NCBI GenBank assembly: GCA_013178415.1
Contig: JABLXA010000005.1
Span: 1-64,000 of the forward strand
Direction: 5' to 3'
Source of the DNA: Bacillota bacterium
GTDB taxonomy: Bacteria > Bacillota > SHA-98 > Ch115
Length of the DNA stretch: 64,000 nucleotides
In this document: positions 1 through 64,000 of the stretch, piece by piece
How the letters are laid out: each line of letters begins with the position of its first letter
Numbering within the stretch: the stretch's first letter is position 1
Translations under genes and position numbers: made by a program
The notes under the pieces: model-generated
Database searches by the model: none
The model's input: the letters and a program-made list of their open reading frames with translations, nothing else
What the model was told of the DNA's origin: nothing

Positions 1-214
1 CGTGGCTGCGTCTAAGGCACACAACGTTAAGCGCTGGCGGAATGGCCAGCAGGCGTTGCAGTGGGTTGGGGCGGGGCTAATGGAAGCAGAAGGGAAATTC
101 CATCGCATCCGTGGGTATAAGCTTCTGGGCATGCTTCAGGCTGCGATTCGCAAGGAGGTGGGAATGTCAGGGGAGATAGAGGTACCAGCGGAGCCTGACG
201 TCGCTAGAACGTGA
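1..214 (+). pseudogene. C-terminal end of a transposase-like gene (cut by window edge)
   Basis: The reading frame is open at the left edge and ends with TGA at 212-214. It gives about 70 residues rich in Trp, Arg and Gly (KRWRNGQQALQWVGAGLMEA, then FHRIRGYKLLGML). This looks to me like the C-terminal tail of IS transposases that end in a WRxGxxALxWVAAGxLEAExxFRRIxGY pattern. I cannot assign the IS family from the tail alone. Whether the gene is whole to the left of the window is unknown. It ends only 20 bp from the end of the truncated Rpn gene on the other strand, which suggests the insertion removed that gene's 3' end. Confidence 0.4.
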
Positions 215-233
215 AATAATGCGTCCGGGAGCG

Positions 234-923
234 CTAGCGAAATTCTACGAAGAGTGGGACAAGCTCCAGATCCCTGGCCATAGCCGCAACCTCTATGCTC
301 TTTTCCTCTGACGCTAGGATGAGTAGTGGCGCAAGCGCCCTAAGTTCCCCGCTGATTATATCCTCCACATGATCCCATAGTTTGATAACCCGGTAACTAA
401 ATGCATTGTATCCTCTCCCGCCAAATCTCGCCACATACTCTGCGGGAAGTCTCCTGTAATGTCGCCTCTCAAGATATAATACTGCTGAAATTGTAGGAAG
501 ATCATAAGTCACTGAATAAAATGCATTATACGCAAATACTCTCCTTGGTATAGCCTTAAGGTGCGCGAGCTGGAACTCTGCATGTAATATGGCCCTTTCC
601 TCCCCCCGCTTGATCACCCAGATAAAATCTCCTCTTCTTTGCGGTATATTAACCTCTGGGTTCTCGATGATCTCCGCGGTAATTCCTTCGCTATCTCCCA
701 GCAAGAGTCCTGCAAAATCTCTTGGATAGCGCCTTGCCAGCACCTTCACGCTACGGTCTATCGCGTCCTTTTCCAAACTGTCCTCCACCCCCAATGGTAA
801 TGTGCATGGATGATAAGATAGAGGTACCATGGACAAAATCATCCCCATCCTTGGGGAATGATGTGGAAAGGCATTTATCATTGTAGGGCATATACACTTC
901 TGCCTGATGCCTTCCTGAGCCAT
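234..923 (-). pseudogene. Rpn-family PD-(D/E)XK nuclease / transposase-like protein, C-terminally truncated (copy 1)
   Basis: The protein resembles the Rpn (recombination-promoting nuclease, transposase_31-like) family. RRGDFIWVIKRG followed by ILHAEFQ fits the D...ExQ catalytic core of the PD-(D/E)XK fold. It is closely related to the broken copy at 41795-42809 and the similarity continues into the 5' flank. Relative to copy 2 it loses similarity after IEVAAMARDLE and stops about 10 residues later. The usual C-terminal region with GIEKG-type repeats is therefore missing, probably because of the adjacent transposase DNA. The true start is unclear: conserved protein similarity begins near VEDSLEKDAIDRSVKV, for which GTG at 786-788 is possible. 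Confidence 0.65.
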
Positions 924-1094
924 ATTATCCTATATTAACCATGGGATCAAATGCCATAGATCAGTGACAGAGCTGCTCCAGGATTTGTAATAGGTATTTG
1001 GGTGGTGGAATCTGGGATATACTGGTTGATGGTCCAAATATCGCCTTCGATCTAATGCGGGGCCATAGGGGGTTGCTATGATATAAGGAATGGA

Positions 1095-1540
1095 CTGGCG
1101 CGAAGATTTGGCCACTTTCCGACCAAACATGGCGAATCTTTCGGCACCTCAGACCATGGGTGGCGACTGCTTAGGCAGGTCTTACGTGAAGGTGACGAGG
1201 ATCTTGTCAGTCTCCCTGCCAAGGTGCCGAAACAGTCGTCAGATTGGGTCCATTTTGGCAAGTTCTGGATCAGTCTCACCAGCAGGTGGCAGAGATTTAG
1301 GCGTGTCTTGCTGAGAAGTGGCGGCAGCATCGCCAGTCTTCGCCTTCAGGTGGCAAAATTCCAGTCACCTCATCCTGCAATTGGAATGTCCTAGGAGACG
1401 ATTATCCAAAATAATGAAGTTTATGGTATATAATGGGTCAGGGTGGCGATATTTCGGCCAGTCTGAGCATGAAGGTGGCGATAGCCTAGTCAGCCTTCGC
1501 GCCAAGGTGACGAGAAATCCACCAGCTGCCTCACCCCCTG
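1095..1540 (+). repeat. Degenerate tandem repeat array, 31-32 bp period (array 1)
   Basis: Successive units begin at about 1128, 1159, 1191, 1223, 1254, 1285, 1317, 1349, then 1442, 1474 and 1506, a spacing of 31-32 bp. Each opens with a form of GGTGGCGA (or GGTGACGA), has CAGTCT near positions 18-23 and tends to end in AA. One or two units around 1381-1441 are too diverged to align. The 32 bp period breaks any reading frame, so the array is non-coding. The same motif, strand and period recur at 41334-41564. Function unknown. Confidence 0.7.
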
Positions 1541-1545
1541 GCAGT

Positions 1546-1922
1546 ACTTGGAACATCGCCTCCTGTGGCATTCTCTTCCCATCGAGCCATTAGCACGATC
1601 TGAAAAGGGAAGGAGCCAGAAGAGGCAAAGCGAAGGCTACATACAACATCATAGGGGCGCGGCCTCATCAAAAATCTATTCCTAAATAAGAAGGAGAATA
1701 AGATGGCCATGCGAATTTATCAAACAGTGCGCTTTTCCAGCAGTGCGCTTTCCCAGGACATCATAGAAATGTCCCAGGCGCGAATATCTCCCGCTCTTAG
1801 TCTTTCTCTGAATTCGCCTGCAGGATTCTGGGCTGGGAAAGGCTTTTAGACGAGCCTGGGACCGGGAATCCTATGCTTTCTCGCGGAGTGCCATCAGTAT
1901 TTCATATCTGGGGGGATGGAAC
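1546..1922. other. Intergenic region between repeat array 1 and the oxidoreductase gene
   Basis: About 375 bp with no recognised gene family. One small reading frame (1703-1849) is listed separately. A direct repeat of about 13 bp, CAGTGCGCTTTTCC then CAGTGCGCTTTCCC, lies at about 1724-1757. I see no convincing promoter or terminator. Confidence 0.4.
1703..1849 (+). CDS. Possible small protein, 48 aa, unknown
   Basis: An ATG at 1703 follows AAGGAG at 1691-1696, seven bases away. The frame runs 48 codons to TAG at 1847-1849 (starts MAMRIYQTVRF). No family is recognisable and the product is Ser-rich in the middle. The good Shine-Dalgarno is the only support, and the frame could be chance. Confidence 0.2.
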   Translation: MAMRIYQTVRFSSSALSQDIIEMSQARISPALSLSLNSPAGFWAGKGF

Positions 1923-3080
1923 TTGGAAAGGGTAAAGACCGCCTTTGTAGGCTGCGGCGGCATAGCCGGAGCTCATGTGAGAGGACTCAAGATTCTATGG
2001 GATGCTGGCATCAAGACTTTTGAGGTGATTGCAACCTGTGACGTAGACCTGCAGCGCGCCATCAACATGTCGCAGGACATAGCGGCGTTTCAGGGCGCTA
2101 AACCCCGTGCATACGCGGATCTTGAGGAGATGTTGGCAAGAGAGCCAGAGCTCGAGGCCGTAGATATCTGCGCTCTCCACCGGATCCATCATAATCTGGC
2201 TATCACATGCCTCAATGCTGGTAAGCATGTAACCATTGAAAAACCCCTTGGCCTCACCATGCGAGCGGGGCGCGCGATCATTGATGCTGCCCAGCAAAAC
2301 GGGAGAATACTCCAAGTGGCGGAAAACTACCGGCGGGCGCCTTCCGAGCGGGCTATAAATTGGGCAATAAGGAATGGACGAATCGGCAGACTCCGGATGC
2401 TTTACTGGATCGACGTGTCAGAACGTCTCTGGCATTGGGGATGGCGGGATCATAAAGATCAGGCAGGTGGCGGCTGGACTCTGGACGGTGGCGTTCACTT
2501 TGCGGATCTCTTCCGGTATCATATCGGCGAGGTGGAGGAACTCTATGCAATCTCCAAGACCTACAACCCCATTCGTTTTAAAGACCGTGAGCGCCTTCAG
2601 GATCCTGTGGAGATAACAGTAGAAGATACCACTATGGCCACCATCAAATTTGCGAATGGAGTGACCGGCACATGGGTCGCCACCAACTCTGCGCCTGGCA
2701 AGGGCGGCAACTTCCGCGCCATATATGGCGACAAAGGCTGCATCAGGTGGAATGAAGGACTCTTTACCAGGGATGAAAACATCCCGATAGAGCAACTCGA
2801 AAAAGAATTCATGGATTCTCTTTCTGAACAGGAAAGGGAACGCCTTTTCCCGCGTGGAGTAACCGACACTATTGCGACCGAGCTCAAGGAGTTCTGTGAT
2901 GCGGTTCGCGGAAAGGGAACTGTGGAGATAACAGGGCTCGAAGGTTTCAAGGACGAAGCCATATGCATGGCGGTCTATGAATCTGCGTGGCTGGACGCGC
3001 CAGTAAGGATCGAGGACATCGAAGGGCTCAAGATCGAAAACTACCAGGCCGAATTGAATGAGGATGTAAGGCTTATGTGA
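1923..3080 (+). CDS. Gfo/Idh/MocA-family NAD(P)-dependent oxidoreductase
   Basis: 385 aa. The N-terminal Rossmann fold has the dinucleotide motif FVGCGGIAGAH (residues 8-18). The family motif EKP occurs in KHVTIEKPLGL (about residues 102-112), followed by the C-terminal alpha/beta domain with GGGWTLDGGVHFADLFRY, typical of sugar or inositol dehydrogenases. The start is TTG at 1923, six bases after GGGGGGA. The nearby ATG at 1916 is in another frame. It is followed by a ThuA-like gene and a TIM-barrel isomerase, a set often found in uptake and oxidation of sugars or glycosides. The substrate cannot be told from the sequence. Confidence 0.9.
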   Translation: MERVKTAFVGCGGIAGAHVRGLKILWDAGIKTFEVIATCDVDLQRAINMSQDIAAFQGAKPRAYADLEEMLAREPELEAVDICALHRIHHNLAITCLNAGKHVTIEKPLGLTMRAGRAIIDAAQQNGRILQVAENYRRAPSERAINWAIRNGRIGRLRMLYWIDVSERLWHWGWRDHKDQAGGGWTLDGGVHFADLFRYHIGEVEELYAISKTYNPIRFKDRERLQDPVEITVEDTTMATIKFANGVTGTWVATNSAPGKGGNFRAIYGDKGCIRWNEGLFTRDENIPIEQLEKEFMDSLSEQERERLFPRGVTDTIATELKEFCDAVRGKGTVEITGLEGFKDEAICMAVYESAWLDAPVRIEDIEGLKIENYQAELNEDVRLM

Positions 3081-3188
3081 AAGGATGACTCATGGGTTCT
3101 TTTTATATCTTTGAGATGCATACCAGCCCGAAATGGATTTCGGGGATTTTGCCTGGATTCTGTGCAAGCATGGCATGGGGGGAAGCTT

Positions 3189-3857
3189 ATGAAAAAGGTA
3201 TTGATCGTCCGAGGTGGATGGGAAGGCCACCAGCCTGTGGAGGTTTCGGAGGTTTTCCGGAAGATCTTGGTTGATTGCGGTTTTGACGTCGAGATATCCG
3301 AAACCCTGGATGCTTTCTTGGATGCAGAGAAGCTCAGATCCCTTAAACTCATAATACCTGTCTGGACAATGGGCAAGATAACGGGGGAACAGGTCAAACC
3401 CGTCCTGGAGGCTGTAGCTGGCGGGGTGGGTATAGCAGGGTGTCACGGCGGGATGTGTGATGCGTTCCGGGATAATGTCGACTGGCAATTCATGACCGGC
3501 GGCCAATGGGTGGCACACCCCGGCGGGGCTGATGTTGAATACATGGTGAATATCAGGAGGAGCTCAAGCCCGATAGTAGAGGGCATCGAGGATTTCTCTG
3601 TAAAAAGCGAACAATACTACATGCAAGTCGACCCGGCAATTGAGGTCTTGGCTACTACCCGCTTCCCGACAGCGGATGGCCCCCATTCCTCCAATGGTCA
3701 GGTGGATGTGCCTGTAGTCTGGACCAAGAGATGGGGTAAGGGTCGTGTATTCTACTGCTCGTTGGGCCACCAAGCTGATATCCTGGAGATGGAGCCTGTG
3801 CGCACCCTGATGCGGCGTGGCCTGCTCTGGGCAGCGGGTGAGGAGGAGGTCAAATAG
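3189..3857 (+). CDS. ThuA-like domain protein (trehalose-utilisation family)
   Basis: 222 aa from ATG 3189, which follows a run of G at 3177-3182 and is better than the upstream in-frame start at 3111. It opens with VLIVRGGWEGHQP and has GIAGCHGGMCDAFRDN in the middle. The end, VVWTKRWGKGRVFYCSLGHQ, is the hallmark of the ThuA family with its class-I glutamine amidotransferase-like fold. ThuA proteins are linked to trehalose, sucrose or other disaccharide oxidation, but their reaction is not settled. It lies 108 bp after the oxidoreductase on the same strand. Confidence 0.85.
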   Translation: MKKVLIVRGGWEGHQPVEVSEVFRKILVDCGFDVEISETLDAFLDAEKLRSLKLIIPVWTMGKITGEQVKPVLEAVAGGVGIAGCHGGMCDAFRDNVDWQFMTGGQWVAHPGGADVEYMVNIRRSSSPIVEGIEDFSVKSEQYYMQVDPAIEVLATTRFPTADGPHSSNGQVDVPVVWTKRWGKGRVFYCSLGHQADILEMEPVRTLMRRGLLWAAGEEEVK

Positions 3858-3875
3858 GGGTTTCCTCTGACAGCA

Positions 3876-3899
3876 TCGCCCCGGCTATAGCTGGGGCTA
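3876..3899 (+). other. Short inverted repeat between ThuA-like and isomerase genes
   Basis: GCCCCGGCT, a 2-nt loop and AGCTGGGGC form a 9-bp stem with one G-U pair. No T-run follows, so it is not a clear terminator. It may stabilise or attenuate the transcript within the operon. Confidence 0.35.
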
Positions 3900-3930
3900 T
3901 CTTAGTCTCGGAGAGGGGGATTCAAATAAG

Positions 3931-4689
3931 ATGAAGGGAATACTTGCTTGTCGTACCGCTATCTATGGAAAGTATCAAGATGGCGCATTCGAGCACCTGA
4001 GTAGATTGGGAGTGAAGGGCGTGGAGATCGCATGTCCGCCGCCAGATGAGGCCGGTCGGGTAATGGATGAAATAGCCTCTCATGGATTGCAGGTAACTAG
4101 TGTCACGCTGAGCTTAAACTGGAAAGAGATGGACATACCTGGATTTGTCTCGGGCCTGGAAGCCATAAAACAACTAGGCGCAAAGGTGATCTTCACTAGT
4201 ATCAACACCGGAGGATTTGACCGCCAGGAAGTCTACCGCCGGCTCCGCCAGTTCGGTGACAAGGCGGCAGAATACGGGGTCGTTATAGCCATGGAAACCC
4301 ATCCAGACCTTGTCACAAATGGCGATGTAGCAGTAGAGACTATGAAAGGCATAGACCATCCAAATGTGCGCATCAATTTCGATACCGCTAACGTCTATTT
4401 TTACAACCATGATGTGGATGCGGTTTCCGAACTTAGAAAGGTAATCCCTTATGTAGCCAGCATACACCTCAAGGATACCAATGGTGAATATCAGGCCTTT
4501 CACTTCGGGGCTCTGGGAGAAGGAGTAGTAGATTTCCCAGGGATACTAAAAATCCTTGAGGATAATAACTTCGCAGGGCCGCTGACTATGGAGATGGAGG
4601 GCATTGCTGGCGAAGAATTGTCGAGGGAAGAGATGTATAAGCGGGTTGAAGATTCAGTCGCATATCTGAAGCGGATAGGTCTTGCTTAG
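3931..4689 (+). CDS. Sugar phosphate isomerase/epimerase (xylose isomerase-like TIM barrel)
   Basis: 252 aa. Metal-ligand motifs of the AP-endonuclease-2/xylose isomerase-like barrel are visible: the Glu in VVIAMETHPDLV (about residues 111-122), NVRINFDTANVYFY, IHLKDTNG and a terminal Glu in LTMEMEGI. ATG 3931 follows GAGAGGGGGA. It is the third gene of the oxidoreductase-ThuA-isomerase cassette and probably processes a 3-keto or epimerised sugar intermediate. The exact substrate is unknown. Confidence 0.85.
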   Translation: MKGILACRTAIYGKYQDGAFEHLSRLGVKGVEIACPPPDEAGRVMDEIASHGLQVTSVTLSLNWKEMDIPGFVSGLEAIKQLGAKVIFTSINTGGFDRQEVYRRLRQFGDKAAEYGVVIAMETHPDLVTNGDVAVETMKGIDHPNVRINFDTANVYFYNHDVDAVSELRKVIPYVASIHLKDTNGEYQAFHFGALGEGVVDFPGILKILEDNNFAGPLTMEMEGIAGEELSREEMYKRVEDSVAYLKRIGLA

Positions 4690-4990
4690 ACTGCCCTGTC
4701 GGGGGTGCCATAAAGCCAGCCCTCTGGCGGAAGACACGATCACAGCCAGTCAGCTATCCCACGGCCAAAGCCGGGAGCCTGGGATGACGAGACCCAATTG
4801 GCAATGCTGGGGTGCGGCAGCATGGCCGCATCCCAACTCAGACAAAACCGGCCTCGGTCCGATTCAAATGGAGCCGCCGGCGGCTCGCCACGATCATCTC
4901 TCGAGCCTCTAGCATGATCCATGCGTCGGCGCTGGCTCGCTACAGGACCATTTGTCATTATCTCTTTACAAAAAATTCACATCTCCCCCA

Positions 4991-5019
4991 TTGCATTTCC
5001 TCAAATACCGATGTATAAA
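4991..5019 (+). promoter_or_regulatory. Sigma-A-type promoter of the ParB-like gene
   Basis: TTGCAT at 4991-4996 and TATAAA at 5014-5019 are separated by 17 bp, close to the housekeeping consensus. It points to the gene at 5120 and gives a leader of about 90 nt. Confidence 0.6.
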
Positions 5020-5039
5020 TAAATTGGATGGGACATAAA

Positions 5040-5073
5040 AAGGCCATGTGGGACAAAATAAGTCCCAGGCCTT
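5040..5073 (+). promoter_or_regulatory. Leader hairpin upstream of the ParB-like gene
   Basis: GGCC...GGGAC, a 7-nt A-rich loop (AAAATAA), then GTCCC.GGCC form a strong stem in the predicted 5' leader. No poly-T follows. It could be a regulatory or mRNA-stabilising structure. Confidence 0.45.
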
Positions 5074-5119
5074 CTTCAACCCCACCCAACGATCAAAACC
5101 AAATTGTCAGGAGGTGAAA

Positions 5120-5521
5120 ATGATGATTACATTGAAGATCGGCCCCGGGTCGCGCGGTAAGATACGCTCCTTTGAGGAAGAACGAAAGCGATATGGACAG
5201 TTGAATCAGTGGCCGGTAGGGGTAAAGCCCATCGAGGTTGACAAGATCATAGGGAGCGTAGGGCGTTCGGCAGACTTCGATGATCATTTCCGGTGGAAGA
5301 GAACATCAAAGGATGACCGGACAAAGGCCATCGAGCGTGCCATTGAAAGGGGTGAGGCACTCCCCCCTATCGATGTGTATGAACTAGATGGAAAATATTA
5401 CGTCATAGACGGCCATCACAGAGTAGATGCAGCAAAAAGACAGAAGATCGCGTTTCTGGACGCCGATGTCATCAAGTTGATCCCAGGCTCACGCCCTTCT
5501 TCCCAGCCAGCTAAAGCGTAG
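5120..5521 (+). CDS. Small ParB/sulfiredoxin-fold protein
   Basis: 133 aa from ATG 5120, with a strong AGGAGGTG five bases upstream. The C-terminal half has PPIDVYELDGKYYVIDGHHR then VDAAK, the ParB-N/Srx nucleotide-binding pattern (G-H-H-R). There is no helix-turn-helix or CTPase-clamp C-terminus, so it is not a chromosome-partition ParB. Small free-standing proteins of this type occur in many bacteria with unknown roles. It stands alone behind its own promoter and leader hairpin. Confidence 0.75.
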   Translation: MMITLKIGPGSRGKIRSFEEERKRYGQLNQWPVGVKPIEVDKIIGSVGRSADFDDHFRWKRTSKDDRTKAIERAIERGEALPPIDVYELDGKYYVIDGHHRVDAAKRQKIAFLDADVIKLIPGSRPSSQPAKA

Positions 5522-5784
5522 ATCTGCTGACCGGAGCCAAAGATCCGGCCCGCAGGTCTCGCTCACGCCGGCGAGCCCTCCGTTGGCCCCCGATATACGG
5601 CAATTCGACCGAACCCTCTTTCTGGCCAAAATATAAGCTAGACTCAGCAGCAGGAATTCATCTGCAAATAGGGAATAAAAGGATTATCATGACATGCAGG
5701 AAAAGTCAGGATGCAGATGGAGACTCAATCTCGTGCCCCAGCCAGATCTCATATGTCATCTAGCCCATATGGGAGTTGATTTCG

Positions 5785-6975
5785 ATGAGGAGATCAGTGC
5801 ATTTCGGTGCAGGAAAGATCGGGAGAGGTCTCATAGGGCGGCTTCTGCTTGCAGGAGGATACAAAGTAGCGTTCGTGGATGCCAACATCGAACTTGTAAA
5901 TCTCCTCCGCGAAGAAGGAAGCTATCTGGTCAAGACTATCGGAGAGGAAAGGCGAACCCACACTGTCACGGGGTTTGAGGTGTTCCACGTCTCTGATGAA
6001 GATGAAATCGTAGCCCGCATAGTAGAGTGCGATCTTATTACCACATCAGTGGGTCCGAGAGCGTTTCACGCTGTTGCGCCCACCATCAGGCGAGGGCTTG
6101 AAGCTCGGGTGGACGCCGGGAATCTTGAGCCAGTGGACATAGTAGCCTGTGAGAATATGGCCGGAGCTTCAAATCACCTAAGAAGCCTCATTTTAGATGG
6201 CTCTTCCCCGAAATGTAGGAGATTTGTGGAAGAAAAGGTGGGATTTCCAGAATCACAGATAGGTACCATTGCCCCGACCTCCTACGAGAATCTCCCGACA
6301 GAACACCCCTTGACGGTGTTCACCGAATCCAACGAAGAATTCTATATAGACCGGAAGGCTCTCCGCGGCAATTACGAGAAAGTGCCGGGGATACAATTCG
6401 TAGACAATATTGCCGCCTTTGTGGATAGAAAAGTATTTACTGTGAATACAGGCCATGCAGTAGGAGGCTACATTGGATATCTTCATGGTTATACATACAT
6501 TCATGAAGTGATGGCTGACCCTAACATAAGAGGGGTGGTGGTGGGAGCGCTAGATGAAATAGACTATGTACTCGTGAAAGAGCATGGCTTTGATCCCAAT
6601 GAGCAAGGGCTCTACACCCGCCGGGTGATAAGACGATTTGAGAACCCCGAGATGAAAGATCCTATTTCACGCGTCGCGCGAGATCCTGCCCGCAAACTCG
6701 GCCCACAGGACAGGCTAATAAGACCGGCAAGGCTCGCCATAAAGCACGGGCTGACGCCGGCGAACATAATTCTCGGGATCGCAGCTGCATTCTTCTACGA
6801 TGCCCCAGAGGGTCCTCAAGCCGTCAAGTTCTCTGAGAGGGTGAGGAACAACGGCCCTGAAGCAATATTACGAGAGATCTGCGGTCTTTCCCGGGATGAA
6901 GAGCTGTGGTCGCTGATCATGGCAGCCTACGAAAGAATCAGGCGCGAAAAGAAAACATGGAGGTCAAGCCCATAG
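5785..6975 (+). CDS. mtlD: Mannitol-1-phosphate 5-dehydrogenase-like protein (polyol dehydrogenase family)
   Basis: 396 aa from ATG 5785, nine bases after GGGAG (a TTG at 5776 is also in frame). The N-terminus SVHFGAGKIGRGLIGRLL is the NAD-binding motif typical of MtlD. Later, VVACENMAGASNHLRS-like and FTVNTGHAVGGYIGYLHG patterns match the mannitol dehydrogenase C-terminal domain, including the Lys/Asn/His active-site region (DRKVFTVNTGHA). It would interconvert a hexitol phosphate and a ketose phosphate with NAD. No mannitol PTS is adjacent, so a different polyol is possible. Its 3' end overlaps miaA (opposite strand) by 12 bp. Confidence 0.8.
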   Translation: MRRSVHFGAGKIGRGLIGRLLLAGGYKVAFVDANIELVNLLREEGSYLVKTIGEERRTHTVTGFEVFHVSDEDEIVARIVECDLITTSVGPRAFHAVAPTIRRGLEARVDAGNLEPVDIVACENMAGASNHLRSLILDGSSPKCRRFVEEKVGFPESQIGTIAPTSYENLPTEHPLTVFTESNEEFYIDRKALRGNYEKVPGIQFVDNIAAFVDRKVFTVNTGHAVGGYIGYLHGYTYIHEVMADPNIRGVVVGALDEIDYVLVKEHGFDPNEQGLYTRRVIRRFENPEMKDPISRVARDPARKLGPQDRLIRPARLAIKHGLTPANIILGIAAAFFYDAPEGPQAVKFSERVRNNGPEAILREICGLSRDEELWSLIMAAYERIRREKKTWRSSP

Positions 6976-7941
6976 CTCCCTGAGGATCAATTCCTTCACC
7001 CTGGCACGCGCATCAGTCTTGGACGGGAATTGATCGAGGTCGACCCAGATGATGCCGGGCTCTCGCTTGAACCATGTTATCTGTCTTTTTGCATAGCGCT
7101 GGTTATTGCGTTTCATGAGACGAATGGCTTCTTCAAGCGTGGATTTGCCATATAAGAAATCTACAGATTCCTTGTAGCAGATGGCCTGGCTCGATGTGAG
7201 GCGCCTCTCGTATCCCATCCGCAGAAGGTGCCTTGTCTCGTCTATGAGCCCGGCTGCGATCTGGTCCTCCACGCGATCCTGTATGCGTTTATAGAGGCTT
7301 GGCCTGGGCCGGATGAACCCGATAAGGGCAAGATGGTAAATCGCCTTTTCTCCTGTATGGTCGCGCTGGAGTTCGGAGATTGGCATTCCTGTGAGATGAT
7401 AGACCTCAAGGGCCCGGATGAGCCGCCTTGTGTCATTCGGATGAAGGCGGCTGGCCGATGCTGGGTCAATTTCCATTAGCCGGGCAAAAAGATACCCTGG
7501 CCCATTTTCTCGAGCTTTCTGCTCCAACTCTTTGCGAAATTCCCAGTCGGCTCGAGGGGCTGGAAATAGATAATCCCTCACGGCAGCCCTGAGATAGAGC
7601 CCTGTCCCGCCAACCAGCATAGGAAGCTTTCCCCTCGAATGGATTTCCGCAATGGTGGCCCGGGCCAGCTCTTGATATCTCGCCACATGGAAATCCTCTG
7701 AAGGGTCAACGATATCGATAAGATGGTGAGGGATCCTGGCCCTCTCTTCAGCTGATGGTTTGGCAGTTCCTATATCCATGTGCCGGTAGATCTGCATCGA
7801 GTCGCAAGATATGATCTCAGCGCCCAGCTCTTCAGCAAGGAGTATCGAGAGCTCGGTCTTGCCGACTGCAGTAGGGCCCACTATCGCGGCGACTTTTGGC
7901 CCTTCCTGGGACTTCAACCTTTCTTGGGACGTCTGAACCAC
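6964..7941 (-). CDS. miaA: tRNA dimethylallyltransferase
   Basis: 325 aa. It transfers a dimethylallyl group to N6 of A37 in tRNAs reading U-starting codons. P-loop GPTAVGKT is at about residues 22-29, and the DMAPP/tRNA motif DSMQIYRHMDIGTAKP follows at 47-62. ITWFKREPGIIWVDLD is near the C-terminus. GTG 7941 overlaps the end of mutL by 28 bp. A TTG at 7917 overlapping the mutL stop is an alternative. The order mutS-mutL-miaA is standard in Firmicutes. MiaB, acting after MiaA on the same base, is encoded just upstream. Confidence 0.95.
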   Translation of the reverse strand: MVQTSQERLKSQEGPKVAAIVGPTAVGKTELSILLAEELGAEIISCDSMQIYRHMDIGTAKPSAEERARIPHHLIDIVDPSEDFHVARYQELARATIAEIHSRGKLPMLVGGTGLYLRAAVRDYLFPAPRADWEFRKELEQKARENGPGYLFARLMEIDPASASRLHPNDTRRLIRALEVYHLTGMPISELQRDHTGEKAIYHLALIGFIRPRPSLYKRIQDRVEDQIAAGLIDETRHLLRMGYERRLTSSQAICYKESVDFLYGKSTLEEAIRLMKRNNQRYAKRQITWFKREPGIIWVDLDQFPSKTDARARVKELILRELWA

Positions 7942-9821
7942 CCCTCGATCTCACGAAGGTCTATATGCACCAGTGTTGGCCTGCCATGGGGACACAAAAG
8001 AGGCTCGTCGGTCTTGAAAAGATCCGAGAGCAGCCGCTCCATCTCTGGATGACTGAGTTTCTCGCCTGCCTTAATAGCGCCCTTGCAGGCAAGGACAGCC
8101 GCAAGGCCATGAAGATCAAGCCTCAATCCGTCGCCGCCGCGCTCTGTAGTTTGGGTTATTGCATCCAATAATAGATCCTCCGGAGAGATCTTTGGCCTTT
8201 CCGCAATTATGGCAGGAATGGCCCTCACCAAAAAGGTGTCTTTCCCAAAAGGCTCTATCTCAAATCCAATTCCCTCAAAGAGGTAGAGCTTACCTTCCAT
8301 TTCTGCCGCGAATCTTGGCCCTGGTTGAATGGTAACGGGCGCCAGAAGCTTCTGTTTGATTTGTGCCTTGCTATTGAATGACCTTATGAGGTTTTCATAG
8401 AGAATCCTCTCATGGGCCGCATGCTGGTCGAGCAGATAAAGACATTCCTCTGCCTCAAGGATCAGGTAGGTATCATGAAACTGGCCGATCACAGTAAAAT
8501 CCCGGGATAATGTGGGGATCTGCGCCTGCGGCGGCTCAGCTGACGGCTTAACTGCTTCTGCAGATTCATAGTCATCTGGCGCCTCGCCCGGCCTGTCAAT
8601 ACTGAGTGCCGCCGGCCCGTCAATACTGGCTGCCGCTGGCCGCGTCACATATGACTCGAATAGCATGTTCCCGCGAGCTGCATATGAGGCGCGCGATAGA
8701 TTCTCTCGAGCTATATATGGCATAGACGATCTATTCACATGGGCCATATATGATGTAGCTGATGTCTCACTCACATCCGGCGGTTTTGCGCCCGGCAATT
8801 GTCTCAAGGCTTGCTTTGCCGCATCAAAAGTCAGTTTATAGATGGTGTCCTCTCTGGCAAACCTTACTTCCCGTTTCGTAGGATGCACGTTTACATCAAG
8901 AGTCTCCGGGTCCATAGAAAACCAGATAAATGCTACAGGATGCTTACCCCGGGGTATCGAGCCTCCAAAAGCATTCTCTAGCGCCGCATACATGGTCCTG
9001 TTTTGTACAACACGCCCATTGACGAAGAAGCGCTCACCATCACGCCCTGTTCTGCTTAAATCAGGTTTTCCTATCAGCCCAAGCAGGCTGATGCCTTCAA
9101 GGGCCATGGATACCGAGATAAGTTCCCTGGATACTGAAGGGCCGTAAATGCCTGAAACCGCCCCCGAATAATCGCCGCTCCCGTCAGTGGAAATCACCAG
9201 CCTGTCATCCCTGTAGAGAAGGAATGAGATCTCTGGATGGGAGAGGCTGATGGCGCCGACTATGTCATAGATATGCCCACATTCCGTATTGACACTCCTG
9301 AGATATTTACGACGAGCCGGAGTATTATAGAATAGATCCCGCACGATGACACTGGTGCCTTCGGGGCCGCCGGATTCCCCAACTGAGAGGACCTGACCGC
9401 CCTTCAGTTCGATCTTGGTGGCGACTCCCCCACCCTTTGGCCTGGTTATCATTGTAACGGACGACACCGCCGCTATGCTGGGTAGAGCTTCCCCACGAAA
9501 ACCCAGAGAATCGATCCTGAATATATCTTCTGCAGAATGAATCTTGCTTGTGGCATGTCGCTCAAAAGCAAGAGGAACGTCCTCTGGCTCGATTCCGAAG
9601 CCATCATCAGTCACCTGTATATACTCTACAGGATCTCTCCCTATCTGGATGACGATCCTCTTGGCCCCGGCATCTATGGCGTTTTCAACTAGCTCCTTGA
9701 CCACAGAGGCCGGCCTCTCTATCACTTCGCCTGCGGCTATCTTATTGATGACTTCCTCCGTGAGGACAGCGATCTTCCCCGGCTGTCGATCCGGATCGCC
9801 CTTTTTAATCATTTTTATCAT
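7914..9821 (-). CDS. mutL: DNA mismatch repair endonuclease MutL
   Basis: 635 aa. The N-terminal GHKL ATPase is complete: LVENAIDAGA, DDGFGI and SLGFRGEAL. The middle linker (about residues 345-435) is low-complexity and rich in Ala, Ser and Pro. The C-terminal endonuclease domain keeps the metal-binding DQHAAHERILYE motif, ACKGAIKAGE and CPHGRP, so this is a nicking MutL as in bacteria without MutH. Its start overlaps the mutS stop (ATGA), indicating translational coupling. Confidence 0.97.
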   Translation of the reverse strand: MIKMIKKGDPDRQPGKIAVLTEEVINKIAAGEVIERPASVVKELVENAIDAGAKRIVIQIGRDPVEYIQVTDDGFGIEPEDVPLAFERHATSKIHSAEDIFRIDSLGFRGEALPSIAAVSSVTMITRPKGGGVATKIELKGGQVLSVGESGGPEGTSVIVRDLFYNTPARRKYLRSVNTECGHIYDIVGAISLSHPEISFLLYRDDRLVISTDGSGDYSGAVSGIYGPSVSRELISVSMALEGISLLGLIGKPDLSRTGRDGERFFVNGRVVQNRTMYAALENAFGGSIPRGKHPVAFIWFSMDPETLDVNVHPTKREVRFAREDTIYKLTFDAAKQALRQLPGAKPPDVSETSATSYMAHVNRSSMPYIARENLSRASYAARGNMLFESYVTRPAAASIDGPAALSIDRPGEAPDDYESAEAVKPSAEPPQAQIPTLSRDFTVIGQFHDTYLILEAEECLYLLDQHAAHERILYENLIRSFNSKAQIKQKLLAPVTIQPGPRFAAEMEGKLYLFEGIGFEIEPFGKDTFLVRAIPAIIAERPKISPEDLLLDAITQTTERGGDGLRLDLHGLAAVLACKGAIKAGEKLSHPEMERLLSDLFKTDEPLLCPHGRPTLVHIDLREIEGWFRRPKKG

Positions 9822-12508
9822 TTCGCGCCTTCACCAAGCTTCTGTCGTGGCGTAACCCTGACCCCAAGCTCACGCTCTCTGAGTCTATCCTGAAATTCCT
9901 TCAATTTCATCAGCGCGTCAAGAGGAGTCAATCTCTCTATATCAAGCTCCTCCAGTTCCCGTAAAATCGTGTCTTCCACTGGCACAAACAAGGCAAGCTG
10001 ATTTGTGGCAAGGTTTGCGGCGTTACCCCCGACAATGCCCCTGCGCCCCGACTTCTGAATGCCACCAGGCTCTCCAGGCAGGCTATCCTTCAGTTCCTGC
10101 AATATCTCCCTTGCCCTTTCTATGACTTGGGATGGCAGGCCGGCAAGCCGGGCCACGTCTATGCCATAGCTCTCTGAGGTGCCACCGCGCTCGATCTTAT
10201 GGAGGAACACGATATCCTGTCCCTCTTGCTTTGCAGTCATGCAATAATTCTTTACCCTGGGCAAGGTCTTCTCTAACCGGGTCAACTGGTGGAAATGTGT
10301 GGCAAACAAAGTCTTGGCCCCTACCCTACGCTTGTCGTGAATGTATTCGATTGTTGCGGTAGCTATACTGAGACCATCCAATGTCCCTGTCCCGCGGCCA
10401 ATTTCATCGAGGAGGATCAGGCTGCGCCTCCCTGCGTTGGCCAGGATGCGTGAAAGCTCCAGCATCTCAACCATGAATGTTGAAAGGCCAAGAGCTACAT
10501 CATCTGTAGCGCCTATCCTCGTCATTATCCTGTCCACAAGACCGATCCTGGCTTTTCTGGCAGCAACAAAGCTCCCCATCTGCGCCATTATGACAGCCAG
10601 AGCCACTGAACGCATGTAAGTAGATTTACCGGCCATATTAGGCCCTGTTATTATGGCTATCTGGTTTTCCGCTGTATCGAGCATCACATCGTTGGGGACA
10701 TATACAGAATCCTTTAAGAAATGCTCCACAACAGGATGTCTTGCGCCGCATATTACGATCTCATCGCCATCGGTAACATCGGGCCTTGTGTAATCGTTGA
10801 CGCGTGCAACCTCTGCCAGAGATGACACCACATCGATCTCCGCCACTATACCAGCGGTCTCCTGCAAACGAGGCGCCTGTGACGCGACCTCATCTCTGAG
10901 CGTGGAGAAAAGCTCAGATTCCAGTTTGAGCTCCTGTTCCTCGGCATTGGTTATCGAGACCTCTATCTCTTTGAGCTCTGGGGTAATGAAACGCTCAGCC
11001 GAGGATAGCGTCTGCTTACGTATATAATTCTCTGGGACGAGGTGGAGATTGGGCTTGGTGACCTCGATATAGTAACCAAAGACCTGATTATATCCGACCT
11101 TCAGAGATTTGATGCCCGTCCTCTCCTTCTCGCTAGCCTCCAGCCTGGCAATCCATGATTTGCCTTGGGTCCTGGCATCCCTAAACTGATCGAGTCTCTC
11201 ATTGAACCCAGGCCGGATAATGCCGCCTTCGTTCAAGCTGGCTGGGGGATCATCCACCAGACATTGTCGTATCTTGTCAGCCACATCCTCAAGGCAGTCA
11301 AATCTTATGGAAACATCTGCTAGGAGACGCGCAAGCTCGGGCAACCTCCCAAGAGATGCGCCAAGGAACCAGAGCTCACGAGGGTTAGCGAGCCCGGCAG
11401 ATGCCCTGGCAGTGAGACGCTCCAGGTCATAGATCCCCTTGAGAATTTCTCTCACATTATTCCTCAGCGCCTGGTCGTCAAAGAAGATCTGAACCAGGTC
11501 TTGCCGCCTCTTGATCTCATCCAGGTCAAGCGATGGCTCTTGCAACCATCTTCTCATCAGCCGACCGCCCATGGCTGTCACGGTACGGTCCAGCACACCT
11601 AGAAGGCTTCCCTTCTTGGATCCACCTCTCAGGGCGCTGTAGAGCTCCAGGTTGCGTCCGGTATCCTGGTCGAGGATCATGGACTTCTGGATGGAATATG
11701 TCTGCAACCGGTTTATATAACTGAGACGGGATTTCTGGGTTTCAAACAGATAATTCAGACATGCCCCGGCGGCGCTCAAGGCAAGGGGCATTTCCTCGCA
11801 TCCGAACACATTCAGAGAAACGACCTTGAAATGCGAGAGTAATTCCTTCCTGGCCCTGGACACCTCGAAAGACCCCGTATCCCGGTATGTCAGCGTTATT
11901 TGTCCGGCTGCCATGATAGCTCTAACGATCGGATGGTCAGCCTCCATATCTACAGGCACAAGACATTCCCTGGCCCCTTTTTTCAATATCTCAGACACTG
12001 CCTGTTCATAGGCGCGATCCCCGCGGATCTCTGTCACGAGGAATTCTCCCGTAGAGGGGTCGCAAAAGGCCAAGCCTGCCGCCAGCGCTTTGCCAGATCT
12101 TTGCTCACATGAGACAGCTGCAAGATAATTATTAGATTTTTCATCTAAGAGGGAAGGCTCGAGGACTGTCCCCGGCGTCACGACACGGATGACCTCTCTC
12201 CGGACAAGCCCCTTTGCAAGCCTCGGGTCCTCCACCTGCTCACATATGGCGACTTTATAACCCCTTGACACCAGGCGCCCAATGTATGTGTCGGCAGCAT
12301 GGTATGGAACCCCGCACATGGGAATGCGGCCAGCCTTCCCGGCATCTCTGGATGTCAGAGTAATCTCCAGTTCCCTTGCAGCAATCTCCGCGTCTTGGCC
12401 GAAAAGCTCATAAAAATCCCCTAGACGGAACAAAAGCAGCTTGTCCTGATGTTCCGCCTTGATGTATTCATATTGCTGCAGCATTGGAGTCAATGAGGTA
12501 TCTGGCAT
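9818..12508 (-). CDS. mutS: DNA mismatch recognition ATPase MutS
   Basis: 896 aa, slightly longer than usual. The mismatch-binding Phe-X-Glu is present in RLGDFYELF near the N-terminus, and the clamp and lever domains follow. The ABC ATPase has Walker A GPNMAGKSTYMRS, Walker B LILLDEIGRGT and the switch His in ATHFHQLT. It recognises mispairs and recruits MutL. It is the first gene of mutS-mutL-miaA, lying 4 bp after miaB, so all four may be co-transcribed. Confidence 0.98.
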   Translation of the reverse strand: MPDTSLTPMLQQYEYIKAEHQDKLLLFRLGDFYELFGQDAEIAARELEITLTSRDAGKAGRIPMCGVPYHAADTYIGRLVSRGYKVAICEQVEDPRLAKGLVRREVIRVVTPGTVLEPSLLDEKSNNYLAAVSCEQRSGKALAAGLAFCDPSTGEFLVTEIRGDRAYEQAVSEILKKGARECLVPVDMEADHPIVRAIMAAGQITLTYRDTGSFEVSRARKELLSHFKVVSLNVFGCEEMPLALSAAGACLNYLFETQKSRLSYINRLQTYSIQKSMILDQDTGRNLELYSALRGGSKKGSLLGVLDRTVTAMGGRLMRRWLQEPSLDLDEIKRRQDLVQIFFDDQALRNNVREILKGIYDLERLTARASAGLANPRELWFLGASLGRLPELARLLADVSIRFDCLEDVADKIRQCLVDDPPASLNEGGIIRPGFNERLDQFRDARTQGKSWIARLEASEKERTGIKSLKVGYNQVFGYYIEVTKPNLHLVPENYIRKQTLSSAERFITPELKEIEVSITNAEEQELKLESELFSTLRDEVASQAPRLQETAGIVAEIDVVSSLAEVARVNDYTRPDVTDGDEIVICGARHPVVEHFLKDSVYVPNDVMLDTAENQIAIITGPNMAGKSTYMRSVALAVIMAQMGSFVAARKARIGLVDRIMTRIGATDDVALGLSTFMVEMLELSRILANAGRRSLILLDEIGRGTGTLDGLSIATATIEYIHDKRRVGAKTLFATHFHQLTRLEKTLPRVKNYCMTAKQEGQDIVFLHKIERGGTSESYGIDVARLAGLPSQVIERAREILQELKDSLPGEPGGIQKSGRRGIVGGNAANLATNQLALFVPVEDTILRELEELDIERLTPLDALMKLKEFQDRLRERELGVRVTPRQKLGEGAK

Positions 12509-12512
12509 TATA

Positions 12513-14003
12513 TCACCTGGTCCTGGATGCGACTACTTCTCCCTGGAGAGTCCATGTCCTCGCCTCGGTGATCCTGACATCCACCAGCTTACCGGCAAGA
12601 TCCGCTGTATTTCCTGGGATATGGACCAGCTTATTTGTGCGAGTCCGGCCCTCAAGGAAGTCTGGGTCAGTCTCACTCTGCCCCTCTACCAACACCTCTT
12701 GAACGCTGCCCAACAATGCCTGATTCTTCTTCAGACTTATGGCGTTCTGAGCTTCGATGAGGCGATAGATTCTCTCGTGCTTGACATCCTCGGGCACCTG
12801 TTCCGGCAGGCTCGCGGCCTTCGTCCCTCTGCGGGGCGAAAAGATAAAAGTGAAGGCTGAATCGAACTCTATCTCCCGCACCGCGTCTAGCGTCGCCTCG
12901 AAATCAGTGTCAGTCTCACTAGGGAAACCCACAATCAGGTCTGTCGTGATGGCTGAATGAGGAATCCTGCTGCGAATCTTGTTCACCAATGTCTTGTAGC
13001 CATCAATGGTATAACCCCTTCCCATGAGCTTCAGGATCCTATCAGAGCCCGCCTGGAGCGGCAGGTGGAAATTCTCGCAGACCTTGTCAGCTGTCGCTAC
13101 CACATCAATGAGTCTATCAGAAAAATCTCTGGGGTGGCTTGTGGTATACCGGATCCTCGCTATGCCTTCCACATCGTTCAACATAAGCAAGAGGTCCGGG
13201 AAATCCACCCGGGGGGAAAGCCCTTTCCCATAGGAATTCACGTTCTGGCCCAGGAGGGTCACTTCCTTATAGCCTTCCTGGGCTAGTTCCTTCACTTCCG
13301 TCAAGATATCCTCCGGCCGCCTTGAACGCTCCCTGCCCCGGACATACGGAACGATGCAGTATGAGCAAAAGTTATTGCAACCATACATGATAGTGACCCA
13401 GGCCTTGAGCCTGCCCTGCCGTCTCACTGGCAGGCCTTCGATGATCTCCTGCTCCTTTTCCCATATTTCAAACGCCCGGCGGCCGGCCTGCACCTCCTTG
13501 AGAAGATCGGGCAAGCGGTGAATGTTGTGAGGCCCAAACACCAGATCCACGTGAGGCAGCTTTTTTCGAATTTCCTCCGCCTCGCCGGGCTGCTGGACCA
13601 TACAGCCGGCAATGCCAATTATGACGTCAGGATTCTTCTTCTTGAGTGCCTTAAGGTCTCCAACCTGTCCATAGACCTTTCGCTCGGGGTTCTCCCGGAC
13701 ACAACAGGTGTTATATAGTATAACATCTGCAGAGTGAGGATCATCAACAGGCCTGTACCCTTCCTTTTCAAGAAGCCCTGCCATGACCTCGGAATCATGC
13801 TCGTTCATCTGGCACCCGAAGGTTACTATATGGTAATATTTCTGGGTTCCATTATTCATAAAAGTGCCGCAAAACCCCCGTAAGTCCTTCAATGAAGGAG
13901 GACGAAGGAAATTGCGGCTTCTCTCCCTCTCATATGTGTCATCAATAACCATTCTACCGTCGAACGAGGGACATGTCAATCGTTGTAGACCGCGGCGCAC
14001 CAC
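12513..14003 (-). CDS. miaB: tRNA-2-methylthio-N6-dimethylallyladenosine synthase
   Basis: Radical-SAM methylthiotransferase that adds the 2-methylthio group to i6A37. The N-terminal UPF0004 domain has cluster cysteines in FGCQMNEHDS, NTCCVREN and IAGCMVQQ. The radical-SAM motif is CNNFCSYC followed by IVPYVRGRERSR, and a TRAM domain lies at the C-terminus. The longest frame gives 496 aa, but similarity begins near YYHIVTFGCQ. ATG at 13952 or 13859 (448 aa) are more likely starts; none has a clear Shine-Dalgarno. The long frame would overlap ilvE by 28 bp. Confidence 0.95.
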   Translation of the reverse strand: MVRRGLQRLTCPSFDGRMVIDDTYERERSRNFLRPPSLKDLRGFCGTFMNNGTQKYYHIVTFGCQMNEHDSEVMAGLLEKEGYRPVDDPHSADVILYNTCCVRENPERKVYGQVGDLKALKKKNPDVIIGIAGCMVQQPGEAEEIRKKLPHVDLVFGPHNIHRLPDLLKEVQAGRRAFEIWEKEQEIIEGLPVRRQGRLKAWVTIMYGCNNFCSYCIVPYVRGRERSRRPEDILTEVKELAQEGYKEVTLLGQNVNSYGKGLSPRVDFPDLLLMLNDVEGIARIRYTTSHPRDFSDRLIDVVATADKVCENFHLPLQAGSDRILKLMGRGYTIDGYKTLVNKIRSRIPHSAITTDLIVGFPSETDTDFEATLDAVREIEFDSAFTFIFSPRRGTKAASLPEQVPEDVKHERIYRLIEAQNAISLKKNQALLGSVQEVLVEGQSETDPDFLEGRTRTNKLVHIPGNTADLAGKLVDVRITEARTWTLQGEVVASRTR

Positions 14004-14905
14004 TTGCGATATCTTGCCACTCTTCCATGCACCACGTCATTATACAGCTCCTGAAGCTTTCTCGTGATAGGCCCTACCTCTCCAGTTCCCACCGGGCGGT
14101 GGTCCACTTCTATGACGGGCGATATCTGAGCTCCTGTGCCGCAGAGGAAACACTCGTCCGTTGTGTATAACTCTGTCCTGTCGATCCGGCGTTCCACGGT
14201 CTCGATGCCGAGCTCATCTTTTGCAAGCTCTATGATGGTGTTACGAGTGATGCCCTCCAGAATGTCTTCTGTAGAAGGCGTGGTAACAAGCTTCCCACAT
14301 TTGACCAGGAAGAGATTCTCAGCGCTCCCCTCGGAGAGATGCCCGTCTCCTGACAGGAATATGGCCTCATCATAGCCATTCTGCAAAGCTTCGGATTTGG
14401 CGAGGGCAGCGTTCACATATGCTCCATTGACTTTGGCCCGGGGCGGGATTATATTGTCTTCCAAGTGCCTCCAGGTGGAGACCTGTACCCTTATGCCTTT
14501 ATTTACGTCGAGATAATCACCAAAAGGCACTCCAAATACCAGGAAATCATCGTCCAGCCCCACGAGTTTCACGCCGATGGCCTTCGAACTCTTGTAAGCG
14601 ATCGGCCTTATATAGACGTCTTCACGGAATTCGCTCCGCCGGAGAGCCTCCAGGGTGACCTCACACATCCCGTCAACTGACAGGACCGGTTTGATTTGAA
14701 GGATCTTACACGAATTTACCAGCCTCTCATAGTGTTCTTTCATACGGAATACAAAAAGCTGGTTTTCTTCCGGCGAATAGTAGGCCCTGATGCCCTCGAA
14801 ACAGGCAGTCCCGTACATAAATGCATGGGTCATTACACTGATCTTTGCATCTTCTAGCGGCACATAGTTGCCTTCAAAGTAAGCATATGACTTTGGCATA
14901 ACCAC
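13976..14905 (-). CDS. ilvE: Branched-chain amino acid aminotransferase
   Basis: 309 aa fold-type IV PLP enzyme. FEGIRAYY near the N-terminus and the cofactor Lys in RAKVNGAYVNAALAKSEA (about residues 155-172) are visible. ILEGITRNTIIELA and FLCGTGAQISPV complete the signature. It interconverts Leu, Ile and Val with their 2-oxo acids. GTG 14905 follows AAGGAG; ATG 14899 is also possible. It lies after ilvD with about 130 bp between and completes the branched-chain cluster. Confidence 0.95.
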   Translation of the reverse strand: MVMPKSYAYFEGNYVPLEDAKISVMTHAFMYGTACFEGIRAYYSPEENQLFVFRMKEHYERLVNSCKILQIKPVLSVDGMCEVTLEALRRSEFREDVYIRPIAYKSSKAIGVKLVGLDDDFLVFGVPFGDYLDVNKGIRVQVSTWRHLEDNIIPPRAKVNGAYVNAALAKSEALQNGYDEAIFLSGDGHLSEGSAENLFLVKCGKLVTTPSTEDILEGITRNTIIELAKDELGIETVERRIDRTELYTTDECFLCGTGAQISPVIEVDHRPVGTGEVGPITRKLQELYNDVVHGRVARYRKWCAAVYND

Positions 14906-15033
14906 TCCATCTCCTTATATCTCATGAAATTCATCTTAGAAGCAGCCTGATGGCACTTTCACGCTCCTGATTGTGCCACCTAGGCTTCCATAGAGGCACA
15001 TCCCTTGGGTCTTACAGGCGGCGACTCATAGCC

Positions 15034-16704
15034 CTATGATTCTATGCCTTTGAGGATAGCGCCTTTGCTTCCGGACTCCACTGATATTGAATATCTGGCT
15101 AGGTATCCTTCGCGGACTTTTGGAGCCGGTGGCTTCCATTCACTCAGCCTGCGTTCTATTTCATCATTGGATACCATCAACTCGAGACGCCTTCCTGGTA
15201 TGTCTATTACTATTTCGTCGCCATCCCGCACCGCGGCGATGGGCCCGCCGACCGCGGCCTCAGGTGAAACATGGCCTATGGCAGCCCCTCTTGTGGCCCC
15301 AGAGAATCTCCCATCTGTAATGAGACCGACCTTACTATCCAGCCCCATTCCCGCAAGAGCGGATGTAGGAGTGAGCATTTCTCTCATGCCCGGTCCGCCT
15401 CGAGGTCCCTCGTATCGAATTACGACAACATCCCCTGGCTTGATAGCCCCAGTAAAGATAGCAGATGTGGCCTCATCCTCAGAGTCAAAAACTCTGGCCT
15501 TGCCCGTATATTTCATCATCTCGGGAAGCACTGCGGACTGTTTGACAACGGCCCCACCCGGGGCTAGATTGCCTTTTAGAATCGCAAGCCCTCCCTGGGC
15601 GTGATATGGTCGATCTAGCGGGCGAATGACCTCTTCGTCAAGAATGCGGGCGCCCATTATGTTTTCCTTCGCCAATCGGCCGGTGCATGTGAGATGGTCC
15701 CCTTCCAGAAGCCCTCCATCCAGCAGGATCTTCATGACCGCCTGAATGCCTCCTGCATAGAAAAGATCCTGAATATGATAGGGCCCGCCTGGGCTCATGT
15801 TGCAAATATGGGGCGTCCGCCGGCTGATATCATCGAAGGTCTCCAAACTCAAATCAACTCCGGCCTCGTGGGCGACTGCAGTGAGATGCAGCACCGTATT
15901 TGTGGATCCACCTAGGGCGACGTCAACTGTTATGGCACTCCTGAAGGCCGCCTCGGTCATTATATCACGGGGTCTGATATCTTTCCGGAGAAGATCCATC
16001 ACCTGCCGCCCGGCCTGGCGAGCAAGGGCTATCCTCGCTCCCATGACTGCAGGTATCGTACCGTTTCCTGGCAATCCCATGCCCAAGGCTTCAACAAGGC
16101 AATTCATGGTGTTCGCCGTGAACATGCCTGCACATGAGCCGCATCCAGGACAGGCGGAGTTTTCTATCTCAAGGAGTTCTTCCTGAGACATTCGACCAGA
16201 CTTGACTGCGCCAACGGCTTCGAAGACCGTGTTCAAGTCTATATCCCTTCCGGCTAGCTTCCCTGTAAGCATAGGCCCGCCACTTACAATGATGCTCGGG
16301 ATATTCAATCTGGCAGCTGCCATCAGCATTGCAGGCACCGTCTTATCACAATTGCATATCATAACCAGCGCATCAAATTGATGGGCCTTTGCCATGAGCT
16401 CTATACTGTCGGTTATGAGCTCCCTGCTCGGCAGCGAATACTTCATTCCCTCATGGTTCATGGCTATTCCATCGCACACGCCTATTGTGGAGAAAACAAC
16501 GGGGGTGCCCCCTTCGGAAGCGACGCCAAGCCTTGCAGCGTCCACCAACCTCCCCAGGTGGACATGCCCGGGAATGATCTCATTTTCAGTGCTCACTATA
16601 CCCACCCAGGGCCTAGATATATCACTATCACCATAGCCTATGGCCTTCAACAAAGATCTATGGGGGGCTCTCTCTACCCCTTCCTTTGCAGCTTCACTTG
16701 GCAC
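15034..16704 (-). CDS. ilvD: Dihydroxy-acid dehydratase
   Basis: About 556 aa. It dehydrates 2,3-dihydroxy-3-isovalerate and the methylvalerate analogue. Fe-S ligand regions are ICNCDKTVP and [19 protein letters not shown], and [10 protein letters not shown] and [20 protein letters not shown] are family signatures. I prefer GTG 16704 because AAGGTGA lies five bases upstream; GTG 16713 would leave no room for a ribosome site. It lies downstream of leuCD. Confidence 0.96.
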
Positions 16705-16772
16705 TCTTCTCACCTTCTCTGCTCTTCTCTATCAGTCCTCGGGTCCGCAGTAGATCGACTTTATGAATGGGC

Positions 16773-17282
16773 TCATTGCTTCGCCCGGGTGATGCCTGCA
16801 AGTCTATGGGCAGTATAAGGCACAAGGCCCCCGGCCCGAATGATCTCCTCCATAAATGGCGGGAAGCCCACAAACCTGTAGGTCTCGCCCGTGGTCTCAT
16901 TCCTTATGATGCCGGCCGCTTCATCTACCTCGACTAGATCTCCTTCCCGGATCTTCTCCGACGCCTCCTGTGACTCAAAGACAGGCAAGCCGATGTTTAT
17001 TGCATTTCTAAAGAAGATCCGCGCAAATGATGCGGCTATGACACAGGAGACTCCGCATGCCTTTATGGCGATAGGAGCATGTTCACGGGAACTCCCGCAG
17101 CCAAAGTTGCTCCCGGCGACAATTATATCGCCGGGCTTGACCTTGCCCGAAAACCCAGGATCCGCATCTTCCATACAGTGCCCGGCTAGTTCTGCGGGAT
17201 CCGAGGTATTGAGGTAGCGAGCGGGTATAATAAGATCGGTGTCTATATTGTTGCCAAACTTCCAGACTCTCCCGGTTATCAT
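16773..17282 (-). CDS. leuD: 3-isopropylmalate dehydratase small subunit
   Basis: 169 aa, the swivel domain of the aconitase-type isomerase. [19 protein letters not shown] and [20 protein letters not shown] are diagnostic. Its ATG overlaps the leuC stop (TAATG), so the two subunits are coupled. The size fits the short archaeal/clostridial LeuD type that pairs with a LeuC of about 420 aa. Confidence 0.96.
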
Positions 17283-18553
17283 TATGGTTGCACCCCCAGT
17301 TCTTCCGGACTCCCAATCCTGCCCAGGACAGCAGATGCCGCGGCTATTGCAGGATTTGCCAGGTAGACTTCGCTCTTCGGATGACCCATACGTCCTACAA
17401 AATTACGGTTGGTTGTAGAGATCGCTCGTTCACCTTCGGCAAGTATTCCCATATGCCCACCGAGACATGGCCCACATGTTGGAGTGCTGACAGCCGCCCC
17501 CGCCTCTATGAAAACCATTATGATGCCTTCTTGAAGAGCCTTTGCATAGATCTCTTGCGTCCCAGGGATCACGATGAGCCTTACATCAGGATGTACCTTT
17601 TTCCCCTGCAGGACCTTGGCAGCAATCCTCAGGTCCTCCAGGCGCCCGTTTGTGCAGGATCCTATTACGGCCTGATCAATGGGGATGTTCCCGACCTCGC
17701 TTATGGGCTTTGAATTCTCTGGAAGGTGAGGGAAAGCGACCTGAGGCTCAATAGTTCCCACATCGAATTCAAATATGTCAGCATAACTGGCATCAGGATC
17801 TGATCTTACGATCTCAAATTCCCTTTTGAGGCGACCTTTCAGGTATTCCAGGGTCTTTTCGTCAGGCTCGAAGATACCATTTTTTGCCCCGGCCTCGATG
17901 GCCATATTTGCCATGGTGAAACGGTCGCTCATCTGGAGGTCTGCTACAGCCTCTCCGGTGAACTCCATAGCCTTGTACAGAGCGCCATCAACGCCTATGT
18001 GGGCTATTGTGCGAAGGATCAGATCCTTGCCGCTGACCCAGGGGCGGCGTTTTCCAAAATAAATGAATTTGAGGGTTTCTGGAACCCTGAGCCAAACCTC
18101 CCCTGTAGCCATGGCACAAGCCATATCAGTACTCCCCACGCCGGTGGCGAAAGCTCCAAGCGCCCCATAGGTGCATGTATGGGAGTCGGCGCCTATGATG
18201 AGATCCCCTGGAGCTATAAGCCCTTGATCCGGCAAAAGGACATGCTCGATTCCCATTCGTCCCACTTCAAAATAATGGACAAGGCCTTGCTCTCTGGCAA
18301 AAAGCCGGACAGCTCTAGCCTGTTCTGCGGATTTTATATCTTTATTAGGAGTGAAATGGTCCGGCACTATGACTATCTTTTCCTTATCGAAAACGGATTT
18401 CGCGCCGATCTTCTTAAACTCCTTGAGGGCCGCAGGGGTGGTCACATCGTTGCCGAGGACGAGATCGACCCTGCAGTTGGCAAATTCACCTGCCCTGATC
18501 TCACCTGTGGATGAATGCGCTCCCAGGATCTTCTCTGTGATTGTGAATGGCAC
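17282..18553 (-). CDS. leuC: 3-isopropylmalate dehydratase large subunit
   Basis: 423 aa, LeuC2 type. [4Fe-4S] ligands are in VIGSCTNGR and [10 protein letters not shown], and [20 protein letters not shown] is the aconitase signature. GTG 18553 follows GGGAGAGG. It is the first gene of leuC-leuD-ilvD(-ilvE) behind a consensus promoter. The family also includes homoaconitase and 2,3-dimethylmalate dehydratase, but the linkage to ilvD and ilvE supports leucine synthesis. Confidence 0.95.
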
Positions 18554-18676
18554 TTTGCTTCATCCTCTCCCTTCACCGAATTATACGGCGTCGGAAATGG
18601 GCTTTCCCGCCGGATACTTATTGAGCGGCCAAGACTCTTCTGTTGTCATTTGAATGAACATACAATATTTATGGTA

Positions 18677-18705
18677 AATCTATCACTGCGCCAGAATGAT
18701 GTCAA
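18677..18705 (-). promoter_or_regulatory. Promoter of the leuC-leuD-ilvD-ilvE cluster
   Basis: On the minus strand TTGACA (18705-18700) and TAGATT (18682-18677) are 17 bp apart. The resulting leader of about 115 nt has no obvious T-box, and no Leu-rich leader peptide is seen. Confidence 0.65.
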
Positions 18706-18781
18706 CAGGATGACGGAAAAACGGAAAGATATGTGTGACCCCCGCGGGGAGTTGGCGGCATCAACCATCATGTCGATGCAT

Positions 18782-20365
18782 CTACCGCAGGATCCTATTT
18801 ATGATCCAGCCCGCGTATGGTAACCTTCTGCACTCGTCGACGGTGACCTCGCGGATCAGGAGCAAAGCCATGAGATAGATGGGGATGGTCATAAAGATAC
18901 AGGCTATGGTAGCAAGGCTGGATGACGGCAGGATCAAAAGCAAGAAACCATAGGCATAGCGAATGAGGGGCCCTAGAATGAGACTTATGGCCGTTACCCT
19001 CAATGCAGAGGCAATGTCCAGTATATCTCCAAGGACCTGCGCCGCCGCCGCGAAATTGAAGAAAGCAACTATGGCGAAGCCGGTGATGGTTCCGAAGGCT
19101 GCGCCTCTGATTCCAAGGCCGGGTATACCAGCAAGATAATAGTTGAGGCCAGCTCCTGTGCCGATCCCTATCAAGAGGTTACGCGCCGTGACAAGCGGCA
19201 TCCCAAGACCATGGAGCAGGCCAGAGATAGTCTGCTGCAGGCACAGGAAGATTACGCCCGCGGCCAGAACACTGAGCGGGTTCCCCGCCTCACGACAGCC
19301 AAAGAGCAAGTCACATATAGGCCAGGCCAGCTCCCGCAGCCCCACAAAGGCGGGCAAGGCAATAATCAGGGTGAATCTGATGGCCTCCCTTGCCCTAGCC
19401 CGTGCGCCTGCAAGATTTCCCTTGCTCATGCTCGCCGATATTATAGGGACGAGGCTGGTGGCAAAGGCGGTAGTGAAAACTGTAGGAAGGGCGATGAGGC
19501 TCATGCCCATTGCGGACAGCTGACCATATAATGCGGTAGCCTCCGCCATAGATTTGCCGGAAAGCCTCAGCCTGGCCGGGATGATGGCTGCATTGGCCAG
19601 ATCACCGAGGGGCGCTATCAATGACCCTATTGTGAGGGGAATTGCGAAAGAAACGAGCTCTCCAAGAATTGAAAGATAATCTTCGTTGGAATCAATATGA
19701 GATGACAGTGCCGGCCGCTTGCCAGCCCGTTCATAGATGTAAATAGCAATGAGAACAAGGAGACCTGCAAATGCCCCCCCTACGGCACCCATGGCTGAAC
19801 CGGCTGCTGAGAATTCCACCCCTCTCGGCAGCAAAATGTAAGCCAGAAATAGAGCCAGGCTCACCCTTACCACTTGTTCCGAGAGCTGGGAGAGAGCTGT
19901 GGGCAACATGATCTGCCGTCCCTGGAAATACCCACGGAATGCCGACATCACCGCCACCAGAAACACCGCCGGGGCTATATTCTTGACGGTATAATATGAA
20001 CGGGGATCGCCAAGGAAGCGTCTGGCAATCGTAGACGCTCCCAGAGAGAGAAAAACAGAGAATGCTATTCCGGTTACCAGAAGGAAAATGAGGGATACCC
20101 GGAAGACCCTCAGTGCATTTGTCTCCTCACCACGCGCCAATCTTTCCGAAACCAACTTGGAGATGGCAATGGGAAGGCCTGAAGACGAGACTACGAGGAT
20201 AGTCCCATAGACTGAATAAGCCATCTGGTAAAGGCCAATGCCTTCGGCTCCGATGAGACGCGTGAGAGGAATAAGATAGATGGCCCCTAAGGCCTTGTTG
20301 ATGAGACCGGTAATGGTAAGCAGCATCGCTCCCTGAAGAAAGGATTGACGTCTCATGTCCCGCAT
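18782..20365 (-). CDS. spoVB: SpoVB-like polysaccharide/lipid II flippase (MOP superfamily)
   Basis: 527 aa with about 13-14 hydrophobic segments spread along the chain. The N-terminus (FLQGAMLLTITGLINKALGA, then IYLIPLTRLIGAEGIGLYQM) matches stage V sporulation protein B/YtgP-type exporters. These move lipid-linked cell-wall precursors; SpoVB is needed for spore cortex. The family includes MurJ-like and O-antigen flippases, so the sporulation role is inferred. It lies 15 bp downstream of the amidase fusion gene, which supports a cell-wall role. Confidence 0.85.
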   Translation of the reverse strand: MRDMRRQSFLQGAMLLTITGLINKALGAIYLIPLTRLIGAEGIGLYQMAYSVYGTILVVSSSGLPIAISKLVSERLARGEETNALRVFRVSLIFLLVTGIAFSVFLSLGASTIARRFLGDPRSYYTVKNIAPAVFLVAVMSAFRGYFQGRQIMLPTALSQLSEQVVRVSLALFLAYILLPRGVEFSAAGSAMGAVGGAFAGLLVLIAIYIYERAGKRPALSSHIDSNEDYLSILGELVSFAIPLTIGSLIAPLGDLANAAIIPARLRLSGKSMAEATALYGQLSAMGMSLIALPTVFTTAFATSLVPIISASMSKGNLAGARARAREAIRFTLIIALPAFVGLRELAWPICDLLFGCREAGNPLSVLAAGVIFLCLQQTISGLLHGLGMPLVTARNLLIGIGTGAGLNYYLAGIPGLGIRGAAFGTITGFAIVAFFNFAAAAQVLGDILDIASALRVTAISLILGPLIRYAYGFLLLILPSSSLATIACIFMTIPIYLMALLLIREVTVDECRRLPYAGWIINRILR

Positions 20366-20380
20366 AATTTCCTTCGCCTC

Positions 20381-21934
20381 TTATGTGGCTGAAAGGAGTC
20401 CCCTGAGTATTACGATAGGCGTTTTCTGATCATCATTTCCAAAAGGATTATCACTCAAGACCTGAGCCAGGACTTCATCTGAGACGGGAGCAGTGGAGCC
20501 AATGATATCTACAAACCCCTTATCATTTACGTCAGCAATGACTGCATGAGCTTTGACAGCCTCTTTTATCTTCTTGACCACCTCACTGGAATTGACCGGA
20601 CCCAATACCACATGTTTATCAAAAGGAGGCATGGTACCAGCGATATCATCTATCAATGCCAGTGACTTTCCAGCCACCCGGTAGAAATCCCCCTTTCTCC
20701 CCACCACACGCCCAAGACCGGCTGCCAGGGTTCCCAAAAGAATGCGAGGGACGCCTACTTCCTGGATGGCAAGCTGCATGGCCGGCGGAGTGGCAAGACT
20801 CCCGTCTTTTCCGGGGAAACGACACAGAAAACGCGCAAGCAAGGAAGGGTTTACATCCTTTGGCAATACGGCTCTTCCCTGGGTAATTGCCGCGACACTC
20901 TCTGCGATACAGATGATGTCACCAGGGCGAACAATGTCTCCTGCATATCTGAGAATGATCTGGACTAGATCATCTTCCTCGGAGATGATATGAGTCCTGA
21001 GGGGAATCTTTTCCAGTCGGCCATATGATGGCGGCGATTTGGTCTGGGAGAAATAATCCGCAAGGCCGCAGAGGATGCCCTCGGCAGCTCGTTCATGGAA
21101 GACGGGACTCCTCAGCAACCCTTCTTCCACCCAGTTGGTGATGGTCACGACCTCAACCTGGCACATAGGGATCTCTAAGCCCGAAATGAAACCAGCCGGG
21201 GTTTCGCTGATGCCTCTATCAGGTATATTCAATCTGTTCAAAAGACCACGTTGAATAAAGGCGGCAAGGTCCTTGCTCCCCTTCGCCCTGGGATTGTATA
21301 GGGTGCGCGCGCCACATACCTCATGATCGGCTGATGAGCCCATGTGAAGACTGATTACCGCCTCAGCCCGATAAGCCCTGGCCATTTTGGCCTTGCGGGC
21401 GGCCGGAACAAGATAATCTCCTTGCCTTGCGAGAACCGGCAGCGCCTTGGACTGTCTCAAGAGCTTTTGAAGGCAACCGGCAATATGCATCACCACGTCC
21501 TTTTCCAGGAGGTTTACAGGGCCACGGGCGCCTTTATCAATGCCCCCGTGGCCAGGATCGATCAACAATGAACGTCCTTTCAAGACTTGCTCTATGGAAT
21601 CATGAAACACTTCTATGACACATCGCTCAGGGCTTCCGGGGGATTTCGTCACCTTCATGGTCGAAGGGCGAAGGTAGTTTATGGTGAGGAGGACGGAACC
21701 TAAAGGAAGTTCCTTTATCTCCAGGTCCTTTATCACTCCATCATGAATTTTCAGATTCTCGTCCAGGGTATTGAGTCGGGAAGAAGGAAATTCTATATCA
21801 ACATGAAATCTATCTTCTTTTAGCACCCGCCATGTAAGTGGGCCCAAAGACTCGACAGCTATCTGAGATGCCGTGTTCCTCAGGGCGGGGTTATGTAATT
21901 TGAGGATGCGGATATTGGTGATTATGCTCTTCAT
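20381..21934 (-). CDS. N-acetylmuramoyl-L-alanine amidase fused to an F420:L-glutamate ligase-like domain
   Basis: 517 aa from ATG 21934, which follows GGGGAAGGGG. Residues 1-110 look like an AMIN-type beta domain. Residues about 120-305 are an Amidase_3 domain: zinc ligands in LLIDPGHGGIDKGARG, Glu in LLEKDVV, His in AVISLHMGSS, and the late Glu in VEVVTITNWVEEGLL. Residues about 310-517 resemble the CofE/F420-0 gamma-glutamyl ligase family (THIISEEDDLVQIILRYAGD, RPGDIICIAESVAAITQGRA, KTPIVILRG). No signal peptide is seen from this start; a start at 22033 would not add a clear one. The two domains are normally separate proteins. Confidence 0.8.
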   Translation of the reverse strand: MKSIITNIRILKLHNPALRNTASQIAVESLGPLTWRVLKEDRFHVDIEFPSSRLNTLDENLKIHDGVIKDLEIKELPLGSVLLTINYLRPSTMKVTKSPGSPERCVIEVFHDSIEQVLKGRSLLIDPGHGGIDKGARGPVNLLEKDVVMHIAGCLQKLLRQSKALPVLARQGDYLVPAARKAKMARAYRAEAVISLHMGSSADHEVCGARTLYNPRAKGSKDLAAFIQRGLLNRLNIPDRGISETPAGFISGLEIPMCQVEVVTITNWVEEGLLRSPVFHERAAEGILCGLADYFSQTKSPPSYGRLEKIPLRTHIISEEDDLVQIILRYAGDIVRPGDIICIAESVAAITQGRAVLPKDVNPSLLARFLCRFPGKDGSLATPPAMQLAIQEVGVPRILLGTLAAGLGRVVGRKGDFYRVAGKSLALIDDIAGTMPPFDKHVVLGPVNSSEVVKKIKEAVKAHAVIADVNDKGFVDIIGSTAPVSDEVLAQVLSDNPFGNDDQKTPIVILRGLLSAT

Positions 21935-22081
21935 AGACCCCTTCCCCTTTCGCCAGGGTAACACTCTCACAAGGAACTTATGCTCATGCACCTGCAGATA
22001 GACATCAAAAGGCACACAATATAGCATATTCACGTCAAAGCCGAAAGCTACCCGGCGATGTAGGGGCCTACCATGTAAAGG

Positions 22082-23836
22082 TCAATTTGCTCTTTTTACT
22101 CTTTCACCATCCCTTGCCATCCTGGCGTTTTCCAGAATCTCGCGGGCATGTCTCAAGGTGATCTCGCTAGTTTCATTTCCAGAGAGCATTCGAGCTAGTT
22201 CCACCACCCTTTCTTGGTCCTCGAGTTTAGCCACATTGGACCTGGTGCGTCCACCTATCACCTCCTTGGAAATATAAAAATGCGAGTCGCCTGCTCCAGC
22301 TATTTGCGCTAGATGAGTCACGCAAAGCACCTGCCTGACCTTGCCGATGGACGCCAATTTCTGCGCGACCTTAGCAGCGGCCCTCCCTCCAATTCCGGCG
22401 TCTATTTCATCAAAGATCAGCGTAAGGATTTCATCTGCTTCTGCAAGGACCGTCCTGATGGCCAGCATGATACGAGAAAGCTCGCCCCCGCTGGCGACCC
22501 TCGAAAGGGGCTTTGGCTCCTCACCAGGGTTGGCTGATATCAAGAATTCGACCTGATCTACGCCCTTCGGCCCGAGATCGAGCAGTTTCCCATTTACCGG
22601 TATTCCATCCGGGCTTTCCCTCGAAGTAAAATTGATCTCGAAAACAGCGTCCTGCATTGCCAGGTCGTTTAATTCTCGTGAGATGCGATTTGATAATTCT
22701 TTGGCGACCTCCTTGCGCATCCTGGATAACGAACCACAAAGCTCTCCAAGCTCCCCTTTGATCTTGTCTATTTCCTTCTTTAAGAGAGATGCGCGTTCAC
22801 TGCTGTTGGATATGCGGCTCAATTCAGACTCGATTTTTTCCGCATACTCCATGAGTTCGGCCACAGTCTTCCCGTATTTCCGCCTGAGTCTCTGTATGAG
22901 GGCCAGCCTGCTCTCGACCTCAGCCAAACGATCAGGCCGGAATTCTATACGGTCTGCGTAGCCCCTGACATCACGCGACACCTCGGAGATTTGGGTCAAA
23001 GCACCCTCTAAAGCTTCACATAGCGGCTGAAGGCTCGGATCTAAAGCCAACGCGGCCTGGAGCTCGGATAGCGATAGTGCGAGGAGATCTTGCGCCGCCA
23101 TGTGTTCGCCATCACCTGAGTAGAGTAAAGAATATGCTTTTGTGGCATGGGAGTACAGCTTCTCGCTGTTGGCTAGGATCGTCCTCTCCGAAGAGAGCTT
23201 TTCTTCTTCATCTGCCGTGAGCTTGGCGGATCGTATCTCGTCCAGTTCAAAACGCAGAAGTTCTACCTTGCTGGCAAGCTGCTTCCCATCGGCTGTGACG
23301 GTTTCGAGTTCCTTCGTCAAATCTCTTAGCTTCTTGACAAGGTCTTCCACCCTTCCCCGCAACAGCAGAATCTCTGGGCCGGCGAATGCGTCGAGAAGCT
23401 CCAGCTGCTTGTCAGGCCGCAAGAGAGATTGATGTTCATGTTGGCCATGGATGTCAACCAGGTAACTTCCTATCTGGCTCATCACTCCTGCAGTGGTGAG
23501 GTTACCATTTACCTTGCATCTTGAACGGCCCGAAGATGTGATTTCCCGCGAAAAGACCAAAAGCCCATCGGCGTCCGGGGGAAATCCAGCGTCCGTAAGC
23601 TGCTTTGCCGTCTGGGATCCGGGCGGTACATAAAAAGAACACTCGATAAATGCGCTATCAGAGCCTTGACGGATCATTTCAGAAGATCCTCGGCCTCCCA
23701 GCAGTAGACTGATTGCATCGACAATCATAGTCTTTCCGGCGCCTGTCTCCCCGGTCAGCACATTGAGGCCCCGATCAAACATGATGGTAAGGTCTTCGAT
23801 CAGGCCAAAATTGGACACATGAAGATCCTGAAGCAT
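22082..23836 (-). CDS. recN: DNA repair protein RecN
   Basis: 584 aa, SMC-like. Walker A is in GLNVLTGETGAGKTMIVDAI (about residues 24-43). Long charged coiled-coil segments with heptad patterns flank the middle (about 150-380). The C-terminal lobe has the signature SRVASGGELSRIMLA, Walker B LTLIFDEIDAGIGG and the His-loop CVTHLAQIA. It holds broken DNA ends together in double-strand break repair. It follows argR by 27 bp, the usual Firmicutes order argR-recN. Confidence 0.97.
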   Translation of the reverse strand: MLQDLHVSNFGLIEDLTIMFDRGLNVLTGETGAGKTMIVDAISLLLGGRGSSEMIRQGSDSAFIECSFYVPPGSQTAKQLTDAGFPPDADGLLVFSREITSSGRSRCKVNGNLTTAGVMSQIGSYLVDIHGQHEHQSLLRPDKQLELLDAFAGPEILLLRGRVEDLVKKLRDLTKELETVTADGKQLASKVELLRFELDEIRSAKLTADEEEKLSSERTILANSEKLYSHATKAYSLLYSGDGEHMAAQDLLALSLSELQAALALDPSLQPLCEALEGALTQISEVSRDVRGYADRIEFRPDRLAEVESRLALIQRLRRKYGKTVAELMEYAEKIESELSRISNSSERASLLKKEIDKIKGELGELCGSLSRMRKEVAKELSNRISRELNDLAMQDAVFEINFTSRESPDGIPVNGKLLDLGPKGVDQVEFLISANPGEEPKPLSRVASGGELSRIMLAIRTVLAEADEILTLIFDEIDAGIGGRAAAKVAQKLASIGKVRQVLCVTHLAQIAGAGDSHFYISKEVIGGRTRSNVAKLEDQERVVELARMLSGNETSEITLRHAREILENARMARDGERVKRAN

Positions 23837-23863
23837 TTGGCCAACCCAGCCTCCCCTTTCGAG

Positions 23864-24316
23864 CTAGCTTCTCATTTTGCTGAACTTCTCGAAAAGCTCT
23901 TCCACCCGGGATTTCGATTTTACGACGATCAAGATCGTATCGTCCCCCGCTATTGTGCCGATGATCCCATCCCATGCTACAGCATCAATGGCAGCAGCCA
24001 CGGCATGGGCGTTCCCGGTCAAGGTACGTATCACAATGAGATTCTCGCTGAAATCCAGGCTGATGACAGATTCCTTGAACACCTGCGCCAAACGCCTGTG
24101 CAGATCACCGGCGGCACGCTCGTGCGGTATGGCATACCGGTAACGTCCCTCTCTCGTTGGGAGTTTCACAAGATGGAGTTCCTTTATGTCTCGCGAAATG
24201 GTGGCCTGAGTCACGTCGAAACCATAGTTGCTGAGTTCTTGCACAAGTTCCTCCTGGGTCTCTATTTCCTTCTCCTTGATCAACTCCAGGATCTTGGCAT
24301 GACGCGCTAACTTCAC
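23864..24316 (-). CDS. argR: Arginine repressor
   Basis: 150 aa. The N-terminal winged helix (residues 1-70) contains IETQEELVQELSNYGFDVTQ and ATISRDIKEL. The C-terminal hexamerisation and arginine-binding domain ends with GTIAGDDTILIVVKS, including the Asp pair that contacts arginine. It regulates arginine synthesis and catabolism genes. No arg genes lie in the window, so it acts elsewhere; its place between nadK and recN is conserved in Firmicutes. Confidence 0.96.
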   Translation of the reverse strand: MKLARHAKILELIKEKEIETQEELVQELSNYGFDVTQATISRDIKELHLVKLPTREGRYRYAIPHERAAGDLHRRLAQVFKESVISLDFSENLIVIRTLTGNAHAVAAAIDAVAWDGIIGTIAGDDTILIVVKSKSRVEELFEKFSKMRS

Positions 24317-24351
24317 CCCATCTATACACCTCCAAAGAAACTTGCAGGATT

Positions 24352-25209
24352 TTACACCCTTCCTTCTGCCAGTCGCGCGCGGAGCACCTCATAGAAATTC
24401 CACTCGCCCAGCCGGACCAGCTTTGTTATAGCAGCGGCTCTGCGCACTACGACTTCATCTTTATTGGCCAATTTAAAACCAACCTGGCCATCCATTGTCA
24501 GCATGACCTCTTCATGGGTAGCGGAAACCACCACCCGCACGCTCTCATCCTCGGCTGCCACAATTGACCTTGCGAAAAGGGTATGCGGGCAAATGAAAGT
24601 CACGATCAGGGTGCGCACACATGGGTTTACGATAGGCCCACCGGCTGACAGGGAATAAGCGGTGGATCCCGTCGGAGTTGCCACTATGACGCCGTCTGCC
24701 GGGTATGTTCCAATATAATGGGCATCAATATAGGTTTCGAGCCTGATCATCCTGGCAAAAGCACCTTTGGTGATTACCGCGTCATTCAGTCCTATGAACC
24801 TCTCGATCTCCTCGCCGTCCCTGATGACACCAGCCTCTAACATCATCCTGTCCTCAACGGAATAACGGCCAGACAAGAGCTTCGATAGAGCATCCTTGAG
24901 ACCCGACAGATCTACCTCCGTCAAGAACCCAAGGTGCCCGACATTCACCCCGAGTATTGGCACGCCAGTTCCGGCAAGATCTCTAGAAGCTGCTAGAAGA
25001 GCCCCATCACCACCCAGCACGATGGCGAGGTCGATTTTCTTTCCAACATCCTTGGTCCCGAAGGAAAGCTCCCTCATTCCGAAAAACTCGGCAGTCTGTG
25101 GATCTACAAGGGCCTGGCCACCCATCTCGCTGATCCACTCCATGAGCTTTCGAGTGGTTGAAAGTGCGTCCTTCTTGCCAAGATGAGGTATCAAACCGAT
25201 CTTAGTCAT
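24352..25209 (-). CDS. nadK: NAD kinase
   Basis: 285 aa. The GGDG motif is in VLGGDGALLAASR (residues 65-77), followed by GVNVGHLGFLTEV and GSTAYSLSAGGPIV. It phosphorylates NAD to NADP. It overlaps tlyA by 4 bp and is part of oapA-dxs-tlyA-nadK-argR-recN. Confidence 0.96.
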   Translation of the reverse strand: MTKIGLIPHLGKKDALSTTRKLMEWISEMGGQALVDPQTAEFFGMRELSFGTKDVGKKIDLAIVLGGDGALLAASRDLAGTGVPILGVNVGHLGFLTEVDLSGLKDALSKLLSGRYSVEDRMMLEAGVIRDGEEIERFIGLNDAVITKGAFARMIRLETYIDAHYIGTYPADGVIVATPTGSTAYSLSAGGPIVNPCVRTLIVTFICPHTLFARSIVAAEDESVRVVVSATHEEVMLTMDGQVGFKLANKDEVVVRRAAAITKLVRLGEWNFYEVLRARLAEGRV

Positions 25210-26054
25210 GAAAATGCCCCCACTTGTGCCTTCGCGACGACCTCACTTATCTGGGCCTGAAGTTCATCTCGCGAGGTGGTCCCATCTTCCTCTGGCTTAG
25301 GTCCCAAGAGAAGAAAGAACTCAATATTGCCCTTAGGCCCCTTGATCTTTGAATAAGTCAACCCTCGATACCCAAAACCATGAGAGAGAGCAAAATCTAT
25401 TATACTATTTATCACTTCTCTGTGGACCCTGGGGTCCTTCACCACTCCGCCCTTGCCGACTTTCTCGCGACCAGCTTCAAACTGGGGCTTTATCAATATG
25501 AGGATTTGGCCCGATGGTTTCACAAATTCTCTCAATAGGTCAAGAAATTTGGTGACTGAGATAAAAGAAACGTCAACAGTGATGATATCTGCCTTCTCCG
25601 GGAAGATGTCAGGGCTGGCATGACGGATATTGACGCCTTCCAGGGTGACCACTCTCGGGTCTTCTCTCAACTTCCAGATGAGCTGTCCTTTTCCTACATC
25701 CACAGCGTATACTTTCCGGGCTCCATGCCTGAGGAGGCAGTCAGTAAAACCGCCTGTAGAGGCGCCGATGTCGATAGCGACCTTATCCCGAACATCGATA
25801 TCAAGGTCAATGAGGGCCCCTTCCAGCTTGATCCCACCGCGACTCACATAACGATCCGAAAGGGCTCTTACCTCAACCTGTGAAGATATCGCCACCATGG
25901 TCCCTGGCTTATCCTCAACCATCCCATTTACTGACACTTCCCTGGCCATTATCGAGCGCCTTGCTTTTTCTCTCGTCTCGAAAAATCCAAGCCGGACAAG
26001 TAACATGTCCAGCCGCATCTTTTCATCGGCTTTACCCGGACACATCAGAATCAT
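25206..26054 (-). CDS. tlyA: TlyA-family 2'-O-ribose methyltransferase (S4 + FtsJ domains)
   Basis: 282 aa. The N-terminal S4 RNA-binding domain (RLDMLLVRLGFFETREKARR) and the RrmJ/FtsJ-like domain with SAM motif AIDIGASTGGFTDCLL are clear. TlyA methylates 16S and/or 23S rRNA cytidines in actinobacteria; the Firmicutes homologue (YqxC) is less well defined. Either ATG 26054 (overlapping dxs by 23 bp) or ATG 26018 may be the start. The latter fits the family N-terminus MRLD. Confidence 0.92.
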   Translation of the reverse strand: MILMCPGKADEKMRLDMLLVRLGFFETREKARRSIMAREVSVNGMVEDKPGTMVAISSQVEVRALSDRYVSRGGIKLEGALIDLDIDVRDKVAIDIGASTGGFTDCLLRHGARKVYAVDVGKGQLIWKLREDPRVVTLEGVNIRHASPDIFPEKADIITVDVSFISVTKFLDLLREFVKPSGQILILIKPQFEAGREKVGKGGVVKDPRVHREVINSIIDFALSHGFGYRGLTYSKIKGPKGNIEFFLLLGPKPEEDGTTSRDELQAQISEVVAKAQVGAFS

Positions 26055-27948
26055 GCCTCAACATACGAGATTCTATCTGGGAAAGAATATGCGCTGCGAT
26101 TCTATCAGCGCGGAGTCCACACCTCTCGAGAAGTAGATCACGATCGCCATGCTCTACGAATCTGTCAGGTAGCCCAAAATGAATGATAGGAATGGAACCC
26201 AAACCGCGCTCATAAAGGGCATGGGTCACTCCTTCACCAAAACCTCCCGTCAGAATGTTCTCCTCTATGGTCGCAACCAGACGCGTCCTGCTTGCAAAGC
26301 GCTCTATAGTCTTCACGTCAATTGGTTTCGCTGCCCTTGAATTAATAACTGAAGCTCTAACTCCATTTTTGGATAAAAACCTAGCGCAGTCAAGGGCGAC
26401 CGTCACCATGCTGCCGATGGCTATCAAGGCAACATCATCGCCTTCCTTAACGACCTCACAAGATAAGGGATCCAAAGATGCCGATGCCCGTTTGCCCACA
26501 GTGAAAATAGGCCGCGCCGCGCTGCGTGGGTATCTTATTGCAACGGGTCCTCTTGCCAGAACCGCCCACCTCAACATATCCCGGAGCTCATTGCCATCAG
26601 CTGGCGCGAGAATCGTCATGCCTGGTATGGACCTCATATAAGAAATATCAAAAGCTCCGTGATGAGTGGGGCCATCCTCGCCAACCAGCCCCGCTCTATC
26701 TATGGCAAAGACAACATGTAGTTTTTGGAGCGCTACATCGTGTATAATTTGGTCATATGCTCTCTGGAGGAAGGTGGAATAAATGGCCACGATAGGGACC
26801 ATCCCCATGGATGCGAGGCCGGCCGCAAGGGTGACGGCGTGCTGCTCAGCTATCCCAACGTCGAAGAACCGATCAGGAAAACGGCTTGCGAATTGAGCGA
26901 GACCACTGCCATCAGTCATGGCGGCAGTGATAGCCACTATCCGCTGATCCTGCGATCCCAGCTCAACGACGGCATCACTAAAGAAATCAGTAAACCATGG
27001 TCCCGAAGTCGATTTGGGTCGCCCTGATGCAACATCGAACGGCCCGACTCCGTGGAATTTTCTTGGATCTTCCTCGCTCGGTCCATATCCTTTGCCTTTC
27101 TTGGTTATCACATGGATGAGGACTGGACCGCCCTTTTCCCTGGCATCTTTGATGGTCCGCTCAATGGCAATGATGTCATGTCCATCGATGGGTCCAAGGT
27201 AGGTAAATCCTAAATCCTCAAATAACATCCCCGGTATAATGAGGTATTTGATGCTGCCTTTGACACGCTTCACCGCGTATGACAGCCTATCTCCAACAGC
27301 TGGAATGCTCCCTACCAGCCGCTCCACATCTCCCTTTACTTGCCTTATCCTAGGATGCAGTCGTATCCGAGCCAGATAGGATTGAAGGGCGCCTACATTT
27401 TTTGAAATCGACATTTCATTGTCATTCAGTATAACGATCAGATCTTTCCCGATGTGCCCAGCATGATTGAGAGCCTCAAAAGCCATTCCCCCAGTCAAGG
27501 ACCCATCGCCGATAATTGCGATCACCGTGAACCTATCGCCTGCCAGATCTCTGGCAATGCACATGCCAAGGGCAGCGGAAATGGATGTACTGGAATGCCC
27601 TGTAGCAAATTGATCGTGTGGACTCTCATCAGGCCTGGGGAATCCGCTGATTCCGCCATATTTCCTAATTGTCTTGAACTCTTTGAGCCTGCCGGTCAGA
27701 ATCTTGTGGGCATAGCTCTGATGACCAACATCCCAGATTATCTTGTCATATGGGCTGTCTAGAGCCCGATGGACAGCGATGGCAAGCTCTACGGTTCCGA
27801 GACTCGGGGCAAGATGGCCGCCATTTTGTGATATAACTTCAACAATCTCCTCCCGTATTTCTTGGGCAAGCTGCTCCAATTCATGTATATTGAGATTCTT
27901 CAAATCCCGCGGCAGGTCAAGCGTATCAAGCAGCCTTGGCTGCGTCAC
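26032..27948 (-). CDS. dxs: 1-deoxy-D-xylulose-5-phosphate synthase
   Basis: 638 aa thiamine-diphosphate enzyme, first step of the MEP isoprenoid pathway. The TPP motif is IGDGSLTGGMAFEALNHAGH through NDNEMSIS. The N-terminal HLAPSLGTVELAIAVH, the transketolase-like EDGPTHHGAFDISYMRSIPG and the C-terminal ENILTGGFG are typical. Its start overlaps the oapA end by 4 bp. ispA, which uses its products, lies just beyond the OLE RNA. Confidence 0.98.
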   Translation of the reverse strand: MTQPRLLDTLDLPRDLKNLNIHELEQLAQEIREEIVEVISQNGGHLAPSLGTVELAIAVHRALDSPYDKIIWDVGHQSYAHKILTGRLKEFKTIRKYGGISGFPRPDESPHDQFATGHSSTSISAALGMCIARDLAGDRFTVIAIIGDGSLTGGMAFEALNHAGHIGKDLIVILNDNEMSISKNVGALQSYLARIRLHPRIRQVKGDVERLVGSIPAVGDRLSYAVKRVKGSIKYLIIPGMLFEDLGFTYLGPIDGHDIIAIERTIKDAREKGGPVLIHVITKKGKGYGPSEEDPRKFHGVGPFDVASGRPKSTSGPWFTDFFSDAVVELGSQDQRIVAITAAMTDGSGLAQFASRFPDRFFDVGIAEQHAVTLAAGLASMGMVPIVAIYSTFLQRAYDQIIHDVALQKLHVVFAIDRAGLVGEDGPTHHGAFDISYMRSIPGMTILAPADGNELRDMLRWAVLARGPVAIRYPRSAARPIFTVGKRASASLDPLSCEVVKEGDDVALIAIGSMVTVALDCARFLSKNGVRASVINSRAAKPIDVKTIERFASRTRLVATIEENILTGGFGEGVTHALYERGLGSIPIIHFGLPDRFVEHGDRDLLLERCGLRADRIAAHILSQIESRMLRHDSDVSG

Positions 27949-28607
27949 TCATCTCGCCCCCTCCTTATACGGTTACCATTAGAATCGTTATTACCCCCAC
28001 CAGATCTATTGTTTCTTCTCTCGTTGTTTTTAAATTTGCGCCTGCGTGATGCTTTGAGGTCATTTTCGAAAAATCTCAATCCCGTGACTCTCTCGAGCCA
28101 TTCCAACTGTCTCCCGATGAAAACCACGATGCCAGTAGCCTCATCCATGGCAAATCCCTTGCCGAAGGCCTTCCCGCTTACTGTCAAGGCAGCTACCAGA
28201 GCGGTCATAAGTATGGCGGAAATGTCTTCATCCAGATGCCTGTAAATGGTTAGTAGGCGGAAAACTATGCCCGCTCCGATAGCTCCACTGAGAGTACCAC
28301 AAATGTCCCCGACGACATCGTTGCAGAAATTCGCCACGCGATCTGCATTTCTCACTATTTGGATGGCTTTGCGGGAACCGGGGACCTTCTTGGTTGCCAT
28401 CGCGTGGAAAGGGCGTTCGTTTGCTTTCGTAGCCGCAACCCCAACGATGTCGAAAGCTATTCCCGTTATCACGATCACCGCCAGGACGATCAACCCAGGG
28501 ATGATCCCGATATGGCCTAATGCAATTTGGGAAATAAAAGCGAAGGTTATAGAAAGTGAAAAAGTCAGGATCCAGACACGTAGAGTCTGCCCCAACCTGC
28601 TTCGCAA
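27945..28607 (-). CDS. oapA: OLE-associated membrane protein OapA (probable)
   Basis: 220 aa with four hydrophobic segments (about residues 10-30, 33-57, 108-128 and 136-156). Between segments 2 and 3 is a cytoplasmic-type stretch with FDIVGVAATKANERPFHAMA and RVANFCNDVVGDICG. The C-terminal tail is very basic and Asn-rich. OapA proteins are four-helix membrane proteins with distant resemblance to DUF21/CNNM transporters, encoded directly downstream of OLE RNA and upstream of dxs; both placement and topology fit. The start is TTG 28607 with GAGGTGA at 28618-28624. The identification rests on synteny, topology and my memory of the family. Confidence 0.8.
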   Translation of the reverse strand: MRSRLGQTLRVWILTFSLSITFAFISQIALGHIGIIPGLIVLAVIVITGIAFDIVGVAATKANERPFHAMATKKVPGSRKAIQIVRNADRVANFCNDVVGDICGTLSGAIGAGIVFRLLTIYRHLDEDISAILMTALVAALTVSGKAFGKGFAMDEATGIVVFIGRQLEWLERVTGLRFFENDLKASRRRKFKNNERRNNRSGGGNNDSNGNRIRRGRDE

Positions 28608-28627
28608 GCTGTCATGTCACCTCAACT

Positions 28628-28664
28628 TAATAAAAGACCCCGGCGCGTTTTCCCACGCTCGGGG
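28628..28664 (-). terminator. Intrinsic terminator at the 3' end of OLE RNA
   Basis: On the minus strand CCCCG.GCGT, a GGGAAA loop and ACGC.C.CGGGG are followed by TCTTTTATT. It lies only about 4 bp from the oapA ribosome site, so oapA must be made by read-through or after processing. Confidence 0.7.
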
Positions 28665-29287
28665 CGGCGGGTGGCATCACGTTGAGTAAATATTGTGCCT
28701 TCAGGTCTAGCTAGTTTTCCTAGCGATACACCACAGCGTTACCGCCATGGCGGTTTCCCTTTACGATCGCTCCCTGATGTCGCCAGTCAGAGGGCTAGAT
28801 TGCCACTTAGTGCACACCGCAATCCCCAACGTGGCCCGATAGCGAACAGCCTAGGAGTTTTCCTCAACGGCGCCTTCCGACCTCTAGCCTCTTTTGCGAT
28901 CAGGCTTTCAGACACCCCCAAAATCCCCGGATATCAAATCCGGATAGCTCTAGGATATCATCCCGCGCTGACCGCGCAAGGCAGGCTACACTGCACCCAG
29001 CACAGCCTAGGACAATCGCTCCTGGTATAGCACCGAGTGCAGGTTTTATCCCAAGCCGTAATGCGTTCACTGAGCCAGGAGCACCACGTACTTGGGTCTC
29101 CGCGAAGACAGGGTCCACGCCCGCATGCCATTGCGGATCGCCCAATCTTCTTAACCCCCAGCACCAACCCCCGACTGGGCGTCGGAAGCCAGCACCAGGG
29201 ACTTCATCGATGTGCCCTTGACGGATTTTTAGGCCCGTCCTTGAGATCGGTGGCACCGACTAGGATACTGCGCCACCCACCCATGCA
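28628..29287 (-). ncRNA. ole: OLE RNA (ornate, large, extremophilic RNA)
   Basis: A 717-bp stretch without a credible gene lies between ispA and oapA, the conserved site of OLE RNA in Firmicutes. It has its own promoter (29294-29322) and an intrinsic terminator, giving an RNA of about 660 nt; OLE RNAs are about 600-650 nt. The sequence is full of stems: GGTGGC/GCCACC at the 5' end, CCGGAT/ATCCGG around 28926-28942, and a 3' stem capped by ACCGCCATGGCGGT. OLE RNA forms a membrane-bound complex with OapA and affects growth under cold, alcohol and Mg2+ stress. I cannot run a covariance model; placement, length and neighbours are the evidence. Confidence 0.85.
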
Positions 29288-29293
29288 GGTGAT

Positions 29294-29322
29294 ATTATAC
29301 CATATGGCGGCGACAGTATCAA
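29294..29322 (-). promoter_or_regulatory. Promoter of OLE RNA
   Basis: On the minus strand TTGATA (29322-29317) and a perfect TATAAT (29299-29294) are 17 bp apart. They lie directly after the ispA stop and predict a start near 29287. Confidence 0.8.
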
Positions 29323-29324
29323 GT

Positions 29325-30266
29325 TCAGCTGGATCTTTTAACCAATATCTGCGCCAGCTCCGCAAGGGGGGCTGCTGGAGGCCCCAAAATCTCCAGGTCG
29401 TCGAGCCCTTCTTTAGTCAATTCGTCGACTCTGGCGAGGGCATCCTTTGCAGACATGTAATCGAGAAAGGAAGTTCCAACCCTGACCCCTGCATTCCTTT
29501 TTGCTCGCAAATCCTCAGAGGCCCAGCATGAGCGGGAAAGAGACTTGACCCGGTCCTGTTGCCCGTCCAAGACGTCATCAACTATCTGAAAGGCCAGGCC
29601 AACCTTTTCTGCAAAGGAGGTCACGGCCATTAGCTCCTTTTCCCCCGCCTCTGCAGCAATGGCCCCGGAGCGCACAGCCGCTGTAAACAGCGCTCCTGTC
29701 TTATGTCTTGCAAGAGATATAACCCAGGCAGAGTCATAGCCGGATTTTGCGGCATGGTCCGTTGAACGCCATGTATCAACTTCCATCCCCTGACCGCCGA
29801 CCATACCCAGGCTCCCGCAAGCGAAGGCGAGCTCATTCGCTATCTGCGTACATGCGCGGTAGCCAAGGAGTTCAACGGCTTCCCTCGCGGTGATCACCTC
29901 AAAGGCCAGGGAGAGCAAGGCATCTCCGGCCAGGAGGGCCATCGGGGAGCCGAATACACGGTGCACGGTAGGCCGCCCACGACGTTCATCGTCATCATCC
30001 ATGCATGGCAGGTCATCGTGAATGAGCGAATAACTATGAATGAGTTCAATGGCGCATGCGGGCCGGATCGCCTTGTGATATGGCAGGCCTAGAGCCTCAG
30101 CAGTAAGCAATGTAAATATGGGCCGAAGCCTCTTACCTCCGGGAAACATAGCATATCGCATCGCCTTATGTAACGTGCAAGAGGGTCCATGATCTTCCCC
30201 CGGCATGATTTTGTCAAGGGTATCATCAATGAAATCCCTGAATCTGGAGATCTTCTCTTCGATCAA
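29325..30266 (-). CDS. ispA: Polyprenyl synthase (farnesyl diphosphate synthase type)
   Basis: 313 aa. The first Asp-rich motif is DDLPCMDDDDERRGRPTVH (about residues 94-112) and the second is FQIVDDVLD. GGKRLRPIFTLL is the family N-terminal signature. It condenses IPP with allylic diphosphates. It overlaps xseB by 4 bp and closes the nusB-xseA-xseB-ispA block just upstream of OLE RNA; dxs of the same pathway is on the other side. Confidence 0.95.
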   Translation of the reverse strand: MIEEKISRFRDFIDDTLDKIMPGEDHGPSCTLHKAMRYAMFPGGKRLRPIFTLLTAEALGLPYHKAIRPACAIELIHSYSLIHDDLPCMDDDDERRGRPTVHRVFGSPMALLAGDALLSLAFEVITAREAVELLGYRACTQIANELAFACGSLGMVGGQGMEVDTWRSTDHAAKSGYDSAWVISLARHKTGALFTAAVRSGAIAAEAGEKELMAVTSFAEKVGLAFQIVDDVLDGQQDRVKSLSRSCWASEDLRAKRNAGVRVGTSFLDYMSAKDALARVDELTKEGLDDLEILGPPAAPLAELAQILVKRSS

Positions 30267-30529
30267 CTGGCATCCCCTTCAGCTTTGAAAGGAACCTCAA
30301 TTGGCTCTCCATCTTTGCCCTTCATCAAGAGAGATATCTTCATTTCAGCTTCATCGAGCCTCCTGGCGCATATCCTGAGGAGACCCATCCCCTCCTCGAA
30401 GAGAGTCAAAGACTCATCCAGGGTGAGATCCCCACCCTCCAGGGCCCGGACGATCTCTTCCAACCTAGCAAGGGCTTCCTCAAACCCCGGGGTCTTATCA
30501 TTCTTGACTTTCTGCGCTATCTTCGTCAT
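30263..30529 (-). CDS. xseB: Exodeoxyribonuclease VII small subunit
   Basis: 88 aa from ATG 30529, which follows GGAGG by eight bases; the frame extends further upstream but without support. The core FEEALARLEEIVRALEGGDL and LDESLTLFEEGMGLLRIC is the XseB helical hairpin that binds the large subunit. It overlaps the 3' end of xseA by about 32 bp. Confidence 0.93.
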   Translation of the reverse strand: MTKIAQKVKNDKTPGFEEALARLEEIVRALEGGDLTLDESLTLFEEGMGLLRICARRLDEAEMKISLLMKGKDGEPIEVPFKAEGDAS

Positions 30530-31754
30530 ATATCCTGGCCTCCACCAATTTTCTGATATCGCACTCGATGGCGCCATCATTCACAATTACCTCAACATGG
30601 TCCCCTACATCTACTTGAAATATGCTCTTGACTACCCTGCGCTCCGGCAGGAGCCTGCATATGGAATAGCCCCTCTTGAGGGTCGCAAGAGGGCTCAAGG
30701 CCTCGAGCCGACCTGCAATGGCGGCCACCCGGTCCTTTGCCCTTTCCAGAATCCGGAGGATGTCGTCCTGGATCTCCCTGGCGGCATCATCAATCTGCTG
30801 CCTTTTGTCGCGAAGGCCCTCTTGAGGAGAGCGAAGCGCACGGGAATCAGCCAGTTCCTTAAGCCTTCTCCGGGAGGAATTTATCAAATTGGCCATCACC
30901 ACATTCATGCGGGCAAAATACGAAGCCAGGGTAGATGATAGCTGCGCGCAATCGGGTACGGCCAATTCTGCCGCCGCTGATGGAGTAGGAGCTCTCCGGT
31001 CAGCGACAAAGTCGGCTATCGTGAAATCCGTCTCATGCCCTACAGCTGAGATCACCGGTACAGGACTGGCCGCTATGGCCCTTGCCACGCGCTCATCATT
31101 GAAAGCCCAGAGTTCCTCCATAGCGCCTCCGCCCCGACCTACGATGATCACATCAACATCCTTATAGCTATAAAGATGTTCGAGGGCGCTTACAATGCTG
31201 CCAGGAGCCTCATCTCCCTGAACCAGAGCGGGAGAAATCACGATATGAATCCCTCTGGCTCTCCGGGTTATGATGCTTATGATATCCCTGATGGCAGCTC
31301 CTGTAGGAGACGTGACTACCCCTACCGTGCGTGGAAATGCGGGAAGCGGGCGCTTGCGGGAGTCATCCAGCAGGCCCTCTTTAGCCAGTTTGTCCCTTAG
31401 CTCGAGAAATGCCAGGTACATGGCTCCTATGCCCGCCGGCTCCACCATCTCCACATAAAGCTGGTATTCTCCGCCCTTTTCATAAACGCCAACTGTCCCA
31501 TAGGCAAAGACCGTCATACCATCTCGAATGGCGCATGTGAGCTTGCTATTCTGACTTCTGAACATTACGCACCTGAGGCGGGAAGATTCGTCCTTGAGGC
31601 TGAAATACATATGCCCAGAGGAATGGTGGTTAAAATTGATCACCTCGCCCCTCACCCAAATCCCTACGAGGGTGGGATCTCCCTCTATAAGCTCTTTCAG
31701 ATATCGCGTAAGCTCGCTGACGCCGAAGACTCTAGGCTCAAGCAAGATAAACAC
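30498..31754 (-). CDS. xseA: Exodeoxyribonuclease VII large subunit
   Basis: 418 aa. The N-terminal OB fold (VFGVSELTRYLKELIEGD, WVRGEVINF, GHMYFSLKDE) is followed by the catalytic domain with DVIIVGRGGGAMEELWAFND, SAVGHETDFTIADFVADRRA and PTPSAAAELA. A coiled-coil segment is near residues 255-340. With XseB it degrades single-stranded DNA to oligonucleotides. It lies 26 bp after nusB. Confidence 0.97.
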   Translation of the reverse strand: MFILLEPRVFGVSELTRYLKELIEGDPTLVGIWVRGEVINFNHHSSGHMYFSLKDESSRLRCVMFRSQNSKLTCAIRDGMTVFAYGTVGVYEKGGEYQLYVEMVEPAGIGAMYLAFLELRDKLAKEGLLDDSRKRPLPAFPRTVGVVTSPTGAAIRDIISIITRRARGIHIVISPALVQGDEAPGSIVSALEHLYSYKDVDVIIVGRGGGAMEELWAFNDERVARAIAASPVPVISAVGHETDFTIADFVADRRAPTPSAAAELAVPDCAQLSSTLASYFARMNVVMANLINSSRRRLKELADSRALRSPQEGLRDKRQQIDDAAREIQDDILRILERAKDRVAAIAGRLEALSPLATLKRGYSICRLLPERRVVKSIFQVDVGDHVEVIVNDGAIECDIRKLVEARIYDEDSAESQE

Positions 31755-31780
31755 CTCGAGACATGACTCTGCGCTGGCAA

Positions 31781-32215
31781 TTATTCAGGCTGTTGGGATG
31801 AGTCCCTGCCAATCTCTTTGACTATCCTCGCTAGGACCCCGTTGACAAATCTTCCAGACTCATCGTCGCCGAATTTCTTTGCTATCTCTACCGCCTCATT
31901 TATCGTAACCCGAGGCGGGATATCTTTCATATATAGAAGCTCAAATATGGCGAGCCGGAGCACATTTAGATCCACAGCCGCTATTCTATCGAGCCTCCAG
32001 CCCTGCAGGTGACGAGAAATCAAATCATCAATGGCCTTCAGTTCCCGTTCAGTACCTGTTGCCAATTCTCTTAGAAATACTTCTTGGGAGGGAGGGATGG
32101 CGTGCTCTCTGATCTCGTTCGCAAGCCCCACTGCCACCGGGACCCTGCCCCGATCAAATTGGAACAGGACCCGCAAGGCACATTCCCGAAGTTCCCGTCG
32201 GGTCAAGAATCTCAC
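31781..32215 (-). CDS. nusB: Transcription antitermination factor NusB
   Basis: 144 aa all-helical protein. RRELRECALRVLFQFD and VLRLAIFELLYMKDIPPRVT followed by INEAVEIAKKFG are the family signature. With NusE (S10) it binds boxA in rRNA leader transcripts. Its start overlaps the DUF2273 gene by 4 bp. Confidence 0.95.
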   Translation of the reverse strand: MRFLTRRELRECALRVLFQFDRGRVPVAVGLANEIREHAIPPSQEVFLRELATGTERELKAIDDLISRHLQGWRLDRIAAVDLNVLRLAIFELLYMKDIPPRVTINEAVEIAKKFGDDESGRFVNGVLARIVKEIGRDSSQQPE

Positions 32216-32442
32216 CTCTCCCTGGGCGGTAAGACACGATCAAGAAATTCTTTTAGAGTCTCCCTACGGTCTACCTGCCGTCCAATGAAGTAGCCTGTAC
32301 CTACGCAAATTGCCAAAGAAATCGCGTCAAACCATCCGAAAAATATCACTACAATGCCGATTATGAAGCCGAAAAATCCCCCAAGCACCTTCCCCGGATG
32401 CTCACTCAGGATACGCCATAGTTCTTCCTTCGGTGTCCGCAT
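32212..32442 (-). CDS. DUF2273 small membrane protein
   Basis: 76 aa with two hydrophobic helices (about residues 18-37 and 39-54) and a basic C-terminus. DUF2273 proteins are regularly encoded between amaP and nusB or asp23 in Gram-positive bacteria, as here. A role with the Asp23 envelope-stress proteins is inferred from context only. Confidence 0.85.
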   Translation of the reverse strand: MRTPKEELWRILSEHPGKVLGGFFGFIIGIVVIFFGWFDAISLAICVGTGYFIGRQVDRRETLKEFLDRVLPPRER

Positions 32443-32478
32443 GCTGGTTCCCCCCTGGACTTGAGCTGAGAGGGCCCG

Positions 32479-33021
32479 CTACTCGACCCTGGCTCTCGAT
32501 TCAGCGCCGGAAATGTTCTTGACGCTGATCCTGGTACTCAGGGTGTTTACCCCAACGGTATCTCGCATATAGTGCTCGATCCGTGATTGAAGCTCCTCAC
32601 ATATCGCGGGGATATTCGTATCCGGGGCGACCATTATAGAGAGTGAAGCCTGGATCCCTTCCTCGCCTAAATTGACGGTAGTCTCAACTTCCCTTACCCC
32701 TGATACCTGACGGGCCACCCGGCGTATCAAGTTCTCTATGGCAATCAGCGATATCCTCACCTCTCCAAGGCTTGTCCCTCTGACAATGGCTCTATCGTCC
32801 TGAAACCTACCGGCCCCGAGCCTGAGCAGGAGGAACGCCAGGAAGAGAATGGCGCAAATGACCAGGATTATGCCCGGACGTGCTCCGAGTGCTTCCTGTT
32901 CAAGGAGTCTTTCCAACCAGTATAGGGCCTCATGCCTTATAAGGGCCGCTGCCAGGACAAAACCCTCGGCGAACAGCAGGACAGACACTATGACAATGAG
33001 TAGCCTGTCCAATGAAGTCAT
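32479..33021 (-). CDS. amaP: Alkaline shock response membrane anchor protein AmaP
   Basis: 180 aa from ATG 33021, which follows AAAGGAG. Two N-terminal transmembrane helices (about residues 5-26 and 48-67) precede an Asp23-like domain with ISLIAIENLIRRVARQVSGV. AmaP tethers Asp23 family proteins to the membrane in staphylococci. It stands between asp23-type and DUF2273 genes. Confidence 0.87.
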   Translation of the reverse strand: MTSLDRLLIVIVSVLLFAEGFVLAAALIRHEALYWLERLLEQEALGARPGIILVICAILFLAFLLLRLGAGRFQDDRAIVRGTSLGEVRISLIAIENLIRRVARQVSGVREVETTVNLGEEGIQASLSIMVAPDTNIPAICEELQSRIEHYMRDTVGVNTLSTRISVKNISGAESRARVE

Positions 33022-33087
33022 GATAGTTTGCTCCTTTCGAGATAAATAACATATGACCAGATATAATCCGCCCGCCAACTCATTTTA

Positions 33088-33480
33088 TTATCTCACTCGC
33101 GGCGCTTCCTGCTTTTCCTCTTGTGGGAAATGAACTCCCTGGACGTGAACGTTTATTTCCACAACGCTGCGGCCAGTCATGCTCTCGATGGCCTTTTTGA
33201 CATTCTGCTGCACAGCCCACGCCACTTCAGGGATCCTTACGCCATATTCTACAATGATGAATAGATCCACCGCCACTTCCCGCTCGCCAACCTCCACCTT
33301 GACACCCTTGGCAAGATTGCGGCGTCCTAGGACCTCTGCGATGCCGCCGGCGATGCCCCCGCTCATTCCCGCAACGCCTTCCACCTCAGTGGCCGCAAGC
33401 CCTGCTATTATGCCCACTACTTCATTGGCGATCCTGATTGCGCCGAGACTTTCCTCATTTACTCGGTCTGTCCTCTCCAC
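33088..33480 (-). CDS. Asp23/Gls24 (YqhY-type) envelope stress response protein
   Basis: 130 aa. GAIRIANEVVGIIAGLAATE then VEGVAGMSGGIAG and IPEVAWAVQQNVKKAIESMT are the Asp23 signature. In Bacillus the homologue YqhY is encoded directly after accB-accC, as here, and is linked to control of acetyl-CoA carboxylase activity. It may also bind AmaP. Confidence 0.92.
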   Translation of the reverse strand: MERTDRVNEESLGAIRIANEVVGIIAGLAATEVEGVAGMSGGIAGGIAEVLGRRNLAKGVKVEVGEREVAVDLFIIVEYGVRIPEVAWAVQQNVKKAIESMTGRSVVEINVHVQGVHFPQEEKQEAPRVR

Positions 33481-33547
33481 AATGCCACCCCCATCCCAGA
33501 AGGGGGTAATAATCCCCCTGCAACTATACTATACCAATATGACCGAA

Positions 33548-34918
33548 TTATAACAGATCTTGCCGAAGATATTCAGCTCCAATGCAGCTTATTACATCAT
33601 CGTCAGAATGAATCTCAGCGCGACGGAATGCGTCACACCTCATGATCCCGCGATGCATATTCACATTCGTGGAAATACCCTCCACTATCAATTCATCGAG
33701 GGCGCGCTCCATACGCGCGATGGCCTCACTGCGATCCCTTCCCCATGCTATGACCTTCGCAACCAGGGAATCATAGTTGGGCGGGACAGATGCCCCGCGA
33801 TAGAGGGCCGTATCTACCCTGATCCCGGGGCCACCTGGCAGGTGCAGGTCTGTAACCGTTCCGGGCGAAGGAGCGAAATTCCGGGCGGGATCCTCGGCGC
33901 AAATACGGCATTCAATGGAATGCCCTTTGATCTGAATATCATCCTGGCGGATGGACAAGGCTTCTCCCGATGCGATGAGAATCTGCTCCTTGACTAGATC
34001 TACCCCTGTAACCATTTCAGTAACCGGATGCTCAACCTGAATCCTGGTATTCATCTCCATAAAATAGAAATTCCCATCCCCATCCACCAAAAATTCCATG
34101 GTCCCTACACTTGTATATCCAACCGCCATTACCCCGCGCATAGCCGCCTGCCCCATCTTTTCCCTGAGATCGGGCGTGACACAGGGTGACGGAGCTTCCT
34201 CCACAATTTTCTGATGCTTCCTTTGAAGGGAGCAGTCCCTCTCTCCGAGGTATGCACAATTGCCTTTCTCATCAGCAATTACTTGTATCTCCACATGGCG
34301 TGGATGCTCGATGAACTTTTCTACATAGAGGGCAGGAGTCCCAAACGCCGCCTGGGCCTCTGCCGCCGCAAACTTTACCGCCTTTTTGAGTTCGGCTTCG
34401 CTCCGCGCTATTCGCATACCTTTGCCACCGCCACCGCCTGCAGCCTTCACAATGACAGGATAACCGGATTTCGCAGCAAATCTCAAAGCATCAATCTCAT
34501 TGGATATTGCCCCATCCGTCCCAGGGATGACAGGAAGGCCAGCCCGAACCATGGTGGCTTTCGCCTGAGCCTTATCACCCATGCGAGAAATGGCTTCCGG
34601 TGTTGGCCCGATGAATTTTATCCCATGAGCCTGACAAACTTCTGCAAAAAATGAACTCTCCGCGAGGAAACCATACCCCGGGTGTATGGCATCTGCCCCA
34701 GTGACCAGAGCAGCGCTTATGATGTTTTGTATATTCAGATAGCTTTTGGAGGCCGGAGCAGGACCCACACATACAGCTTCATCTGCTAATTGAACAGGCA
34801 GGGAATCCACATCGACGTCTGAATAGATGGCTACTGTCGATATTCCGAGCTCGCTGGCCGCGCGAATCACCCGCAATGCGATTTCCCCTCTATTTGCCAC
34901 GAGTATCTTACGAAACAC
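33548..34918 (-). CDS. accC: Acetyl-CoA carboxylase, biotin carboxylase subunit
   Basis: About 456 aa. N-terminus [21 protein letters not shown]-grasp Gly loop [18 protein letters not shown], and [28 protein letters not shown] are typical. It carboxylates biotin on AccB using ATP and bicarbonate. GTG 34918 sits six bases after GGGGTGA and is preferred over ATG 34939. accD and accA are not in the window. Confidence 0.96.
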
Positions 34919-34990
34919 CTGCTTCACCCCGCACAACATCTCGGCCGACCGTTCTGAAAATGCGGATTGTCCCGCAAATAAAAGGATTCT

Positions 34991-35467
34991 CTAAATCCTT
35001 TCAAGGACGAAAAGGACTTGTCCATATTCAACAGGCTGGGAATTTTCCGCCAGGATTTCGACTACCCTGCCCTTGACTTCAGAAACGATCTCGTTCATGA
35101 CCTTCATTGCTTCGATTATGCATACCGGCTGGCCGGCTTCCACCACATCGCCTATTTCTACATAAGGATCAGCGCCAGGCGATGGTGAGCGATAAAAAGT
35201 CCCTACCATGGGGGCCGTGATAGTCATAAGATCTTCCCTGGTCATCTGCCTGACGGATTTCTTGCCATCGGCAGGAACGCTCACAGAGGCCGCCGGTATC
35301 GCGTCTTCGATGACTCTCTCCGCGACATTCACCGCATGATTCACGCCGGGAGCCCGCTTTATGCGGAGTTTTATCTTACCATCCTCGATCTCAATCTCGG
35401 CAATGTCTGTATCCTTTATCGCTTCAATGAGCTCAACAATCCCTTGTCGCATCTCTTTCAAATCCAT
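34991..35467 (-). CDS. accB: Acetyl-CoA carboxylase, biotin carboxyl carrier protein
   Basis: 158 aa. The N-terminal helix (MRQGIVELIEAIKDTDIAEI) is followed by a linker, then the biotinyl domain with the lysine motif EAMKVMNEI (biotinylated Lys) and MVGTFYRSPSPGADPYVEIG. It lies 72 bp before accC, and 186 bp after spoIIIAH. Confidence 0.96.
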   Translation of the reverse strand: MDLKEMRQGIVELIEAIKDTDIAEIEIEDGKIKLRIKRAPGVNHAVNVAERVIEDAIPAASVSVPADGKKSVRQMTREDLMTITAPMVGTFYRSPSPGADPYVEIGDVVEAGQPVCIIEAMKVMNEIVSEVKGRVVEILAENSQPVEYGQVLFVLERI

Positions 35468-35653
35468 AAACGGCGATCGTCAAGGCGACGATCAACACCC
35501 CCTTTGCCACAGCTGGCTTTCTTAGTATTCACCGTAAAATGATTATTTCCTTCTTCCATTATCTGATGCCAGCCGGGGAAAGAGAAACCAGTCGATGCTG
35601 CGGCTATAGCTGCGGGTCTTGCTGACCATGATCTATAACCATGATCCATATCA

Positions 35654-36169
35654 TCATGATTTATGCTCAATTATTGAGATTCTGTCCAGCGGAATTCCAG
35701 CGACACGCGATACTATATCGCCTATCTGGCTAGCAACCGCTGCCGTCAATCCACTGGTGGCCACGATTACATCGCAGGAGTTATCATTTATATAGACTAA
35801 TGCATCTTTAAACCCCTTCGCACGGAGCAAGGACTCTACTCTGGCTTCCTTTTCCATCCTACTCGTAAGGGACGCGAGATCCTGTTCTGCTCTGGTCCTT
35901 GACTCCTGCGTGGACTCCTGACTGTGCGAGATCTCTTCAAGCAGTTCTATCCGCCTGGACCTCACTCTATCGCGCTCGAGACGGGCTTCGGCAAAGAAAT
36001 CTTGCTCAATCCCCCCGGAGAGCGCTTCTTGTGCAGGCAGCGATGCAGGCTCGCTCTCTTCCTGTGGAGAAGGCGTTCTGGAAAGATACATCCTTGCGGC
36101 GACAACCACGGCTAAGAAGATCAAGCAAGTCCATATAAGGATCTTCTGCGAAAGGTTCATGCGATCCAT
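35654..36169 (-). CDS. spoIIIAH: Stage III sporulation protein AH
   Basis: 171 aa. One N-terminal transmembrane helix (residues 9-28), a charged coiled-coil region (about 55-110) and a C-terminal YscJ/FliF-like ring-building domain (ESLLRAKGFKDALVYINDN). SpoIIIAH in the mother-cell membrane joins SpoIIQ of the forespore to form the feeding channel. It is the last gene of the spoIIIA operon. Confidence 0.93.
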   Translation of the reverse strand: MDRMNLSQKILIWTCLIFLAVVVAARMYLSRTPSPQEESEPASLPAQEALSGGIEQDFFAEARLERDRVRSRRIELLEEISHSQESTQESRTRAEQDLASLTSRMEKEARVESLLRAKGFKDALVYINDNSCDVIVATSGLTAAVASQIGDIVSRVAGIPLDRISIIEHKS

Positions 36170-36171
36170 AC

Positions 36172-36825
36172 CTACTTCCCCCTCGGAAAGACGATTACTT
36201 TATGCTCAGGGATCCCCAGCGCCGTTGAAGTGGCTTGAGTAAGGGCGAATTTCACCCTGGAAATAGTGGCGCCTTCTGCCACCACTAATACACCCCGAAT
36301 CCGTGGGGTAATGCTCTTTTTGACCACCGGTTGGTCGGGATTGCTTGACTGTCCTCGCGAAAGCACTAGCTCGCGGGATACCCTGGTTTCAGTATTTGTC
36401 CGCGCAATGCCCTTTTCATCTCTGTCCTCTGTCATCCTCCTTTCTTCCTCGGTATTATCCGCAAAGACTTTTTCCCCATCATCCTCGAGAAGAATGAATA
36501 CATCAACCTTTCCCGCCCCTGCCATCCTGGACAGCATGGAGGACAATTTGGCCTCGAGATCTCCCGTGGAGCGGGTGAGATTCCCTGAAATGACAGGCGT
36601 CTCCTCGCTGGCCTTGTCTATAGCCGCCACCCCTCCCGTCGGATGGATACGGGAATCCCGGCTCCTATTTTGCGGACCTCCTGCGATCAAAAGATAAAGC
36701 CCGAGGAGCCCGAGCAGGGCGAGCCAGGAGAATTTCTTCAGATCGGCCTCGTTCAACGATCCCAGCTGTCCCCCCTTTAGCCTTTCAATGAGCTTCTGAG
36801 TCAACGTTGGTCTTTTGCTCTCCAT
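36172..36825 (-). CDS. spoIIIAG: Stage III sporulation protein AG
   Basis: 217 aa. A transmembrane helix at about residues 29-46 follows a cytoplasmic N-terminus. The extracytoplasmic domain contains LSSMLSRMAGAGKVDVFILL and ITPRIRGVLVVAEGA, typical of AG, which forms the large ring of the channel. It overlaps spoIIIAF by 41 bp. Confidence 0.93.
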   Translation of the reverse strand: MESKRPTLTQKLIERLKGGQLGSLNEADLKKFSWLALLGLLGLYLLIAGGPQNRSRDSRIHPTGGVAAIDKASEETPVISGNLTRSTGDLEAKLSSMLSRMAGAGKVDVFILLEDDGEKVFADNTEEERRMTEDRDEKGIARTNTETRVSRELVLSRGQSSNPDQPVVKKSITPRIRGVLVVAEGATISRVKFALTQATSTALGIPEHKVIVFPRGK

Positions 36826-37423
36826 ACCTTATGCCTCCCGATGGAGAAAATCTAGCAGCGACCTTGACTAGGCTAGGATCGATAGAATAGAAATCTGAGA
36901 TGGCCATTGCTACATTGGATATGGTTTGCGCTCCTCTGTCATTGCCTTCGCCGTCGAAGGGCGAAAAAAGAATCACTTTAATGCCATGTATTTCGCCCCG
37001 TGGTGAGACTTCAACCGAGACCCGGGCATCTCGGGGCCTTGATGCTAGAAGGGCTATTGCCCTCGCCTGACGCTCAACTTGCTCTTTGAATCCTGAGCGA
37101 ATACGTTCCGTGCCAGCCTGGGCGACCTTTGCACCGCGCTCGACATAGGATTGTACATCGCCCAGATGCTGAAAGGTGGAGGCTGCTCGGCCTTCGATAA
37201 AATCTGTCGAAAGGAAATCCGATCGAGAAAGATCAGCCGCGGATCGGAAAATGGCGGCTTGAATGTCAGGTATCGGGCTTAGAATGGCGCCCATGATGGA
37301 AATTCCGACGACGACACGGACTACACGCCTCAGGCCCCCGTATGGAAGCATCGTTTCAATGAATCCGAGGCAGACGACAAGTATTATGATATCTTTCACC
37401 CATTCTTTGATAGCATCTGCCAT
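36785..37423 (-). CDS. spoIIIAF: Stage III sporulation protein AF
   Basis: 212 aa from ATG 37423 (MADAIKEWVKDIIILVVCLG); the frame reads further upstream inside spoIIIAE but that part is not family-like. Two N-terminal membrane helices (to residue about 50) precede a soluble domain with IKVILFSPFDGEG. Its 5' end nearly abuts spoIIIAE. Confidence 0.9.
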   Translation of the reverse strand: MADAIKEWVKDIIILVVCLGFIETMLPYGGLRRVVRVVVGISIMGAILSPIPDIQAAIFRSAADLSRSDFLSTDFIEGRAASTFQHLGDVQSYVERGAKVAQAGTERIRSGFKEQVERQARAIALLASRPRDARVSVEVSPRGEIHGIKVILFSPFDGEGNDRGAQTISNVAMAISDFYSIDPSLVKVAARFSPSGGIRYGEQKTNVDSEAH

Positions 37424-37457
37424 ATGAACACACCCAGCCTTCTCGCCGTGCTCATGG

Positions 37458-38648
37458 TCATGAGCGCGAATATGCTGTAACAGATGCAAAACCTGAAAGC
37501 ATCCCGATAATGACGAAGAACATCAATGCAACCAGTCCCACGACTACCGCTACCATGGTAAGGCTATTGCCCAGTGCCCCCAGGGATTTGGCAATACGCT
37601 CATCTCCAAGGGGTTCCACCAACGCGGCCGCCAACCTGTACATCACTACTACAGCAAGGATCTTGACGATGGGTTCGAAACAAATGACAAATACACTGAG
37701 CAGCCCAATGACCTTGAGACTATTTTGAATCAAAAGGGAACAACTGGCAGCCACACTGACTGCATCAGAGAATAGCTTGCCGATGACCGGAATGAAAGTG
37801 CTTGCCAGAAATTTAGCAGATCGAACTGCGACTCCATCTACCGCCGAGGCCCCAGCCTCCTGGACCGTGGCTATGCCAAGAAAGATGGCAAAAGATAATC
37901 CCAAAACCATCGCCGCAGCTGCACGGAATAAACCGGCCAGCTGGCTTACATGCACACGGTCTGATGTCATTCCTAGCACCTCGAAGAGGCCCGAAGTGAA
38001 AATGGCAGGAAAGGCAAATCTGCTTACAATATTGGCAACCATATTTGTCGAAGCCAGAAGAAGTGGGCTCAAAACGCCCACCTGGGCAATGCCTCCAACG
38101 GCTGCCAGCAGGGAAAACATTGAAGGAAGAAGCACGTACATAAGAGATGTCATGCTAAAGATGGCGCCTCTCGCTATGCTGATAGTTATTCGAAAGCTAT
38201 TCAAGCCTATCAGAGCCAGTACCAGGAACGAAACCCATCGCGCGACATTGGTGACACCCTCGGAGCCAATCCCGGCCACAAGCGCCGTAAGAAAGTTGCA
38301 TAGGACTGCAAGGCAGACTAGTTGGCCAAGAAGGTGCATGTTCGCCCTCAACTCACGAAAGATAATAGCAATTATGCCTGTCCCCACGTTTGAAGGTCTC
38401 ATCCTGGGAGCGAGACCCGGACGCCTTAAGATCTCAACCAGGCTTACCTCGGGAAGATATTGTTTGACGCTCTGGTCAACCTCTCTCAAAAAGCCTTCCA
38501 GTTCTGATGTGTCAAGAGCCTTGAGCTGCTCCTCGAGGATATCCTGGACCGCGGATTGAGGCGTTTCCTGAGCGTATGTCGCCCCAGCCATAGCCGGGCT
38601 GATGAACAAAATGATCAATGAGACCATGATACTGCGCCTGCAGCGCAT
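37458..38648 (-). CDS. spoIIIAE: Stage III sporulation protein AE
   Basis: 396 aa from ATG 38648, where MRCRRSIMVSLIILFISPAM and the following AGATYAQE make a signal peptide. Multiple membrane segments follow from about residue 105 (in LGQLVCLAVLCNFLTALVAG and later). AE is the large polytopic membrane component of the SpoIIIA-SpoIIQ channel. The reading frame stays open for another 43 codons upstream, across a 27-bp-period direct repeat; I regard that part as untranslated. Confidence 0.9.
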   Translation of the reverse strand: MRCRRSIMVSLIILFISPAMAGATYAQETPQSAVQDILEEQLKALDTSELEGFLREVDQSVKQYLPEVSLVEILRRPGLAPRMRPSNVGTGIIAIIFRELRANMHLLGQLVCLAVLCNFLTALVAGIGSEGVTNVARWVSFLVLALIGLNSFRITISIARGAIFSMTSLMYVLLPSMFSLLAAVGGIAQVGVLSPLLLASTNMVANIVSRFAFPAIFTSGLFEVLGMTSDRVHVSQLAGLFRAAAAMVLGLSFAIFLGIATVQEAGASAVDGVAVRSAKFLASTFIPVIGKLFSDAVSVAASCSLLIQNSLKVIGLLSVFVICFEPIVKILAVVVMYRLAAALVEPLGDERIAKSLGALGNSLTMVAVVVGLVALMFFVIIGMLSGFASVTAYSRS

Positions 38649-38669
38649 GAAGAACCTGGCACTGAAGGT

Positions 38670-38718
38670 TGCAATAAAAGCGCAGCGGAGCAAAACTGCA
38701 ATAAAAGCGCAGCGGAGC
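38670..38718. repeat. Tandem direct repeat, 22-bp unit, 27-bp period, before spoIIIAE
   Basis: TGCAATAAAAGCGCAGCGGA (+GC) occurs exactly at 38670-38691 and again at 38697-38718. The 27-bp period would add nine codons in the upstream extension of the spoIIIAE frame. Confidence 0.8.
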
Positions 38719-38787
38719 TCTGTATTTGGGCTTCTGTTTATTTGTATCATAGCCCCTGCACTTTCACTTAGACTCATATAAGCCGCC

Positions 38788-39174
38788 TCAGTCTAGGAAT
38801 TTCACCACAGTATCGAGAATTGCCGCCATAACTGGCAAGGCCACTAGCATAATTGCCACTTTACCAGCGAACTCTATCTTCGCGGCGATAGCATGTTCGC
38901 CGGCATCCCTCGAGATCTCCGCGCCAAATCCCGCAACATAGGCGATCCCAACAGCCTTCAACACGCTTGCGAGATAAACGTTGCCCATCCTGGTCCCGCT
39001 GACAAAATCGCTTACAACGGAGATCAAATGTGTGATATACGGGATCATATACATGAATATTGAGATGCCAACCATGACACTGAGGGCCATGGCAATCTCC
39101 GGTCTTTGAAGCCGAATGAGGACGATGAGCACCGCTGCCACGAGACATACGCCTATTACTCTGATGACATCCAT
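38788..39174 (-). CDS. spoIIIAD: Stage III sporulation protein AD
   Basis: 128 aa from ATG 39174, after a G-rich site. Three or four hydrophobic helices; IGVCLVAAVLIVLIRLQRPE and AGFGAEISRDAGEHAIAAKI are typical of AD. It overlaps nothing and follows spoIIIAC closely. Confidence 0.92.
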   Translation of the reverse strand: MDVIRVIGVCLVAAVLIVLIRLQRPEIAMALSVMVGISIFMYMIPYITHLISVVSDFVSGTRMGNVYLASVLKAVGIAYVAGFGAEISRDAGEHAIAAKIEFAGKVAIMLVALPVMAAILDTVVKFLD

Positions 39175-39188
39175 GTGCCCACCCCCGG

Positions 39189-39389
39189 CTACCATAACCT
39201 GAACACTGCAGTTACGGTGTCAAAGAGTTCGCCGATCTTCTGAATTATCATGAGCAGAACGACCACGGTGCCGGCAAGAGTAGCGATAAAAGCATAGTCC
39301 TTCTTGCCGACTTGTTCTAAAATCATGTTTATCACGGCCACAAGTATGCCGATACCCGTTATCTTGAAAATCAAATCGATTCCCGGCAT
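39189..39389 (-). CDS. spoIIIAC: Stage III sporulation protein AC
   Basis: 66 aa, two membrane helices. IDLIFKITGIGILVAVINMI followed by LEQVGKKDYAF is the family pattern. AC and AD are paralogous small membrane parts of the channel. A 167-bp gap separates it from spoIIIAB; I see no gene in that gap. Confidence 0.93.
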   Translation of the reverse strand: MPGIDLIFKITGIGILVAVINMILEQVGKKDYAFIATLAGTVVVLLMIIQKIGELFDTVTAVFRLW

Positions 39390-39556
39390 CGCAGCACCCC
39401 CAGATCATGCCTGGTTTTGACAGAATACGCCTGGCCCAGGCCGAGCTCATCCAGATCCAGCAGTACATATCCGGATTCGACAGTATATGTGCGATCTTGG
39501 CATTGCATGTTTGATCCTGGCAACGCACGTCCAGTGTCAGAAGCGCATGTCCCGCC

Positions 39557-40075
39557 TTAGTAAAAGAGGAGCACGACTATTAATCCTGCACAAATCCCGA
39601 AGTATTGATAGAGCCGGGAATTCTTATCCAGGTCCTCCACAGCGAATTCTTCACGTTCCTCCAGCAAGTTTTGTATATACCTGAAATGCTTTTCCTGATC
39701 TTCGCGGGATACTGAGCTGAATAGATCTCCTAATTCCTCCAGGATTTCTAAATCCTCTTTTTTCAAGCGCATATTAACCGATTGACCTCTCAATGCCAAA
39801 TGCCAGGCCTCTTCCGGGGCAAGTCCGGACATCGAGGCGAGATGATCAGCCGTTCTTTTGAAGATAATCCCGGTGCCGGGGGGAAGCAGTGTAGAGACTC
39901 GTTCTAAAGCAGATGGCAAGAGAGAGGCAGAATATAACATCTCTGTCTCCAAGAGCTTCAGGCCTCGCCGGATTTCTCTGAGCTGCGAGACTCTCAACAT
40001 TAAGGTTCTAGATAGCATAAAACCGGTCAGACTGGAGGCCATTATTGTAAGCAGAGCCCCGATGAATCTTGCCAT
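39557..40075 (-). CDS. spoIIIAB: Stage III sporulation protein AB
   Basis: 172 aa from ATG 40075, after GGGAGGAAA. The N-terminal membrane helix (ARFIGALLTIMASSLTGFML), LREIRRGLKLLETEMLYSA and a C-terminal helix (YFGICAGLIVVLLFY) match AB, which resembles type II secretion GspF-like proteins. It partners the AA ATPase. Confidence 0.92.
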   Translation of the reverse strand: MARFIGALLTIMASSLTGFMLSRTLMLRVSQLREIRRGLKLLETEMLYSASLLPSALERVSTLLPPGTGIIFKRTADHLASMSGLAPEEAWHLALRGQSVNMRLKKEDLEILEELGDLFSSVSREDQEKHFRYIQNLLEEREEFAVEDLDKNSRLYQYFGICAGLIVVLLFY

Positions 40076-40117
40076 TTTCCTCCCTCCCTGTCCTATTCCC
40101 CTTTCGCTGACCATCTG

Positions 40118-41209
40118 TCACCGTGCTATGCCCCATTTTCCTGAAACCTGAACCTCCCCTCCGACTCCTCGGTCCGTCATAGCTCTTTCTATTTCCCCGT
40201 CAAGATCGCTGAGACACCGCCCGGAATTGTCATATATACCTGATATCGTGCCCGGAGACGGTACCCTGCTTAAGAGCACTATGCGTGGAAATGCCCCTTC
40301 TTCCAGTAACTCCATAAAGCCCCGGCGGATGCACAGTTCCTTTAAGCTCCCCGCATGAGCTGTGGCAAGTACGCTGACACCGGCATTCAATGCCTCCCTC
40401 AAAGCCTCCAAATCCTCCCGGCCACCAATCTCGTCCGTGGCAATGACAGAAGGGGAAAGGGTCCTGAGGGCCATTATCAAACCTCGGGCCTTGGGGCACC
40501 TATCCAACACTACTGTGGTAGGACCTACGTCTAGTTGTGGTTCCCCCTCATGGCATGCAGCAATCTCATTTCTTTCATCTATGACAGCTATATTCGAACC
40601 AGGAAATCCTAAACGTGAAATGCCGTAGCTTGCCTGCCTGATCATATCTCGCAATATCGTAGTCTTGCCAGCCCCTGGAGGAGAGATGATAAGCGTTGAT
40701 AGCAGTGATAGACCATCCTGCGAAATGCAATAGGGCATGATGGCATCCGCGCATCCTTTTATCTCCCTTGAAACACGGAAAATGAAGCCGGTCACCTCTC
40801 TGAGGGTGAATCCACCATCACGCCCTAACGCCATTTTTCCGGCAAGTCCGACTCGGTGCCCTCCTTTGAGAGTGATGAATCCATTTCTGAGTTCCTCTTC
40901 CAATGCATAGGTTGATCCGAAGGTCACAATTTGAAAAGTCTTTCTGGCAGTATCATGATCAAAAACAAATGCCTCATCAGGCCGCTGCACGATGCTGCCA
41001 TGTTTCCCAAGAAACCATCGGCCCTGCGGAGTTACTAGGGTCACAGGCCTACCTGCTAGCGCCCTGATATCCAATATTTGACCCAGGGTTGCATCGGGCA
41101 GCGATAGAAGCTTCTCCCGGACTGGTGAAGCAATATATGGCGCAATCTCCTTTCTTATGCGGATCGAGGCTGCGATCTCGACCTTCACTATCTCCCACCC
41201 CTGCCAGGG
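40118..41209 (-). CDS. spoIIIAA: Stage III sporulation protein AA, secretion-type ATPase
   Basis: About 363 aa from ATG 41209, which follows AGGAG by four bases. ATG 41284 (388 aa) is an alternative, and the still longer frame runs into repeat array 2. Walker A is LIISPPGAGKTTILRDMIR and Walker B is in SPSVIATDEIGG; ALNAGVSVLATAHAGS is also typical. It powers the mother-cell-to-forespore channel. It is the first gene of spoIIIAA-AH. In Clostridia it usually sits right after efp; here about 2 kb of Rpn and repeat DNA intervenes. Confidence 0.93.
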   Translation of the reverse strand, partial: PWQGWEIVKVEIAASIRIRKEIAPYIASPVREKLLSLPDATLGQILDIRALAGRPVTLVTPQGRWFLGKHGSIVQRPDEAFVFDHDTARKTFQIVTFGSTYALEEELRNGFITLKGGHRVGLAGKMALGRDGGFTLREVTGFIFRVSREIKGCADAIMPYCISQDGLSLLSTLIISPPGAGKTTILRDMIRQASYGISRLGFPGSNIAVIDERNEIAACHEGEPQLDVGPTTVVLDRCPKARGLIMALRTLSPSVIATDEIGGREDLEALREALNAGVSVLATAHAGSLKELCIRRGFMELLEEGAFPRIVLLSRVPSPGTISGIYDNSGRCLSDLDGEIERAMTDRGVGGEVQVSGKWGIAR

Positions 41210-41333
41210 CATGCATCTCCTATTGTTTCCTTGCAGATCACAATAGACCCTTCTTAAGGCATATTTAAGATGCTCCTTCTCCATTCCTCTTAATTTGGAC
41301 AAATGAGTTGCGCAAAATATCGACGCTCTTCTC

Positions 41334-41564
41334 GGTGTCGCGGCGAGGTCTTCGACAGGTCGGGCCGGTTTTGATAGATCTTCGGTCGATTTCACCACCA
41401 CCAGTGTGACGAAGATTTGGGCAGGTCTCGCTGAAAAGTGACGATATTTTCGCCAGTGTAGGCGAAAAGGTGGAAATATATCAGCCACCCTGAACCGAAA
41501 GGTGACGATCATCCAGCCAGCCTTCGCTCGATGCTCACGCGATCTTCGCCATCTCAGAGAAATG
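41334..41564 (+). repeat. Degenerate tandem repeat array, 32 bp period (array 2)
   Basis: Units start at 41405, 41437, 41469, 41501 and 41533, exactly 32 bp apart, with less regular units at 41334 and 41367. The motif is the same as in array 1, on the same strand: GGTGACGA at the start, CAG at positions 18-20 and an A-rich end. It lies just upstream of spoIIIAA and about 230 bp before Rpn copy 2. Confidence 0.65.
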
Positions 41565-41794
41565 GCCCTAATCCTTAGCATATATAGAAGATATTTGAAG
41601 CGGTGACTAGCATATCTCAGGTTCTACCAGATAAATGGCTACTATGGATTTCAGGGTGGATCTATCCTTGATTTATGGGATTTGATTCCATGGACACCAT
41701 TAGATAGTATGGCTATGAGAAGGCATCAAGCAGAAGTACATATGCCCATGATAATGAATATCCTTCCACATCGTTACCCTGGAGCTTGAGATAG

Positions 41795-42809
41795 GTGGTC
41801 CCTTGTGACATCCGCCCATGCATTTCAGGTGCATCGCCCTTGGAGGTGGAGGATAGTTTGGACAACAGCGCGATAGATCGTAGCGTAAAGGTACTGGCAA
41901 GGCGTTATCCAAGAGATTTTGCAGGACTTTTGCTAGGGAGTAGCGAAGGAATTGACGCAGAGATCATTGAGAACCCGGAGGTAAACATACCCCAAAGGAG
42001 GGGAGACTTTATCTGGGTAGTCAAGCGGGGGAAGGAAAGGGCCATATTACATGCAGAGTTCCAGCTTAGACATAATAAAGCCATACCAAAGAGGCTATTT
42101 GCGTATAATGCATTTTACTCAGTGACCTATGATCTTCCTGTGATTTAGCAGTATTATATCTTGAGAAGAAAGACTATGAAAGGCTTCCCACGGAGTACAT
42201 GGCGAGATTTGGCGGGAGAGGATATAATGCATTCAGTTACCGGGTCATCAAACTATGGGATCATGTGGAGGATATAGTGAGAGGGGATCTGAGGGCGCTT
42301 GCGCCGCTTCTTATCTTGGCATCGGAAGAGAGGAGCATTGAGGTTGTTGAATAGCCAAGGAGCTCATTAGTCAGGAGAAAGATATAAAGAGACGTGCGGA
42401 TGCATTGTCAGTGACTATGATGGTGGCAGAGAGGTATCTTGATAGAGACGTATTGCTGAGACTCTTCAGGGGGGATTTAGCCATGCTAGTGAAGGAATCA
42501 AGCTTTGTGCAGGATTGGATTAATGAGGGGAGACGGAGAGGTCTGGCTGAGGGAATAAGGAAAGGCGTTGAACAAGGGATTGAAAAGGGAATTGAGAAGG
42601 GGATTGAGAAGGGTGAAATCCTGGCTTTGCAAAATGCCATATTAGATGTACTTGAGGAGCGGTTTGGGATGGTGGATGAAGGTTTAGGGAGACAATTGCG
42701 AGCTGTTGATGACTTAAAACTTTTGAAATCTCTGCACAGGATGAGCATCAAGGCCTTGAGCGTAGACGACTTTCGGGCGGAGATAGCAAAGACCCTGCCC
42801 ATTCAATGA
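41795..42809 (+). pseudogene. Rpn-family nuclease / transposase-like gene with two frameshifts (copy 2)
   Basis: The segments 41795-42148, about 42149-42354 and about 42353-42809 in three frames together give one Rpn-family protein of about 335 aa. Compared with copy 1, one base is missing at 42146-42147 (ATT TCA GCA became ATTTAGCA) and a second indel lies near 42343-42353. The catalytic core (RRGDFIWVVKRG, ILHAEFQ) is present. The C-terminal part has the GIEKGIEKGIEKG repeat and the ILDVLEERFG helix that are common in this family. Similarity to copy 1 starts in the upstream flank near 41640. The gene interrupts the usual efp-spoIIIAA neighbourhood. Confidence 0.8.
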
Positions 42810-42934
42810 CCACCTGGCCCATTCGACATGGAGGAGCGTAAGAGACTCTCAAAGCCGGGCAACCAGCAGCGCAATATTTGGGCACTCCGCCAATTGAAGG
42901 CCCCTTTCAGCATTGATCAGGGAAGACTAGTATG

Positions 42935-43053
42935 GAGGGGTTGGGATACTCCTCCCGGCGGCATTGGTCCGAGGCCTTATAGCCTGAGGGCCGAGGACCA
43001 CTGAGCAGCCCCGCAGCAGGGCTGCGTCCGACGGGAGGAGTATCCATCCCCTC
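42935..43053. repeat. Long inverted repeat (about 22-bp arms) downstream of efp
   Basis: The arm at 42935-42957 (ending GGGATACTCCTCCCG) and the arm at 43032-43053 (starting CGGGAGGAGTATCC) are complementary with one indel. The 74-bp loop itself holds GGTCC/GGACC and the hairpin at 43005-43025. In RNA it would fold into one large structure. Confidence 0.7.
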
Positions 43054-43144
43054 CGCCACCTCGGATCACAGAGCGACCTGCAGCAAGGTCGCGTCCGATG
43101 GGACAATACCACCATCACCTAGCCACGCCGCGTCCATCAGGGAA
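43005..43144. repeat. Three copies of a small hairpin element followed by GCGTCC...GGGA
   Basis: GCAGCCC-loop-GGGCTGC (43005-43025) and GCGACCT-loop-AGGTCGC (43073-43092) share the loop GCAGCA, and each runs into CGTCCGAYGGGA. A third, shorter copy of the tail is at 43127-43144. Stems differ in sequence while pairing is kept, which suggests selection for structure. Confidence 0.6.
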
Positions 43145-43197
43145 ACATCGCTGACCCGAAGCTGCTGGCTAACACCATAAAAGAGGGACAGGCATCG

Positions 43198-43755
43198 CTA
43201 GAGTCTCTCGAGATACTGGTCCGTCCTGGTATCCACCCGGATCAAGTCCCCGGTATTAATGAAAAGTGGCACCTGCACAACCGCTCCTGTTTCGAGACGT
43301 GCTGGCTTTGAGCCTCCCTGCGCAGTATCTCCCCTTACGCCTGGATCAGTTTCTACTACTTTGAGATCGACGAAATTCGGAAGCTCAACCCCTATAGGAG
43401 CGCCTTCATACATGAGAATGCCGAGTACCATGTTTTCCTTGAGATACTTAACAGCATCGCCCAGCTTTTCTTTGTTCAGCGTCATCTGTTCGTATGTCGC
43501 TGTATCCATAAAATAGTAATCATCATCTGAACTGTACAGATATTGCATCTCCCTGTAATCTATATGGGCCCTCGGAAGCTTCTCCCCCGCCCTGAAGGTT
43601 CTCTCGATCACATGCCCGGTTTTTACATTCTTGAGTCTGGACCTCACAAAAGCTGATCCTTTTCCTGGCTTGACATGCTGGAAATCAACTACCTGATAGA
43701 CTTCACCTTCCACTTCTATGGTGACACCCGTCTTGAAGTCATTTGTGCTTATCAT
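43198..43755 (-). CDS. efp: Translation elongation factor P
   Basis: 185 aa, three domains. [17 protein letters not shown] carries the conserved tip Lys (about residue 32), and RTDQYLERL ends the protein as usual. It relieves ribosome stalling at polyproline. No modification enzyme is encoded nearby. It follows pepP by about 107 bp, the standard order. Confidence 0.97.
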
Positions 43756-43819
43756 ATATTACCACCTCGCAGCTGAATCAGTCGCTATAAATCCCTGATG
43801 CGTCACCAGGCACATCGCC

Positions 43820-43838
43820 GTCGGACGCGAAGTCCGAC
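43820..43838. repeat. Hairpin between pepP and efp
   Basis: GTCGGAC, a GCGA loop and (A)GTCCGAC. It shares the GGACGCG/CGTCCGAC sequence with the elements downstream of efp and may be a related copy. No T-run follows. Confidence 0.45.
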
Positions 43839-43862
43839 CAACATTGACACCAGACGCGGGGC

Positions 43863-44939
43863 TTAGCCAATTTCTATGAGATCCTTCGTTGAATGTGTAA
43901 GGATTTCAGGGCCATCTCCATGGACGACTACAAGATCCTCTATTCGTACCCCTACCCAATCTGGAATATAGATCCCGGGTTCCACGGTGACTACTGTCCC
44001 TTCAGGCAAGGCGACAGGATATGACTCAGATAACCGCGGAAGCTCATGTACGGCCAACCCGACTCCATGACCGAGAGCATGACCGAAATAATCACCATAT
44101 CCAGCTTCAATGATGACCTTTCGTGAAGCCTGATCGGCCTCCTGTCCTGTAAGACCTGCCTTCAAGGCATCAAGCCCGGCCTGCTGCGCCTTACGCACAA
44201 TATCGTATATTTCCTTCGCCCTGGCGTCAATCTTGCCAATACCCACTGTCCTGGTCATATCAGCGCAATATCCGTCCATCATAGCGCCAAAATCCATTAC
44301 CACCAAATCGCCGGGAACCAATTTCTTGGTGGATGGTTTGCCATGGGGCAGCGCGCCTCTATGCCCGGAAGCCACTATCACGTCGAACCCCATCTTGTCG
44401 GCACCATTCTTGCGCATGAACCATTCTAGCTCCAGCGCAACATCGATTTCGGACATACCCGGCCTCATAAAGCCAAGGATATGTGAAAATGCCTCGTCTC
44501 CGAGCCTAGCCGCCCTAGATATTCTCTCGATCTCGGATTGATCTTTCACAATGCGAAGGGATTCAACAAGCCCCTCTCTGGGCAAAAGCTGTATCTCGGC
44601 GCCTAATTCGGATGCCAGCTTCTCGTGAAGGTTCCATGTGAGATAATCCGACTCAAACCCAACAGTCTTCGCGCCAAGGCCCTTCACCACCCCGGCAATA
44701 GCGGGCGCTATCTCCTTTTCGTGTTTTTCGACTCGAAACCCTGGGCGCAACTCCTCTTTTGCCTGAGTCATATATCTAAAATCAGTCACCAGAGCGGCAT
44801 CCTCATGGCCAATGACCAATATGCCCGACGAGCCAGTGAAACCGCTCAGATAACGTCGGTTCTCCGGCTTCAAGACAATATAAGCGTCAAGGCTTTGTTC
44901 CTTTAGCAGGGCACGAAATCTCTTCAAGCGACTGTCCAT
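43863..44939 (-). CDS. pepP: M24-family Xaa-Pro aminopeptidase
   Basis: 358 aa. The N-terminal creatinase-like domain (ENRRYLSGFTGSSGILVI) precedes the pita-bread domain. Metal ligands are in VVMDFGAMMDGYCADMTRTV, HALGHGVGLAVHE, TVEPGIYIP and VRIEDLV. It removes N-terminal residues before proline. It lies 6 bp after coaBC and upstream of efp, a common pairing. Confidence 0.94.
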   Translation of the reverse strand: MDSRLKRFRALLKEQSLDAYIVLKPENRRYLSGFTGSSGILVIGHEDAALVTDFRYMTQAKEELRPGFRVEKHEKEIAPAIAGVVKGLGAKTVGFESDYLTWNLHEKLASELGAEIQLLPREGLVESLRIVKDQSEIERISRAARLGDEAFSHILGFMRPGMSEIDVALELEWFMRKNGADKMGFDVIVASGHRGALPHGKPSTKKLVPGDLVVMDFGAMMDGYCADMTRTVGIGKIDARAKEIYDIVRKAQQAGLDALKAGLTGQEADQASRKVIIEAGYGDYFGHALGHGVGLAVHELPRLSESYPVALPEGTVVTVEPGIYIPDWVGVRIEDLVVVHGDGPEILTHSTKDLIEIG

Positions 44940-44945
44940 TGAAAA

Positions 44946-46166
44946 CTAACCTTCTTTCTCAGGAAGGAGCTTTGCAATTTCAGCTATGATCTGCCGGGCG
45001 ATATATATCTTCGGCATTCTGCCGCTGGAAATTGTGCTTCCGTCACGGAAAATCATAATTACTTCGTTGAAATCAGACTCAAAACCCGAATCTCGCCGAC
45101 TGACATCATTTGCCACTATGATGTCAAGGTTCTTCTCCCTCAGTTTTCTCATGGCATATTCCACGACATTTTCAGTTTCTGCGGCAAAGCCCACCAGCAA
45201 TTGATTCTTTTTCCTAGCCCCAAGATCTCGAAGGATGTCAACGGTGGGGGAAAGCCTTATGGTGAGCTCTCCTCCGGTCTTCTTGATTTTACTGGCAGCA
45301 TAATCTGCCGGAGTGTAGTCTGCAACCGCCGCTGCCATTACCACACAATCACTCTGCCCAAAGTATTCCAAGACTGCTCTATGCATTTCCTCGGCGCGCT
45401 CCACCTTTACGACCTGACATCCAGGAGGATCAGGAAGCGCGACAGGACCCGTCACCAAGATCACACGTGCTCCAGCCTCAGAAGATGCGTTCGCCAGGGC
45501 ATATCCCATCTTTCCGGAAGAACGATTGCTTATGTATCTCACAGGATCTATGGGTTCTCTTGTTGGCCCGGCCGTCACAAGGATGGTCCGTCCAGAGAGA
45601 ATCCCATCTTTCCGGTCGCCCATGCTGAGAACTTTCTCGACCTCTTGTAATATTCTGTCGGGATCGGGCATACGCCCGATCCCGACATCCCCGCAAGCAA
45701 GATGGCCTGTATCTGGCGTCATGAAGAAATACCCCAAGGCCTCCAGCTTAGCCTTGTTAGCCTGGAAAATGGGGTTGAGATACATGGCCTCATTCATGGC
45801 GGGAACGATCAGCACAGGGGCACGGGTAGCCATTACCGTAGTCGTCAGCAGGTCATCCGCAATGCCCGATGCCAGTTTGCCCACCAGATTAGCTGTGGCC
45901 GGCGCTATCAGGACTAGAGAGGCAGCCTTAGCTAGGGAGACATGCCTCACATCCCATTCATCCGGCTCCACAAACATATCATACGCCACAGGATTCCCAG
46001 ACAAGGTGCGGAAAGTGAGCGGAGCCACGAATCTAGTGGCAGCCTCCGTCATCACCACGCGGACACTTGCACCAGATCTGCGAAGGTGGCTCACTATTTC
46101 ACAGGTTTTATATGCTGCTATACCCCCTGTAACCCCTACCAGGATGGTCTTGCCTTCTAGATTCAT
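44946..46166 (-). CDS. coaBC: Bifunctional phosphopantothenoylcysteine decarboxylase/synthetase
   Basis: 406 aa from ATG 46166, after GGGAGG. The N-terminal flavoprotein has catalytic His in [21 protein letters not shown] and [10 protein letters not shown]. The C-terminal synthetase has [15 protein letters not shown] and [18 protein letters not shown]. It makes 4'-phosphopantetheine precursors for CoA. It follows rpoZ in the gmk-rpoZ-coaBC order of Firmicutes. Confidence 0.96.
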
Positions 46167-46250
46167 GGCAATAGGCCTCCCTACACAACAAAACCGCAAA
46201 ATAAATGGCCCTGACCTATAAAAGGCGCCTTCCAGGCGCCGCCATAGCCT

Positions 46251-46457
46251 TTACTTAATAGATGGCTTTGGTTTTTCGATCCTCACTTTACCATCATATA
46301 TTTCATTGATAGCCCGGACCACAGGCTTGTCCATGACTTCGTCGAATGGCCTGGTTGGGCTGCTCATCAATTGCCGGGCACGCTTTGCCGCCGCGACCAC
46401 CAGGGCATAACGGCTTCCTACCCTGTCAATGAGTTCGTCAAGCGTAGGACCCTGCAT
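46251..46457 (-). CDS. rpoZ: DNA-directed RNA polymerase omega subunit
   Basis: 68 aa from ATG 46457, which has GGAGG about ten bases upstream; this size fits Gram-positive omega. LDELIDRVGSRYALVVAAAK followed by RARQL is the family signature, then KPVVRAINEI. A longer frame to 46523 would overlap gmk and add residues of no family likeness. Confidence 0.92.
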   Translation of the reverse strand: MQGPTLDELIDRVGSRYALVVAAAKRARQLMSSPTRPFDEVMDKPVVRAINEIYDGKVRIEKPKPSIK

Positions 46458-46485
46458 ATCACCTGAAACCTCCATTTGGACGTGC

Positions 46486-47178
46486 TTACCTTCTGAGATC
46501 ATCAATAAATTCCCTGCATTCACACCTCTTTACCCTGCACCTCTCTGCATAGATGATATTCATCAAGGCGGATACTGCCTTTTCCTTATCATCATTAACA
46601 ATAACATAATCATAATCAAAAACCGCCTCGAGCTCCTCCCTGGCACAAGAAAGCCGGTGCCTTACGACCTCCTCAGTGTCAGAACCCCGCAAGATAAGCC
46701 TCTTTTCCAGCTCAGAGAGACTGGGAGGCAAAAGAAAGACGAAAACCGCGTCTTCCCATGTCTTCTTTATCTTCATCGCTCCCTGGATGTCTATGTCTAG
46801 TATGACATCCTGACCTGACGCCGTCATCTTTTCTATGTACTTCCTCGGGGTTCCATATCGATGCCCATATACGGTAGCCCATTCAAGAAAGTCCCCCGAT
46901 TTGACCCTCTGCTCGAACTCCTTCTCAGATAAAAAAAAGTAGTTCACACCATCAACCTCACCAGGACGGGGCGGCCGAGTGGAGGCAGAAATTGAATACC
47001 TCAAATCTGGCACTCTGCCGAGAACCTCACCTACGATCGTATTCTTGCCTGCCCCTGAGGGACCCGACAGCACTATCAAGAAACCGCGGCTCCGTCTGAG
47101 AACCAGTGGATTTGCCGGGGCTGGATCCGATCCCTGCCCAATATGAAAATCGCCGCTCATTCTACCCCGAATCTCCAT
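46486..47178 (-). CDS. gmk: Guanylate kinase
   Basis: 230 aa. P-loop GPSGAGKNT (residues about 39-47), the GMP-binding [20 protein letters not shown] and [16 protein letters not shown] are present. The N-terminus has about 30 extra residues; ATG 47160 is an alternative start, and the 5' end overlaps remA by 17 bp. It phosphorylates GMP to GDP. Confidence 0.95.
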
Positions 47179-47419
47179 CCTTTGAAGGAAGTCGGTGTGC
47201 CACTGTCTCCGGTTGGACAGCTGAGAGGATCACATGATTGGAATCAGTCAAAACCACGGCTCTGGTTCGCCGGCCATAAGTCGCGTCAATCAACATCCCG
47301 CGGTCACGCGCCTCCTGAATTATGCGCTTTATGGGGGCTGATTCTGGACTTACGATAGCTATAATTCTATTGGCTGCAACAATGTTGCCGAAACCTATAT
47401 TGACGAGTCTAATCTCCAT
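47162..47419 (-). CDS. remA: RemA-like DNA-binding regulator (DUF370)
   Basis: 85 aa from ATG 47419 after [46 protein letters not shown] and [18 protein letters not shown] define the family. In Bacillus RemA activates biofilm matrix genes and forms ring-like DNA-wrapping oligomers. It sits between yicC/mihF and gmk as ylzA does in Bacillus. Confidence 0.95.
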
Positions 47420-47436
47420 TCCCGTCACCTCTCGAT

Positions 47437-47751
47437 CTACTTTGCCAGTCTTTTCAGGAGGGCTTCTCTTTGCCTGACCCCAAGGCCCTGGATTCGACGG
47501 GATTCATGAATTCCGACCTCAGCCATTATCCTACGGGTCTTCACCCTTCCAATCCCGGGCAGTGATTCGAGCAGGTATGTAACTCGCATACCTGAGATAA
47601 CATCATCATAGGGAGCACTGAGTATGGCCTGTAGAGAAAGCTCGCCATCTTTGAGACATTCTCGGATCCTGGCTCTTCTGGATCTCATCTCCTGAGCCTT
47701 TTTGAGACCCAATAGCTTTTGCTCAGAAGTCAAAACCGGCAGCGGCACCAT
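47437..47751 (-). CDS. mihF: Integration host factor, actinobacterial type (mIHF-like)
   Basis: 104 aa from ATG 47751, directly after [28 protein letters not shown], the helix-two-turn-helix-like [20 protein letters not shown] and [18 protein letters not shown] match the mIHF family of actinobacteria, where it binds and bends DNA and is essential in mycobacteria. In actinobacteria it is also encoded directly upstream of gmk. Here RemA lies between, giving two small DNA-binding proteins in a row. Confidence 0.85.
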
Positions 47752-47762
47752 CAATCACCCCC

Positions 47763-48644
47763 TTATTCGATATTCTGTACCTGCTCCCGCATCTTCTCAA
47801 GCTCAGCCTTCACCTCGACTACTAGCTGGGCAATGGGCGCATCCAGGGACTTTGCCGCGATGGTATTGACCTCACGGTTGAGCTCCTGGAGCAGGAAGTC
47901 CATTTTCCTGCCGACAGGCTCCTTTAGATCCAAGACCTTCTTCAGTTCAAACAGATGGCTCCCCGAACGAACTAGTTCTTCCGTAATATTGCTCCTCTCC
48001 GCGAAAAGAGCGACCTCCATCGCCATCCTAGCCTCATCTAATGGCGTATCTCTGACAAGCTCAGCCATTCGCTGCTGTATTCTGACACGATAGGCCCCGA
48101 TGACCTCAGGCGCGCGTTCCGCGATTCTCTTTATAACTTGCTCGATCCTATCTATTCTATGTATGATATCTTCCTGCAGTCGCTTGCCCTCCGACATTCT
48201 CATTTCTATCATAATCTCTATAGCCTGCGCAAGACATTCCTTCACAGCGGGCCAGAGGATTTCCGTATCTATGGTTTCCGGTTCAATTGATACAATGCCC
48301 GGAATCGACATCAGGGCATCGACGGCGAGGTCAGCATCATCACGCCCGAGGAAAGCGGAAAGGTCTCTGAAGGCGTCAAGGTATGCTCGGGCCAACGCCT
48401 TGTTGACCCTGACAATTGCTGGGGCGCCAGCCGCATCCGAGATGGATATGAAGACTTCCACATGCCCGCGGGAAACCCGACGGGCTACTTCGGACCTGAT
48501 CTTTTCTTCAAGAGGGGCAAGTTCATGGGGAGCCTTTATACATATGTCTAGATAACGGTGATTCACCGATCGCACTTCCACTGCGATAGTCCGATCTTTG
48601 AGCGATAGATGAGCTGAACCGTAACCCGTCATACTAGAAAGCAT
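47763..48644 (-). CDS. yicC: YicC/YloC-family endoribonuclease
   Basis: 293 aa. MTGYGSAHLSLKDRTIAVEV and VRSVNHRYLDICIKAPHELA form the conserved N-terminal domain. The C-terminal DUF1732 has ELVRSGSHLFELKKVLDLKE and PVGRKMDFLLQELNREVNTI. YicC proteins are RNases affecting mRNA and small-RNA decay. It starts the yicC-mihF-remA-gmk-rpoZ chain. Confidence 0.94.
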   Translation of the reverse strand: MLSSMTGYGSAHLSLKDRTIAVEVRSVNHRYLDICIKAPHELAPLEEKIRSEVARRVSRGHVEVFISISDAAGAPAIVRVNKALARAYLDAFRDLSAFLGRDDADLAVDALMSIPGIVSIEPETIDTEILWPAVKECLAQAIEIMIEMRMSEGKRLQEDIIHRIDRIEQVIKRIAERAPEVIGAYRVRIQQRMAELVRDTPLDEARMAMEVALFAERSNITEELVRSGSHLFELKKVLDLKEPVGRKMDFLLQELNREVNTIAAKSLDAPIAQLVVEVKAELEKMREQVQNIE

Positions 48645-48800
48645 GCCATATCTTCACTCCCTGGCCACTATTCTACTACAATGAGTTCCGATGATACAAG
48701 TAGCTTAGAGAATCGGATACCCTGAAACTTCCGAAAACCCTACCCTGGATCTCTCCGCGGCCGAAGCTGTGAACGCGCGACTACGCGCGATTGGTAGAAA

Positions 48801-51626
48801 CTAGACCCTGACCATGGAAAAACGTCGGACAACTGCTCGTTTTATTTGCTGCGCTACAAGAGTGAGAGCGCCAGACCAACCCGAGAAGATGAAAATTATG
48901 ATCCAATCCAATATCTCAAGGGGACAGGTGTAGAAAAGCTTTTGCAGATAAGGGATATACATGACAACCAGCTGCATCGAAACTGATATCATGACAGCAC
49001 CGATAAGATAAGGATTGGATGTCAAGGATAGATCTCTAGGGACGTAGGCATCTGATCGGCAGTAGAAAACATAAAGCAGCTGTGAGAAGACCAAAGTAGC
49101 AAAGGTGGCAGTCCTGGCCCTCGTCAAATCGCCACCGGTCACAAAGAGTTCCAAGATGAACACCGCGATTGCGGATAGCCCTATAAAAGCACCTTGGGTC
49201 AAGATCTTGAGGCCAAGTCCCCTGGCGAAGATGCCCTCTTCGGGATCCCTGGGCGGTCTCAGCATAGTGGTTTTATCCTTGGGTTCAAGCCCCAAAGCAA
49301 TAGCAGGCAGACCATCTGTTACCAGGTTCATCCATAGGATCTGCGCGGGCACGAGAGGAATGGGAAGACCAAGAATTCCGCCAAGTATCATGGCAAGGAG
49401 CTCTCCTGTGTTGCATCCAAGCAAGTACCTTATGAACTTGCGTATGTTATCATATATGGCCCTACCCTCTTCAATGGCCGCTACAATGGTCGCATAATTA
49501 TCATCGGCTAATACCATGCTGGCCGCTTCCCTCGTGACATCAGTGCCGGAGAGCCCCATAGCTATTCCGATATCTGCCTCCCGTACAGCAGGCGCATCGT
49601 TGACGCCATCACCGGTTACGGCTACGATATGCCCTTTTCTTTTGAGGCTCTTCACGATGCGAAGTTTATGGTGGGGTGAAACACGTGCAAAAACTGAGAT
49701 CGACTCGACTCCCGTATCCAACGCTCTGTCAGACATTGCATCAAGAACTTCACCGGTTACGACTCTTTGCCCCGAGCTCAAGATCCCCAAAGATTGGGCG
49801 ACGTTCCTGGCGGTGCCCTCATGATCCCCAGTTATAATTACTGTGCTGATCCCTGCGAGGCTGGCAAGGGTGATAGAGCGTTTCACCTCATCCCTAGGAG
49901 GATCCTCCATTCCCATGACGCCGGTAAAGATCAGATCTGTTTCTATAAGAGATTCGTCCTCAAAGGAGGCGATCTCACCCTTCAATTCGCGATAGGCAAA
50001 TCCCAAGACCCGAAGCCCTTTTCTAGCCAATCTATCACATGCATCAGCGATCTCTCGCTTCCTATCGTTCGTGAGAGGGAATACCTTTGGAAGGCTGCCT
50101 GGCCTACTTACAAGAACCGAACCGGATAACCTCAACAGGACATCCGGTGCACCTTTCACGAAGGCGATCGGCCCGGATTTCCCTTTCACAATGACGGTCA
50201 TGCGTTTCCTTTCCGACTCAAAAGGTATCTCATGGAGCCAGGGCTGGGAGAGAGAAAGCTCCTCCTGCCAAAGTCCAGCTTTGGCCCCGGCTACCACCAA
50301 AGCCCCTTCTGTCGGATCTCCTATGATACTCCAGGTTCCTTTCCCATGGCTTCGAGTACGGATTCGTATATTATCTCGCATGGCCCCCTTTCGCCCAGAT
50401 CCTCTCCAAGACGGACCAATAACTATGCCATCCCTTGCCAGCTTTGCATTGTTGCATCTCACTCCGATCTCCAGGAGCAGTCTCAGATGTGAATCATCAA
50501 TGGGATCGATGACCCTACCCCCTTCCCAGAATTCCCCCTTTGGATCATAGCCTGTTCCTGTAACTTGAATCTCCCTGCCGGGGAGGTAGATTTCCGTCAC
50601 AGTCATTTCATTCTTTGTCAGAGTCCCAGTTTTATCCGAACAGATCACCGTCGTGCAACCTAATGTCTCGACGCTCGCTAGTTTTCTCATTATCGCCTTA
50701 CGTCTGGCCATCCTTTCAACTCCAAGGGCGAGACAGATGGTAACTATGGCAGGCAACCCTTCGGGAATCGCCGCGACCGCCAGTGTGACTCCGGCGAGGA
50801 GCATAGGCAGGAGGCTCTCGCCCCGGAGAACGCCCAGAAGCACAATGACAGCGCACAATGCCAGGCAGATGAAGACCAGATGTTTACCAAGCTCACTTAA
50901 TCGACGCTGGAGCGGGGTCTCCTCACTTCTGATCGACTGAATGAGCCCGGCTATCTTCCCCATCTCCGTAGCCATTCCAGTTGCAACGACTATCCCCTGC
51001 CCTCTTCCCCTGGTGACACGGGTACCCATATATACCATGTTTCTACGATCCCCCAGCTGGGAAGATGGTGGCAACATGTCAAGGGCCCGCTTCTTTACGG
51101 GGATGGACTCTCCCGTGAGAGTGGATTCCTCCACCTCAAGACTTACTGCTTCTATGATTCGCGCATCAGCCGCGATTCTGTCACCGGCTTCGAAAACTAA
51201 TATGTCCCCCACCGCGACCTCTCTTGCGGGAACTTGTTGAATACGACCATCGCGTTTTACATGACATGTGGGCGCGGCAAGCTCCTTGAGGGCCTGCATG
51301 GTCCTTTCAGCCTTCCGCTCCTGTATGAAACCCAGGATACCATTCAGGAGAACTATGGCGATGATAGTCATGGCATCAGTCAGCTCCCCAAGGTATCCCG
51401 AGATCAGCGCACTCGCAATGAGGACCAGGATCATGAAATCAGTAAACTGCATGATGAATTCTTTGATTGCAGAGGTCCGCCTTACCTCTTTTAATGTATT
51501 AGGCCCATTATGCGCGATGCGCCTGTGCGCGTCTCTCGTTCCTAGGCCCTTAGAAATGCTTGTCTTTGTGATCTTTTCTATATCAGCGATTCTCATCGAA
51601 TGCCATGGCTTCTGGGACTGAGCCAA
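48801..51626 (-). CDS. Calcium-transporting P-type ATPase (P2A, YloB/SERCA-like)
   Basis: About 941 aa from TTG 51626, four bases after GGGGGTGA; the longer frame to 51857 would cross the divergent rqcH start. KPWHSMRIADIEKI and the cation ATPase N domain come first. Phosphorylation motif is CSDKTGTLTKNEMT, hinge is VTGDGVNDAPAVREADIGIA, the actuator has TLTGES. Ion-site residues of M4 (IPEGLPAI) and M6 (MNLVTDGLPAIALGLEP) match Ca2+ pumps. Ten membrane helices are expected. In Bacillus the homologue YloB loads Ca2+ during sporulation. Confidence 0.92.
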   Translation of the reverse strand: MAQSQKPWHSMRIADIEKITKTSISKGLGTRDAHRRIAHNGPNTLKEVRRTSAIKEFIMQFTDFMILVLIASALISGYLGELTDAMTIIAIVLLNGILGFIQERKAERTMQALKELAAPTCHVKRDGRIQQVPAREVAVGDILVFEAGDRIAADARIIEAVSLEVEESTLTGESIPVKKRALDMLPPSSQLGDRRNMVYMGTRVTRGRGQGIVVATGMATEMGKIAGLIQSIRSEETPLQRRLSELGKHLVFICLALCAVIVLLGVLRGESLLPMLLAGVTLAVAAIPEGLPAIVTICLALGVERMARRKAIMRKLASVETLGCTTVICSDKTGTLTKNEMTVTEIYLPGREIQVTGTGYDPKGEFWEGGRVIDPIDDSHLRLLLEIGVRCNNAKLARDGIVIGPSWRGSGRKGAMRDNIRIRTRSHGKGTWSIIGDPTEGALVVAGAKAGLWQEELSLSQPWLHEIPFESERKRMTVIVKGKSGPIAFVKGAPDVLLRLSGSVLVSRPGSLPKVFPLTNDRKREIADACDRLARKGLRVLGFAYRELKGEIASFEDESLIETDLIFTGVMGMEDPPRDEVKRSITLASLAGISTVIITGDHEGTARNVAQSLGILSSGQRVVTGEVLDAMSDRALDTGVESISVFARVSPHHKLRIVKSLKRKGHIVAVTGDGVNDAPAVREADIGIAMGLSGTDVTREAASMVLADDNYATIVAAIEEGRAIYDNIRKFIRYLLGCNTGELLAMILGGILGLPIPLVPAQILWMNLVTDGLPAIALGLEPKDKTTMLRPPRDPEEGIFARGLGLKILTQGAFIGLSAIAVFILELFVTGGDLTRARTATFATLVFSQLLYVFYCRSDAYVPRDLSLTSNPYLIGAVMISVSMQLVVMYIPYLQKLFYTCPLEILDWIIIFIFSGWSGALTLVAQQIKRAVVRRFSMVRV

Positions 51627-51708
51627 GAGATCACCCCCGCAGAGGTTTTGTCCTGTATGAATCCTATGCCAGCGCAACTTGTGGTATACTTTCCATGAGG
51701 TGATTTCC

Positions 51709-53496
51709 GTGTCTTTTGACGGGGTCATGATGAGAGCAATAAGAAATGAACTAGGCAATTTTATCGTTGGATCTCGCGTAGATCGGGTGGACCAACCTTC
51801 GAAATATGAGGTAATGCTCACCCTTCGAAGTCCCCGTGAGAAGCGTTTGCTTTTCATCTCTTCGATAGACGGTCTTGCGAGAATTCATCTTTCTCAGATA
51901 CCAAAAGAAAGGCCAGCAGAACCTCCGGCATTTTGTATGTTGCTGAGAAAGCATCTAGAGGGCGGCGAAATAATGGATGTAAGTCAGGAAGACACGGATA
52001 GGATACTCAGGATCACCATCTCTTCACCCCTGGAAGAGGAACGCAAGCCCACCGTCATTGTGGCGGAGCTCACCGGGAAACACAGCAACATAATTCTCCT
52101 CGACAGGAATTCTAGCACGATCCTGGGCGCCATAAAGCCCACCCCGCCACAGGTGGAGACCAGGCGCTTGATACTGCCGGGGGAGCCATACACCTCGCTG
52201 CCTGTAGCCAGCAAATTGGATCCCACAACAGCAGACGAAAATGATTTTTGGGACGCGCTGGAGGAAGGCCGGGAGACGGGAATTCGTTCCCCGAAGGAGT
52301 TTCTCCTCAGGACATACCAGGGTTTTGGTCCGACGATATGCAGGGAGATCTGCCATAGAGCCTCTATCTCTGCCGACGCCAGATTATCCGGCCTTTGCCG
52401 GGAAGATGGCGTAAGGTTGTTTCTTGCCCTGGCCGAGATCATATCCATAGTCAAAGATGCGAATTTCATCCCTACGCTATACACGAATGATGAGACAGGA
52501 GAAATCATTGATTTCTCCTGGACAGAATTGAGAATGTTCAGGTCAATGGAGACTATTTCTCGCAAGGACTTCCCAAGCTTTGGAGAACTCCTCGACTATG
52601 TCTTTGGGCGGCTGGACGAGGAAAAGGAAATCGAAAACCTGCGGGCGACCCTGGCGAGGGTTGTGCGGGAAAACCTGGCGAGAGTGGAGAAAAAGATCGA
52701 GGCACGAGAGGAATCATTGAGGAAATCGGAGAAGGCTGAAGATTATAGGATCGCTGGCGAACTCATTCTTGCTAATCTTCACGCCATACCCGCCGGGGCA
52801 GAGGAAGTTACTCTCCCGAACTACTATGACCCACAGGGCGCTCCTGTGACTATAAAACTCGACCCTCGTGTAGCCCCGGCCCGATGTGCCCAGAGCTATT
52901 TCAACCAGTATCGGAAAGCCAAGAACGGCATGGAAGTGACTTCTAAACTTCTCGATGAGGCAAAGGAGGAAAGAGACTATTTGGAACAGGTCTCCCTCAC
53001 CATATCTGAGGCCGATTCCCGAGAAGTGCTGGAGGAGATCAAACAGGAGCTCATTGATTCTGAGTATATACGTCCCAGGCGCCATAGCGGCCATTCAAAA
53101 AGTGATAGAATGCGGGCTCCCAGGAATAAGGGGGAAATGGCCGATCCGCTGGAATTTCAGGCGCCAGACGGTACAAGGATACTTGTTGGCCGTAATAATG
53201 TCCAGAATGATCGTCTCACCATGAAAATCGCAAGACCAGATGATATCTGGCTCCATGCCCATCAGATACCAGGGGCGCACGTGATCGTCATAGCTGACGA
53301 TCGAGGCGAGGTTTCAGAAGAAGCGCTCCTCATGGGCGCTCGGCTCGCCGCTAGGTTCAGCAAGGCGAAGATGTCGGAAAAAGTCCCTGTAGACTTTACA
53401 AAAAGGCGATTTGTAAAAAAACCAAAATCCGCACGGCCCGGCATGGTCATATATAGAAATGAAAACACGATCCTGGTGGAGCCTCTAGAACAATAA
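51709..53496 (+). CDS. rqcH: Rqc2-homologue ribosome quality-control factor RqcH (NFACT protein)
   Basis: 595 aa from GTG 51709, six bases after GAGGTG; a TTG at 51679 in frame is less likely. The NFACT-N domain (SFDGVMMRAIRNELGNFIVG), a long charged coiled-coil (about residues 280-460) and the C-terminal NFACT-R domain with DIWLHAHQIPGAHVIV are clear. RqcH binds stalled 50S subunits with peptidyl-tRNA and adds C-terminal Ala tails. Older names are fibronectin-binding protein or YloA. It is divergent from the Ca2+-ATPase gene, whereas yloA-yloB are co-directional in Bacillus. Confidence 0.95.
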   Translation: MSFDGVMMRAIRNELGNFIVGSRVDRVDQPSKYEVMLTLRSPREKRLLFISSIDGLARIHLSQIPKERPAEPPAFCMLLRKHLEGGEIMDVSQEDTDRILRITISSPLEEERKPTVIVAELTGKHSNIILLDRNSSTILGAIKPTPPQVETRRLILPGEPYTSLPVASKLDPTTADENDFWDALEEGRETGIRSPKEFLLRTYQGFGPTICREICHRASISADARLSGLCREDGVRLFLALAEIISIVKDANFIPTLYTNDETGEIIDFSWTELRMFRSMETISRKDFPSFGELLDYVFGRLDEEKEIENLRATLARVVRENLARVEKKIEAREESLRKSEKAEDYRIAGELILANLHAIPAGAEEVTLPNYYDPQGAPVTIKLDPRVAPARCAQSYFNQYRKAKNGMEVTSKLLDEAKEERDYLEQVSLTISEADSREVLEEIKQELIDSEYIRPRRHSGHSKSDRMRAPRNKGEMADPLEFQAPDGTRILVGRNNVQNDRLTMKIARPDDIWLHAHQIPGAHVIVIADDRGEVSEEALLMGARLAARFSKAKMSEKVPVDFTKRRFVKKPKSARPGMVIYRNENTILVEPLEQ

Positions 53497-53606
53497 CACC
53501 CGGAACAACCGATTGCGTCAAGGCCCTACCGCCGCGGCGGCAGCATCCAGGCAAATTCGGAAACGCTTTTGCATAGTGATGATAGAGGGTATCATGGCAT
53601 GTTTTC

Positions 53607-54617
53607 ATGGGAAGGAGCAGAGGCATACCGCCAGCCGATATGATGAGAATCAGGGCAAAAATGTCTATTCTCTCTTTCGTGGCATTGCTATTCCTACTAT
53701 CCGCGGCGCCGGCCGATTCATTCGCGAATGCTGTGGAAGCCCTCAGTTACGCACATTTCAGGCCTTGTCCGTTTAGATGCGAAGTGGAAAGAACTCTTGT
53801 CCCCAAATCCCCGCCCATGTCAGGAAGTGATGTAGCTGACCTGCAGCTGAGACTCCAGCAATTGGGCATATTCAAGGGCAAAATCGATGGAATCTATGGG
53901 GCATCCACAGTATCAGCTGTCAAACTCTTTCAGAGACGAAGTGGCCTTAGGGAGAATGGAATAGTTGATAATGGTATGTGGGCGAGGCTGGCGGCCGGAG
54001 TTTTAGCCACTTCTGGCCCGCCTTCACCCAAGCCCGAGGGGAAGATAAGGCTTGTGGTAAATCTCGATAGACTGACCCTCGTGGTCTATGCAGACGACCG
54101 TCCATATAAAACTTACCCGATTGCCATTGGGCGCTGGGATACCCCCACCCAGATAGGAGAATTCGTCATAATCGACAAAGGGGTCAACCCCGGGGGGCCG
54201 TTTGGATCACGCTGGATCGGACTCAATGTGCCATGGGGAGCATATGGTATCCATGGCACAGACAGGCCGTGGACGATCGGTTATTCGGCAAGCGCGGGGT
54301 GTATACGAATGTTCAACCAGGATGTGGAGGAGCTCTTTGAATGGGTGGACATCGGCACTAGGGTGATCATTCAGGGAAGCGAAGGTGAGTATCAATTAGT
54401 GACAGAGGTAGAAAGACCTCTCAAGGAGGGAGATACCGGGAAAGATGTCCGGTTCGTCCAGTGGCGGCTTCGGGAAGCAGGCTTTGATCCAGGCCCTCTC
54501 GATGGATGGTTCGGGGACGCCATGAAACAGGCTGTGATGAACTTGCAGAAGTTTTATGGCCTCCCTATAACAGGCATCATCGGTAAGGATGAATTGTACG
54601 TTCTTTCTATCATCTAG
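53607..54617 (+). CDS. Secreted L,D-transpeptidase with two peptidoglycan-binding domains
   Basis: 336 aa (325 if ATG 53640 is used; neither start has a well-placed ribosome site). Signal peptide: RIRAKMSILSFVALLFLLSA then APADSFA. Residues about 73-130 form a PG_binding_1 domain (DVADLQLRLQQLGIFKGKID). Residues about 145-255 are a YkuD domain with the active site in GIHGTDRPWTIGYSASAGC and the IRM that follows. A second PG_binding_1 domain ends the protein. It forms 3-3 cross-links or anchors proteins in the wall, possibly in the spore or cell envelope. Confidence 0.92.
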   Translation: MGRSRGIPPADMMRIRAKMSILSFVALLFLLSAAPADSFANAVEALSYAHFRPCPFRCEVERTLVPKSPPMSGSDVADLQLRLQQLGIFKGKIDGIYGASTVSAVKLFQRRSGLRENGIVDNGMWARLAAGVLATSGPPSPKPEGKIRLVVNLDRLTLVVYADDRPYKTYPIAIGRWDTPTQIGEFVIIDKGVNPGGPFGSRWIGLNVPWGAYGIHGTDRPWTIGYSASAGCIRMFNQDVEELFEWVDIGTRVIIQGSEGEYQLVTEVERPLKEGDTGKDVRFVQWRLREAGFDPGPLDGWFGDAMKQAVMNLQKFYGLPITGIIGKDELYVLSII

Positions 54618-54728
54618 GAGACATATTATTGGGATGAGATCGCTCCCCAACCTATCCCGTGGTGAGGAGCGCTCATTTCCATCACCGCGGACCATTGCGT
54701 CGTTCGGCACGGGAGGCAGAATAAAACC

Positions 54729-56231
54729 TTGAGTCTCAAGAGAATTCTCATCTTAAGGATGAAAGCGCTGATTGTCTTCGCCGCGACCTTGATGGTCGCC
54801 CTTTCAGCTCTGGCGCTTTTCTTTTGGAGATCCTATGACCTCATCCCCGAAGGCCGATTCCACCCCTGGGGCCTCTATTACCAGGCCAGAGGACTTCCTG
54901 TCCATCCCTTTGTGCCTGTGGACGAGGAACATCCTATAGCCCTAGAAGTCTGGAGCAGTGACCTTCCCATAAGACGTTCTCATGAACTCTCATATGCCGA
55001 ATCCTTTCAAAAAGTGGCTACCATGTTCCAAAACAAGCATTTCAATGCCAAGATCAAATGCCAGCTCTTTCCTTTCCATGATGATATGGTCGCCCTGGTG
55101 AAGGCCAGGCTTGGGGAGAACTCCTGGCCGGATATATGTATCAGCCCATTTGACCCTGAATTGATAGATCCACAAAGGTCTGTGCCACTCACGGCGTTTT
55201 TCCCCCGATTCCCGGTTGATGAAGCGATATCATACGACCCACTGGCGCTCGGAGCGGTGACTTTCGACAGGCAAATATGGGCTTGGCCGATGTGGTTTGA
55301 AGTTCCCTGTCTCATCGGGAATGTGAAGATGTTAAGGGAGATCGGACTAGATGCCCACAGAATAGTTGAATCAGGCTGGTCCTGGGATGAATTCATAGCC
55401 ATGGGAATGAAGATGCGGGGAAAGCAAGAAGAAGGTGTTGGAGTAAAGCCACCTCGAATTGTATCCCTGGCCCTCAACAGCCGGGACCCGGACTACGCAA
55501 AATGCCTCCTTGCAACGAGATTCCCCGCTGGGCTGGTCATGCCTGACGGCAAGCCTGGGTGGACGATGCAAGGGCTGGAGGAATTGGCGAATTTCCTTGC
55601 CTCCTTGCGAGACCAGGGGCGTATATTCGTGCCGCAAGGAAACGCGCCCGACGGGATCATTAGCCTTTTCTGGGAGGGACGCGCCATCACCATTGGGCCT
55701 GCATGGTCGGGCTTGATGAGACACGTGAAGGCCAGGTACAAGCAGAAGAAATCAGAAAGCATACAAACGATATTCCTGCCAATTCCGCACTATCCGGGCA
55801 TCCCATACCAACTCCCCCTGAGGGTCACGGCCGCCATGGTGTATATGAAGAGAACAAGCGACTGGAAGGAAAGGGCCAGACTCGCTGTGGAATTTATTCA
55901 AGAACTCTCAAGAAACGAGACCATTTGGGTTGCGGCAAAATTAAATACAGTGCCCGTCAAGTTCTCAGATAGGCCGGGCTGGCAGGAAGCCATCTCCCTA
56001 TCATACGAAGAAAATGCGCTCCTCGCCGCCAGCACAAGAGCGCCGCGAGCCGAACACTCAGCCTCAGCGCCTGATATTAGCGGCACAAGGACCGCTAGAC
56101 TTCTCGAGAAGGATATACTCAACCATGTAGTCATTCCTTCCCTCGAGAAATTCTGGACCGGAGCCCTTTCCGCGCAAAAACTCGCTGCTATCATTGATGA
56201 GGAAGCAAGAAAGATGCTCGAATCAAGATAG
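54729..56231 (+). CDS. Membrane-anchored extracellular solute-binding protein (ABC family 1)
   Basis: 500 aa from TTG 54729 (or 490 from ATG 54759). One N-terminal hydrophobic helix (KALIVFAATLMVALSALALF) without a lipobox Cys suggests an uncleaved anchor. The body resembles sugar-binding lipoproteins: WAWPMWFEVPCLIGNVKMLR, ESGWSWDEFIAMGMKM and AITIGPAWSGLM. No permease or ATPase genes are adjacent, so it may act with a transporter encoded elsewhere or as a sensor. It lies 111 bp after the L,D-transpeptidase and converges on purD, overlapping it by 9 bp. Confidence 0.8.
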   Translation: MSLKRILILRMKALIVFAATLMVALSALALFFWRSYDLIPEGRFHPWGLYYQARGLPVHPFVPVDEEHPIALEVWSSDLPIRRSHELSYAESFQKVATMFQNKHFNAKIKCQLFPFHDDMVALVKARLGENSWPDICISPFDPELIDPQRSVPLTAFFPRFPVDEAISYDPLALGAVTFDRQIWAWPMWFEVPCLIGNVKMLREIGLDAHRIVESGWSWDEFIAMGMKMRGKQEEGVGVKPPRIVSLALNSRDPDYAKCLLATRFPAGLVMPDGKPGWTMQGLEELANFLASLRDQGRIFVPQGNAPDGIISLFWEGRAITIGPAWSGLMRHVKARYKQKKSESIQTIFLPIPHYPGIPYQLPLRVTAAMVYMKRTSDWKERARLAVEFIQELSRNETIWVAAKLNTVPVKFSDRPGWQEAISLSYEENALLAASTRAPRAEHSASAPDISGTRTARLLEKDILNHVVIPSLEKFWTGALSAQKLAAIIDEEARKMLESR

Positions 56232-57551
56232 AGCGGCACTCATCGCTATGTCTTTCCTGTATCTCATGCCAGCGAAATCTATAGATTTGATCCCAGCATA
56301 AGCCAGCTCGCGAGCGCGCCCCATTGATAAGGCCACCCCGGTCACGCCGACGACCCGCCCGCCCGAGGTATAAAACTTGCCATCCTTCATGAAAGTCCCA
56401 GCGTGAAAGGTATATATCCTCTCGTCCCGGGAAATGGCATTCTTCACGGCGGGATCATCCGTTTTCAAAATGACCATCCCCGAGGAATCAAGGCCATGAA
56501 TCTCAAATCCCGTCTCATACTGACCAGGATAACCCTTTGAGGCAGCCACAACACACACGGCAAACATATCCTTGACCTTGACAAGGTCGGGATCCATCTC
56601 ACCGGTGGCAATAGAGACCAGGAGTCCCGCGAAGTCTCCCTCAAGGAGAGGCAGTACGGCCTGTGTCTCAGGATCACCAAAACGGCAATTGAATTCCAGG
56701 ACTTTGGGGCCATCTTCAGTGAGGATGAGCCCGGCATAGAGGCATCCACGGTAGTTGATCCCTTCAGACGCGAGGCCATTCATAACCGGCCGAAATATCT
56801 TCTCGCGGATTTCGTCGAAAAGAGATGGGGCTACCGAAGGGACAGGAGAATATGCCCCCATCCCCCCGGTATTTGGACCCTCATCCCCATCAAATGCGCG
56901 CTTGTGGTCTCGAGCCGCCGGAAGCAACATAAACTCCCCATCGCATACCAGAGCCATGACGCTCAGCTCAGGGCCTCTCAAGAATTCTTCTATCACAATC
57001 GAATCACCGGCCGAGCCAAAGATCCGTTTTTCCATCATAGTCTCAACAGCGGAAATGGCCTCATCACGGGTTTTCGCTATTATAACGCCCTTACCCGCGG
57101 CAAGGCCGTCAGCTTTGATTACCACCGGGAATTCCCGGGCGCTATCAGCCAGGTAGAGCCTGGCCCTGCGGGCATCATCAAATGTCTCAAATCGTCCGGT
57201 AGGTACACCATATTTCGCCATGAAATTCTTAGCAAAGACCTTGCTAGACTCAAGCCGGGCCCCATCTCTCCCTGGCCCAAAGACGGCAATTCCCCGTTCC
57301 CTGGCCTCACCTGCAAGCCCCATAGCAAGATAGGCCTCAGGCCCCACAACCATAAGATCCACTTCCCGCTCCCACGCAAACGCAACTATCGCCGGGACCC
57401 CACCAGAAGCCACGTCCCCGGCGCACTCTGCCACCGAAGTCATGCCCGGATTTCCCGGGGTAGCCAATAAATGAATATCGTCGCGACTTTGCGCAAGCTG
57501 CAGGGCCAATGCATGCTCTCTCCCGCCCCCGCCTACGACCAAAACATTCAT
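56223..57551 (-). CDS. purD: Phosphoribosylamine-glycine ligase
   Basis: 442 aa from ATG 57551, eight bases after GGAGG. NVLVVGGGGREHALALQLAQ is the N-terminal signature, and the ATP-grasp loop is PVVIKADGLAAGKGVIIAK. NTGGMGAYSPVP and LEFNCRFGDPETQAVLPLL are also typical. It makes GAR in purine synthesis. It is the last gene of the purL-F-M-N-H-D cluster. Confidence 0.97.
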   Translation of the reverse strand: MNVLVVGGGGREHALALQLAQSRDDIHLLATPGNPGMTSVAECAGDVASGGVPAIVAFAWEREVDLMVVGPEAYLAMGLAGEARERGIAVFGPGRDGARLESSKVFAKNFMAKYGVPTGRFETFDDARRARLYLADSAREFPVVIKADGLAAGKGVIIAKTRDEAISAVETMMEKRIFGSAGDSIVIEEFLRGPELSVMALVCDGEFMLLPAARDHKRAFDGDEGPNTGGMGAYSPVPSVAPSLFDEIREKIFRPVMNGLASEGINYRGCLYAGLILTEDGPKVLEFNCRFGDPETQAVLPLLEGDFAGLLVSIATGEMDPDLVKVKDMFAVCVVAASKGYPGQYETGFEIHGLDSSGMVILKTDDPAVKNAISRDERIYTFHAGTFMKDGKFYTSGGRVVGVTGVALSMGRARELAYAGIKSIDFAGMRYRKDIAMSAALS

Positions 57552-57630
57552 TGCGATTACCTCCAAAACAAGAGCGTAAAGACCTTCAATATCTTTGGAA
57601 TCAGATGATCGGCAACGCCGTACCCTTTAC

Positions 57631-59208
57631 TCAGTGTCGGAAATGTCTTCTGCCAGTGAAGATCATGGCGATCTTGTGTTCTTCGCACGCCTGGATGGAA
57701 TCCTCATCCCGGATAGAACCTCCGGGCTGCACGATGACCGAAATGCCCGCCTCAGCCGCTGCATCCACCGTATCTCTCATCGGCAAAAAGCCATCAGAAG
57801 CCAGCACAGCGCCCCTTGCCTCATCCCCGGCCTGCGCTATAGCGATCCTGGCTGACCCTACCCTGTTCATTTGGCCGGCTCCAACGCCCAAAGTCGCCTG
57901 GTCGCGCACAAGGACTATGGCATTGGACTTGACGTGCTTAACCACCTTCCATGCAAATACAATATCTTTCCACTGGTCTTCAGAGGGAGATAAAGAGGTC
58001 ACGACCTTCCACCCTGAAGAGTCATCCCCGCCTATGACATCTGTATCCTGCACCAAGATTCCCCACGGAGTCCTCTTGTAATCCAGGCTGCGCCGCAAAG
58101 AAGCATTGCTGACTCCGGCGGCAGGAAGCGGGGATTTGATGACACGAAGATTGCGCTTCTTGGCGAGGACCTTCAAAGCCTCCTCATGAAAATCAGGGGC
58201 GACGACAACCTCAAGGAATGTTTCCGTCAGAGCCTCAGCCGTTTTTGCGTCGATCGGCACATTAAACCCGACTATGCCCCCGAAACTCGAGACGGGATCA
58301 GCGGCATAGGCGCGTCTGTAAGCATCATATGAAGACTTCTCGATAGCCGCGCCGCATGGATTCATATGCTTTACAATTACACACGCCGGTTCATCAAATT
58401 CTGCCACAAGTTCATAGCAGGCCCCGCAATCGGCGATGTTATTGAAAGAAAGTTCCTTCCCCTGGAGCTTCTCCATCGGAAGAAATGCGCTGCGATCCGG
58501 TCCCACAGGAACGTAAAAAGATGCACGCTGGTGAGGGTTCTCGCCATACCTGAGGTCCAGGTTCTTTTCCAGGAAGACGTCCAGCATCTCAGGAAGACCC
58601 CCCGCGCCTGAATCCTCCTCCGCCAACCCGGCAAAATATCGCTCTATCACTGCATCATAGCGCGCCACATGCAAAAACGCCTCATAGGCCAGGCCACGTC
58701 TGGTCTTCAATGAAAGCTCCCCATTGCCAGCCCTGAGTTCTTCGAGGACTCTTTGATACTGGCCGGGTGAAGTGACACATCCTACATCGGCGAAATTCTT
58801 GGCAGCCGCCCGTATCAAGGTAGGTCCCCCTATATCGATATTCTCAATAGCATCAGCTTCTTCAACATCAGGCTCTGAAATCACCTGCTCAAATGGGTAT
58901 AAGTTGACCACCACAAGATCTATAGGCCTTATCCCTAATTCCTCCAGGGTTCTCATATGATCCGATCGCGAGCGTATGGCAAGGATGCCAGCCAAAACGC
59001 CTGGATGCAAAGTCTTGACCCTTCCATCGAGGATCTCCCTGAAATGTGTGACATCCTCCACCGGCGTCACTTGGATATTGTTATCCCGCAGCACCCTCTG
59101 GGTTCCGCCTGTAGCGACGATCTCAAAGCCTATTTCACAAAGGCCCCTCGCGAACTCTACGAGTCCGGACTTATCAGAGACACTCATGATTGCCAGCTTC
59201 TTGCCCAT
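57631..59208 (-). CDS. purH: Bifunctional AICAR formyltransferase/IMP cyclohydrolase
   Basis: 525 aa. The N-terminal MGS-like cyclohydrolase domain (LAIMSVSDKSGLVEFARGL, GRVKTLHPGVLAGIL) and the C-terminal transformylase domain (RYGENPHQRASFY, VKHMNPCGAA, SDGFLPMRDTVDAAAEAGIS) are complete. It performs the last two steps to IMP. ATG 59208 follows GAGGTGA. It lies 5 bp after purN. Confidence 0.98.
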   Translation of the reverse strand: MGKKLAIMSVSDKSGLVEFARGLCEIGFEIVATGGTQRVLRDNNIQVTPVEDVTHFREILDGRVKTLHPGVLAGILAIRSRSDHMRTLEELGIRPIDLVVVNLYPFEQVISEPDVEEADAIENIDIGGPTLIRAAAKNFADVGCVTSPGQYQRVLEELRAGNGELSLKTRRGLAYEAFLHVARYDAVIERYFAGLAEEDSGAGGLPEMLDVFLEKNLDLRYGENPHQRASFYVPVGPDRSAFLPMEKLQGKELSFNNIADCGACYELVAEFDEPACVIVKHMNPCGAAIEKSSYDAYRRAYAADPVSSFGGIVGFNVPIDAKTAEALTETFLEVVVAPDFHEEALKVLAKKRNLRVIKSPLPAAGVSNASLRRSLDYKRTPWGILVQDTDVIGGDDSSGWKVVTSLSPSEDQWKDIVFAWKVVKHVKSNAIVLVRDQATLGVGAGQMNRVGSARIAIAQAGDEARGAVLASDGFLPMRDTVDAAAEAGISVIVQPGGSIRDEDSIQACEEHKIAMIFTGRRHFRH

Positions 59209-59213
59209 TCAAA

Positions 59214-59852
59214 TCACCTCATTATCCTTACTCTCCGGCCTTCCACCCGCACCCTACCTTCGATGACCAGCTGGATCGCCTTAGAATAAATTGCATGTTC
59301 ATGCTGGAGTATCCGGGCGCTCAGCGTTTCAGGCGTGTCATCCTCGAGGACCTCGCAGCATTCCTGGAGTATGATGGGCCCGGAGTCCACCCCTTCGTCC
59401 ACAAAATGCACCGTGCACCCGGATACCTTTACGCCATAATTCAGAGCCTGTGCCTGCGCGTTTATTCCAGGGAAGGCAGGAAGAAGAGCCGGGTGGATGT
59501 TCAAGATGCGTTGAGGAAATCTACTCACAAATTCCTTTGAAAGAATTCGCATATAGCCCGCCAGAATCACAAGATCAACATCCCGCGCAAGAAGGGCGGA
59601 CAATATGGCCTTTTCATGTTCCTCTCGAGATGGGAAATCGCGAGGCGAAATAACGATAGCCTCGACTCCCCGTTCTCTGGCCCGGTCGATGGCCGGGGCC
59701 TGCTTCTTATCGCTGATCACGATAGCTACCTGAGCTTGAAGCTCTCCCCTATCTATAGCATCCATGATGGCCACAAGGTTGGATCCCCTTCCGGACACAA
59801 GCACACCCAGGCGCGCCTTGCCGCCCTGCGCCCATGAACCTTCTCTACACAA
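59214..59852 (-). CDS. purN: Phosphoribosylglycinamide formyltransferase
   Basis: 212 aa from TTG 59852, six bases after GGGGGA and overlapping the purM stop. TTG 59888 is the longest alternative. RLGVLVSGRGSNLVAIMDAI binds the substrate phosphate. Catalytic Asn/His are in RILNIHPALLPAFPG and the Asp in CTVHFVDEGVDSGPII. It uses 10-formyl-THF. Confidence 0.95.
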   Translation of the reverse strand: MCREGSWAQGGKARLGVLVSGRGSNLVAIMDAIDRGELQAQVAIVISDKKQAPAIDRARERGVEAIVISPRDFPSREEHEKAILSALLARDVDLVILAGYMRILSKEFVSRFPQRILNIHPALLPAFPGINAQAQALNYGVKVSGCTVHFVDEGVDSGPIILQECCEVLEDDTPETLSARILQHEHAIYSKAIQLVIEGRVRVEGRRVRIMR

Positions 59853-60906
59853 TGCTGATCCCCCGCTCTCCGGCAATGACCTCTCCAATCAAGAAAGCAT
59901 CTTCCCCCATGGAACGAAGGTGCGCCATGATCACCTCGGCTTCGTCGCGCGGCACGATCAGGACCATGCCGATCCCGAGATTGAAAGTCTTTACCATTTC
60001 CTTGTCGGGAATCCTACCTATCTTCTGGATGAAAGCAAATATAGGATGTTCAGGCCATGTGCCACGCCTGATCCTGGCATGAACGCCTTCTCTGAGAGCC
60101 CGGGGGATATTCTCGATGAATCCGCCGCCGCTTATGTTGGCTATCCCATGAATCTCGTGGGAGTCCACCAGCGTGGTTATTGCCCTGGCATAAACCTTCG
60201 TCGGTTTCAAGAGCTCTTCACCCAGGGAGGAACCCAATTCCGGAATATGATCGTCAACGCTCAGCCGTCCAATATCAAAAAGGACCTTGCGTACCAGAGA
60301 AAAGCCACTGCTCTGAAGCCCGGTGGATGCGATTCCAATGATCGAATCCCCCGGCTCGACACGTGACCCGTCTATGAAGCGGTCTCTCTCCACTACGCCA
60401 ACAGCGAAGCCAGCTAAATCATATTCCCCATCAGGATAAAACCCTGGCATCTCAGCAGTCTCCCCGCCTATCAAGGCGCATCCTGCTTGCCTGCAGCCCT
60501 CCGCAACCCCCGAGATGACCTCTTCAGCGACTTCCGGAACAAGACGGCCAGTCGCGAAGTAGTCGAGGAAGAAGAGCGGGGCGGCCCCATGGCAAATGAT
60601 GTCATTGACGCAATAAGCCACGACATCGATCCCCACTGTATCATGTTTCCCCATCATAAATGCGATCTTGAGCTTGGTGCCCACCCCGTCGGAGCCAGAA
60701 ACCAGGACGGGATTTTTGAACTTGCCCGCAGGGAAAAGGAATCCAGCGCCGAACCCTCCTACCCCTGCCAGGACCTCAGAGCCATATGTGGCCTCAGACA
60801 ACCTTTTGATTCTCCGGACAGTCTCGTATCCGGCCTCGATATCTACGCCTGCAGCCTTATAATTCATTCCCTCTGCAGCGGAATCATCTCTCATAGATGA
60901 AGTCAT
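59845..60906 (-). CDS. purM: Phosphoribosylformylglycinamidine cyclo-ligase
   Basis: 353 aa. NYKAAGVDIEAGYETVRRIK is the PurM N-terminus; PVLVSGSDGVGTKLKIAFMM and GGETAEMPGFY are ATP-site motifs shared with PurL. ANISGGGFIENIPRAL is also diagnostic. It starts within the purF stop (ATGA overlap). ATG 60894 is an alternative start. Confidence 0.97.
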   Translation of the reverse strand: MTSSMRDDSAAEGMNYKAAGVDIEAGYETVRRIKRLSEATYGSEVLAGVGGFGAGFLFPAGKFKNPVLVSGSDGVGTKLKIAFMMGKHDTVGIDVVAYCVNDIICHGAAPLFFLDYFATGRLVPEVAEEVISGVAEGCRQAGCALIGGETAEMPGFYPDGEYDLAGFAVGVVERDRFIDGSRVEPGDSIIGIASTGLQSSGFSLVRKVLFDIGRLSVDDHIPELGSSLGEELLKPTKVYARAITTLVDSHEIHGIANISGGGFIENIPRALREGVHARIRRGTWPEHPIFAFIQKIGRIPDKEMVKTFNLGIGMVLIVPRDEAEVIMAHLRSMGEDAFLIGEVIAGERGISIV

Positions 60907-62306
60907 TTCAACGCGCCTCCCTCGGTGTCAGGTAGCCTGGTGGGGTATTCCCCGGTAAGGCAGGCAAGACAGAATTCCTCTCTCGGACCCACAACGGATA
61001 GGAGGCCATCTACACTCAGATAGCTCAGCCGGTCAGCCCCGATCAGCTGCGCGATCCGGCCCGTGTCATATTGCGCTGCAATGAGTTCGCGCCGGTCCGG
61101 TGTATCGATGCCATAGAAACACGGGTATTTGATTGGCGGAGAAGCCACATACATTATGACCTCCCTGGCGCCCGCTGCGCGAAGCATGGATAGTGCCTTG
61201 GCGCTGGTAGTGCCTCTGACAATGGAATCATCGACAACAACTACCCTCTTGGATCTCACTAGATCAGCGATGGGGTTCAGTTTAATCTTGACCCCCAGCT
61301 CCCGCAGTTCCTGAGTCGGCTGGATGAAAGTCCTTCCGATGTACCTGTTGCGGGAAAGCCCTGTATCATATGAAATACCCGACTCCTCGGCAAAGCCTAT
61401 GGCTGCGGATATGCCCGAATCAGGAGCCGCAATCACCATATCAGCTTCGCACGGCGATTCCTTTGCCAGGGTCTCACCTAGCTTTTTCCTGACAAGATGA
61501 ACATTCTTACCACCTATGACGCTATCTGTTCTGGCGAAATATATGAATTCAAAGATGCACATGGCACGGCGAGTTGAGGGCAGAGCTTGGATGAAATTGA
61601 TGTGGCCATCGCGAAAGGCGGCCATCTCTCCCGGAGCCAGTTCCTTGACATAGCTTGCTCCTACCGCATCGAGGGCGCAGGTCTCAGATGCAAAGAAATA
61701 TGCATCCTGATTTTCCCCCACGACCAGCGGTCTCATTCCGAGAGGGTCTCTCAGGGAGACCACGGCTTCAGGGGAAAGAACCACCAGTGAATACGCGCCT
61801 TCGATAGCCTTCGTCGCATGAAGGACAGCCTCTTCCAGTCTGTCCATCCCTGACCGGGCTGCCAGATGGAGAAAGAATTCGCTGTCACTGGAGGATTGAA
61901 ATACAACCCCTTCCCTTTCCAGCGAAGACTTGAGATACTGAGTATTCACAAGATTGCCATTGTGCGCGACAGCTATCTTCCCCAGCCGGGATGTCCCAAC
62001 GATTGGCTGCGCATTTTCGATCTGGCTGTCCCCTGTTGTCGAATACCTCACATGGCCAATGGCCAGATGACCCTTGAGTTCGTCAAATTCCCTTTCCCTG
62101 AATACCTCGGAGACCAGTCCCATGCCTTTGCGATACGTAAGGATATCGCCATTCGATGACGCGATGCCGCAACTCTCCTGCCCCCGGTGCTGCAGAGCGT
62201 ACAACCCGAGATAAGCATAAGATGCAGCAGGCACGTCCTGGGATTTTCCAGCTACTGCAAAGACACCACATTCTTCACGGGGTTTATCCACGTCCGTCAC
62301 CGCCAT
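60903..62306 (-). CDS. purF: Amidophosphoribosyltransferase
   Basis: 467 aa, first committed purine step. The glutaminase nucleophile is Cys13 in EECGVFAV, exposed after propeptide removal. YALQHRGQESCGIASSNG follows. The PRPP loop is VVVVDDSIVRGTTSAKA. Cysteines in RAMCIFEFIYF, KYPCFYGIDTP and CLACLTGEYP are those that hold a 4Fe-4S cluster in the Bacillus-type enzyme. It overlaps purL by 23 bp. Confidence 0.97.
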   Translation of the reverse strand: MAVTDVDKPREECGVFAVAGKSQDVPAASYAYLGLYALQHRGQESCGIASSNGDILTYRKGMGLVSEVFREREFDELKGHLAIGHVRYSTTGDSQIENAQPIVGTSRLGKIAVAHNGNLVNTQYLKSSLEREGVVFQSSSDSEFFLHLAARSGMDRLEEAVLHATKAIEGAYSLVVLSPEAVVSLRDPLGMRPLVVGENQDAYFFASETCALDAVGASYVKELAPGEMAAFRDGHINFIQALPSTRRAMCIFEFIYFARTDSVIGGKNVHLVRKKLGETLAKESPCEADMVIAAPDSGISAAIGFAEESGISYDTGLSRNRYIGRTFIQPTQELRELGVKIKLNPIADLVRSKRVVVVDDSIVRGTTSAKALSMLRAAGAREVIMYVASPPIKYPCFYGIDTPDRRELIAAQYDTGRIAQLIGADRLSYLSVDGLLSVVGPREEFCLACLTGEYPTRLPDTEGGALK

Positions 62307-64000
62307 TCACATCGCCATCATCATCGAACAAGCCAGGAATAGTCCCCTCCCAGGCCTCGCGCAGTTCATCCACGGATATCTTCAGGGATTTGTGAGATCC
62401 ACCTGAGACGACATCGATGACGAGCGGATCATCCTCCCCTGACACTTTCCCCGCCACTCTCACAGGAACACCGGCATTTCGCGCCTGTTCCTCGAACCAA
62501 CCCTGATCCGCAGGGCTCAGTGTCACAATAGCCCTAGACTGAGTTTCCCCAAAGAGGATGAAATCGGCTCTCCCTTTTTCCTCGAGGATAATCCGGGCGC
62601 CCCGATCTCCCTGAATACAGCATTCTGCGATGGCAACTGCCAGGCCACCCTCGGCACAATCGTGGGCGGATTTCACTTTCCCATCCCGGATAGCTGATCT
62701 TATCAGAGCCTGAACCTTCGCCTCAATAGACGGAATGGCTGCCGGAGGCAGGCCTCTCACTTCCCCTGTGACCATCTCGAGGTACTCACTGCCCCCGATT
62801 TCCCCGCCTTCTTCTGCCCCACTGCCTGGAGTTTCCCATGCTGAGTTTTCCCCGGCGAACGGAATTAGGCCAGACGCCATGGGTCCCACGAGAAATATGA
62901 TGTCACCCTCATCTTTGAAAGCAGAGGAGGCGATACGCCTGACATCTTCGACCTCTCCAACCATGCCAACGGCTGGCGACGGGAAGACGGCGCGCTTGCC
63001 CCCGTCACATTCATTGTAAAAACTTACATTGCCGCTGACCACAGGAATTCCTAAAGATTCCGCCACATGAGCAAGTCCCCTGATGCTTTCTTGAAATTGC
63101 CAGTAGACCTCGGGGCGTTCCGGATTTCCGAAGTTGAGGCAATCAGTGATGGCGATGGGCTCCGCGCCCACCATGGAAAGATTGCGGGAGGCTTCCAGAA
63201 CCGCCTGCATGGCTCCTCTCCGTGGATCCAGGAAACAATATCGCGAATTACAATCTATGGTTACCGCAACCCCGTATTCCGTCCCAGCCGCGTCGCCCGA
63301 ATCCTTGATCCTGAGCACCGCCGCGTCCGCCGCGCCGGGAGATGCCACTGTATCAGTGCCAACGAGATAGTCGTATTGTTCATAAACCCATCGCTTACTG
63401 GCAATGTTTGGCCGGCCCATGAGCCTCTTGAGGGCTTCTCCGAGGTCATCGGGCGCCGGAATCTTCGAGGTGTCGAGATACTGGATCTCATCCATATATG
63501 CAGGCCTCTCCGCAGGTGGGTCATACACGGGCGGGGAAACCAGCGGGTCAACCGGAATATCAGCAACCTGCGCGCCTTTTTCCAGCAACCTCAGCCGGCC
63601 ATCGGCGGTTACCTTACCAACAACCGCCGCATCCAGCCCCCATCTCTCAAAACACTCCATGATGGCCTGCACCTTTTCTTGTTCGGCGACAATAAGCATT
63701 CTCTCCTGGGATTCGGAAAGCATGATTTCATATGGAGTCATGCCTTCCTCTCTTTTTGGCACTAGATCCAGATCAATGATCATGCCAGTCCCTGACCTGC
63801 CTGCCATCTCCGAAGCCGAGCTTGTAAGCCCCGCAGCTCCCATGTCCTGAATGCCCACTATGAGGCCCCTGGCGATAACCTCGAGGCAGGCCTCGATAAG
63901 GAGTTTCCCGGTAAATGGATCTCCTATTTGCACAGAAGGGCGATCTTTCTGGCTATCCTCGCTGAGCCCGAGGGAAGCGAAAGCCGCGCCCCTGATCCCG
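62284..64000 (-). CDS. purL: Phosphoribosylformylglycinamidine synthase subunit PurL (5' end beyond window)
   Basis: About 571 residues are visible, running off the right edge; the complete small-type PurL is about 730-760 aa, so the first 160-190 are missing. GIRGAAFASLGLSEDSQKDR followed by PSVQIGDPFTGK shows that the frame continues through to base 64000. DMGAAGLTSSASEMAGRSGT, AITDCLNFGNPERPEVYWQF and SAHDCAEGGLAVAIAE are family motifs. It forms FGAM together with PurQ and PurS, expected beyond the window. Confidence 0.96.
   Translation of the reverse strand, partial: GIRGAAFASLGLSEDSQKDRPSVQIGDPFTGKLLIEACLEVIARGLIVGIQDMGAAGLTSSASEMAGRSGTGMIIDLDLVPKREEGMTPYEIMLSESQERMLIVAEQEKVQAIMECFERWGLDAAVVGKVTADGRLRLLEKGAQVADIPVDPLVSPPVYDPPAERPAYMDEIQYLDTSKIPAPDDLGEALKRLMGRPNIASKRWVYEQYDYLVGTDTVASPGAADAAVLRIKDSGDAAGTEYGVAVTIDCNSRYCFLDPRRGAMQAVLEASRNLSMVGAEPIAITDCLNFGNPERPEVYWQFQESIRGLAHVAESLGIPVVSGNVSFYNECDGGKRAVFPSPAVGMVGEVEDVRRIASSAFKDEGDIIFLVGPMASGLIPFAGENSAWETPGSGAEEGGEIGGSEYLEMVTGEVRGLPPAAIPSIEAKVQALIRSAIRDGKVKSAHDCAEGGLAVAIAECCIQGDRGARIILEEKGRADFILFGETQSRAIVTLSPADQGWFEEQARNAGVPVRVAGKVSGEDDPLVIDVVSGGSHKSLKISVDELREAWEGTIPGLFDDDGDVNGGDGRG

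Follow-up and report, generated by a model that had tools for sequence, protein, structure and literature searches.

Helically phased arrays of 17-bp dyads dispersed through a Bacillota genome, probable sites for an unidentified dimeric protein

On plasmids, iterons and partition-site arrays such as parC and the omega heptads consist of sites for a single protein that are repeated in tandem and in helical phase. In NtrC-type enhancers, dyads are paired at a distance of three helical turns, and binding is cooperative along one side of the helix. The ram motif has the form of a short inverted repeat. The protein RacA, which oligomerises, binds to ram sites, and the DNA is thereby condensed and anchored (PMC6593407). 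Tolerance of whole-turn changes in spacing has been proposed as a fingerprint of sigma-54 enhancers (PMC4740811), while the REP, BIME and REPIN elements are dispersed intergenic palindromes that occur in clusters and in lineage-specific sequence versions (PMC3116915). Here, we analyse an array of diverged 17-bp dyads near the start of a 64,000-nucleotide window (the whole stretch of DNA that was examined) from a Bacillota genome of 3.57 Mb in 57 contigs, together with its copies in the same genome and in relatives. We found no earlier description of such arrays in the open-access literature; subscription papers were not covered.

The array at positions 1096-1538

A preliminary description had proposed at least ten degenerate units at a 31-32 bp spacing. 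We built a 32-bp profile from 247 training units, all of them from other arrays, and excluded the window from training because a profile that included it would have been circular. Between positions 1000 and 1700, this profile matched at 1097, 1129, 1160, 1192, 1224, 1255, 1286, 1318, 1350, 1443, 1475, and 1507, with steps of 32, 31, 32, 32, 31, 31, 32, 32, 93, 32, and 32 bp. Shuffling this sequence 500 times with dinucleotides preserved gave 0.11 matches on average and never more than 2, against 12 in the actual sequence; periodicity equal to that of the array, which would have refuted it, is absent from the shuffles, and the array (1096-1538, + strand) is confirmed as real. The estimate of at least ten units is borne out by the 12 found, but the spacing is not 31-32 bp throughout, since one step of 93 bp, or three periods, interrupts it. 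From the first match to the last, 410 bp are spanned over 39 helical turns, i.e., 10.51 bp per turn. Tandem Repeats Finder gave no report at the array, because the copies are too diverged.

The GGTGRCGA box that had been singled out as the anchor is indeed conserved, but the whole conserved unit is a 17-bp dyad with an AT-rich centre, TGRC-N9-GYCA, and the box covers just its left half. Units 2 to 5 are dyads at 1130-1146 (TGGCGAATCTTTCGGCA), 1161-1177 (TGGCGACTGCTTAGGCA), 1193-1209 (TGACGAGGATCTTGTCA), and 1225-1241 (TGCCGAAACAGTCGTCA). These are supported by both sequence and profile, as are units 8 (1319-1335, TGGCGGCAGCATCGCCA), 9 (1351-1367, TGGCAAAATTCCAGTCA), 10 (1444-1460, TGGCGATATTTCGGCCA), and 11 (1476-1492, TGGCGATAGCCTAGTCA), whereas the dyad of unit 7 (1287-1303) rests on the profile. 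Unit 1 (1096-1114, profile 7.3 bits) is an atypical dyad, recognised from its sequence, with a centre 2 bp longer (TGGC-N11-GCCA). Unit 6 (1256-1272), the weak match at 1255, is degenerate and scores 5.8 bits; it is in register and lies inside a 62-bp spacer that is conserved in 15 copies. Unit 12 (1508-1524, TGACGAGAAATCCACCA) is a weak dyad of 8.7 bits. No strand was assigned to the individual units.

The 93-bp step contains a second array element that is unlike the dyads, an AT-rich conserved segment at about 1380-1438 (+ strand; ATTGGAA...TTATCCA...TTTATGGTATAT). Its identity over 15 copies is 81%, against 59% for the linkers (p=1e-8), and the segment and its counterparts in other copies may be bound by a second protein. 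A DnaA box was considered here and rejected: TTATCCA is conserved, but the CA after it is not.

The window holds another array of this family, which is shorter and lies at about 41308-41533 (+ strand), overlapping the predicted 5' end of spoIIIAA (minus strand, 40118-41401). Its neighbour on the other side is the broken copy of a gene that looks like one for a nuclease or transposase and is also present in the window at 234-923 (minus strand); array and broken gene together fall between the spoIIIA operon and efp (40118-43755). The gene at 234-923 has no Pfam or NCBIfam match. Its copies in this genome (G000) are at C5:41590-42346 and C1:270744-271526, with a fragment at C8:6301-6382. In 4 of 4 places it is within about 3 kb of an array, in three of them within about 60 bp. 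Frameshifts have disrupted two of its three long copies. The window also carries a member of a different family of dispersed intergenic repeats, about 200 bp long (42937-43135; further members at L015 8379-8575, L018 5528-5661, and L019 5517-5651) and a full-length OLE RNA (RF01071) at 28655-29292 on the minus strand (461.5 bits).

Copies, relatives and helical phasing

DNA, pattern, and profile searches placed arrays at about 28 intergenic loci in this genome, of which the stretches around arrays were the sequence analysed. A two-unit pattern gave 65 + 52 = 117 matches, and its reversed control gave 0 + 0. Twenty copies match a 347-bp core nearly full length, with a layout that is largely fixed: 32 and 31 bp alternating, then 32, 32, 62, 32, 32, 93, 32, and 32 bp. 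We aligned 15 copies of the core with a single 2-bp indel; their pairwise identity ranges from 54% to 90%, with a median of 68%. Across these paralogous copies, mean identity is 91% at the strict dyad bases but 59% in the linkers (p=7e-15), with the AT-rich segment at 81% and the 62-bp spacer at 68%. The dyads were therefore kept after duplication, while the linkers drifted.

The absence of further copies from related genomes would have spoken against the array, but relatives do carry them. The same design occurs in G002 and G003, which belong to the same order as this genome, and in G009 of the same class, whose array places, match counts, and sequences are those of Firmicutes bacterium UBA6811, the only real array relative to emerge from a pattern scan of a species collection. 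G258, of the same phylum, is probably a fourth related genome with arrays. In other phyla and in viral contigs, nearly all pattern matches were exact tandem repeats or single chance matches, with no phased, drifting arrays. G001, of the same family as this genome, has no match to either pattern, and the array system is therefore probably dispensable.

Each relative has a layout of its own: 32/41/52/84 bp in UBA6811, 32/42/52/73 bp in G002, 32/41/42/74 bp in G003, and 22/32/54 bp in G258. All are near whole turns, with 32, 41, 52, and 73 bp corresponding to 3, 4, 5, and 7 turns. The third base of the motif is also particular to the genome, being mostly R here (180 of 206) and mostly C in G003 (35 of 38). 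Such a difference is what one would expect if all arrays of a genome are read by a single trans-acting protein, although this is an inference.

The preliminary description had also read the spacing as about three turns of B-DNA, with the boxes on one face of the helix. We examined distances between dyad pairs up to 200 bp apart and obtained a best period of 10.49 bp in this genome (R 0.91, 626 pairs), 10.51 bp in UBA6811 (R 0.90, 318 pairs), 10.53 bp in G002 (R 0.90, 35 pairs), and 10.54 bp in G003 (R 0.88, 117 pairs); G258 alone was too sparse and was left out. These values, like that of the window array itself, support the reading. The relatives had been found with a pattern that demanded a 31-32 bp spacing, and we repeated the test without spacings of 31-33 bp because the search had required them. 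The phasing survived: the 115 other consecutive spacings gave R 0.88, and none of 20,000 random sets exceeded 0.29. With each spacing length counted once per genome, R was 0.78, a value reached in 0 of 100,000 random sets. Spacings within one genome are not independent, because the arrays there are paralogous, and the independent units of this test are four genomes rather than 28 copies. The agreement between genomes despite their different layouts is the stronger argument for phasing. The arrays show two features of a helically phased multi-site protein-binding array: site-to-site distances are whole helical turns, and recognition positions are conserved while linkers are free. The DNA helical repeat can here be read from genome sequence, with four genomes of different layouts all yielding 10.5 bp per turn from dyad positions.

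Gene surroundings and alternative explanations

Genes were called with a simple hexamer model, not by full annotation. On these calls, 10 arrays lie between divergent genes, 6 between convergent genes, and 10 in tandem settings; because all three occur, no single regulatory logic fits. The neighbouring genes have no common theme and encode a Gfo/Idh/MocA oxidoreductase, PolA, an SLH protein, a response regulator, a PrpR-type activator, the ATP synthase gamma subunit, a polyprenyl synthetase, and SpoIIIAA. Array orientation showed no bias with respect to GC skew (positive at 17 of 28, p=0.34, on 57 unordered contigs), and no promoter or terminator was found above chance inside the array.

The arrays might serve as enhancers or operators, with the dyads bound by a regulator, for instance a sigma-54 activator of the NtrC type, that controls the neighbouring genes. 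The geometry invites this idea: NtrC-type activators bind 17-bp dyads, and glnA has two such sites at a distance of 32 bp. Sigma-54 is present in this genome, one array is 112 bp upstream of the gene for a PrpR-type sigma-54 activator, and in tandem settings arrays run in the same direction as the genes by 9 to 1. We nonetheless hold this explanation to be distinctly unlikely: sigma-54-like promoters are not enriched in the 450-bp array flanks (8 seen, 12.8 expected), sigma-54 (PF04552) is equally present in array-free relatives, and neither the six convergent settings nor the mixed neighbours suit it. Mobility raises a different possibility. An array lies between atpA and atpG (L171 3867-7244) in a gap of 826 bp, compared with about 80 bp in G001, and therefore looks like an insertion. 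Two further copies, L041 and L042, are 99.8% identical over 827 bp; their inverted ends are imperfect and start with CTAG. Some arrays, at least, are thus mobile. The arrays could thus be a selfish mobile element without host function, spread through dyads that are binding sites for a transposase or recombinase; the roughly 28 dispersed copies, the layout amplified separately in each genome, and the nuclease- or transposase-looking ORF within about 60 bp of three arrays also point this way. Against it, common ends and target duplications are absent except in the L041/L042 pair, whose ends belong to a separate small repeat (CTAG-N7-CTCG-N-AAAC, imperfect) flanking the array at L041 5095-5921 and L042 5634-6458; this repeat seems to have taken the array along to another site within a unit of 827 bp. 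A MITE would have terminal inverted repeats and a target duplication on every copy, which is not met. The RAYT/Y1 transposase (PF01797) is absent from G000, G002, and G003, although present in G009 and G258, and of the three long copies of the companion ORF, two are broken. Dyads are conserved even in old copies (54-70% identity), which is unexpected of dead transposon copies. We regard a purely selfish origin as unlikely, and it would still be unusual because helical phasing has been kept in those old copies. Both the selfish and the enhancer or operator explanations remain possible.

Every dyad could also form a hairpin, and folding z-scores of about -2.1 to -2.2 on both strands would be compatible with a non-coding RNA that folds into successive hairpins. 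The strands fold alike, however, as palindromes should, and free consensus folding gives long-range pairs, as expected of repeated palindromes. In an explicit stem model, stem pairs were formed in 77.4% of cells, compared with 78.0% when partners were shuffled; there is no covariation, and nearly every copy has mismatches at several of the stem positions. Rfam had no hit in the window array at the gathering score and none for the L012 copy at E up to 1. An RNA also gives no reason for helical-turn spacing. The hairpin explanation is already largely refuted, and we consider it very improbable. CRISPR, a degenerate coding repeat, and chance have only the short, regular repeats in their favour, and are already refuted. 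The copies are diverged; dyads are conserved and spacers are homologous between arrays; the period is not a multiple of 3, and the reading frames are short and interrupted; the reversed-pattern control is empty, and shuffles have no more than 2 matches against 12. Neither a coding nor an RNA repeat explains the 3/4/5/7-turn layouts of the relatives. The earlier suggestion of protein binding, as opposed to CRISPR or a coding repeat, gains support from the phasing and the whole-turn layouts, although binding itself is inferred, and RemA and mIHF, the binders it named, gain no such support.

An array of sites for a dimeric protein, and its known counterparts

We think it probable that the locus is a non-coding, cooperative array of sites for one two-fold symmetric (dimeric), sequence-specific protein that is as yet unidentified. 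The dyads, their phasing and dispersal, their conservation above the linkers, and the genome-specific motif are established at the level of sequence. A single dimeric protein, its cooperative binding, and an architectural or long-range regulatory role as a nucleoprotein complex are inferred, without binding data and with no binding protein found. A dimeric DNA-binding protein is the best explanation for the two-fold symmetry, because stem pairs do not co-vary and stem positions are mismatched.

We suggest that dimers would bind one per 17-bp dyad (TGNC-N-A-N5-T-N-GNCA). With successive dyads 2, 3, 4, 5, 6, 7, or 9 whole turns apart, bound dimers would stack along one DNA face and could touch, and contacts between neighbours might build a cooperative filament or bundle. 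Such a structure could bend the DNA or, by further inference, bridge to other arrays. The element has been copied to about 28 intergenic places here and amplified separately in relatives, where the motif version differs from genome to genome; among the copies here, dyads and helical register are kept, presumably under selection, while linkers drift. Should a single protein occupy hundreds of these sites, these bacteria, for which no major DNA-organising or regulatory factor has been described, would have one. Through the genome-specific third base, the co-evolution of a DNA-binding protein with hundreds of sites could be studied.

More speculatively, the arrays could form the chromosomal component of a system, so far undescribed, that organises the chromosome in a mostly uncultured Bacillota lineage, and in which a protein whose specificity shifts from genome to genome holds tens of dispersed, phased arrays together while the arrays spread and co-evolve with it. 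We offer this as a possibility, though a rather doubtful one; if true, it would be a bacterial counterpart of satellite-based heterochromatin or of multi-site centromeres.

As REPINs, MITEs, structured RNAs, or sigma-54 enhancers, the arrays fail a tested feature in each case. The arrays share intergenic dispersal, palindromes, clusters, and lineage-specific versions with REP, BIME, and REPIN elements, but REPINs are tied to RAYT transposases, which three array-bearing genomes lack, and the arrays keep whole-turn spacing rather than single-strand pairing. In their possible working, they may resemble RacA-ram sites, enhancer dyads, and plasmid iterons, with membership in none of these shown. 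As with RacA and ram in Bacillus subtilis, many sites for one DNA-binding protein would be spread over the chromosome; here, however, they form tight, helix-phased groups of 10-20, and the ram motif differs from the 17-bp dyad TGNC-N9-GNCA. Like NtrC-type enhancers, the arrays have 17-bp dyads three helical turns apart, but at least 10 dyads per array, about 28 arrays, mixed gene settings, and no enrichment of sigma-54 promoters. No Rep or Par gene was seen beside the arrays examined. With plasmid iterons and partition sites the arrays have tandem, helically phased sites in common, but they are chromosomal and stand at tens of dispersed places.

Follow-up and report, generated by a model that had tools for sequence, protein, structure and literature searches.

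Organization of the ole-oapA Region

On the minus strand of the window (the whole stretch of DNA analysed, 64 kb in length), an ispA-type polyprenyl (farnesyl) diphosphate synthase gene, recognized by a family match (30266-29325), is followed by a gap of 717 nt, by an ORF of 220 amino acids with a TTG start, here called oapA (28607-27945), and by dxs (27948-26032; TIGR00204, 797.9 bits), whose GTG start shares 4 nt with the oapA stop. The operon neighbors further on are tlyA (26054-25206; TIGR00478) and a NAD kinase gene (25209-24352). The original prediction had described a 717-bp non-coding gap within a dxs/ispA superoperon, and both the gap (28608-29324) and its neighbors, namely polyprenyl/farnesyl diphosphate synthase, Dxs, TlyA and NAD kinase, have been confirmed.

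The gap encodes OLE RNA, as had been proposed. The Rfam OLE covariance model (RF01071; gathering score 50 bits) matches positions 29292-28655 of the minus strand with 461.5 bits (E 2.9e-132), in an alignment that spans model positions 1-616 of 616 and is not truncated; it is the sole Rfam match in the 64-kb window, and OLE is present as a single copy in the 3.57-Mb, 100%-complete genome. The predicted transcript of about 660 nt (29287-28624, minus strand) is more stable, when folded as a 664-nt RNA, than its shuffled counterparts (z-score -6.1, 0/20). The same model matches in 51 of 61 related genomes, and the checks carried out among those suggested with the original prediction were all favorable to it. 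The OLE gene of the window is therefore real and complete and stands in its usual place, between ispA and oapA-dxs; the RNA class itself is not new. With respect to the RF01071 consensus, all the model positions are shared; the window copy is GC-rich, and the tip of its P8 is longer by about 25 nt.

A predicted ole promoter, TTGATA-17-TATAAT, is found at 29322-29294 on the minus strand; it agrees with the consensus at 11 of 12 positions, is the only match of this quality in the region and corresponds to the near-consensus promoter already noted. Within 75 nt before OLE, the best -35/-10 pair reaches a score of at least 9 in 85 of 106 distinct relatives, against about 12 expected from shuffles. 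Between ole and oapA, a terminator-like hairpin (28665-28637, minus strand; -21.2 kcal/mol, z -2.9) is followed by UCUUUUAUU. This hairpin is bulged, with 11 pairs, and was missed by a strict terminator pattern scan; a homologous hairpin, there unbulged and with U6, occupies the same place in the nearest relative (L003), so that the intrinsic terminator foreseen for the gap recurs. By the criteria used, any terminator-like hairpin was detected in 21 of 101 distinct ole-oapA gaps, and in this the window ole, which ends in a hairpin terminator, differs from most relatives, which have none before oapA. Judged from their sequences, both the ole promoter and the terminator are plausible.

An element that immediately precedes oapA in the same orientation, with a terminator-like hairpin at its end, has the layout of an attenuator, and the gap might on this basis be taken for a long 5' leader of oapA-dxs, that is, a cis-regulatory element and not an independent RNA. 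The OLE of Halalkalibacterium halodurans, however, accumulates as a separate RNA of about 630 nt acting with proteins (PMC9723947), and in two related genomes (G018 and G027, see below) ole and oapA reside on different contigs and are each still conserved. We consider a leader extremely improbable and treat ole in what follows as an independent RNA gene.

Fold of the RNA and Dimer Contacts

P7, P8 and P13, together with the conserved loops of P4, P5 and P6, are present in the window OLE, and the conserved single-stranded motifs of the RNA are intact; the conserved binding features of OLE are thus observed in this copy. Since P7, P8 and a long P9 are present, the RNA is, judged by its sequence, of the full-length type, and neither variant 1 nor variant 2 of Fernando and Breaker (PMC11332333).

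In cryo-EM structures, the OLE dimer is held together at the A-rich L4 loops, by loop-loop pairs of P5 with P6 and through the kissing of a symmetric P9 loop, the latter switching between palindromes in evolution (PMC12286853, PMC12265935). In the window, the P4 hairpin (29239-29220, minus strand, from the OLE model alignment) carries the conserved A-rich loop CCUAAAAAUCCG, the site of the A-A dimer contact known as bridge B1 (PMC12286853, PMC12265935). At the sequence level, L4 (CUAAAAAUCCG), the P5 loop (GCCCA) and the P6 loop (CAAUGGCAUG) are all intact, and almost all the relatives share the P5/P6 loop motifs.

The P9 arm (28960-28911, minus strand, from alignment and folding) is long, and its apical loop UUGAU (28937-28933) differs from a palindrome such as UGGCCA and is without the palindrome by which bridge B3, the published P9-P9 kissing contact, is made: no 4-nt palindrome lies within the loop, and GAUAUC spans loop and stem. 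A loop palindrome occurs in at least 69 of 84 distinct relatives with a long P9, a lower bound because the fold-based loop test misjudges some relatives (for instance L119, which has CTGGCCAG), while about 33 would be expected from shuffled loops. P9 is short or partly extracted in 21 of 105 distinct relatives; it is reduced to a short stem in the three nearest compared genomes, one of the same family (G001) and two of the same order (G002 and G003), and the next family in the class retains a GGCC loop. Natural OLE RNAs with a short P9 have been described as variant 1 (PMC11332333). A palindromic P9 loop is not a universal feature of OLE RNAs, and a copy without one still belongs to the class. 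Because short P9 arms are widespread elsewhere, the P9 change is read from these alignments as lineage-level variation and not as a unique feature. It is conceivable, though we hold it rather doubtful, that the OLE particles of this Bacillota order have given up P9-P9 kissing, the other contacts having stayed fixed. If this were true, these RNAs would be natural mutants from which it would follow either that P4 and P5/P6 contacts alone can hold the dimer or that part of the clamping has passed to the long basic tail of OapA.

A separate observation concerns P6 (29153-29090), in which the SD/anti-SD mimic reads CCUGUCUUC in the window, the corresponding motif of H. halodurans being a perfect CCUCCU. 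The anti-Shine-Dalgarno mimic is lost here, whereas in a relative of the same family (L115) the 5' strand of P6 carries AAGGAGGU.

The OapA Protein

The product of the 220-aa ORF had been proposed to be OapA, a four-helix membrane protein. Its match to the Pfam CNNM family (19.1 bits, E 0.0011) is below the cut-off of 28.4 bits, as has been published for OapA proteins in general. The AlphaFold model, built from a 61-sequence alignment (pLDDT 89), displays the four long helices that had been anticipated (residues 2-32, 35-61, 88-121 and 127-155), and the top five PDB matches of this model in Foldseek are all CNNM/CorC membrane domains, with probabilities of 0.97-1.00, the matches themselves being weak (best E 0.005, TM 0.41); when the OapA profile was searched against PDB sequences, only chance matches were obtained. 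D97, D101, K146 and K150 are invariant in 116 OapA homologues. From the D-x3-D spacing, rather than from an alignment with the H. halodurans sequence, D97 and D101 would be equivalent to D100 and D104, the residues changed in the PM1 mutant of H. halodurans OapA (PMC9723947). The CNNM/CorC fold, the invariant residues and a perfect co-occurrence with OLE together bear out the assignment to OapA.

The CNNM-like fold and the four invariant residues are shared with other OapA proteins (e.g., WP_213543803.1, annotated as 'CNNM domain-containing protein'), and the gene order ole-oapA-dxs-tlyA-NAD kinase is also that of Pusillibacter faecalis. The transmembrane fold resembles the membrane domain of the MpfA/CorC/CNNM Mg2+ transporters as well (7m1t, 7cff) but, unlike these, OapA possesses neither CBS nor CorC_HlyC domains. 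The window OapA differs from other OapA proteins in its basic, Asn-rich C-terminal tail, rich in N, R and G, whose 47 aa after residue 173 place it near the maximum for 112 homologues (median 17, maximum 48). The tail had been called unusually long, and this holds for its length; it is not unusual in kind, being the extreme of a continuum in which basic tails of 20-48 aa are common. The last 20 or so residues are of low confidence in the AlphaFold model, and that the tail contacts RNA is a guess.

Partner Proteins and Anticorrelation with MpfA

OLE and OapA are found in an identical set of 51 of the 61 related genomes, and the same 10 genomes are without both. The other known partners, sought by family searches of the genome, are encoded at separate loci. 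A 94-aa KOW-type ORF lies between map and infA, and its only significant PDB match in phmmer is 7k9b, 'OLE-associated protein B' (E 5.9e-12); an 85-aa L7Ae protein is encoded between rpoC and rpsL, and its best matches are the YbxF structures 3v7e and 4lck. The names of the flanking genes were read off the translated ORFs, with a family model applied to infA only. YbxF is OapC (PMC9723947), and both OapB and OapC, which the original prediction had suggested looking for elsewhere in the genome, are thus present at their usual loci. The genome also encodes bS21. OapB, OapC and bS21 are common but not universal in OLE bacteria.

No protein with a CNNM domain or a CorC_HlyC domain (MpfA) was found in the 100%-complete genome of the window. 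In the set of 61, 13 of the 51 genomes with OLE encode a long-frame CorC_HlyC protein, versus 9 of the 10 without OLE (Fisher p 0.0002), a distribution in line with the published anticorrelation between OLE and MpfA (PMC11332333).

Relocated, Mobile and Decaying ole Copies

In some relatives ole has left the oapA locus. In G018, ole is located on a different contig from oapA, and a c-di-AMP riboswitch (RF00379, 92.7 bits) lies about 205 nt downstream of it in the same orientation, ahead of a gene for an NlpC/P60 cell-wall hydrolase (the whole arrangement at L135, 10822-9186, minus strand); this is a single case, and a connection of OLE with c-di-AMP has been the object of speculation (PMC11332333). 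In G027, ole is found inside a prophage remnant (L137, 4148-6983, plus strand) that retains pieces of the portal, minor head and scaffolding genes. The scaffolding piece runs into OLE, and oapA, on another contig (L138), has kept its ispA-dxs surroundings. In both of these genomes a divergent PAP2 (DUF212) gene is found between ispA and oapA, at the place where ole would be (L136, 4966-5424; L138, 3887-4336).

A phage or plasmid origin of OLE, suggested by the G027 arrangement, was considered and rejected, as no phage match and one plasmid record only were obtained. OLE had no match in 50,697 phage records, and none was found in IMG/VR with two exact patterns, which may miss diverged copies. 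The sole plasmid record with an OLE match is a 504-kb replicon of P. faecalis, typed as conjugative and with the ordinary ole-oapA-dxs order; here (L139, NZ_AP023421.1, 196848-204971) an ole-like stretch, with 77% identity over 19% of the window OLE, precedes oapA-dxs-tlyA-NAD kinase.

Joint decay of ole and oapA can occur. In G029 (L128, 1501-2490), an OLE without P4-P6 (169.9 bits) adjoins an oapA whose frame is interrupted by stop codons and shifts; the assembly contains an N gap and a duplication at this point, and the genome encodes a full-length MpfA-type protein. This example, together with the loss of the palindrome from the P9 kissing loop, might suggest that the window OLE is itself a decaying relic, still recognizable in sequence and with its function gone. 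Such a reading is very improbable in view of the full-length 461.5-bit match with its single-stranded motifs intact, the good promoter, the intact oapA with all the invariant residues and the failure to find an MpfA substitute in the genome.

Proposed Role and Significance

The region is best explained as an ole-oapA locus specifying a membrane-bound OLE-OapA particle that works with OapB, OapC and bS21 and has a role in stress, a reading to which we assign a probability of about 95%. Speaking against it are the weak CNNM and Foldseek matches of OapA, the missing P9 contact and the altered P6 mimic. The sequences themselves show the identity of the RNA, its co-occurrence with OapA and the presence and conservation of the parts, whereas transcription, binding, localization and stress role are extrapolated from the work on H. 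halodurans. By analogy, OLE would have its own promoter as a start of transcription, with a probable further contribution of read-through from the ispA operon; the transcript would end at the hairpin terminator and adopt the conserved OLE architecture. Binding to OapA, the CNNM-like product of the next gene, would then hold the RNA at the cell membrane, where OapB (at P13), OapC (at the P5 kink-turn) and bS21 (at P6), supplied from other loci, would join it. The resulting particle may assist the cell under stress from cold, alcohol, Mg2+ or poor carbon sources, and its likeliest way of doing so is an adjustment of metal-ion physiology and of membrane or translation physiology.

Among the structured RNAs of bacteria that have, to our knowledge, no known chemical activity, OLE is one of the largest, and each well-formed example with its partners aids comparative work. 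The window OLE alone leaves the existing knowledge of this RNA unchanged. It comes from a poorly sampled lineage and is accompanied by the whole set of partners, with no MpfA found in the genome and one published dimer contact lost, and it is thus a useful natural variant for testing which of the dimer contacts matter.
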